The position numbers and the translations under genes are program-made. The notes below the pieces were generated by a model. It did no database searches, had not been told where the DNA came from, and worked only from the letters and a program-made list of their open reading frames with translations. From IMG/VR virus record IMGVR_UViG_3300008450_000413, positions 1-25,036 of that record: 25,036 nucleotides of DNA. One strand, written 5' to 3'. Origin of the DNA: a virus. Below, piece after piece: positions 1 through 25,036 of this stretch. Each line of letters opens with the position of its first letter. Position 1 is the stretch's first letter.

Positions 1-236
1 GTCTCAAAGAAGAAGGCAAGATTCTAGAATTAAGCCAACAGGGCAAGACTGTGGAAGCATTGGTTGAAAGTCTTATTGTTCGTGCTCGTAATGAGGATGG
101 CACCAAGATGTTCAACTTTGCAGACAAAGCCGCATTGTTAAATGAAGTTGATCCAAAAGTTCTTATCAAGGTAGTAGGTGAAATGAACCGCATTGTAGAA
201 GAAGACCTTGGTGGAGATAGTGTAGCAAAAAACTAA
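1..236 (+). CDS. Tail assembly chaperone, 5'-truncated (lambda gpG-like)
   Basis: The frame is already open at base 3, so the gene starts before the window; the GTG at 51 is only an internal start-like codon. The visible 77 residues end in the run VAKN. They include the stretch MFNFADKAALLNEVDPKVL, which resembles the C-terminal part of small siphophage tail assembly chaperones that coat the tape measure protein before the tail tube polymerises. Position supports this: it lies directly before the tape measure gene, and its last codons carry a canonical -1 slippery heptamer leading into a second open frame, as in lambda G/GT. The family call is inferred from this architecture more than from sequence similarity. 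Confidence 0.65.
   Translation, partial: LKEEGKILELSQQGKTVEALVESLIVRARNEDGTKMFNFADKAALLNEVDPKVLIKVVGEMNRIVEEDLGGDSVAKN
227..233 (+). promoter_or_regulatory. -1 ribosomal frameshift slippery site A AAA AAC
   Basis: The last codons of the upstream frame read GCA AAA AAC TAA, giving the heptamer A AAA AAC in the correct X XXY YYZ phase, one codon before the stop. Slipping back one base re-reads base 233 and enters a frame that stays open to 400. The predicted fusion is join(<3..233,233..400). Heptamer, phase and position match programmed frameshifting in tail chaperone genes. No downstream stimulatory structure was worked out. Confidence 0.75.
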
Positions 237-400
237 AAGCGGACCCAGATCTCATGTTCGCCTATAGATTGGCAAAGGATTTGGGCCGCACAGTTGAGGA
301 GATTCTCAGCATTACCACTTATGAATTTGCTGGTTGGGCACAATTCTACAAGATGGAAGCAGAGGAAATGAAGAAGCAGGCGAATAAAAGGAGCAGATAG
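233..400 (+). CDS. Frameshift extension of the tail chaperone (GT-type, T domain)
   Basis: This frame is in -1 register to the upstream chaperone and encodes about 55 residues ending EEMKKQANKRSR. It contains LMFAYRLAKDLGRTVEEIL and a Trp-containing EFAGWAQFY segment, like the T-domain proteins (lambda gpT, DUF4035-like) that recruit tape measure to tail tube subunits. Apart from internal methionines it has no convincing start of its own, so it is best read as the extension made by slippage at 227-233. Its TAG overlaps the GTG of the tape measure gene by one base. The frame relationship is read directly; the role is inferred from the G/GT paradigm. Confidence 0.7.
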   Translation, partial: LKADPDLMFAYRLAKDLGRTVEEILSITTYEFAGWAQFYKMEAEEMKKQANKRSR

Positions 401-3021
401 TGGCTGTTATTAAAATTGATGGTGATGCCAGTGGTGCATTACGCAGTATATCGCAGATTGAAACGGCCCTTGGTGGCATTCAAAAGTCTGTTGCCGCAGC
501 CACTAGAAGCCTAGGCAGTTTACAAAGTGCTCTAGGAGCCATTGCTGGCATAGCCGCAGGTGGTAGCCTAATGACATTCGTGGATGAACTGCAGAATATG
601 CAGAACAAACTGAGAATTGCCACAGGCAGTCAAGAAGAGTTCAACAAGTCAATGGGCTATGTCAAAGCCATTGCTGACAAGACTGGACAGAGTCTTGCTT
701 CTACTGGTGATCTCTATGCTTCAGTGGCTCGTAATGCTAAGACACTAGGCTACAATCAGGATCAGGTAGTCACTGTCACCAACGCTATGGCAACGGCTCT
801 TAAAGCATCAGGTGCCAGTGCTCAAGGTTCAGCAAGTGTAATGTATCAGTTCAGCCAAATACTTGCCAAAGGCAAAGTAAATGGTGATGAATTCACAACC
901 ATTATGGAAAACTTGGGCGGTCCAGTTATGGATCTCGTTGCCAAGAACATGGGCTTGACTACTGGTGAGTTGCTGAAATTCAAAGAGAAAGGTCTAATTG
1001 GTGCTAAGGACTTTACAGATGCCTTAATCCGTTCAATGAGTGAACTAGATGGTATGGCTGGCAAGAGTTCACAAACCATTGGGCAAAGTATTCAGCGTAT
1101 TCAAAACGCATTTGGCACAGCAGTTCTAGCCATTGACAATGCTTCAGGCATTGGAGCCACATTTGCAGACATTGCACAAAAGATTTCAGACAACGGTGAA
1201 AACCTAATACCAGTCATCAAGTTGATTGGTGTTGTTATGGCAGGCTTGGCAGTATTCTTTGCGCCTGTGGTTTCATTGTTTGTGGCAGGTGCTGCCGCTG
1301 CCTTATATTTTGCAGATGTGCTAGGACCTATCTTAAAGCCTGTGGTAGACTTAGTCACTGGGGCTCTTAGTTCATTAGGTCGTCAGTTGGTTGGTGTTGG
1401 TGCAGGCATGATGGCATTAATCCGTGGTGAGAATCCATTTACTGCCTACAACAAAGCACTAGATGAATTTGACAACAAGGCCAAGACACTGCCTAAAGCC
1501 ACTGAAGGTGCTAAAAGTCTAGACAAGGCATTGCAAGGTGCCAAGACTACTACCACTGCTACTGCTGGTGCATTGTCAGGCATTGGCGACAAGTATAAAG
1601 AAATAATCAAAGACTTAACAGCGGAAGCAGCCTTAAAAGGTGAGACCAGCAAAGAACTAGACATACAAAAACAATTACTCACGGTGAACAAGCAGTTGGA
1701 GTATAGTCTCACACAAGAACAGAAAACACAACTTACTGTTCTTTATGAAAAGATACAGGCCACCAAGGATCAAATCTCTACCAATGAGATGCTGAACAAA
1801 TTGCAGAGTGACACCAATGTTGCAAGAATACAGGATCTAGGTGTTCAACAGGTGACTAGCCAATTAGAAAATTATAGATTGAGTGTGGGCAAGCAGACTT
1901 ATGAAGCCAACAAGGGCCGTGTGGCACTGGCTATACAAGAAAGCATACAGGTCAAAGCACTGAACGATTACACCCAACAATTGAAGTCAAGTCAAATTGA
2001 AATCAACACACTGGGCATCAAAGATCTAGATGTTCGTGAACAGACTCTGGCAGTAGAAAAAGAAAGATTGAAATTTGGCAGTCTATTCACTAGTGAAATG
2101 GAAAAGGCAGTTCGTGCCAATGTGCAAAACAATCAAGCACTCAAAGAAGCAGTGGCCTTAGAGAAACAAAGAGCACTTGCCGCTGGTGAAGCATTACCGC
2201 AGACTAAAGCAGATCAAATCAACACAGCCACTGGTGCAATGAGTCGTTTGGATCCAAGCCTACAGGCACAGCAAGACTACCTAACTGAAAAAGCCGCATT
2301 GGAAAATTCAGAAGTAATGTCAGCGGATCAAAAGAATCAAGTGTTGCAGAAGTTGGAATATGAACATCAACAGAAGATGAACGGTATTCGTTTATCAGCA
2401 TTTGAAACACAATTAAAGATGGCTGGTGTCACTGATGCTACCATATTGAATGTGGCCAAGACCACAATGGAACAGAGTCAAATGGTTGTGCAGGGTGGTA
2501 TCGTTGGTATCCAAGGTGGATTATCAATGTTGAGTGGCTTCCTAGAGCAAGCAGGCAAGAACAACAAGAAAGCCTTTGAAGCACAGAAGGCAGTGGCCAT
2601 TGCACAGACCATCATATCCACATATCAAGCAGCCACACAGGCATTTGCCGCTATGAGTGCAATACCATTCATTGGACCAGCATTGGGCTTTGCCGCAGCC
2701 GCTACCATTGTGGCCGCTGGTATGGCCAATGTGGCAGCAATCAAGAATCAACAATACTCAGGACGCCAGTTAGGTGGACCTGTTATGGGTGGCACACCCT
2801 ATATGGTTGGTGAGAATGGCCCAGAATTGTTTACACCTAACACCACTGGAAGCATAACACGCAACCAGGATCTAGGTGGCAGTTCACCAACTAACATAAA
2901 TTTTACTATTATCGCAAATGACACACAGGGCTTTGATCAATTGTTATCAAGTCGCAAAGGTGTGATACAACAAATTATCTCTGACGCTATGTTAGAGCGA
3001 GGACAAAGGAGCATTGTATAA
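400..3021 (+). CDS. Tape measure protein
   Basis: This 873-residue protein sets tail length and is threaded through the tail tube. Residues of roughly 60-220 match the tape-measure N-terminal domain, including LRIATGSQEEFNKSM, NGDEFTTIMENLGGP and KGLIGAKDFTDALI. A hydrophobic stretch follows at about 270-310, as in membrane-inserting tape measures. Long charged, coiled-coil-rich helices fill about 400-690. Ala/Gly-rich segments follow near 720-790, and then the typical C-terminal motif GTPYMVGENGPELFTP. The GTG start is preceded by AAAAGGAG at 386-393 with 6-base spacing and overlaps the upstream TAG. At about 0.15 nm per residue the tail would be near 130 nm (rule of thumb, not measured). 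Confidence 0.95.
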   Translation: MAVIKIDGDASGALRSISQIETALGGIQKSVAAATRSLGSLQSALGAIAGIAAGGSLMTFVDELQNMQNKLRIATGSQEEFNKSMGYVKAIADKTGQSLASTGDLYASVARNAKTLGYNQDQVVTVTNAMATALKASGASAQGSASVMYQFSQILAKGKVNGDEFTTIMENLGGPVMDLVAKNMGLTTGELLKFKEKGLIGAKDFTDALIRSMSELDGMAGKSSQTIGQSIQRIQNAFGTAVLAIDNASGIGATFADIAQKISDNGENLIPVIKLIGVVMAGLAVFFAPVVSLFVAGAAAALYFADVLGPILKPVVDLVTGALSSLGRQLVGVGAGMMALIRGENPFTAYNKALDEFDNKAKTLPKATEGAKSLDKALQGAKTTTTATAGALSGIGDKYKEIIKDLTAEAALKGETSKELDIQKQLLTVNKQLEYSLTQEQKTQLTVLYEKIQATKDQISTNEMLNKLQSDTNVARIQDLGVQQVTSQLENYRLSVGKQTYEANKGRVALAIQESIQVKALNDYTQQLKSSQIEINTLGIKDLDVREQTLAVEKERLKFGSLFTSEMEKAVRANVQNNQALKEAVALEKQRALAAGEALPQTKADQINTATGAMSRLDPSLQAQQDYLTEKAALENSEVMSADQKNQVLQKLEYEHQQKMNGIRLSAFETQLKMAGVTDATILNVAKTTMEQSQMVVQGGIVGIQGGLSMLSGFLEQAGKNNKKAFEAQKAVAIAQTIISTYQAATQAFAAMSAIPFIGPALGFAAAATIVAAGMANVAAIKNQQYSGRQLGGPVMGGTPYMVGENGPELFTPNTTGSITRNQDLGGSSPTNINFTIIANDTQGFDQLLSSRKGVIQQIISDAMLERGQRSIV

Positions 3022-3638
3022 TGGCTGACATTACAGGTAGTCAATACCCCACATACCCAAGTTTTACCAGTATCAATTTCAAGACGGTGACACCTGCACA
3101 GACATCAACCAGTTTAAGTGGCAAGATGCGACGCATTGGATTGGGCGTAAGTTATTATACTTGGGAAGTAAAATATCCACAGATGGAAGCCATTGATGCA
3201 GGCACAGTCACAGGCTTTCTAGGACAGGCACTGGGACAGACATTTAGTTTTGAAATCATACTGCCTAAATTAAGTTATTCAAAATCATTAACTCCACCTT
3301 CTACCACTGTGAGAACATCAGCCACAGGCGCACTAGGAGCAAAACAGGTATCACTAACCAATTGTGGTAATACCAAGACGGTATTGGCAGCAGGTGATTA
3401 TTTTAAATTCAACAATCACTCAAAGGTCTATATGTGTGTGGCACCATGTATTTCAAATAGTGGTGGCACAGCCACTCTATTCTTTACTTGCCCATTGATA
3501 GCCGCAGTTCCAGCATCAACCAATCTCACAATCACAGCCGTGCCATTTACTGCTATTCTAGCAGAAGATGTGCAGGAATTTGACACAGGCATAGGCGGCA
3601 TCACTTCAATGAGCATCGCAATGAGAGAAGTGTTCTAA
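3021..3638 (+). CDS. Distal tail/minor tail protein, 205 aa
   Basis: No clear motif identifies this protein. It follows the tape measure gene directly (TAATG overlap at 3019-3023), where siphophages encode their distal tail or lambda gpM-like protein. It begins MADITGSQYPTYPSFTSINF and contains VSYYTWEVKYPQMEAIDAGT, a conserved-looking segment like those of tail-tip connector proteins. A middle insert of about 90 residues (roughly 90-180) is rich in Thr, Ser and Ala and may be an accessory domain, after which the chain returns to FDTGIGGITSMSIAMREVF. It also abuts the next gene by a TAATG overlap, implying translational coupling. A role in the tail tip is inferred from position. Confidence 0.55.
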   Translation: MADITGSQYPTYPSFTSINFKTVTPAQTSTSLSGKMRRIGLGVSYYTWEVKYPQMEAIDAGTVTGFLGQALGQTFSFEIILPKLSYSKSLTPPSTTVRTSATGALGAKQVSLTNCGNTKTVLAAGDYFKFNNHSKVYMCVAPCISNSGGTATLFFTCPLIAAVPASTNLTITAVPFTAILAEDVQEFDTGIGGITSMSIAMREVF

Positions 3639-4261
3639 TGAAATCATTCTCATCAACTGCCAATCGTGATGAATACTATCGCAGTCATACCATTGCAATA
3701 GACTGCGTTGAACTGCATCTAAAAACTAATGCTGGTGCTAACCTACCAATCTATTTGTGTAGTGGTGGTGCTGACTTAAGTTTTGATAGCGCCACTGCTC
3801 CTACGGCAGGCACCAATGTCTACACCGCACAGGGCAATTTTATTGGCTTCTCATCACTACAAGAAGACTTTGATGTCAAGGTTGGCAAGTTCTCCATATT
3901 CCTAAGTGGCGTGGATAGAACATCAGTGCAGTATCTAATGGAAAATGAAGTTGAAGGCAAGCGTGTGGTTATCTACAAGGCCTTCTTGAACTTTGGTGCA
4001 GGTGGCACTGGTGCATTGCAACTAGCGGCAGCACCTATCTTGATGTTTGACGGTGTGATCTATAACTATGCCGTGGTTGAAAGTGAAAAGTCATGTCAGA
4101 TCAGTGTAGACTGCTCCAGTCTATTTTCTGACTTTGAAAGAACAGCAGGACGCAAGACCAACAATTGGAGCAATTGGTTTTATCAAGGAGTCAAAGGTGA
4201 TATGTGTTTTGACAAAGCAGGTTGGGTTGGACAAACAGAATTCAAATGGGGCAGACTATGA
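3638..4261 (+). CDS. Tail tip/baseplate hub-type protein, 207 aa (gpL/DUF2163-like)
   Basis: The order tape measure, distal tail, this protein, then J-type protein matches the slot of lambda gpL. The chain looks beta-rich, with a hub-like segment FDVKVGKFSIFLSG and a C-terminus SDFERTAGRKTNNWSN followed by YQGVKGDMCFDKAG. That ending resembles hub-type minor tail proteins, which end with R-T-x-G-R and then a D-x-x-F/C segment. Only one Cys is visible there, so an iron-sulfur cluster like that of gpL is not supported. The ATG at 3638 overlaps the preceding stop, and its own TGA overlaps the next ATG. Assignment is moderate. Confidence 0.55.
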   Translation: MKSFSSTANRDEYYRSHTIAIDCVELHLKTNAGANLPIYLCSGGADLSFDSATAPTAGTNVYTAQGNFIGFSSLQEDFDVKVGKFSIFLSGVDRTSVQYLMENEVEGKRVVIYKAFLNFGAGGTGALQLAAAPILMFDGVIYNYAVVESEKSCQISVDCSSLFSDFERTAGRKTNNWSNWFYQGVKGDMCFDKAGWVGQTEFKWGRL

Positions 4262-4725
4262 TCGTTAGACAGATGCAACCTCAAGAGTTTGACAGCACCA
4301 TCATCTGCTTTCAATACTACAGAGATGAAGCCATTGAGTCATTGCCTCGCATTGCAGAAGAGTATGATGAGAATTCAGTATTGAAGACTATCAAGAACTT
4401 TGCCACCAAGTGGGACCATTGTTGGTTCAATGCCTATGAAGGCACCAGAGTGGTTGGATTCATTGCAGGTTATGCTTCAGAATGCCCTTGGAATAGTGAA
4501 ATCATAGATGCCAATATTGCCTTCATATTCATGCTGGATTCACACAAAAATATGGACAATTTCCGTCAATTAATGGTGAAATTTGAGGAGTGGGCACGAA
4601 CCATCAAAGCCAGCAACATCACAGCAGGTGACATTGGTATCAATCCTGAACGCACACAAAAACTTTATGAACACTTTGACTTCAAGCCAGGTGTATGGAT
4701 GAACAAGGAGTTGATCAATGAGTAA
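4258..4725 (+). CDS. GNAT-family acetyltransferase-like protein in the tail module
   Basis: The chosen ATG at 4258 overlaps the preceding TGA (ATGA) and gives 155 residues; an in-frame ATG at 4222 lies inside the upstream gene and is less likely. The fold signature is GNAT-like: N-terminal MIVRQMQPQEFD, a mid-chain strand VVGFIAGYAS, a helix around FRQLMVKFEEWARTIKA, and a C-terminal NPERTQKLYEHFDFKPGVWM, typical of motif B and the closing strand. The acetyl-CoA loop (Q/R-x-x-G-x-G/A) is not recognisable: that position reads DSHKNMDNFRQ. Catalysis is therefore uncertain. It sits between the hub and J-type genes, where lambda has the peptidase gene K. It overlaps the next gene by 8 bases. Confidence 0.7.
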   Translation: MIVRQMQPQEFDSTIICFQYYRDEAIESLPRIAEEYDENSVLKTIKNFATKWDHCWFNAYEGTRVVGFIAGYASECPWNSEIIDANIAFIFMLDSHKNMDNFRQLMVKFEEWARTIKASNITAGDIGINPERTQKLYEHFDFKPGVWMNKELINE

Positions 4726-7700
4726 GGTCTTTAAAGCCATTGGCAATGCAGTCACTTCAGTTGTCAAGGCAGTTGTCAATGTAGTTTCAAGTGTAGTCAA
4801 GGCAGTTGTCAATGTTGTTGCCTCAGTTGTGAACTTTGTGGCACAACCATTTATGGGTATGCTGGGAGGTATGCCTGACATACCCTCTGCTCAGGCTGAG
4901 GCCGCACGACAACAAGGTGTTCTATTACAGCGTGAAGGCAGTGATCAACAGATACCTGTTGTGTATGGCTATCGCAAGGTTGGCGGCACAGTGGCATTTG
5001 CTGAAACAGGTAGTGACAACAACAAATATCTCTATGTGATCTATGTGTTTGCAGAAGGTGTGGTAGAAGGACTTCGTGAAGTATTCATTGATGACTGGCA
5101 ATTGCCTGTGGCACTCACTGCCAACCTCAATGCAGGACAATTAGTCACTGTGAACACTGACAGATACAAAGACAGAGTCACAATGATTTATACTCCAGGT
5201 GTTTACTATGCAAACCCTGCATCAAGTCCTGTAGGCACCTATCTTAAAAACAATCTATTTGGACCAGCACCTAGTTTCACTAGTTCAATGAATTTCAACG
5301 GATTGGCAGCATTGGCAGTTCGTTATGAATGGCGTGAAATCAAAACTCAAGCAGATGCTGACAACAATCCATTCACAGGCAATATTCCACAGATTCAAGT
5401 GTGTATGTTGGGCAAGCGTGTGGCACCTATCAACAGCCAGACCAGCAGTTTTACATATGACTCTGCACCAGTGCGTTATTCCACAAACCCAGCAGAGATA
5501 TTGCTAGACTATCTACGCAATCCACGCTATGGCAAGGGTTTAAGCAATGATGACATAGATTTTGACAGTTGGATCAAGAGCACCAACAAGTGTAATACCA
5601 TTGTGAATTATATTACAGGACAGAATTATGCTGGGCCTATCTTGACTTCAAACTTTGTGCTAGACACCAGTCAAACCATATTGTCCAACACCAAAACTCT
5701 GCTGATGGGTTTCAGAGCCTATATGCCCTATGTGCAGGGCAAATACAAACTGCGTATTGAAGATGCTGGCAATGAACTAGACATTCTAAGTGGCGTGGCA
5801 CAAGTGGTTATGACTGCTACCACAAAGCCTTACCCCAAAGATCAATTTGTAGGCAATGTCTGCGACATTGTGGGCGACATCACCTACACAGGCATTGACA
5901 AGAGCAACAAGTATACTTCAGTGGTGGTAAACTATGTGGATCCAGATCAGAAGTGGAGTCCGCAACAGGTGGTATGGCCTGAAGGAGAAGAAGAGCGTCA
6001 AGAATATGTGATCAAAGACGGTGGTAGAGAAAACAAACTAGAAGCCACATTCCCTACTATTACCAACTATGCCATTGCCAAAGACATGGCCAAATTGTTG
6101 TTCTTGAAATCACGCAGACAAGAAACATGCTCAATCACGGTGACTGGTGAAGGTATGGAACTGGAGCCAGGTGACAACATTCGTGTTGAAGGCAACATTC
6201 TAAACTTTAACACAGGAACGCTAATAGTTCCTTGGCGTGTAGTATCAGTAAAACTCAATGACAACATGACTGTGACATTGGGCCTAGTTAGAAATCCAGA
6301 TGACATTTACCCACACGCCCGCTACAATGAAGAGGATATGGTAGATGCAGTTTATGTGCCAAAGGGCAGTGACATCTATTATCCATCCAGTGTGAACAGA
6401 ACAGCGCCTATTGGTTTGGTGCCACCTAATTCTGCACCGTTTCCACCAGTAGTGCCACCCAACTTGCCTCCACAGGTTCCACCTCCACCATTCCAACCCG
6501 TGACACCATATGTGCCACCAGGGGGAACTCCTGTGACACCTACTGATCCTGCTGATAGCACACCTGTGCCAGTGGCTCCACCTGCACCGTTTGCTGCCTT
6601 CTTGACCTTGAAGTCAAGTAGAGCCACACTCATAGTCAGCAATACCTATTCTTACAATTTGGTGTTTACACAGCCCAATGATGGACTCTACAGTTATTCA
6701 ATATTCTACTGGAGACTAAATGCCAATAGCCCTTGGCAAGAAATCCGTTTAACACAGATTCCAGGTGTAGGCGGAGACATTCCTGTAAGTTTTGTCTGCA
6801 CATTTGGCCTGTTTGATTTTTATGTGAGATCATTTGCCACAGATGGTAGAGCCAGTAATCGTGTGGTGCAGGGTCAGATTGTATTCAGACAGAATACAGG
6901 TGAACTAAATCCTAGTCTAACAGGCATTGCCAATGTTGTGCAAGTTCAAACAGTCACAGAAGGTTGGGTTCCAACACCAAGTCGTGTAGATGCAAACCCC
7001 CGCTACAACGACTACATTTATGACTTTGCCATATTACCACAGACCAGTGGCGGACAACCTCTGGTTCGTAGAAAGGTTTCAGTGCGTATGACACAATTGG
7101 TTGACACAATCAATCAAACTCCAAACGATTTGATTAAAGGTGTTCGTATCTATTACAAAAATTCTGCAGATACCTATTATGCCTTTGAAGAAAAAGTCTT
7201 TGCTGACATTCCTGGATATTCACCTTACAACCAAATTGAATTTAACCTACTTGGAGACTTTGGTGCTCGCTTTGCTGGACTAGGGCGCTATGACTTTGTG
7301 GTCAAGTTAATTTACAAAGATGGTGGCAATGCTACCAAATATCTAGCACCTGGACAGGGTCAAGTTGAATTTTATCAAGTAGATAGAACATTTACAGGTT
7401 TTATTATCTACGGCACAAATCCATATGCCAATGCCAGTGTAAGATACATAGACATTCCTGCAGGTTGGACAATTCCAACTCTGGATCAAGCACCACAAGG
7501 TCCTAAACAAGGCAGTGAGATTGTGCCTAGTATTGTGAGAATTATTCCTCTAAGTAATACCTTGAGTAGACTTGGTTGGGAATTTAGGGCTCCTCAGAGC
7601 ACCAAGTTCATGGGCTTTAAGATTCGTTTCCGTGAAATAGTTCCTGGAACTGATCCTGGCTTTACCACTGTGGAAGTAGGTGCTGCCATTCGCGAAGTTG

Positions 7701-8860
7701 ACGGCTTAATTTACTATGAGTTGATAGATGGTGGCTTTAGATTAAACACTTATTATGACTGGGTAGTGACTGCACAATATTGGGATCCAATAACAGCCAG
7801 CACACTGGACAGCGACAACAGCCTAGTATGCCGTGCCGTTGTGCCTGTCAATATTAGATTGCAATACACTGATCTAATGAACAATGTTTTTGATTTTATA
7901 ACTCAAAATACCAAGACAGCACTTGATGCACTAGACGCTCCATTTGCCGCAACACCAACACCAGGTCTGAGAACTTACATCAAGCGTCAGACTAAACAAT
8001 TTGATGTGTATGGTGGATTGGCCAGTGGTGGCACACAGATAGTTTCTACCAGTGCTCGTCAGGTAGAAGCCAGTGCAACAAAAGTCTCAGGACAAGTGAC
8101 TGCTATCAAATTGGCCACCTACTATAAGTTGACATTTACCACTCCTAATGACACATTTGACAATGTCACCGTTTATCGTAGATTGTTTAATAGAACAGCA
8201 GCCGATGGCACACAAGCAGGTGTGGCAAAATATTATGGACTAGGTGCTTGGGAAAAGGTTGAAATACCTAGAACATCAATGACCAAGGCCAATGGTGTTT
8301 ATACTCTAAATCTGCGTGGGCCTTTGCATCCAGAATTATTTGATCCTTACTATGAACTTCAGGCAGGTAAAACTCTGTATGATAGTGGATACGGTCCTAG
8401 CGGCAATTGGCCTACAGCAGGACAACCTGTTATCAATTCAGTCTATCCCTACTATGGTGCTGGCAATACCAATTTTTCTGTAGCCACTAATGTCACAAAG
8501 GTAGAATTCTTATTGGCCATTAAAGATGTTGGAGTGCTCAGCGCCAAAGCCGCATACCTCACAGACTTTAACACAGCAGGAGATGGAGCAGAATACACAT
8601 ATGAAAAAGATGGCTTTGTTTCAGGTAATGTATCTAAATTGGCAGTGCATAACCTAAGTGATTATAATACCTTTGTTGCAGGCTATGGTAGAAATCTCAA
8701 TGAAGCCATAACCAGTATTAGCCTAAGCAATTTGGTAGTGCCAGGAGGTCGTGCAGGTGGACATTATGGATTTAGTGGCGCACCCTTTAGACCTTCATAT
8801 TCAACACCTTCAGCTAGTTGGATAAGATTGAGTGGCCCTGACGGCGACACGGTATATTAA
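4718..8860 (+). CDS. Tail tip attachment protein, lambda gpJ-like
   Basis: This 1380-residue protein closes the tail tip and probably contacts the receptor. Residues about 1-45 form a Val/Ala-rich amphipathic helix with an 11-residue repeat. Residues about 60-560 carry the conserved J core, including QQIPVVYGYRKVGGTVAF, DYLRNPRYGKGLSNDDIDFD and ELEPGDNIRVEG. A proline-rich linker spans about 567-624. Beyond it lie roughly 750 residues that look like successive beta-sandwich (Fn3-like) domains, for example YDFAILPQTSG and YYDWVVTAQYW. It starts in an 8-base overlap (4718-4725) with the GNAT-like gene. Gene order and the core domain make this call firm; the C-terminal fold is inferred. Confidence 0.9.
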   Translation: MSKVFKAIGNAVTSVVKAVVNVVSSVVKAVVNVVASVVNFVAQPFMGMLGGMPDIPSAQAEAARQQGVLLQREGSDQQIPVVYGYRKVGGTVAFAETGSDNNKYLYVIYVFAEGVVEGLREVFIDDWQLPVALTANLNAGQLVTVNTDRYKDRVTMIYTPGVYYANPASSPVGTYLKNNLFGPAPSFTSSMNFNGLAALAVRYEWREIKTQADADNNPFTGNIPQIQVCMLGKRVAPINSQTSSFTYDSAPVRYSTNPAEILLDYLRNPRYGKGLSNDDIDFDSWIKSTNKCNTIVNYITGQNYAGPILTSNFVLDTSQTILSNTKTLLMGFRAYMPYVQGKYKLRIEDAGNELDILSGVAQVVMTATTKPYPKDQFVGNVCDIVGDITYTGIDKSNKYTSVVVNYVDPDQKWSPQQVVWPEGEEERQEYVIKDGGRENKLEATFPTITNYAIAKDMAKLLFLKSRRQETCSITVTGEGMELEPGDNIRVEGNILNFNTGTLIVPWRVVSVKLNDNMTVTLGLVRNPDDIYPHARYNEEDMVDAVYVPKGSDIYYPSSVNRTAPIGLVPPNSAPFPPVVPPNLPPQVPPPPFQPVTPYVPPGGTPVTPTDPADSTPVPVAPPAPFAAFLTLKSSRATLIVSNTYSYNLVFTQPNDGLYSYSIFYWRLNANSPWQEIRLTQIPGVGGDIPVSFVCTFGLFDFYVRSFATDGRASNRVVQGQIVFRQNTGELNPSLTGIANVVQVQTVTEGWVPTPSRVDANPRYNDYIYDFAILPQTSGGQPLVRRKVSVRMTQLVDTINQTPNDLIKGVRIYYKNSADTYYAFEEKVFADIPGYSPYNQIEFNLLGDFGARFAGLGRYDFVVKLIYKDGGNATKYLAPGQGQVEFYQVDRTFTGFIIYGTNPYANASVRYIDIPAGWTIPTLDQAPQGPKQGSEIVPSIVRIIPLSNTLSRLGWEFRAPQSTKFMGFKIRFREIVPGTDPGFTTVEVGAAIREVDGLIYYELIDGGFRLNTYYDWVVTAQYWDPITASTLDSDNSLVCRAVVPVNIRLQYTDLMNNVFDFITQNTKTALDALDAPFAATPTPGLRTYIKRQTKQFDVYGGLASGGTQIVSTSARQVEASATKVSGQVTAIKLATYYKLTFTTPNDTFDNVTVYRRLFNRTAADGTQAGVAKYYGLGAWEKVEIPRTSMTKANGVYTLNLRGPLHPELFDPYYELQAGKTLYDSGYGPSGNWPTAGQPVINSVYPYYGAGNTNFSVATNVTKVEFLLAIKDVGVLSAKAAYLTDFNTAGDGAEYTYEKDGFVSGNVSKLAVHNLSDYNTFVAGYGRNLNEAITSISLSNLVVPGGRAGGHYGFSGAPFRPSYSTPSASWIRLSGPDGDTVY
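4763..4828 (+). repeat. 33-base tandem repeat encoding an 11-residue helical repeat
   Basis: Two adjacent 33-base units begin at 4763 and 4796, and their first 20 bases are identical. They encode VVKAVVNVVSS and VVKAVVNVVAS, and a third degenerate copy begins VVNFVAQ. An 11-residue period fits a hendecad amphipathic helix at the N-terminus of the J-type protein. Confidence 0.8.
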
Positions 8861-8869
8861 GGAAACAAT

Positions 8870-9766
8870 ATGGCAACTCAAACAGGCGCAGCCGCACTAC
8901 AAACCCTAGCAACATTAACCTGTCAAGCCAGAGGCGGCAAAACGCTGGCCACAGCGGCAGTGTCATCAGCATTTACATTCATTCCAGTCACAGGCTTTAT
9001 ACCCTACTCACAGGGTATTCTAGATCCTCTGTCAAACACAATCAAAGCACAGGGTCAGGCTCGTTGGGGCAGTTTGCTAGGCAGCAAGTGGTCAACATTT
9101 AATTCCTATGTAAACACATTCTTGCCCATACGCTGGACCAGCAGTCTAATAGACACAGGTGAGGTGGCCTATTTCAACATTGCCATTTCAAGTGAATTTG
9201 AAGGCGGCGTGTTCTATAGAATCTATGTTAGTGAAACAGGTGCGTTTGCAGGCGAAGAAACTGAATATCTAATTCAAGACGGAGATAGCAACATTGCCGC
9301 TTTCTATGGTAGATTCCTGTATGTGACTGCGGAGTGTTCAGGACTGGAACTCAGCAAGATGCAGATTACCACAGACAAAGAAGTTGTGGAGTTTACCTAT
9401 AGAGATTTAAACACAGCCAATCTAAGTGGTTCTAGTTCATTAAGAACACTAAACTTGGACAACCCAATTAGTCTAATCACTGAAATGGTTATAACACCTA
9501 GAGCCCCAACTGCCTATGCAGTGGATCTTTATGTCAGCAACACAGCAACCAGCACCTTGTTGATACCCATTGTGGTCAGCAAGGCAGCAGGTGGAGTTTA
9601 CATAGCCACAGATTACATAGCCACTGATTACTTTGCTTCATCATTTGGTGCTAGTTTTGCACTTTACGGCATAGACAATCAACCTAGAGACGGCATTGTG
9701 GATATTTCACTGAAGGGTTTGCCAAGACAGGTGATGGCAGGCGGTAATCTATTGGTTATCAAATAA
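8870..9766 (+). CDS. Putative virion/tail protein, 298 aa, unknown
   Basis: No family is recognised. It follows the J-type gene by 9 bases with AAGGA ahead of the ATG, so it is probably co-expressed and tail-associated. The first 30 residues, with LTCQARGGKTLATA and AVSSAFTF, resemble one unit of the 20-residue repeat in the 795-residue protein at 17539-19926. The rest looks beta-rich: aromatic segments WSTFNSYVNTFLPIRW and YFNIAISSEFEGGVFYRIY, then DVDLYVSN-like strands reading YAVDLYVSN, and an odd duplicated YIATDYIATDYF near residue 245. The C-terminus ends in RQVMAGGNLLVIK. A tail-tip accessory or fibre role is inferred from position only. Confidence 0.5.
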   Translation: MATQTGAAALQTLATLTCQARGGKTLATAAVSSAFTFIPVTGFIPYSQGILDPLSNTIKAQGQARWGSLLGSKWSTFNSYVNTFLPIRWTSSLIDTGEVAYFNIAISSEFEGGVFYRIYVSETGAFAGEETEYLIQDGDSNIAAFYGRFLYVTAECSGLELSKMQITTDKEVVEFTYRDLNTANLSGSSSLRTLNLDNPISLITEMVITPRAPTAYAVDLYVSNTATSTLLIPIVVSKAAGGVYIATDYIATDYFASSFGASFALYGIDNQPRDGIVDISLKGLPRQVMAGGNLLVIK

Positions 9767-9770
9767 CACT

Positions 9771-9778
9771 AATAAATA
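9771..9778 (+). promoter_or_regulatory. T4-late-like box AATAAATA
   Basis: AATAAATA differs by one base from the T4-type late promoter TATAAATA and lies in the 28-base gap before the ATG at 9795, 16 bases upstream. GAGAGGA at 9780-9786 is the likely ribosome binding site. It shares its TAAATA core with five other gaps in the window. Promoter function is inferred. Confidence 0.35.
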
Positions 9779-9794
9779 TTGAGAGGAACAAACA

Positions 9795-10277
9795 ATGACA
9801 TTTCCAACAGGAACAGTAATATCAACAGACAATGTGGACAGCCCGGATGATGATCCCAGCCTAGCCCGTGGTGATATCTACAATCTAATCGTAGCAGTAA
9901 ATCAACTGATTGCTTCAGTGAATGCTGCCAATGGTGTCCTCGCTCTAGACGGTGGTGGTAAAGTATCTACTAGTTTTATTCCAGGAACCATTTCAGTCAC
10001 TGGCGATCAAACCTTGTCGCCAACCAACGGCATTATTAGTCTGCGTAATGTTCTGCGTATGCGACAGATCCAATTTGTGCAGTTGGGTTCAATAGCAGGC
10101 ACCACTTCACCAACATCAGGTGATGTTGTTTATCTAACAGATGGTGATGGTGGCAGACCCTGCCTAGCAGTTTACAATGGCACCAATTGGCGCATTGTTA
10201 GATTGGGCACACAGGTTGGACCAAGTGCAGCCGCATTAGCATCCGCGTTTACTCTAACTGCAACGGCGGTGCCTTAA
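9795..10277 (+). CDS. Short tail fibre-type protein, 160 aa
   Basis: The N-terminus MTFPTGTVISTDNVDSPDDD followed by ARGDIYNLIVAVNQLI resembles phage fibre proteins that attach via a short helix. Residues about 48-60 (VLALDGGGKVSTSFIP) match the L-D-x-x-G-K-v-x-x-x-x-i-P pattern frequent in fibres. A small beta domain follows, with GDVVYLTDGDGGRPCLAVYNG, as in fibre C-terminal caps that end with NG-x-x-W. The last residues, ALASAFTLTATAVP, resemble the start of the 20-residue repeat in the protein at 17539. It is spaced one base from the next gene. Fibre assignment is by pattern, not by a named family. Confidence 0.6.
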   Translation: MTFPTGTVISTDNVDSPDDDPSLARGDIYNLIVAVNQLIASVNAANGVLALDGGGKVSTSFIPGTISVTGDQTLSPTNGIISLRNVLRMRQIQFVQLGSIAGTTSPTSGDVVYLTDGDGGRPCLAVYNGTNWRIVRLGTQVGPSAAALASAFTLTATAVP

Positions 10278-10278
10278 A

Positions 10279-10467
10279 ATGACACTAAAAGAGCTTGCTA
10301 AAGAAATTGAAATAATCAAAAGCAATCACTTGGCTCATATGGCTGAGGATATTGATCGTGTAGAGAAGAAGGTGGAGAAAATGGATACCAGAGTGTGGGC
10401 CATATTGTTATTGTTGGTAGGTGCAGTGGTTTTACCAGCACTGGTAGAGTTCGTGCAAAAGATTTAA
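10279..10467 (+). CDS. Small coiled-coil membrane protein, possible holin (XhlA-like)
   Basis: This 62-residue protein has a charged coiled-coil N-terminal half (EIEIIKSNHLAHMAEDIDRV, then EKKVEKMDTRV) and one membrane segment, WAILLLLVGAVVLPALVEFV, with a short charged end. The layout matches XhlA/haemolysin-type small phage proteins associated with lysis, and also small virion membrane proteins. No endolysin gene lies next to it, so a holin role is only a possibility. It starts one base after the upstream stop and is the last gene before the terminator at 10490. Confidence 0.6.
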   Translation: MTLKELAKEIEIIKSNHLAHMAEDIDRVEKKVEKMDTRVWAILLLLVGAVVLPALVEFVQKI

Positions 10468-10489
10468 GACTCATCTATCCAAAACACTG

Positions 10490-10530
10490 AAAAAAAGCCG
10501 TGTTTGCGACATCAGCAACACGGTTTTTTT
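10490..10530 (+). terminator. Strong intrinsic terminator, A-rich/U-rich (possibly bidirectional)
   Basis: CCGTGTT at 10498-10504 pairs perfectly with AACACGG at 10517-10523. The stem is preceded by a run of seven A at 10490-10496 and followed by seven T at 10524-10530. Extra pairing of the A and T runs lengthens the stem. It ends the tail transcription unit 22 bases after the 62-residue gene. Confidence 0.9.
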
Positions 10531-10531
10531 G

Positions 10532-10631
10532 TGGCTCAAAATGTGAATTTGCGTTTTATACGCCTAGACATACTAGCACCAGTCCCGCTCACATTTGAGG
10601 GGCATTTAAGAGCCATATTTTAAATATTGGC
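10532..10631 (+). promoter_or_regulatory. Structured leader with competing helices before the 10632 gene
   Basis: The non-coding stretch forms several helices. TGGCTC (10532-10537) pairs with GAGCCA (10610-10615). AAATGTGA (10539-10546) pairs with TCACATTT (10589-10596). GCGT/ACGC (10551-10563) and CTAG/CTAG (10564-10576) form two abutting small hairpins inside. GCCATATT (10612-10619) can instead pair with AATA(T)TGGC (10623-10631), directly against the ATG, which excludes the outer helix. This resembles a switch or attenuator leader, or alternatively a set of protein-binding palindromes. No known riboswitch class was recognised. A TTTAAATA box (10619-10626) lies inside it. Confidence 0.45.
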
Positions 10632-11105
10632 ATGCTAACCAAAGAACAACTACATCTCAAACTGTCAGAAGTGGCAGAGTTTCGTATGCCCAAACTTTCA
10701 GCCAGTGAAATCAAAATATCTAAACAAAAAGCCAGAGGCAAGGGTCGCCCCACAAAAGAAGAACAGTATCAAGAAGAACACGAAGAAGTGTTTTTGGACC
10801 TCTTTCAAGGCATCAATCCCACTCATGCTCCTGAATTGGTTAAACTACATATCAAACCCATAGACTGTGAAGACTGCGGTGCTCATTGTGAGAATGGTAG
10901 ACAAATGGAAATTAAATTCTACAAAGCCGTGCCCAATCACATTGCACATCGCAGAGATCGTTGTTTGACCTGCAACAAATACAAGGATCCCAACACAGGT
11001 GAGTTTACACTACCACAAGGTCCTGCTTGTCAGGTCTACCTAAATTGGGCAAAGAGTCAATTTTCTCTCAGAAATAAACAGGCTAAAAAAGATCTTGCTA
11101 AATAA
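10632..11105 (+). CDS. Putative zinc-binding protein, 157 aa, unknown
   Basis: The family is not recognised. Cysteines C79-x2-C82, C86 and C111-x2-C114 are spaced as a two-knuckle zinc site (C79, C82, C111 and C114 are the likely ligands). The basic segment HIAHRRDRC stands before the second knuckle, and another Cys is at 133. Residues about 33-45 read ARGKGRPTKEE, an AT-hook-like GRP core, so nucleic-acid binding is plausible. The N-terminus is helical and highly charged, and the C-terminus is Lys-rich. No Shine-Dalgarno precedes the ATG at 10632, which sits 5 bases after a TAAATA box. It starts the accessory island between two terminators. Regulator or nuclease are both possible; neither is shown. 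Confidence 0.6.
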   Translation: MLTKEQLHLKLSEVAEFRMPKLSASEIKISKQKARGKGRPTKEEQYQEEHEEVFLDLFQGINPTHAPELVKLHIKPIDCEDCGAHCENGRQMEIKFYKAVPNHIAHRRDRCLTCNKYKDPNTGEFTLPQGPACQVYLNWAKSQFSLRNKQAKKDLAK

Positions 11106-11205
11106 TTTTAGCAGAGCACTATTCTCCATAATAGATTGTCAGGCTGGCATATAAAAATTGGGTGAAAGTTATTGCCATTACATAACCCAAATTGCTCTGT
11201 TAGAA
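11106..11205 (+). ncRNA. Candidate structured RNA with pseudoknot, unknown class
   Basis: Helices account for most of this non-coding stretch. A closing stem pairs TAGCAGAGCA (11109-11118) with TGCTCTGTTA (11193-11202), 10 bp with one G-U, extendable to 11106/11205. Next is the hairpin CTATT/AATAG (11119-11134). Then TGGCA(t)ATAA (11145-11154) pairs with TTATTGCCA (11069+100, i.e. 11169-11177). Its loop carries TTGGGT (11158-11163), complementary to ACCCAA (11185-11190), which makes an H-type pseudoknot with loops of 3, 5 and 7 bases. An intrinsic terminator follows at once. It could be a 3' UTR element, an attenuator or a small RNA. Pairing is read by eye; no folding or covariation test was possible. 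Confidence 0.45.
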
Positions 11206-11225
11206 GGCCCCTTCCGTGGGGCTTT
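11204..11225 (+). terminator. Intrinsic terminator AAGGCCCC-loop-GGGGCTTT
   Basis: AAGGCCCC (11204-11211) pairs with GGGGCTTT (11218-11225), an 8-bp stem with one G-U and a 6-base loop. The following T tract is interrupted (CGTTTGACTACTTTTT). It separates the zinc-protein gene and the structured stretch from the promoter at 11245. Confidence 0.8.
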
Positions 11226-11244
11226 CGTTTGACTACTTTTTCTA

Positions 11245-11273
11245 TTGACAAGGGGTTATTTAGAGTGTAGACT
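11245..11273 (+). promoter_or_regulatory. Sigma70-like promoter TTGACA-N17-TAGACT
   Basis: A perfect -35 hexamer TTGACA (11245-11250) stands 17 bases before TAGACT (11268-11273, 4 of 6 matches to TATAAT). It lies just after the terminator and about 30 bases before the ATG at 11305. A TAAATA box at 11273-11278 overlaps its end. It probably drives the 11305-12733 gene set. Confidence 0.65.
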
Positions 11274-11304
11274 AAATACATTAGTCAGACAAAGGAGAAA
11301 ACTA

Positions 11305-11682
11305 ATGGCAATCAAACAACCTTATATCGTGCTGGAGCAACGACAAGGGCACAGTCAAAAATACGGCACTGAAATGACTACTATCATTATGGTAGGTGTC
11401 AAGGACCGTAGAGAGTATGTGACTTACATAGACTCACCCAATCGCAATGCTGCCAATTGGCAACACATCACACGCAACACCACACACGGATTCGTTCTAC
11501 GCAATCTCAACACCACTGCAAAGTCTACTAAAAAAGGACAGACAATTATCAATGCTGACAGCCAGCCTATCATTGAATGGGAAACTGACACATTGGATGA
11601 AGTGCTGGTAGATGCACAAAAGTTTTGGGCTGAAGAGGATCGCAAAAAAGACAGCGACAAGTTTGGAGATTTATTTGAATGA
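11305..11682 (+). CDS. Unknown protein, 125 aa, acidic C-terminus
   Basis: ATG at 11305 is chosen because AAAGGAG (11291-11297) precedes it; an in-frame GTG/ATG-type start near 11245 would lie in the promoter. The protein begins MAIKQPYIVLEQRQGHSQKY and has a compact, beta-looking core (MTTIIMVGVKDRREYVTYID), then a helical charged C-terminus ending DSDKFGDLFE. Such an acidic, aromatic tip is seen on phage single-stranded DNA-binding proteins, and the core could be an OB-like fold, but no defining motif is present and this is only a guess. It overlaps the next small gene by 4 bases (ATGA), forming an operon with it. Confidence 0.6.
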   Translation: MAIKQPYIVLEQRQGHSQKYGTEMTTIIMVGVKDRREYVTYIDSPNRNAANWQHITRNTTHGFVLRNLNTTAKSTKKGQTIINADSQPIIEWETDTLDEVLVDAQKFWAEEDRKKDSDKFGDLFE

Positions 11683-11858
11683 TTACCAAACTGACCAAAC
11701 ACGACACGCACTCTGTGAAAATACATCTAACCAAACCCAACAGCAAACACTATGCGGCATTGAGATGTGTTGAATGCAATGTGCATATTCAGTGGTTAAG
11801 CAACAAAGATACAGAAATAATTGCCGCCAATGGTGTTGATTATTATAATAAAGGATAA
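11679..11858 (+). CDS. Small CxxC protein, 59 aa
   Basis: This short gene starts at an ATGA overlap with the upstream stop and ends 3 bases before the next ATG. It encodes 59 residues beginning MITKLTKHDTHSVKIH. The centre reads HYAALRCVECNVHIQWL, with C30-x2-C33 and nearby His residues, like the small single-knuckle zinc-ribbon proteins of marine phages that pair with DNA-metabolism genes. The tail is acidic and Tyr-rich (DYYNKG). With one CxxC, metal binding would need His residues or dimerisation. Tight packing in the operon supports a real gene; its function is unknown. Confidence 0.65.
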   Translation: MITKLTKHDTHSVKIHLTKPNSKHYAALRCVECNVHIQWLSNKDTEIIAANGVDYYNKG

Positions 11859-11861
11859 TAT

Positions 11862-12563
11862 ATGATAACAAAGTTTAATAAAGAAGAACAAAGAACAACA
11901 AAGTCCAATGGGTCGACTTCGTCTAGTTCAGTGGCTTCGCCAAGTGAAACACTTGTTTCTGACTTCCTGCCAATCCAGGAGGCGCAAGCCTCAATTACAC
12001 CACTTGAATTAGCGCCAACACCAATCCTAAGCAAATCAATGATAGAGCGGGCGGTAATTACATTCTTTGATAATGGAGAAACTGCCAAACAACGATATAA
12101 AATTGCAGTTAGAGTAAACCTAAAAGACGAAGATACAAAAACCAGTCCTGAGTTTATTGCACCATTAACCAAAGATGGTCGTTCCTTTCGTAGATACACA
12201 GCACCTGGCACTAAAGATGACCTAATTGATTTCCACAATGAAATGCGTGTCTATGTCAAACAACTAGGAGTAGATAACAAACCCTACTTTGGCAAGTTCC
12301 ATCTAAATCAAAACAATTGGGGCAACGGCATAAGCAAGATACAAGTAGAACCTTACTCATATGCCTCAGTTTGGTATGATGGCGAAGGTTGGAGTGGTGT
12401 GGTTAAAATTTATGATTTTGTTTTGCCATTTGATTTATTCAATACCAACATCACTGACAAACAAACCAAGATGGGTGTAAAGTCCACATATCTTTGGCAA
12501 AATCCCAAATATGAAAAAACTCAAAGACCTCTTACCTGGGCACAGAAGAGGGCACTAAAATGA
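11862..12563 (+). CDS. Unknown protein, 233 aa, disordered N-terminus
   Basis: AAAGGA lies about 7 bases before the ATG at 11862. Residues about 1-55 are Ser/Thr/Glu-rich and likely disordered. The rest looks folded, with strands such as RYKIAVRVNLKDED and YASVWYDGEGWSGVVKIYDF, a helix LIDFHNEMRVYVKQLG, and a basic C-terminus RPLTWAQKRALK. No family or catalytic motif was recognised. The DNA for the N-terminal tail (about 11905-12010) uses TCG and GCG codons more than its neighbours, hinting at a separate origin for that segment. It is the longest gene of the island and overlaps the next small ORF by 4 bases. Function is unknown. Confidence 0.65.
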   Translation: MITKFNKEEQRTTKSNGSTSSSSVASPSETLVSDFLPIQEAQASITPLELAPTPILSKSMIERAVITFFDNGETAKQRYKIAVRVNLKDEDTKTSPEFIAPLTKDGRSFRRYTAPGTKDDLIDFHNEMRVYVKQLGVDNKPYFGKFHLNQNNWGNGISKIQVEPYSYASVWYDGEGWSGVVKIYDFVLPFDLFNTNITDKQTKMGVKSTYLWQNPKYEKTQRPLTWAQKRALK

Positions 12564-12733
12564 AACTATTATGCACCATGTCAGATGAAGAATTTGAACA
12601 AATCAAAACGCACATTGAATGTCGTGAATGGTCGAACCCCATGCAAGACGAATTCATCTTTTATGATGCCACTGAACATTTTCAATTAATCCTAGCCCTC
12701 TTTTCAATAACCACCTATACCAGCGGAGAATAA
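12560..12733 (+). CDS. Small acidic protein, 57 aa, unknown
   Basis: The ATG at 12560 overlaps the preceding TGA (ATGA), and the stop lies 7 bases before the next gene. The 57 residues begin MKLLCTMSDEEFEQIKTHIE and continue with REWSNPMQDEFIFYDATEHF. The chain is acidic, partly helical, with two Cys. No family was recognised. The overlap coupling and the frame filling an otherwise empty 170-base gap are the main support. Confidence 0.55.
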   Translation: MKLLCTMSDEEFEQIKTHIECREWSNPMQDEFIFYDATEHFQLILALFSITTYTSGE

Positions 12734-12736
12734 ATA
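12729..12736 (+). promoter_or_regulatory. TAAATA box immediately before the 12741 ATG
   Basis: AATAAATA, one mismatch from TATAAATA, ends only 4 bases before the ATG and overlaps the preceding stop codon. The nearest Shine-Dalgarno-like GGAG (12725-12728) is 12 bases from the ATG. If the box is a promoter, the transcript would be leaderless or nearly so. Confidence 0.35.
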
Positions 12737-12740
12737 CATC

Positions 12741-13088
12741 ATGCCAAGAACAGGACCAAGACCACATTGCCGTAGATACCCAGATCCAGTGGATAACAAA
12801 TTGTTTATGGACTGTATGCGAGCCAGAGCACAGGCTTATTATATGGGCCAAGAATGGACTATTTCGGAAGATGACTACATTGCCATTTGGCGCACTAATG
12901 ATCGCTACCTAAACAAGGGTCGCTCCAACGATCAATACTGCCTAGTGCGTCTAGACTATGATCAAGATTGGCACCTAGACAATGTGCAAATAGTCACTAG
13001 ACTAGAACACTATCAATTGTGTTCAAGAGACAAGGTTGGCAAATTTGCTGAAAGAAAACGCAAAAGGGAGAGTGTAAAAAATGTTTGA
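12741..13088 (+). CDS. Small conserved phage protein, HNH-like remnant, 115 aa
   Basis: The chain reads as a known small phage pattern: RARAQAYYMGQEWTIS, then DDYIAIW, a G-R turn (LNKGRSNDQYCLVRLDYDQD), and WHLDNVQIVTRLEHYQL. The last segment resembles the D-N-V/L-x-I/L-x-T-R ending of HNH_3/AP2-HNH endonucleases. The histidine pair expected ahead of it is not visible, so nuclease activity is doubtful. The C-terminus is strongly basic (FAERKRKRESVK), consistent with nucleic-acid binding. It overlaps the next gene by 8 bases (13081-13088). The family resemblance is remembered, not searched. Confidence 0.55.
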   Translation: MPRTGPRPHCRRYPDPVDNKLFMDCMRARAQAYYMGQEWTISEDDYIAIWRTNDRYLNKGRSNDQYCLVRLDYDQDWHLDNVQIVTRLEHYQLCSRDKVGKFAERKRKRESVKNV

Positions 13089-13323
13089 TCCTAATTTCTC
13101 ACCATACGATGCACTTCAAATACTTAATAACAAGACCACACAGTTGGATCTTAATCTAGCCAATTTGATAAAGGCACATAACAGCATGGCCAAATTGGTA
13201 GAAGATCAAGGTCATGCCATTGATGCACTCACCATGGGCTTAAACAATGCCAACAAGGCAAACCAAATATTGATGAGTGACATGATCTCAACAATGACTG
13301 AAAAACTAAAGGATATAAGATAA
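13081..13323 (+). CDS. Small coiled-coil protein, 80 aa
   Basis: The protein is almost entirely helical. It begins [20 protein letters not shown] and has heptad-like hydrophobics through [20 protein letters not shown] and [20 protein letters not shown]. No membrane segment or signal peptide is visible. It starts within the previous gene's end and its TAA overlaps the ATG of the fibre gene (TAATG), so it is translationally linked to the fibre. A small structural or fibre-assembly chaperone role is possible but not shown. Confidence 0.55.
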
Positions 13324-13949
13324 TGGCCAAGCCCGCAATCACATTAAGAAGCACCAAAGGTGCCGCACTGACCTATGCAGAACTAGACACCAATTTTACC
13401 AATGTCAAAGATGCCACTATCACTATCACAGGTGATAGCGGTAGCAAAACACTAGATCTAAATGACACACTCACCGTGGCAGGAGGCGTTGCTTTAACTT
13501 CTAGTGTCGCAGGTTCTACAATAACACTAAATCTAGACAACACCGCAGTCACAGCAGGCTCATATACTTCTGCCAATATCACTGTGGATGCACAAGGGCG
13601 TATTACTGCCGCAGCCAATGGCACAGGTGGAGGTGGCACAATTCAAGCAGGTGATCAATATCAATTTGCCTACTATGATCTAGCAAATGGCAACACCAGG
13701 GTCAACAACAGTCCAGCTCTGTTAACAGATGCCACAGATGGCCTACATCTTGGGGCTGACCTAGATGTAGGAGGCTACAACATTACCAGTGTGAGTGGCA
13801 ATGTGCAATTTGGCAAACAGGTAGTTTTTAAAAATTATACTACCACAGAACAAAATGCACTTACAGGTGTTAGTGGTATGGTTATCTTTAACACCACCAC
13901 CAACAAGTTAAGAGTGTATGCCAGCGGTGCTTGGGTTGATCTCCACTAA
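13323..13949 (+). CDS. Tail fibre-type protein A, 208 aa
   Basis: Residues about 1-100 form a domain shared with the protein at 14570: [20 protein letters not shown], then [12 protein letters not shown] and [20 protein letters not shown] followed by GRITAA. The T-V-D-A-Q-G-R motif is widespread in fibres. A Gly-rich hinge (GTGGGG) leads to a different C-terminus with [17 protein letters not shown] and the cap motif [20 protein letters not shown], a common trimeric fibre ending. The ATG overlaps the upstream stop. The shared N-terminus probably docks to the virion, while the C-terminus varies. Fibre role is inferred from these motifs. Confidence 0.7.
13536..13558 (+). repeat. 23-base direct repeat, copy 1 (other at 14786-14808)
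   Basis: An exact 23-base match to 14786-14808, 1250 bases away, begins GACAACACCGCAGTC. Both lie in the shared N-terminal domain of the two fibre genes and encode DNTAVTAG. It marks a duplicated gene segment and could allow recombination between the fibres. Confidence 0.85.
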
Positions 13950-13983
13950 ATTCTAAAGTTTTTTAGGCGTTTTGAAAGTTTTC

Positions 13984-13991
13984 TATAAATA
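13984..13991 (+). promoter_or_regulatory. T4-type late promoter box TATAAATA
   Basis: A perfect TATAAATA, followed by CTTG, lies in the 117-base gap before the gene at 14067. T4-related late promoters use this octamer at -10. No clear -35 element accompanies it. The downstream hairpin leader and a terminator after the gene suggest an independent transcript. Confidence 0.5.
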
Positions 13992-14012
13992 CTTGTAGTC
14001 CACTAGGACACC

Positions 14013-14048
14013 AGACAACCATATGTTGTCTGCACAAAGACAACATAT
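14013..14048 (+). promoter_or_regulatory. Leader hairpin(s) with three alternating arms
   Basis: ATATGTTGTCT (14021-14031) pairs perfectly with AGACAACATAT (14038-14048), an 11-bp stem with a 6-base loop. AGACAAC at 14013-14019 can instead pair with the middle arm (14025-14031). AGGAG (14056-14060) and the ATG at 14067 follow. The element lies in the 5' leader of an isolated structural gene. It may stabilise the mRNA or modulate translation. Confidence 0.65.
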
Positions 14049-14066
14049 TTTAAACAGGAGACCAAT

Positions 14067-14510
14067 ATGTCCGCAGCCTCAAATTTTTTAGAAGCCAAAC
14101 TACTAGACCACGCATTGAGAGTCACACCTTACAATGCCAGTGCATTCACATCTAGCACAACTTTATATCTTGCATTGTTCACGAACACAAGTGGCAATGC
14201 CGCAACCAACCTAGAAGCAGGCACATTGACTGATGAAATCAGCACTGGTGGTGGCTCACTTTATGCTCGTAGACCCATTGCATTTGATGCTGCCACAGCC
14301 GCAGGTGGAACCACAAGTTCTGCAAGTTCAGCCACAGTGACATTCGCAACTGCTGGTGCAAGTTGGGGATCAATCTCTCACATCGCTGTGATGGATGCTT
14401 CCACTAGTGGTAATGTATTATTCTACGGTGCAGTCACAACTGCAAAAACTATTGACACTGGCGATACTTTCCAAGTATCACAAGGCAACTTAACCGTTGC
14501 TCTAGCCTAA
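14067..14510 (+). CDS. Small virion protein, 147 aa, common tail fibre/Gp80-like type
   Basis: The chain fits a widespread small phage protein: MSAASNFLEAKLLDHALRVT, then TLYLALFTNTSG, GGSLYARRPIAFDAA, ATVTFATAGASWGSISHIAV followed by MDA, and LFYGAVTTAKTIDTGDTF. Such proteins are usually annotated as tail fibre or Gp80-like; the true location in the virion is unclear to me. It has its own late-type promoter box, a strong leader hairpin, AGGAG 7 bases before the ATG, and a strong terminator after it. That layout implies a separate, probably abundant transcript. A decoration or fibre subunit role is inferred. Confidence 0.65.
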   Translation: MSAASNFLEAKLLDHALRVTPYNASAFTSSTTLYLALFTNTSGNAATNLEAGTLTDEISTGGGSLYARRPIAFDAATAAGGTTSSASSATVTFATAGASWGSISHIAVMDASTSGNVLFYGAVTTAKTIDTGDTFQVSQGNLTVALA

Positions 14511-14518
14511 TAGGCCTC

Positions 14519-14549
14519 TGAGGGTGTTAGTTTCTAGCACCCTCATTTT
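14519..14549 (+). terminator. Intrinsic terminator after the 14067 gene
   Basis: TGAGGGTGTTAG (14519-14530) pairs with CTAGCACCCTCA (14534-14545), a 12-bp stem with one G-U and a 3-base loop, followed by TTTTA. It would end the transcript of the gene at 14067 before the second fibre gene. Confidence 0.9.
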
Positions 14550-14569
14550 ACTTACAAAAGGATAATACT

Positions 14570-15469
14570 ATGGCTAAGCCAGTAATCGTCACAAGAGCAG
14601 GCAAAGGCTCAGCACTCACTTTCGTTGAAGGCGATGCAAACTTTACCAACTTACAAAATGCAACCCTAACCGTTGCAGGCGATGGCGGCACCAGTCAGGC
14701 TATCGACCTAAACGACACCATTACCGTTTCAGGCGGAACTGGTTTAACATCAGCAATGACCACCAAGACTGTGACATTGAACTTGGACAACACCGCAGTC
14801 ACAGCAGGTTCATACACCTATGCTTCATTGACTGTAGATGCACAAGGCCGTTTAACAAGTGCCAGCAATGGAGCAACGCCATTGACAAGTGGTGGTGCCC
14901 TAGGCACACCAAGTTCAGGCACATTGACCAACGCCACTGGATTGCCAATTGGCACAGGTGTATCAGGACTAGGCACAGGGGTGGCCACATTCTTAGGCAC
15001 ACCATCAAGTGCTAACCTTATTTCAGCAATCACAGATGAAACAGGCACAGGCAGTCTAGTATTTGCTACTTCACCAACATTAGTCACTCCAGCATTAGGA
15101 ACACCTAGTTCAGGCAATCTATCAAGTTGCACAGCAGACGGCACTAATAGTGTAGGCTTTAGAAGCATACCAAGTGCTGGATCAGAAAAGACCAGTTCAT
15201 ACACATTGACTACCAGTGATAGAGCAGAATTTGTGCAGGTTGGTTCAGGTGGTTCAATCACTGTTCCTAACTCAACATTTGCCGCAGGCGATGTTGTTGT
15301 TGTTTACAACAATCACACAGCCGCTATCACAATTACCTTGTCTACAACCAATGCTTATATTTCAGGCACTAACACTAACAAGACATCAGTAAGTTTAGCC
15401 ACCCGTGGTGTTTGCAATATTTTATTCATAAGTTCAACAGTGGCAATCCTAACAGGAAGTATAACCTAA
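14570..15469 (+). CDS. Tail fibre-type protein B, 299 aa
   Basis: The N-terminal ~100 residues are paralogous to fibre A: MAKPVIVTRAGKGSALTF, a DLNDTITVSGGTGLTS segment and TVDAQGRLTSA. The middle has repeats typical of phage fibres, TPLTSGGALGTPSSGTLTNA followed by TGLP, then LVTPALGTPSSGNLSS. The C-terminal third (about 210-299) looks like a beta-rich cap with YTLTTSDRAEFVQVGSGGSI and TAAITITLSTTNAYISGT. AAAGGAT precedes the ATG by a few bases, and the upstream terminator separates it from the small virion protein. It overlaps the LamG gene (TAATG). Its C-terminus is unlike that of fibre A, so the pair looks modular. Confidence 0.75.
   Translation: MAKPVIVTRAGKGSALTFVEGDANFTNLQNATLTVAGDGGTSQAIDLNDTITVSGGTGLTSAMTTKTVTLNLDNTAVTAGSYTYASLTVDAQGRLTSASNGATPLTSGGALGTPSSGTLTNATGLPIGTGVSGLGTGVATFLGTPSSANLISAITDETGTGSLVFATSPTLVTPALGTPSSGNLSSCTADGTNSVGFRSIPSAGSEKTSSYTLTTSDRAEFVQVGSGGSITVPNSTFAAGDVVVVYNNHTAAITITLSTTNAYISGTNTNKTSVSLATRGVCNILFISSTVAILTGSIT
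14786..14808 (+). repeat. 23-base direct repeat, copy 2
   Basis: This copy is identical to 13536-13558 and lies in the same position of the shared fibre N-terminal domain. Confidence 0.85.
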
Positions 15470-17529
15470 TGAGTATCCTATGTTCAATGGTTGGTGCTTC
15501 ATTTGTCACTGCGGCTGCTGAAGTCATTCGTGCAAAGAAAGGCATCACTGCTGTAGGCAATGCACAGGTATCTACTGCACAATCAAAATTTGGTGGTTCA
15601 AGTGCCCTATTTGATGGCACTGGTGATTATCTTACCACAAGTAATCTATCAGTAGGCTCAGGTGCATTCACTATAGAATTTTTCATACGCTTTACCACAT
15701 TGCCAGCCGCCCGTTCTGGAGCAGGTTGGCAAATGGCGTGGACAGGTGAAAGTGCTAATAGTTATATACTGATGTGGAGTGATGGTATTCAGTTGGCAGT
15801 GAACAATACTTTTGGTGGTTTTTTGTTTGGTAGCACAATGTCCACTAACACTTGGTATCATATTGCCATAGTTCGTTCCTCAGCTGACTACAAGGTATTT
15901 TTTAATGGCACAGACTGCGGTTCTGCCACAGATGATGGTAGTGGGGCACAATCTTGGGCAAATCGTTCAGGAACTGTTGACTGGACTGGCACTGGAACAC
16001 AATATATTGGAACATATAGTGGTAATACTGCCAAAGGTATTATTGGTTATATAGATGAAGTGCGTATTTCAGATACTGCTCGTTATACCACAACATTCAC
16101 ACCAAGCACCACACCATTTGTCAATGATGCCAACACCCTGCTGTTGATACACGCTGACGGCACAGACGCTTCTACATTCTTTGAAGATGACAACGGTGTC
16201 CGCGGACCTAAGGCCATTAGAAGACTAGGTAATGGAAGTATTTCTACTACACAATCAAAATTTGGTGGTGCTAGTTTAGATCTAACAGGCACTACTAATA
16301 CCACTGCACTAAGAGGTGCTTATGCTAGTGATCTAAGTGTGGGCACAGGTGATTTCACAATAGAAACTTGGGTTAGGTTTACAGGATCAGAAGCCTCAGG
16401 TCAATACAATCAAATCTTTGGACAATGGCAAAATCCTTATGTGAGTTTATTTTATGTTTTAGGAACCATTGGCACTGGCTCCACTCAGAGTATGGTCTTA
16501 CAACTTAATAATGCTGTCACAAGTAATACAGCATCAACAACTGGATTATTCACCACAGGTGTTTGGTATCATATAGCAGTGACTCGTTCAAGCGGAACTA
16601 TAAGATTTTTCAAGGATGGCACACAGGTCACTACCACTTCAAATTCCACTAACACACAAAACCTAACAGGTGTCAGTGATTTTGGTATTGGCTATAATGT
16701 TGATGCAAACACTCAGAAATTGGTTGGCTATCTAGACGACCTGCGTGTAAGCAACTCTGCTCGCTATACTGCCAACTTTACAGCACCCACTGCACCCCAT
16801 GTTAATGATGCCAATACTTTATTGTTGTTGCACATGGATGGAACCAATGGTTCAACAGATTTCCGTGATGATGTGGGTGAAGGCCGTGCCGCTAGAGGCA
16901 TTGTTTCTAGCGGTGCCTCAACATCAACTACACAATCAAAGTTTGGTAGCACAAGTGCTTCATTTAGTGGAACTAACTATCTAGCAGTCTATGGAGACAC
17001 TTCCTCTACCTGGGCACTGTCTGGAGATTTAACTGTTGAGTTTTGGTTCTATCAAACCAGCACTAGCAATGCCACATACATTGATTCAAGAAATGGTGGT
17101 AATAGTTTTGCTCTAAACCTATTACAAGTAAGTCAGAAACTAAGTTGGTATGCAGGCGGTGGTATGCTGATTCAGGAATCAGGCACGATATCAACAAACA
17201 CTTGGACGCATTGTGCATTGGTTAGAAGTGGTAGCACCTTTACATTATACAAAAATGGAACCAGCGTTGGAACCTATAGCAGTAGTAGCACTTTTGCCAG
17301 TCAATTGACTCTGGCTATTGGAACTGCTAACAGTCCAGACTTTGGTGCTAATAGTTCCAGTCATTTCCAAGATGAAATTCGCATCTCAAACTCAGCTCGT
17401 TATACTGCCAACTTTACTCCTGCAACTGCACCATTCCAAAATGATGCAAACACCCTATTGTTGATTCACGCAGATGGCACTAATGCAGCCACAGTATTCA
17501 CAGACGACAACGGCAAGAGACCAGTTTAA
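15469..17529 (+). CDS. Triple LamG/concanavalin A-like lectin-type virion protein
   Basis: The ATG at 15469 overlaps the previous TAA; an in-frame start at 15412 lies inside the upstream gene and is rejected. The 686 residues contain three Laminin G-like (LamG_3) domains at about 20-215, 250-440 and 480-655. Each opens with a QSKFGG/QSKFGS signature, holds a W(Y/T)H(I/C)A core (NTWYHIAIVRSS, GVWYHIAVTRSS, NTWTHCALVRSG) and ends in DE(V/I)RIS or DDLRVS-type strands. Each is followed by a linker of NDANTLLL(I/L)H(A/M)DGT. Such jelly-roll domains bind glycans or other surface ligands. The protein sits in the fibre cluster and is probably a host-recognition module. No signal peptide is visible. 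Confidence 0.8.
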   Translation: MSILCSMVGASFVTAAAEVIRAKKGITAVGNAQVSTAQSKFGGSSALFDGTGDYLTTSNLSVGSGAFTIEFFIRFTTLPAARSGAGWQMAWTGESANSYILMWSDGIQLAVNNTFGGFLFGSTMSTNTWYHIAIVRSSADYKVFFNGTDCGSATDDGSGAQSWANRSGTVDWTGTGTQYIGTYSGNTAKGIIGYIDEVRISDTARYTTTFTPSTTPFVNDANTLLLIHADGTDASTFFEDDNGVRGPKAIRRLGNGSISTTQSKFGGASLDLTGTTNTTALRGAYASDLSVGTGDFTIETWVRFTGSEASGQYNQIFGQWQNPYVSLFYVLGTIGTGSTQSMVLQLNNAVTSNTASTTGLFTTGVWYHIAVTRSSGTIRFFKDGTQVTTTSNSTNTQNLTGVSDFGIGYNVDANTQKLVGYLDDLRVSNSARYTANFTAPTAPHVNDANTLLLLHMDGTNGSTDFRDDVGEGRAARGIVSSGASTSTTQSKFGSTSASFSGTNYLAVYGDTSSTWALSGDLTVEFWFYQTSTSNATYIDSRNGGNSFALNLLQVSQKLSWYAGGGMLIQESGTISTNTWTHCALVRSGSTFTLYKNGTSVGTYSSSSTFASQLTLAIGTANSPDFGANSSSHFQDEIRISNSARYTANFTPATAPFQNDANTLLLIHADGTNAATVFTDDNGKRPV

Positions 17530-17538
17530 GGATTCATA

Positions 17539-19926
17539 ATGGATCAACTCTACTTCTTAGATGGCTACTATGAAGGCAATTACTTTGTGTATACTGCTGA
17601 TGTCATTGTGGGATTTACACCCTACATTGCAGAAGGCTATCTAGATCAAGGCTTCTTTGAAGATAGGGGTGGTGCATTTACCCTAACAGGTAGCCTAACC
17701 AGACAGACATTTCAAGAGTTTGCCGCTGCCTTTACAGGTCAATTTACATTTACAGGTCTAGCGGGTCGTAGTCAGTTTGCCAGTGCCAGTTTAACATCAG
17801 CATTTACTCAGACTGCTACTATAATAAAAACTGCCCGTGTAGAACCTAGTTTGACATCTAGTGTTAGTGTAGCCACTGTGAGTGTGAAAACTGCAAGAAG
17901 TTCTGTAGCACTCACTACCATTGCTGACCTGTCTGCACAGGCAGCAAGAACAAGAGCCTTAACCTCATCAATTGCTGTGGCTGCAACGGTCACAACGATT
18001 GCAACTAAAACCACACAGACAGCAACAGCACTTACATCACAGTCAACATTCACAGCATCAGCACAAAGAACTAGAACAACCGTTCAATCTTTTGTCAGCA
18101 CAGCAACTCAAACCACTGCCACAATAAAAACAGCCCGTATTACACTGGGTTTGACTTCAGCATTTGCGCCTGTGATTACAGCGGTAGCCAGTGTGAGCAA
18201 TGGTGCTGGACTAACTGCAAGTTTCACAGTGAGTGCGTTGACTGGTGTTCTCCGCCAGTTCCCAGTTAATAGTCTAACAGGTGCTGCCACCAGCGTATCA
18301 CCTGGTTATTACCCACAGGTGTTGGATTTTGATCAAACACAATTTCCTAGTCCTGGTGATTTTGCCATTAGAGATCCCAATTGGACATTTGGCGTTTGGA
18401 TCAAGCGAGAGTCAAGAACCAATTACTTTGAAACCATTGCTACTAGCACAGTGGATGTTGGCGGAACCAACAACAAAGCAGCCATTGCCTTTAGAGGCAA
18501 CAACATTCGCTTTAGATTTAACTTTGACCCAGATGAGCCAGGCGCCACTTGGACCAATGTGGCACCCAATGACACTGAATGGCACCACTATCTATTTAGA
18601 AGTATAGTTAACCCTGCCAATGACACTTATCCAGTTCAAAATTGGCTGTTATGGGTTGACGGTGTTCCTCAAGGTGTCACTGATGATGCATTCCAAGCCA
18701 CAGGCGATTTAATTTGGTGTGGACGCTTTGGCAGTCAACAACAAAACACTTTACAAGGTAGTCTAGTTCTAGGCTATCAAGATTTGGCTAGAGATAGTGG
18801 GGGCTATGATTTTAATCCTGCACCCTTTAATGGTGCATTTGCACAGGCTTGGATGGGCCGTGTCACTGATGCACAATTTGATGTCAATAAATTTTATGGC
18901 CGATTTGATCTAGGCACCACAGGCACAGCCACAGGCTTGCCCACACCTATATTTTATAATAGACTGACTACGCCCTACACTGGAGTTGGATGGACCAATG
19001 ACAACACAGTAAAGATAGCAGCCACACAAGCATTGGTCTTGCCCAGTGTTCAAGCAAGATTTACACTGAGTTGTGAAGTAGTCACGGTTATAGAAAACAC
19101 CGTAGCAGTTCAATCAAATGTCTCAGTGTCAGTGTCAGGCACTAGAGTTCTAGTATTAGGTGCCACGCTGGCCGCATCAAGCACACAGTCAACCACAGCA
19201 CAAAAAACAGCCCGTGTGACAGAAACACTGACTTCAACTGCTACACTTAATGCTAGTGCAGACAAACTGAGAGGAGTTAGTGCTGGTTTAACAGCCACAG
19301 CCACACTCTCAGCCACTGCGTTCAAGGTAAAACAATTTGCCTGTGCAATTTCAAGTCAAGTGACATCAAGTGCTACTGCCGCAAGAACTAGAACTGCTGC
19401 CAGTGCTTTAACTGCCGCTGCCACATTCACAGCCGCTATAGATGATAGAACTCGTAATGCCATAACTCTACAAGCAGGTGCCTTTAGTCTAAACATTGTT
19501 TACACTAGAGTGAAATTTGGTGCTGGTGCAATTAGTTCCGCCGCTACTAGCACTACCACTGCTGTCACGGTTAAGAGAACAGCCAGCACCCTATCAAGCC
19601 AATCCACAATCACAACCAATGCACAAAAGGTTGTTATTAGTGTAGGCAACTTGACTGCAAGATTTGCCATAACCAGTATAGTGTTCCGTGCAATAATTGC
19701 ACAGGCCAATTTATCAGCCATTGGCTTTGTGCTTACACAAGGAGATATCTTAAACTTTGATCCTTGTAGAGAAATAAAGGTTGAAGAAGAAACCCGCTTG
19801 GCTAAACTATTGCCAGAGTCAAGACTGCTAATAGTAGATCAAGAAACAAGAACATTGAAAGTTCCACAAGAAACTCGCGTATTGCGTGTGGATTATGAAA
19901 CTAGAGTAAATATAATCAAATGCTAA
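17539..19926 (+). CDS. Repeat-shaft virion protein with central lectin-like domain, 795 aa
   Basis: The N-terminus has Tyr/Gly-rich copies (YFLDGYYEGNYF and YIAEGYLDQGFFEDRGG). About ten imperfect 20-residue repeats fill about 45-255, such as SLTSAFTQTATIIKTARVEP and SLTSSVSVATVSVKTARSSV, and roughly ten more occur at about 500-735, such as GLTATATLSATAFKVKQFAC. Between them, residues about 258-455 look like a concanavalin A-like domain (WTFGVWIKRESRTNYFETIA; NDTEWHHYLFRSI). The last 54 residues are six 9-residue repeats of the ETRxLxVxx type. AAGGA precedes the ATG. A long beta-structured fibre or spike displaying a lectin head is the likely role; no enzymatic motif was seen. Confidence 0.75.
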   Translation: MDQLYFLDGYYEGNYFVYTADVIVGFTPYIAEGYLDQGFFEDRGGAFTLTGSLTRQTFQEFAAAFTGQFTFTGLAGRSQFASASLTSAFTQTATIIKTARVEPSLTSSVSVATVSVKTARSSVALTTIADLSAQAARTRALTSSIAVAATVTTIATKTTQTATALTSQSTFTASAQRTRTTVQSFVSTATQTTATIKTARITLGLTSAFAPVITAVASVSNGAGLTASFTVSALTGVLRQFPVNSLTGAATSVSPGYYPQVLDFDQTQFPSPGDFAIRDPNWTFGVWIKRESRTNYFETIATSTVDVGGTNNKAAIAFRGNNIRFRFNFDPDEPGATWTNVAPNDTEWHHYLFRSIVNPANDTYPVQNWLLWVDGVPQGVTDDAFQATGDLIWCGRFGSQQQNTLQGSLVLGYQDLARDSGGYDFNPAPFNGAFAQAWMGRVTDAQFDVNKFYGRFDLGTTGTATGLPTPIFYNRLTTPYTGVGWTNDNTVKIAATQALVLPSVQARFTLSCEVVTVIENTVAVQSNVSVSVSGTRVLVLGATLAASSTQSTTAQKTARVTETLTSTATLNASADKLRGVSAGLTATATLSATAFKVKQFACAISSQVTSSATAARTRTAASALTAAATFTAAIDDRTRNAITLQAGAFSLNIVYTRVKFGAGAISSAATSTTTAVTVKRTASTLSSQSTITTNAQKVVISVGNLTARFAITSIVFRAIIAQANLSAIGFVLTQGDILNFDPCREIKVEEETRLAKLLPESRLLIVDQETRTLKVPQETRVLRVDYETRVNIIKC
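19762..19923 (+). repeat. Six 9-residue repeats (ETRxLxVxx) at the protein C-terminus
   Basis: Residues 742-795 read as consecutive 9-mers: PCREIKVEE, ETRLAKLLP, ESRLLIVDQ, ETRTLKVPQ, ETRVLRVDY and ETRVNIIKC. Glu, Arg and alternating hydrophobic positions recur exactly every 9 residues, suggesting short beta strands stacked in a prism or helix. The DNA is diverged, so this is an old protein repeat, not a recent duplication. Confidence 0.9.
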
Positions 19927-19936
19927 GGACAAACTC

Positions 19937-20272
19937 ATGAGCACTATAACTGGATACAAATACGACACTGAAGGTGCCTACATTGAAAAGGATCGTCTGG
20001 CCACACTGACTTACACCATAGATTGGACAGATTGGTTGGCAGCAGGTGAACTGATCACTGCTGTGGCCTATTCAATAACAGCACCTACCTACAACCCCAC
20101 ACCCTTGACCATATCAACAAGTGGCATAACTGGTGCATCAAAGATTACCTATGTGAAATTGGCAGCAGGCACCGTCAACAAGGTCTACATTGTGACTGCA
20201 CAGATTACCACAGATTCAGGTGCTATTGATCGTAGAAACTTCAAGGTCAAGGTAGAGAATCGCACACTATAA
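19937..20272 (+). CDS. Putative fibre-tail adaptor/Ig-like virion protein, 111 aa
   Basis: The chain has the pattern KDRLATLTYTIDWTDWLAAG, ELITAVAYSI, then GASKITYVKLAAGTVNKVYI and VTAQITTDSGAIDRRNFKVK. This matches small beta-sandwich proteins often annotated as phage fiber-tail adaptor (D-x-x-D-W-L-x-x-G-D/E-x-I near the start and a V-T-x-x-I-x-T-x-x-G motif later). It follows the big fibre gene by 10 bases and precedes the terminase genes by one base. Role as a connector of fibre to tail is inferred from the family resemblance and position. Confidence 0.6.
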   Translation: MSTITGYKYDTEGAYIEKDRLATLTYTIDWTDWLAAGELITAVAYSITAPTYNPTPLTISTSGITGASKITYVKLAAGTVNKVYIVTAQITTDSGAIDRRNFKVKVENRTL

Positions 20273-20273
20273 T

Positions 20274-20747
20274 ATGACGCCTGAAGAAGCACTAGAACTA
20301 GGGCTTGAACCTGCCACTCCTGAAACAATGGAGACACAGGAAACCTTTGAAATTATACCCTACAAAGAAGAAGTTAGGGATCCCTCTAAGACTGGCCCAC
20401 AACCCAAGAAACTGGTAGCAGTAGAAGTCTACGGCTATGAAGTGGGCAGAGGACTACGCAAGAAGGTAGTGACTCCAGAAGAAGTGTTCAAATTGGCCGC
20501 ATTAGGCTGCAATGATAAAGAAATTGCCCTATGGTTTGACATTGCCTATGACACCCTAAAATACAATTTTGCGGATATCATTGCTAAAGGACGCCAGGAA
20601 GCAAAAACAGCCTTACGCAATGCCATGTTCAAGAACGCTATGAGTGGCAATGCCGCACTTCAGATCTTTCTAGCCAAGAATATGTTGGGCATGAGCGACA
20701 ACCCTGGCACCAAAGATGATGACAAAATCCTGCCTTGGAATGACTGA
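20274..20747 (+). CDS. Small terminase subunit
   Basis: This 157-residue protein precedes the large terminase with a TGATG overlap. Residues about 65-95 contain a helix-turn-helix-like segment, TPEEVFKLAALGCNDKEIAL then WFDIAYDTLKYNF, as in TerS DNA-binding domains that select the packaging site. The following QEAKTALRNAMFKNAMSGNA and ALQIFLAKNMLGMSD form the helical oligomerisation region. The end (DDDKILPWND) is acidic. The first 50 residues are Pro/Glu-rich and probably disordered, longer than in many TerS proteins. Gene order makes the call secure despite modest motif strength. Confidence 0.85.
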   Translation: MTPEEALELGLEPATPETMETQETFEIIPYKEEVRDPSKTGPQPKKLVAVEVYGYEVGRGLRKKVVTPEEVFKLAALGCNDKEIALWFDIAYDTLKYNFADIIAKGRQEAKTALRNAMFKNAMSGNAALQIFLAKNMLGMSDNPGTKDDDKILPWND

Positions 20748-21979
20748 TGCCACTTAGTCTAGCACAAAAGCAGATAGCAGATAGTGCCAAACGATTTAGA
20801 ACTGCCATATGTGGACGAAGATTTGGCAAAACCTATTTGGCAATCAGAGAGTTAGCACGATTCGCCAGATTCCCCAATTCAACCTGTTGGTATATTGCAC
20901 CTACTCGTATGCAGGGCAAAGGCATTGTGTGGGAAGAACTCAAAGACAGACTGGGTAAACTAAATTGGATTGCCAAGACTAATGAAAGTGAACTCACTAT
21001 CACTCTAGTCAACGGCAGTGAAATCACAGTGAAGTCAGCAGATAGTTATGATCGTATGCGTGGATTCTCAGTAAACTTCTGCGTGTTTGATGAGTTTGCG
21101 GATATGGATCCAGAAGTATGGACCGTGGTTCGCCCTACACTTTCAGACACACAGGGTCATGCTTTCTTTATTGGCACACCCAAAGGTGGTAGATCAAGTT
21201 GGGCCTATGACATCTACACCAGTGACATAAAGAATCCTGATGCATGGCAGTCGTGGACATTTACCACACTAGATGGTGGCAGAGTATTACCAGAAGAGAT
21301 AGAAGCAGCCAAAGCAGACATGGATCTGCGTATGTTCCGCCAGGAGTATATGGCCACTTGGGAAGAATCAGCAGGGCAGGTCTACTACGCATTCAGTCGT
21401 GAACACAATGTAAAAACACCAGAATATGTCAACACTGACGCCATATACATTGGTGCTGACTTCAACATCACGCCCCTGTGTGCCTCAATTGCTGTTCGCC
21501 AAGGAGAAACACTCTATGTCATTGATGAAATCACGCTCTATTCCTCAAATACTGATGAACTCGCAGACGAGATTAAAAGCAGATACCCAAAGTCAAAAGT
21601 GTTCATCTATCCAGATCCAGCAGGTTCTGCCCGCTCTACTAAAAGCGGAGGCAGGAGTGATCATACCATCTTGGCCAATGCAGGATTCATTGTCAAAGCC
21701 CCAAGAAGCCACACTCCCATCAGAGACAGAGTGAATGCTGTCAACAGCCGTTTATGTTCAGCAACAGGCATTAGAAGTCTCTATATTAGCCCTAAGTGTA
21801 AATACACTATCCAATGCTTAGAGCGTCAAGTATACAAGGAAGGATCAACTGCCGTTCCAGAGAAGGGTGAGTTTGATCACATGAATGATGCCTTGGGTTA
21901 TATGGTAGATTACCTATGGCCCGTTAAGCGTGAAAGAGAATACCAACCGCCAGGAAGATGGACGCATCAAATTGGCTAA
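20747..21979 (+). CDS. terL: Large terminase subunit (packaging ATPase and nuclease)
   Basis: This 410-residue protein is the motor that translocates and cuts genome DNA. A Walker A-type loop GRRFGKT spans residues 23-29 and Walker B is CVFDEFA with D115 and E116. A coupling motif FFIGTPKGG follows. The RNase H-like nuclease domain shows IGADFNITP (D238), YPDPAGSA (D290), and DHMNDALGYMVDY (D377 and D381) as the metal-binding carboxylates. Overall length is typical of compact TerL proteins. It overlaps TerS by one base and is followed 16 bases later by the portal. Gene order and motifs make this one of the surest calls here. Confidence 0.97.
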   Translation: MPLSLAQKQIADSAKRFRTAICGRRFGKTYLAIRELARFARFPNSTCWYIAPTRMQGKGIVWEELKDRLGKLNWIAKTNESELTITLVNGSEITVKSADSYDRMRGFSVNFCVFDEFADMDPEVWTVVRPTLSDTQGHAFFIGTPKGGRSSWAYDIYTSDIKNPDAWQSWTFTTLDGGRVLPEEIEAAKADMDLRMFRQEYMATWEESAGQVYYAFSREHNVKTPEYVNTDAIYIGADFNITPLCASIAVRQGETLYVIDEITLYSSNTDELADEIKSRYPKSKVFIYPDPAGSARSTKSGGRSDHTILANAGFIVKAPRSHTPIRDRVNAVNSRLCSATGIRSLYISPKCKYTIQCLERQVYKEGSTAVPEKGEFDHMNDALGYMVDYLWPVKREREYQPPGRWTHQIG

Positions 21980-21994
21980 TACAGGACAACAGAA

Positions 21995-23497
21995 ATGATT
22001 CAAACCCTACAAGAACAATACCTAGAAGTTGTATCAACCAATCAACTTTACATTCGTAATAGAGACCATTGGCAATACCTATTAGAAAGTTATATAGGTG
22101 GACTTGACTATCGCAATGCTGGACACCTTACCAAGTATGTGAATGAAACTGCAGGTGAGTATGCCGCTAGACTAAACTCAACACACCTAGAAAATCACTG
22201 CCAATCAGTGGTATCTACCTATATGAGTTTCTTGTTTCGTGAACAACCTGAGCGTGAATATGCAGGCCTGGACCAAGATCCAGCAGTAGAAGACTTCCTA
22301 AAAGATGCAGATCTAGATGGTCGCAGCCTAGATGCATTCATGAAAGAAGTGGCAGTATGGAGTTCAGTGTTTGGACATTGTTGGATTCTAATGGTCAAGC
22401 CCAATGTAGGCGCACAGACCAAGGGTGATGAACTGGCACAAGGTGTTAGACCCTATGTGAATCTAATGACTCCACTTACACTTACAGATTGGCGTTGGAG
22501 ACGCAACCCCAATGGTCGCTATGATCTAGAATATCTCAAATACATTGAAGAAGGCAACGACACCGTATCAACTATTCGTGAGTGGACCACAACTGAGATT
22601 CACACTTGGATATTAGATCACAAGAATAGAACCGTTATGGAACACATTGTAGAGCCTAATGGCATTGGTGAGATTCCTGCCATGATTGCCTACAGTCGCA
22701 AGAGTCCTGTGCGTGGCTTTGGTGTTAGTGATATCACAGACATTGCTGATGCACAGAAAACTATCTACAATCTCACAAGTGAAGTAGAGCAAAGCATTCG
22801 TATCAATGGCCACCCTGCACTAGTGAAAACCGCAGGTGCAGAAGCATCAGCAGGTGCTGGTGCCATCATACAGATAGAAGACAACATGGATTCAGGCTTG
22901 AAGCCCTACATTCTCAGCGTTTCTACTGATACAGACTCAATCTTCACAGCCATCAAGCACACCACAGATGCCATTGACAAGATGGCCAACACTGGTGCAA
23001 TCCGTAGCAACCTAGCCAGTCGTATGAGTGGTGTGGCACAGCAACAAGAGTTTGAATTACTCAATGCCAAACTCAGTGAGAAAGCAGACAATCTAGAATT
23101 AGTAGAAGAACAGATGTGGCAGTGGTTTGCATTCTATCAAGGCACCACTTGGAACGGTGAGATTTCATATGCTGATTCATTCAATATCAAGGATCAAGCC
23201 AATGATATGGATATGCTCTACAAGGCCAAGCAGGCAGCAACAGATATTCGTGTGTTAAACATCATAGATAATCGCATTGCGGAACTGCTGGGTGAAGAAA
23301 GTGATCAAGAATCTGCAGTCAGCACTGAAGGTGAACATCCCAGCCTAGCCGCACTAACACAGGCAGAAAGATTAGCACACATACAGACCATGTTGATGGA
23401 AGGTTATTCCAATCAAGAAATCTTGGCACTACATCCTGAACTTGTTCTACAAGACATCATTGATGCAGGTGCTGAAGCCGCAAGAAACAACACATAA
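21995..23497 (+). CDS. Portal protein (DUF4055-type)
   Basis: The 500-residue protein would form the ring through which DNA enters and leaves the head. It fits DUF4055-type portals: YIRNRDHWQYLLESYIGGLD, then EYAARLNSTHLENHCQSVVS followed by TYMSFLFREQP, EIPAMIAYSRKSPVRGFGVS, DITDIADAQKTIYNLTSEVE and NTGAIRSNLASRMSGVAQQQ. The last ~50 residues (LAALTQAERLAHIQTMLMEG, YSNQEILALHPELVLQDIID) look like an added helical module reminiscent of DUF433. It lies directly after TerL and before the micro-ORF and scaffold, the usual head-gene order. AAGGAG after its stop serves the next start. Confidence 0.9.
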   Translation: MIQTLQEQYLEVVSTNQLYIRNRDHWQYLLESYIGGLDYRNAGHLTKYVNETAGEYAARLNSTHLENHCQSVVSTYMSFLFREQPEREYAGLDQDPAVEDFLKDADLDGRSLDAFMKEVAVWSSVFGHCWILMVKPNVGAQTKGDELAQGVRPYVNLMTPLTLTDWRWRRNPNGRYDLEYLKYIEEGNDTVSTIREWTTTEIHTWILDHKNRTVMEHIVEPNGIGEIPAMIAYSRKSPVRGFGVSDITDIADAQKTIYNLTSEVEQSIRINGHPALVKTAGAEASAGAGAIIQIEDNMDSGLKPYILSVSTDTDSIFTAIKHTTDAIDKMANTGAIRSNLASRMSGVAQQQEFELLNAKLSEKADNLELVEEQMWQWFAFYQGTTWNGEISYADSFNIKDQANDMDMLYKAKQAATDIRVLNIIDNRIAELLGEESDQESAVSTEGEHPSLAALTQAERLAHIQTMLMEGYSNQEILALHPELVLQDIIDAGAEAARNNT

Positions 23498-23507
23498 GGA
23501 GAATGTT

Positions 23508-23567
23508 ATGGTAAAGAAAGCAATGGGCAGAGGGCGTGGACGAGGCAAGAAGCCACCAAAGCGTTGA
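23508..23567 (+). CDS. Basic Gly-Arg micropeptide, 19 aa
   Basis: A perfect AAGGAG (23496-23501) stands 6 bases before this ATG, and the ORF encodes MVKKAMGRGRGRGKKPPKR, almost entirely Lys, Arg and Gly. It overlaps the next gene in another frame by 32 bases. Similar short Arg/Gly-rich ORFs occur after portals in related phages, as far as I recall. It could be a real nucleic-acid-binding micropeptide, or a leader coupling ribosomes onto the next gene, or the N-terminus of a +1-frameshift fusion. It is short, so coding status is moderate. Confidence 0.55.
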   Translation: MVKKAMGRGRGRGKKPPKR

Positions 23568-23886
23568 TTGGTTAGCCTACTTCAAGAGCATTCAACAAGA
23601 GTGCCCTTGGAGTCTGGCTGCATACCAACGAAATCTAATTGATATAGTTGATTGGGTGCCAGGTGCCACAATCACAGGACTAGATCACTATTCTGCTAGA
23701 ATGTATATTGTAGATTACCCTGATTCAGTGGTTGAAGCCATGGCAGTAGAATTGGATTCAAATGATCAAGAATCAGAATGGTTGTTTTCATATCCTGGCT
23801 ATGGAGATTTTGCAACACCAGTTAAGGTGTTAATACAACAGAATAGAACTCAATTAAACGATCTAAGAAGTCGTTTATCTGTGTGA
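23536..23886 (+). CDS. Conserved small phage protein after portal, 116 aa
   Basis: The conserved-looking part begins near residue 11: DWLAYFKSIQQECPWSLAAY, then IVDWVPGATITGLDHYSARM, SEWLFSYPGYGDFATPVKVL and IQQNRTQLNDLRSRLSV. This W-L-x-Y-x-x-S-I...C-P-W-S pattern with a C-terminal L-I-Q-Q-N/D-R is familiar from genes next to DUF4055 portals; its function is unknown. No ATG is available; the only in-frame start is the GTG at 23536, inside the micro-ORF and without a good ribosome binding site. Expression through re-initiation or a +1 shift from the micro-ORF is possible. The product is probably head-associated or cytoplasmic. Confidence 0.7.
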   Translation: MDEARSHQSVDWLAYFKSIQQECPWSLAAYQRNLIDIVDWVPGATITGLDHYSARMYIVDYPDSVVEAMAVELDSNDQESEWLFSYPGYGDFATPVKVLIQQNRTQLNDLRSRLSV

Positions 23887-23900
23887 TTAAGTAGAACACA

Positions 23901-23908
23901 CATAAATA
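23901..23908 (+). promoter_or_regulatory. Late-promoter-like box CATAAATA
   Basis: CATAAATA, one mismatch from TATAAATA, sits 36 bases before the scaffold ATG in a 58-base gap. AGAGGTG follows as the ribosome binding site. A short GTGTG/CACAC inverted repeat (23879-23902) lies just upstream. Promoter function is inferred from the recurring motif. Confidence 0.4.
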
Positions 23909-23944
23909 ACTCTACTAATAACTCATAAGAGAGGTGATGCTACA

Positions 23945-24628
23945 ATGACAGACAATTCATTGGTGACAGACAACGCAACTGATGCGGCAACTGAACAAAC
24001 TGAAAATCAGGCAACGGCGACTAAGACTTATACACAAGATGAAGTAGATGGCATGATGGCTCGTATGAAAGGGTCATTACAAAAGAAACTTCTAAAGCCA
24101 TACGAAGATTTGGGTGATCCTGATGAACTACGCAGTATAAAAACTGAGTGGGAAAAAAAGCAACAGGAACAACAGATCAAGCGTGGCGAGTTTGAAAAGA
24201 CTCTGCAGGAATTAGCCGCTAAGAAAGACGCTGAGATTCAGAAGAGAGATTCAGTGATTAAGGAATACAAAGTGAATACGCCATTACTATCAGCGGCAGC
24301 ACAATATCGTGCAGTCAATGCTGAACAGGTCAAGGCACTACTATCACACAATGTAAGACTTAATTCTGAAGGTGATGTAGAAGTGGTAGCCAATGATGGC
24401 AGTGTTCGTTATTCAGATACGGGTGCTCCATTGGGTGTGAATGACCTAGTGCGTGAATTCTTAGATTCGAATCCGCATTTTGTTCAATCAAGCCCCTCAA
24501 CTACCAACTCCAAGTCATCTGTTTCAAATTCTAGTCCCGGCAAATTAGACATATCCTCATTGGATATGAAAGATCCAGAACACCGTAGACAATACGCAGA
24601 ATATCGTAAAGTCAATGGTCTAGCCTAA
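23945..24628 (+). CDS. Capsid scaffolding protein
   Basis: This 227-residue, highly charged protein lies directly before the capsid gene, the scaffold position. The N-terminus is acidic and Thr-rich, followed by YTQDEVDGMMARMKGSLQKK, a motif familiar from scaffold/Gp20-type proteins. A long helix follows (RSIKTEWEKKQQEQQIKRGE and QELAAKKDAEIQKRDSVIKE, coiled-coil). The middle has TPLLSAAAQYRAVNAEQVKA and a C-terminal Ser/Asn-rich linker before DMKDPEHRRQYAEYRK. Such proteins guide capsid assembly and leave before maturation. No protease is fused, and none is seen in the window. AGAGGTG lies about 9 bases before the ATG. Confidence 0.85.
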   Translation: MTDNSLVTDNATDAATEQTENQATATKTYTQDEVDGMMARMKGSLQKKLLKPYEDLGDPDELRSIKTEWEKKQQEQQIKRGEFEKTLQELAAKKDAEIQKRDSVIKEYKVNTPLLSAAAQYRAVNAEQVKALLSHNVRLNSEGDVEVVANDGSVRYSDTGAPLGVNDLVREFLDSNPHFVQSSPSTTNSKSSVSNSSPGKLDISSLDMKDPEHRRQYAEYRKVNGLA

Positions 24629-24647
24629 TTACTAAAGGAGATTTATT

Positions 24648-25036
24648 ATGGCCGGTTCAACAACCACAAGTCTAAATGACTTACTACCCTCGATCGTTGC
24701 AGAAGCAATGTTCGTGGCAAACGAGCGTTCCATTATGCGTGGACTCGTTAAGAACTACAACATCCCATCAAACAGTGGAAAAACAATCACAGTTCCAATC
24801 TACCCAGCACAAACTGCGGCAGCATTGACAGAAGGTGATGAGATTTCCAACACTGAAGTTGCCACAAATGGTGTCACTCTAACAGTGGCCACAAACGCAA
24901 TCAGAACCATCGTGACTGACTTGGCTCGCACATCTAGTGCAAGCAATGTGGTTGCAGACATTGGTCGTTTGTTTGGTGAAGCAATTGCCAAGAAGATTGA
25001 CAAGGACCTAATTGCCTTGTTCACTAACTTTGCAAC
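24648..25036 (+). CDS. Major capsid protein, 3'-truncated by window end
   Basis: The ATG at 24648 is preceded by AAAGGAG (24634-24640). The first 129 residues read MAGSTTTSLNDLLPSIVAEA and contain NERSIMRGLVKNYNIPSNSG, KTITVPIYPA and EISNTEVATNGVTLTVATNA followed by IRTIVTDLARTSS. Near the end come GRLFGEAIAKKIDKDLIALF. This matches the N-terminal arm and first domain of HK97-fold phage coat proteins, and its position after the scaffold is diagnostic. The gene runs off the window, so length and C-terminus are unknown. Confidence 0.88.
   Translation, partial: MAGSTTTSLNDLLPSIVAEAMFVANERSIMRGLVKNYNIPSNSGKTITVPIYPAQTAAALTEGDEISNTEVATNGVTLTVATNAIRTIVTDLARTSSASNVVADIGRLFGEAIAKKIDKDLIALFTNFA

Follow-up and report, generated by a model that had tools for sequence, protein, structure and literature searches.

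A candidate small noncoding RNA gene with a conserved fold in uncultured phages

The locus and the predicted fold

The window, that is, the whole stretch of DNA analysed here, is a virus record of 25,036 bases. As listed in Table 1, it was found that the stretch from 11106 to 11225, between the genes c0 and c10, can fold into a structured RNA which is followed by an intrinsic terminator.

Table 1. Features of the locus and of the larger RNA candidate found in relatives. Positions are those of the window unless a relative (L number) is given.
Feature	Position	Strand	Remark
Gene c0 (157 aa, C-terminal zinc ribbon)	10632-11105	+	Immediately upstream of the RNA in every relative covering the region
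TAAATA, putative promoter element	11099-11104	+	Overlaps the c0 stop codon; predicted +1 at 11110; conserved spacing, hexamer enrichment
Core of the structured RNA gene	11110-11205	+	Kept in relatives
P1 5′ arm, AGCAGAGCA	11110-11118	+	Predicted RNA 5′ end; covariation
P2 hairpin, CUAUU-CUCCAU-AAUAG	11119-11134	+	Hairpin at this place in independent MFE folds of relatives
P3 hairpin, UGUCA-GGC-UGGCA	11137-11149	+	Loop carries GGC; optional in the family
GGY motif	11142-11144	+	Proposed partner of GCC at 11174-11176 (tertiary contact or pseudoknot)
P4, UUGGGU (11158-11163)/ACCCAA (11185-11190) plus GU (11168-11169)/AC (11180-11181)	11158-11190	+	Closes the loop; covariation
Loop, UAUUGCCAUU	11170-11179	+	Invariant core UGCCA; alignment of relatives
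P1 3′ arm, UGCUCUGUU	11193-11201	+	Partner of 11110-11118; covariation
Intrinsic terminator, GAAGGCCCC-UUCCGU-GGGGCUUUC, then GUUUG	11203-11226	+	9-bp stem, 2 nt past P1
Promoter of the next gene, TTGACA-17-TAGACT overlapping TAAATA	11245-11278	+	Separate from the RNA
Gene c10 (125 aa, OB fold, single-strand-binding like)	11305-11682	+	Predicted model
RNA candidate of about 530 nt	L043:6993-7526, L020:5188-5717, L032:886-1415, L065:7138-7665, L090:2737-3268(-), others		

The closing stem, the P2 hairpin, the 6-bp stem UUGGGU/ACCCAA, and the terminator had all been drawn in the initial annotation, and all are present. Two other parts of that drawing did not hold. The RNA start had been placed at 11106 and is now moved to the predicted 11110, 6 nt past TAAATA. 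The 9-bp pseudoknot helix of UGGCAuAUAA with UUAUUGCCA is not conserved; L010 and L013 have UGACA facing UGCCA, while most others have nothing comparable. The arms of P3 read UGUCA/UGACA in L010 and L013 and UGACA/UGUCA in L051. The P2 hairpin recurs in the MFE folds of the relatives with variable letters.

Is the fold more stable than that of shuffled sequences? It depends on the stretch folded. With the terminator included (131 nt), z was -4.2 and none of 200 shuffles was as stable; for the predicted 117-nt transcript, z was -3.2. In contrast, the 96-nt core without the terminator gave z = -1.4, with 19 of 200 shuffles as stable, and a 92-nt core gave z = -1.6. Thus, the shuffling check proposed earlier came out clearly for the terminator-containing stretch, which beat 200 of 200 shuffles, while the core alone is only mildly unusual. 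Since z of the cores averages about -1.5, the MFE of the core was rejected as sufficient proof. The core MFE alone would not prove the RNA; the covariation in relatives does.

Relatives and covariation

Besides the window, 42 IMG/VR contigs carry the RNA; L008, one of them, ends inside it. The relatives were gathered by searches with the two neighbouring proteins, by scanning IMG/VR four times for DNA patterns, and by a profile search based on c0. The pattern scans also gave many chance matches, which could be told apart by P1 arms that fail to extend and by the lack of a following terminator. One copy of the RNA was counted in each of the 14 long contigs. Because the search patterns contained TGCCATT or TGCCA, they bias how invariant the loop appears. 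However, the loci found by protein homology are free of this bias, and all that reach far enough carry the RNA. Two of the relatives, L166 and L180, were found only via c0 and had been missed by the earlier patterns; both carry the RNA with new compensatory changes, and thus the link between the RNA and c0 is no artefact of the RNA patterns. Their loops read UUGCCAUG and GUGCCA, so the invariant core shrinks to UGCCA. Apart from the contigs of L166 and L180, a loosened loop pattern added no members.

The pairs of P1 and P4 were counted by anchor positions in 30 unique RNAs, since the first MAFFT alignments misplaced P4 of the window-type members. In P1, 92% of the pairs are standard, with compensatory changes at several pairs. 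The arms in relatives include AGCAGAG/CUCUGUU, AGCGGGG/CCCCGUU, and AGCAGGC/GCCUGUU; P1 is changed in L013 and reads AGCAGAG/CUCUGCU in L166. In P4, 81% of the pairs are standard and all seven counted pairs vary on both sides. The covariation score of P4 was 0.82, as against 0.12-0.21 when the partner strand was slid. In a smaller alignment analysed with an independent counting tool, double changes occurred in 13 of 25 pairs, compared with 7.8 +/- 1.6 in shuffled controls (0 of 500 as high). A lack of compensatory changes in relatives had been named in the initial annotation as the sign of a spurious fold; such changes were found. The covariation supports a fold on the + strand, as expected for a noncoding RNA gene, and I consider the RNA almost certainly real and conserved.

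The loop closed by the strongly covarying P4 has the consensus UAYUGCCAUU, in which GCC faces the GGY motif. GGY precedes P4 in 29 of the 30 unique RNAs, as against 17.5 expected, a count that is inflated by the relatedness of the RNAs; the thirtieth, L056, has GGY after P4. As judged by eye, a U nearly always precedes GGU, giving one more pair, U-A, with GCCA, while GGC nearly always lacks it. This pattern fits a pairing of GGY with the loop and may be taken as support, not proof. Since GCC is invariant, covariation is unable to prove the GGY-GCC contact, and P2 offers GGU an alternative pairing in some relatives. The conserved motifs may form a loop contact of 3-4 bp, and their pairing is proposed.

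How widely is the RNA distributed? No family in Rfam 15 matched the window or nine relatives at the gathering threshold, and the best sub-threshold matches had E >= 1. One exact pattern run against the bacterial and archaeal genomes (84,980 species) did not find the RNA. The 37 pattern matches in bacterial genomes were judged to be chance, as none had P1 pairing. Isolated and named phages gave no match by DNA, c10, or c0. In short, the small RNA is uncatalogued: no Rfam family, named phage, or bacterial genome was matched, the absence from genomes and named phages being a statement on the collections and searches used. The carriers seem to be an uncultured phage family of about 30 kb, mostly from freshwater, as judged from their named relatives and from the sample origins of some contigs, which I presume, unsystematically, to be freshwater. 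By TerL, DSL-LC06 (52%) is the nearest relative that has a name. This lake phage is metagenome-assembled and was placed with Pelagibacter phages by TerL, and its predicted host is Pseudomonadota (PMC10611076). DSL-LC06 and four pelagiphages gave no convincing CM match.

Transcription signals and possible roles

Between the TAAATA element and P1, nearly all relatives have a gap of 5 nt, and L030 and L042 have one of 4 nt. TAAATA is the most enriched noncoding hexamer (6.0-fold) in 17 sequences, which comprise the window and relatives, while other hexamers beginning with TAAA are far less enriched. On the gene strand, 76 of 107 sites are noncoding; the opposite strand has 16 sites. The window has nine sites on the gene strand, eight of which precede a gene or the RNA, and some sites are away from stop codons. 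The promoter-like sites upstream of genes or the RNA are at 9773, 10621, 11099, 11273, 12731, 13986, 19907, and 23903. The predicted start coincides with the ATG or lies beside it in the genes at 10632 and 12741, suggesting leaderless mRNAs. The site at 11099 has no clear -35. Some downstream promoters also have sigma-70-like -35 and -10 elements. In the relatives, a terminator-like hairpin with different stem letters lies behind P1. Thus, promoter and terminator signals occur at conserved positions, as expected for a noncoding RNA gene as far as signals go. Since TAAATA is followed by a terminator, the RNA looks like its own transcription unit of roughly 117 nt, and on these signals an independent unit is likely. 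In the T4 late promoter TATAAATA, the core is TAAATA and its last A lies about 6 nt before the start. Here, likewise, about 6 nt would separate the last A from the predicted start at the first base of P1. Unlike T4, the phage is roughly 30 kb, and an unsystematic look identified no gp55-like sigma factor.

Is the RNA merely the 3′ end of the c0 transcript? The RNA always lies behind c0, the TAAATA overlaps the c0 stop codon, and there is no clear -35, so the RNA could be such a 3′ end. The fold would then cap the c0 mRNA as a stabiliser or a processed 3′ UTR-derived RNA, and TAAATA would be mostly a stop codon. The role of a 3′ end stabiliser stays a candidate because the transcripts of c0 must read through the RNA to reach the terminator. 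However, a stop codon alone would not call for the nearly fixed 5-nt gap between TAAATA and P1, TAAATA is roughly 6-fold enriched in noncoding DNA and is also present away from stop codons, and a mere stabiliser needs no invariant loop core. I therefore consider this explanation unlikely, although it is the strongest of the alternatives. An attenuator or put-like cis element, in which the fold and the adjacent terminator govern read-through into the downstream gene, would agree with the terminator directly behind P1 in the relatives. This option of the initial annotation is improbable, since P1 and the terminator stem hardly overlap, with no obvious alternative pairing, and the DNA downstream is unrelated in its contents and has a promoter of its own.

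The best explanation, which I hold with about even confidence, is a free-standing phage noncoding RNA gene whose fold would be the active part and whose product is likely bound by a protein. The "new phage small RNA" proposed in the initial annotation is well supported by the fixed-spacing promoter element, the terminator, the covariation, and the single copy per genome. The sequences show the fold, the promoter and terminator signals, the single copy, and the linkage to c0, and I infer the transcription start, stability, timing, partner, and function as follows. A phage-type TAAATA promoter may start the RNA, about 117 nt in length, at the first base of P1, and the intrinsic terminator directly behind P1 may end it. 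As both ends would be tucked in stems, the product should be stable. Within P1 would lie P2, the optional P3, and P4, whose loop would present UGCCA, and the GGY outside P4 could pair with GCC of this loop. Since c0 and several further genes in the window are also preceded by TAAATA, the RNA is probably produced alongside them. The active part is presumably the folded RNA rather than an encoded peptide, and the RNA would most likely bind a protein in a regulatory or scaffold role.

The zinc-ribbon protein c0 is the first candidate partner because its gene is immediately upstream and always present, although as an assignment this is only tentative. The position upstream of the RNA is always held by c0 or by c55, a divergent form of it; the two have an N-terminal motif and the zinc ribbon in common. 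Pfam, PHROG, PADLOC, PDB profile, and fold searches with c0 found only a zinc ribbon, with no RNA-binding family; its model has a confident C-terminal zinc-ribbon region and matched nothing in the PDB. The distances of the RNA and c0 were correlated when those of c1, the next gene upstream, were held constant (partial r 0.36; 0 of 2000 permutations), while the value for the RNA and c1 with c0 held constant was -0.12. This correlation may be due to plain physical linkage. L051 has a window-type RNA beside a c0 of the other type.

The initial annotation had also raised a type III antitoxin for the 125-residue product of c10. The antitoxin RNAs ToxI, CptI, and TenpI are pseudoknots in tandem repeats of about 34-36 nt, with a ToxN-fold toxin cotranscribed downstream. 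The locus resembles them in having a pseudoknot-like RNA and a terminator upstream of a small gene. Unlike them, it has no tandem repeat at 10900-11400 and a single unit in all relatives. There is no toxin-like partner either. The c10 model is an OB fold, not ToxN, with RPA/SSB-like matches at best and an acidic DLFE tail, and c10 is therefore probably a single-strand-binding protein, as judged from the model. No PADLOC, Pfam, or PHROG match was found for c10, which has its own promoter, and in the relatives its position is held by other genes or by a second RNA. The type III reading is thus unsupported and extremely improbable.

Another possibility is an antisense regulator, whose loop AUUGCCAUU would pair with the start-codon region AAUGGCAAU (11304-11312) of the next transcript and control its translation. 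When its closing A is counted in, the loop matches a 10-nt stretch, UAAUGGCAAU (11303-11312), with perfect complementarity. Among the relatives that have a gene at this place, most also begin this unrelated gene with AATGGCA, and the others have UGGCAA at a comparable position. However, TGGCA words are about 5-fold enriched on both genome strands, and against this genomic background the match has p = 0.06 in the window and around 0.3 in most relatives. The variable loop letters show no covariation with the target. Because the loop match is not clearly better than the TGGCA background, the antisense reading is a minor rival and quite unlikely, if slightly less so than attenuation.

Among known phage RNAs, the phi29-type pRNA is compact, about 120 nt in length, makes loop contacts, and goes with the packaging ATPase gp16. 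The small RNA is likewise a compact phage RNA with a proposed loop contact. Unlike in phi29, the terminase is of the TerL type (PHROG 2/Terminase_6N), not gp16, and the RNA gene is far from the terminase genes. GOLLD and ROOL, both of which are in Rfam release 15, have a link to phages. Like them, the small RNA is structured and noncoding and was found by comparative analysis, while it differs in its length of about 117 nt and in its fold. GOLLD and ROOL are large structured noncoding RNAs of environmental bacteria, several hundred nt in length (PMC12286853). Their models gave no gathering-level match in the window and nine relatives. The leader of the next gene has a weak match (18.4 bits) to the Rfam family freshwater-2 (RF02980), which is far under the gathering score of 49.9 (E = 1.1) and lies in a stretch other than the small RNA.

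Larger noncoding stretches nearby

About half of the group carries a second candidate noncoding RNA, about 530 nt in length, directly downstream of the small RNA (Table 1). It has its own TAAATA and its own terminator (GATGTCT..AGACATC). The longest ATG frame is 5-26 aa in most members, and the mean column identity among eight phages is 79%. It has no Rfam match, and one member that was folded has an ordinary MFE (z = -1.1). It is possibly a more striking find than the small RNA. On a more speculative reading, which I regard as doubtful, the small RNA is a new class in which a pseudoknot and the co-inherited c0 form a dedicated ribonucleoprotein of the late programme and, with the RNA of about 530 nt in about half of the group, one RNA-based module.

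Strongly conserved noncoding RNAs that seem to be transcribed on their own are rarely kept by small phages, and the function is known for few families of this kind. Since the consensus of the small RNA is clean, its gene partner fixed, its promoter class putatively defined, and its set of relatives clear, its partner, timing, and function are testable. The family also marks the TAAATA promoter signature and, in the same phages, the large RNA candidate of about 530 nt.

Long noncoding stretches were also found in DSL-LC06 (L146:573-1290) and downstream of the small RNA in L028, and a GGGTTAAAACACGACCC-like motif is common to both. They are possibly another large RNA of DSL-LC06-like phages. At L146:1641-1716 of DSL-LC06, TAAATA is followed by a structured stretch (z -3.0), which is closed by the stem AGGGCGUU/AACGCCCU and has a GGGUUU/AAACCC stem further in. 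This stretch is a possible functional counterpart of the small RNA and not necessarily a homologue. As a separate observation, TTGGCAA/TTGCCAA and related TGGCA words occur about 5-fold more often than expected from base composition on both strands of the 17 sequences, for which codon use and/or a DNA-binding site are possible reasons.

What the first reader, a model, noticed from the sequence alone, without database searches (positions are those of the whole stretch)
19762..19923. Exact 9-residue ETRxLxVxx repeat at a virion protein C-terminus
Six consecutive 9-mers keep Glu, Arg and alternating hydrophobic positions with no length change. The charge pairing suggests ladder-like stacking between chains, perhaps a trimerisation tip or a docking surface. 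The DNA is diverged, so selection keeps the pattern.
Basis: partly seen in the sequence, partly recalled or inferred. Interest (0 to 1): 0.6.

Follow-up and report, generated by a model that had tools for sequence, protein, structure and literature searches.

The report
Repeat that anchors phage beaded fibre
The end of this virus protein is a ladder of nine-residue repeats, shared by many bacterial viruses, that most likely ties a string-of-beads fibre to a protein ring on the virus; it is a real feature, but its role still needs a binding test.

Summary
In detail: P0001 (window 17539-19926, 795 aa) ends in six exact 9-mers (19762-19923). Correction: Arg is kept in 6 of 6 units, Glu in 5 of 6 (unit 1 has Pro). 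In loci collected by neighbouring genes, not by the motif, 53 of 59 non-redundant relatives keep at least 3 units, and 177 of 193 E.R spacings are exactly 9. In 85 of 85 motif-bearing loci the array sits at the C-terminus.

The setting explains it. The next gene (19937-20272) is Pfam Gp77, the fibre-tail adaptor of podophage GP4. Gene 14067-14510 is Pfam Gp80, the GP4 fibre I protein. P0001 has 20-residue shaft repeats and a lectin-like insert, as expected of a thread carrying Gp80 beads. The 9-mers track the adaptor gene. Gp80-type loci without that adaptor keep the 20-residue shaft but, in several of those read, end in other repeats (10-mers with Trp, 11-mers with Tyr).

Best reading: the 9-mers are the virion-proximal docking ladder of a beaded fibre, not a trimerisation tip. 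Docking is inferred: AlphaFold2 gave an extended chain alone and no confident contact with one adaptor copy. The repeat has no Pfam, PHROG or PDB sequence match.

The parts
17539..19926 (+). P0001, 795-aa thread ('rope'-like) protein of a beaded fibre
   Evidence: ORF; 20-residue shaft period; gene context
17701..18288 (+). shaft repeats, part 1 (residues 55-250), period 20/40
   Evidence: autocorrelation peaks at 40 and 20
18301..18948 (+). lectin-like (Laminin_G_3) insert in the shaft, residues 255-470
   Evidence: PF13385 E 1.7e-5, 25.4 bits, just below the curated cut-off of 27.6
19036..19743 (+). shaft repeats, part 2 (residues 500-735), period 20
   Evidence: autocorrelation peak at 20
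19762..19788 (+).
   Evidence: DPxR cap conserved in relatives
19789..19815 (+). 9-mer unit 2 ETRLAKLLP
19816..19842 (+). 9-mer unit 3 ESRLLIVDQ
19843..19869 (+). 9-mer unit 4 ETRTLKVPQ
19870..19896 (+). 9-mer unit 5 ETRVLRVDY
19897..19923 (+). 9-mer unit 6 ETRVNIIKC, last residues before the stop
19937..20272 (+). fibre-tail adaptor, Gp77 family (Ig-like fold), the proposed docking partner
   Evidence: PF23148 E 2e-18; PDB 8jou_D E 5.3e-10 by profile; the model of a relative matches 8jou_B, TMt 0.86
14067..14510 (+). Gp80-family fibre I bead protein
   Evidence: PF23140 E 1.1e-31; PDB 8jou_a E 3.2e-9
15412..17529 (+). three-domain Laminin_G_3 protein between bead and thread genes; possible further adhesin of the same appendage (inference)
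   Evidence: PF13385 E 5.7e-46, three stretches

Best explanation
P0001 is the thread of a string-of-beads appendage like fibre I of podophage GP4. Its 20-residue shaft repeats carry Gp80-family beads (gene 14067-14510), its lectin-like insert is an adhesin, and its C-terminal 9-mers are a docking ladder: an extended strand in which successive 9-mers are held by successive subunits of the Gp77-family adaptor ring (gene 19937-20272), so that the fibre is fixed to the virion by its C-terminus. The conserved Glu and Arg at a fixed pitch would match a repeated site on the ring. Shown: repeat, spacing, selection, bead and adaptor families, gene adjacency, 20-residue shaft period, and association of the 9-mers with the adaptor rather than with the bead. 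Inferred: that the shaft binds beads, that the 9-mers bind the adaptor, how many units per subunit, and the polarity of the fibre.
For: (1) Bead and adaptor genes are Pfam Gp80 and Gp77 of GP4. PDB entry 8jou is titled 'Fiber I and fiber-tail-adaptor of phage GP4' and holds 10 Gp80 chains and 3 Gp77 chains. (2) In the loci found by adaptor or terminase, 99 of 108 adaptor loci have an upstream ORF of 60 aa or more; of 59 non-redundant ones, 53 have 3 or more in-phase [ED].R units and 57 have 2 or more. (3) Among 53 non-redundant bead-type loci with 5.5 kb or more downstream: adaptor and 9-mer 27, adaptor without strict 9-mer 11, 9-mer without adaptor 2, neither 13; Fisher p = 1.8e-4. The two 9-mer-only loci (L175, L223) end just after the thread gene. 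(4) The shaft period is common to both classes: best lag 20 or 40 in 45 of 55 adaptor-linked threads and in 11 of 12 hand-picked threads from adaptor-less loci, against 28 of 411 control ORFs. So the shaft goes with the bead and the 9-mer with the adaptor. (5) The same array ends thread-like proteins near adaptor genes in podophages (BcepIL02, JC1, CSP3, Itty13) and a Caballeronia genome (taken to be a prophage), in mycobacteriophages (Faith1 gp24 and prophiGD54-2 gp42, 7 units), Rhodococcus phage Jflix2 and Microcystis phages. (6) The podophage-type threads read have three in-register Arg units, matching the 3 adaptor chains per fibre in 8jou. (7) The 9-mers modelled alone are extended, not folded, as expected of a strand that needs a partner.
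Against: AlphaFold2 of a relative's 9-mers linked to one adaptor copy (L113, read through its stop) folded the adaptor (pLDDT about 90) but left the 9-mers at about 50 with no confident contact. The GP4 thread sequence could not be seen: profiles of the 9-mers and of podophage threads hit no 8jou chain, and the GP4 paper is not held. Adjacency alone could reflect operon structure. The strict motif is missing in 11 of 38 non-redundant bead loci with an adaptor; on reading, several show weaker R-only 9-mers, but that is judgement. Adaptor locus L263 has no thread nearby. One unit per subunit fits the podophages but is unchecked for 4, 6 or 7 units.
Confidence: 0.6

Rival explanations
1. The 9-mers stack between identical chains (beta-ladder with Glu-Arg pairs) and oligomerise the fibre, at tip or base; they do not bind the adaptor.
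For: The strand pattern with alternating hydrophobic residues and a charged pair at fixed pitch suits beta-stacking; a single chain does not fold in AlphaFold2, as for obligate oligomers.
Against: The array tracks the adaptor gene, not just the presence of a thread; units change between relatives by 18 residues in the rows shown, and 3 to 7 units occur.
Confidence: 0.2
2. The 9-mers bind Gp80 beads, as a special end of the bead-binding shaft.
For: The bead gene is present in the module; shaft and 9-mers are contiguous.
Against: Bead-type loci without the Gp77-type adaptor keep the 20-residue shaft but not the 9-mers.
Confidence: 0.12
3. The 9-mers are an assembly signal or chaperone-binding tail with no place in the mature virion.
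For: Extreme C-terminal location; many relatives carry a further conserved tail of about 15 residues ending D(R/T)R(E/K)(G).
Against: The window clade ends exactly at the last unit; no chaperone gene was identified next to it.
Confidence: 0.08

Closest known systems
GP4 fibre I module (Gp80 beads, 'rope' protein, Gp77 fibre-tail adaptor; PDB 8jou)
   Same: Bead and adaptor families present in the window (Pfam PF23140, PF23148); the thread-like gene lies between them.
   Different: The window's other genes (central tail fibre J-like protein, tape-measure-sized ORF) suggest a long-tailed phage, not a podophage; its thread is far longer than podophage ones, has a lectin-like insert and six 9-mers instead of three. 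Whether GP4's own rope has 9-mers was not seen; the rope itself is recalled from the GP4 abstract.
Alishewanella phage LSH1 gp34-36 module (PMC13243795; sections 16 and 25 read)
   Same: Three-gene virion module: a payload protein with a poorly modelled C-terminal region, a protein matching 8JOU_g, and an Ig-fold protein.
   Different: The authors had no explanation for the poorly modelled region and no complex; the LSH1 sequence is not in the collections, so 9-mers there were not tested.
Phage DSL-LC06 (OR003941) WKW35119
   Same: Ungapped 106-residue match over the C-terminus, 30% identity, same 9-mer register; order bead - thread - adaptor - terminase.
   Different: Annotated only as a hypothetical protein; shorter (448 aa), and with a further C-terminal tail.
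A-1(L) myophage bead-chain neck fibres (PMC10966104; abstract and passages read)
   Same: Five bead-chain fibres on a 15-fold ring.
   Different: Beads are trimers joined head to tail (gp80-82 of that phage), not strung on a thread; I take the shared number 'gp80' to be a coincidence of numbering (not tested).

Membership tests
GP4-type fibre I appendage | Gp80 bead protein encoded | tested here: met
   PF23140 E 1.1e-31; 8jou_a E 3.2e-9
GP4-type fibre I appendage | Gp77 fibre-tail adaptor encoded | tested here: met
   PF23148 E 2e-18, 67.1 bits against cut-off 27; 8jou_D E 5.3e-10
GP4-type fibre I appendage | elongated rope protein linking Gp80 dimers (recalled from the GP4 abstract) | tested here: inconclusive
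   P0001 has the 20/40-residue period and gene position, but no rope sequence of GP4 was found to compare
GP4-type fibre I appendage | 15-fold adaptor ring with five fibres (recalled) | not testable with these tools
   needs a virion structure
RTX nonapeptide beta-roll | GGxGxDxUx repeats binding calcium (recalled) | tested here: not met
   no Gly or Asp at those positions; consensus is E-[TS]-R-x-[LNFIY]-x-[VI]-x-x
Trimeric fibre C-terminal trimerisation domain | compact C-terminal fold | tested here: inconclusive
Any described repeat family | match in Pfam or PHROGs | tested here: not met
   41 C-terminal segments scanned; only single-member hits (best E 0.0041 Pfam, 0.0059 PHROGs), judged chance

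The most novel reading that the evidence does not exclude
Beaded phage fibres use two pitch codes on one thread: 20-residue repeats that each take one bead subunit, and C-terminal repeats of lineage-specific length (9 with Arg, 10 with Trp, 11 with Tyr) that each take one subunit of the matching adaptor ring, so that the number of C-terminal units sets how many ring subunits one fibre occupies (3 in GP4-like podophages, 4 or 6 in the window's relatives, 7 in mycobacteriophages).
Probability: 0.3. Interest if true: 0.78.

Novelty: new variant of a known kind. Interest (0 to 1): 0.6.

Why it matters
It would explain how string-of-beads fibres are fixed to phage virions and in which direction they point (C-terminus in, opposite to the usual fibre). 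It gives a sequence signature for a hardly annotated appendage found in podophages, siphophages and probably myophages, and it offers a reason for the 'badly predicted' C-terminal region that puzzled the LSH1 authors. It also makes a testable numerical claim: repeat number against ring stoichiometry.

Tried and rejected
Tandem duplication at DNA level: no array found and units are on average 43% identical, so the repeat is old. The Mycobacterium cluster-E 'minor tail' hits (E 0.8-2) were read in Bask21: no array in the part printed; judged chance. An R-only chain of 4 or more as detector was too noisy in GC-rich DNA (281 ORFs of 13374, 154 in shuffles), so the [ED].R rule was used for counts. 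Podophage threads against PDB gave only chance hits. The idea that units always come in even numbers was dropped: 37 of 59 have six and 8 of 59 have four units (cap counted), but 3, 5 and 7 occur. Looking for the docking in a linked model failed.

Paper searches for the repeat itself: (nine-residue repeat terms) gave one paper, unrelated by its title and abstract; the listings showed no description of it. Subscription papers are not held, so this does not show that it is unpublished; the GP4 paper in particular may describe the thread's end.

Full report
Observation. P0001 (17539-19926) ends in six 9-mers with no length change. Arg is kept in all six, Glu in five; unit 1 is a cap (preceded by Asp: D-P-C-R). 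The DNA is diverged (mean 43% identity), shuffles never reach the observed run, and the last 55 codons are under stronger purifying selection than the 250 residues before (dN/dS 0.14-0.27 against 0.30-0.51, seven relatives).

Relatives. A tblastn of the protein in the phage collection gave one record, DSL-LC06, whose protein aligns without gaps over 106 residues in the same 9-mer register. To avoid choosing relatives by the motif, I collected viral loci with the downstream gene (A3, 80 of 86 kept) and with the terminase (A2, 80 of 518 kept). Of 158 loci then held, 85 have an ORF with three or more consecutive E.R at spacing 9, all within 18 residues of the C-terminus (some contigs appear twice, and L003 is the window itself). 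Of 108 loci with an adaptor gene, 99 had an upstream ORF of 60 aa or more; 59 remained after removing those 90% or more identical over the last 75 residues. Among these, 177 of 193 successive E.R spacings are exactly 9 (four more are 18), and the commonest form is a cap plus five units (37 of 59) or a cap plus three (8 of 59). Loss is seen too: L090 and L093 keep one strict unit, L018 and L261 have lost some Glu or Arg, and L026 (with its copies L027-L029) has broken spacing. The 4-unit rows shown lack exactly 18 columns.

Setting. The next gene is Pfam Gp77, 'Podophage GP4 fiber-tail adaptor protein gp77', and matches PDB 8jou. Gene 14067-14510 is Pfam Gp80, 'Podophage GP4 fiber I protein gp80', and matches the other chain found in 8jou. 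8jou holds 10 Gp80 and 3 Gp77 chains. From memory (the paper is not held), GP4 fibre I is five Gp80 dimers linked by an elongated rope protein, with five such fibres on a 15-fold adaptor. The DEV preprint (passages) likens its own 15:12 collar mismatch to that of GP4. The LSH1 paper (sections 16 and 25) describes a similar three-gene module with an unexplained, badly modelled C-terminal region in its payload protein.

Thread architecture. The P0001 shaft has a 20-residue period on both sides of a lectin-like insert. In 55 adaptor-linked threads long enough to test, the best lag is 20 or 40 in 45, against 28 of 411 control ORFs.

What the 9-mer tracks. A further scan with the bead protein (A10; 80 of 313 kept) gave loci chosen without regard to thread or adaptor. 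With strict rules, in 53 non-redundant bead loci with enough downstream sequence (drawn from all loci held, so including those fetched by adaptor or terminase, which favours adaptor-positive rows), adaptor and 9-mer go together (27 both, 13 neither, 11 adaptor only, 2 nine-mer only; Fisher p = 1.8e-4). The two 9-mer-only loci are cut just after the thread. Of the eleven adaptor-only loci, L159, L164, L165, L167, L179 and L196 show weaker or shorter 9-mers on reading. Adaptor-less bead loci keep the 20-residue shaft (11 of 12 that I picked); several end in a different periodic array: 10-mers with Trp (L214, L244, L251), 11-mers with Tyr (L220). Others in the 'neither' class (for example L204, L210, L216, L241) have quite different downstream genes and say little. 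This separates the two repeats: shaft with bead, C-terminal array with adaptor.

Breadth. Arrays of the same pitch end thread-like proteins near adaptor genes in Burkholderia and Pseudomonas podophages and a Caballeronia genome (three units), Faith1 and prophiGD54-2 (seven units), Jflix2, and Microcystis phages. In Faith1 and prophiGD54-2 the order is adaptor - bead - thread, so adjacency of thread and adaptor is not obligatory. Three units in podophage types equal the three adaptor chains per fibre in 8jou; this is the main hint for one unit per subunit.

Structure prediction. The 75-residue C-terminus with 40 aligned rows gave mean pLDDT 70.9, pTM 0.17 and no secondary structure, which I read as an extended chain. 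A linked chain of a relative (L113) folded the adaptor well and left the 9-mers undocked. So docking has no support from modelling; a single linked copy is a weak test.

Verdict. The finding is real and part of a known kind of appendage, but the repeat itself matched nothing convincing in Pfam, PHROGs or PDB sequences. The best reading is a C-terminal docking ladder for the adaptor ring; self-stacking is the main rival.

Noticed in passing
L214, L244, L251, L220 (ORF after the bead gene): Bead-type loci without Gp77-type adaptor have threads ending in other periodic arrays: 10-mers with Trp (..NTWTDV..) or 11-mers with Tyr (ETYT.L.SS..).
   Followed up: partly
window 19765-19767 and 19921-19923: The window clade (9 of 59 non-redundant sequences) has Cys in unit 1 (DPCR) and Cys as the last residue; on reading, no other has Cys at either place. 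A disulphide closing or cross-linking the array is possible.
   Followed up: no
L227:9959-10647: Two adaptor-family genes in tandem downstream of a six-unit thread.
   Followed up: no
L164:4363-4983 (Agrobacterium phage Atu_ph08): An unannotated ORF with 9-mers at its end lies just before the adaptor; the record annotates a gene on the other strand there.
   Followed up: partly
window 13323-13949 and 14570-15469: Two proteins share an N-terminus (MAKP.I..R..KG.ALT..E.D.NFTN) that resembles the start of a DSL-LC06 protein (L001:9053-9892): a possible shared attachment motif of other fibre parts.
   Followed up: no
many relatives, after the last 9-mer: A further conserved tail of about 15 residues ending D(R/T)R(E/K)(G) follows the array in many relatives and is absent in the window clade.
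   Followed up: no
P0001 N-terminus, 17539-17680: Tyr-rich N-terminal motif shared loosely with relatives; function unknown.
   Followed up: no
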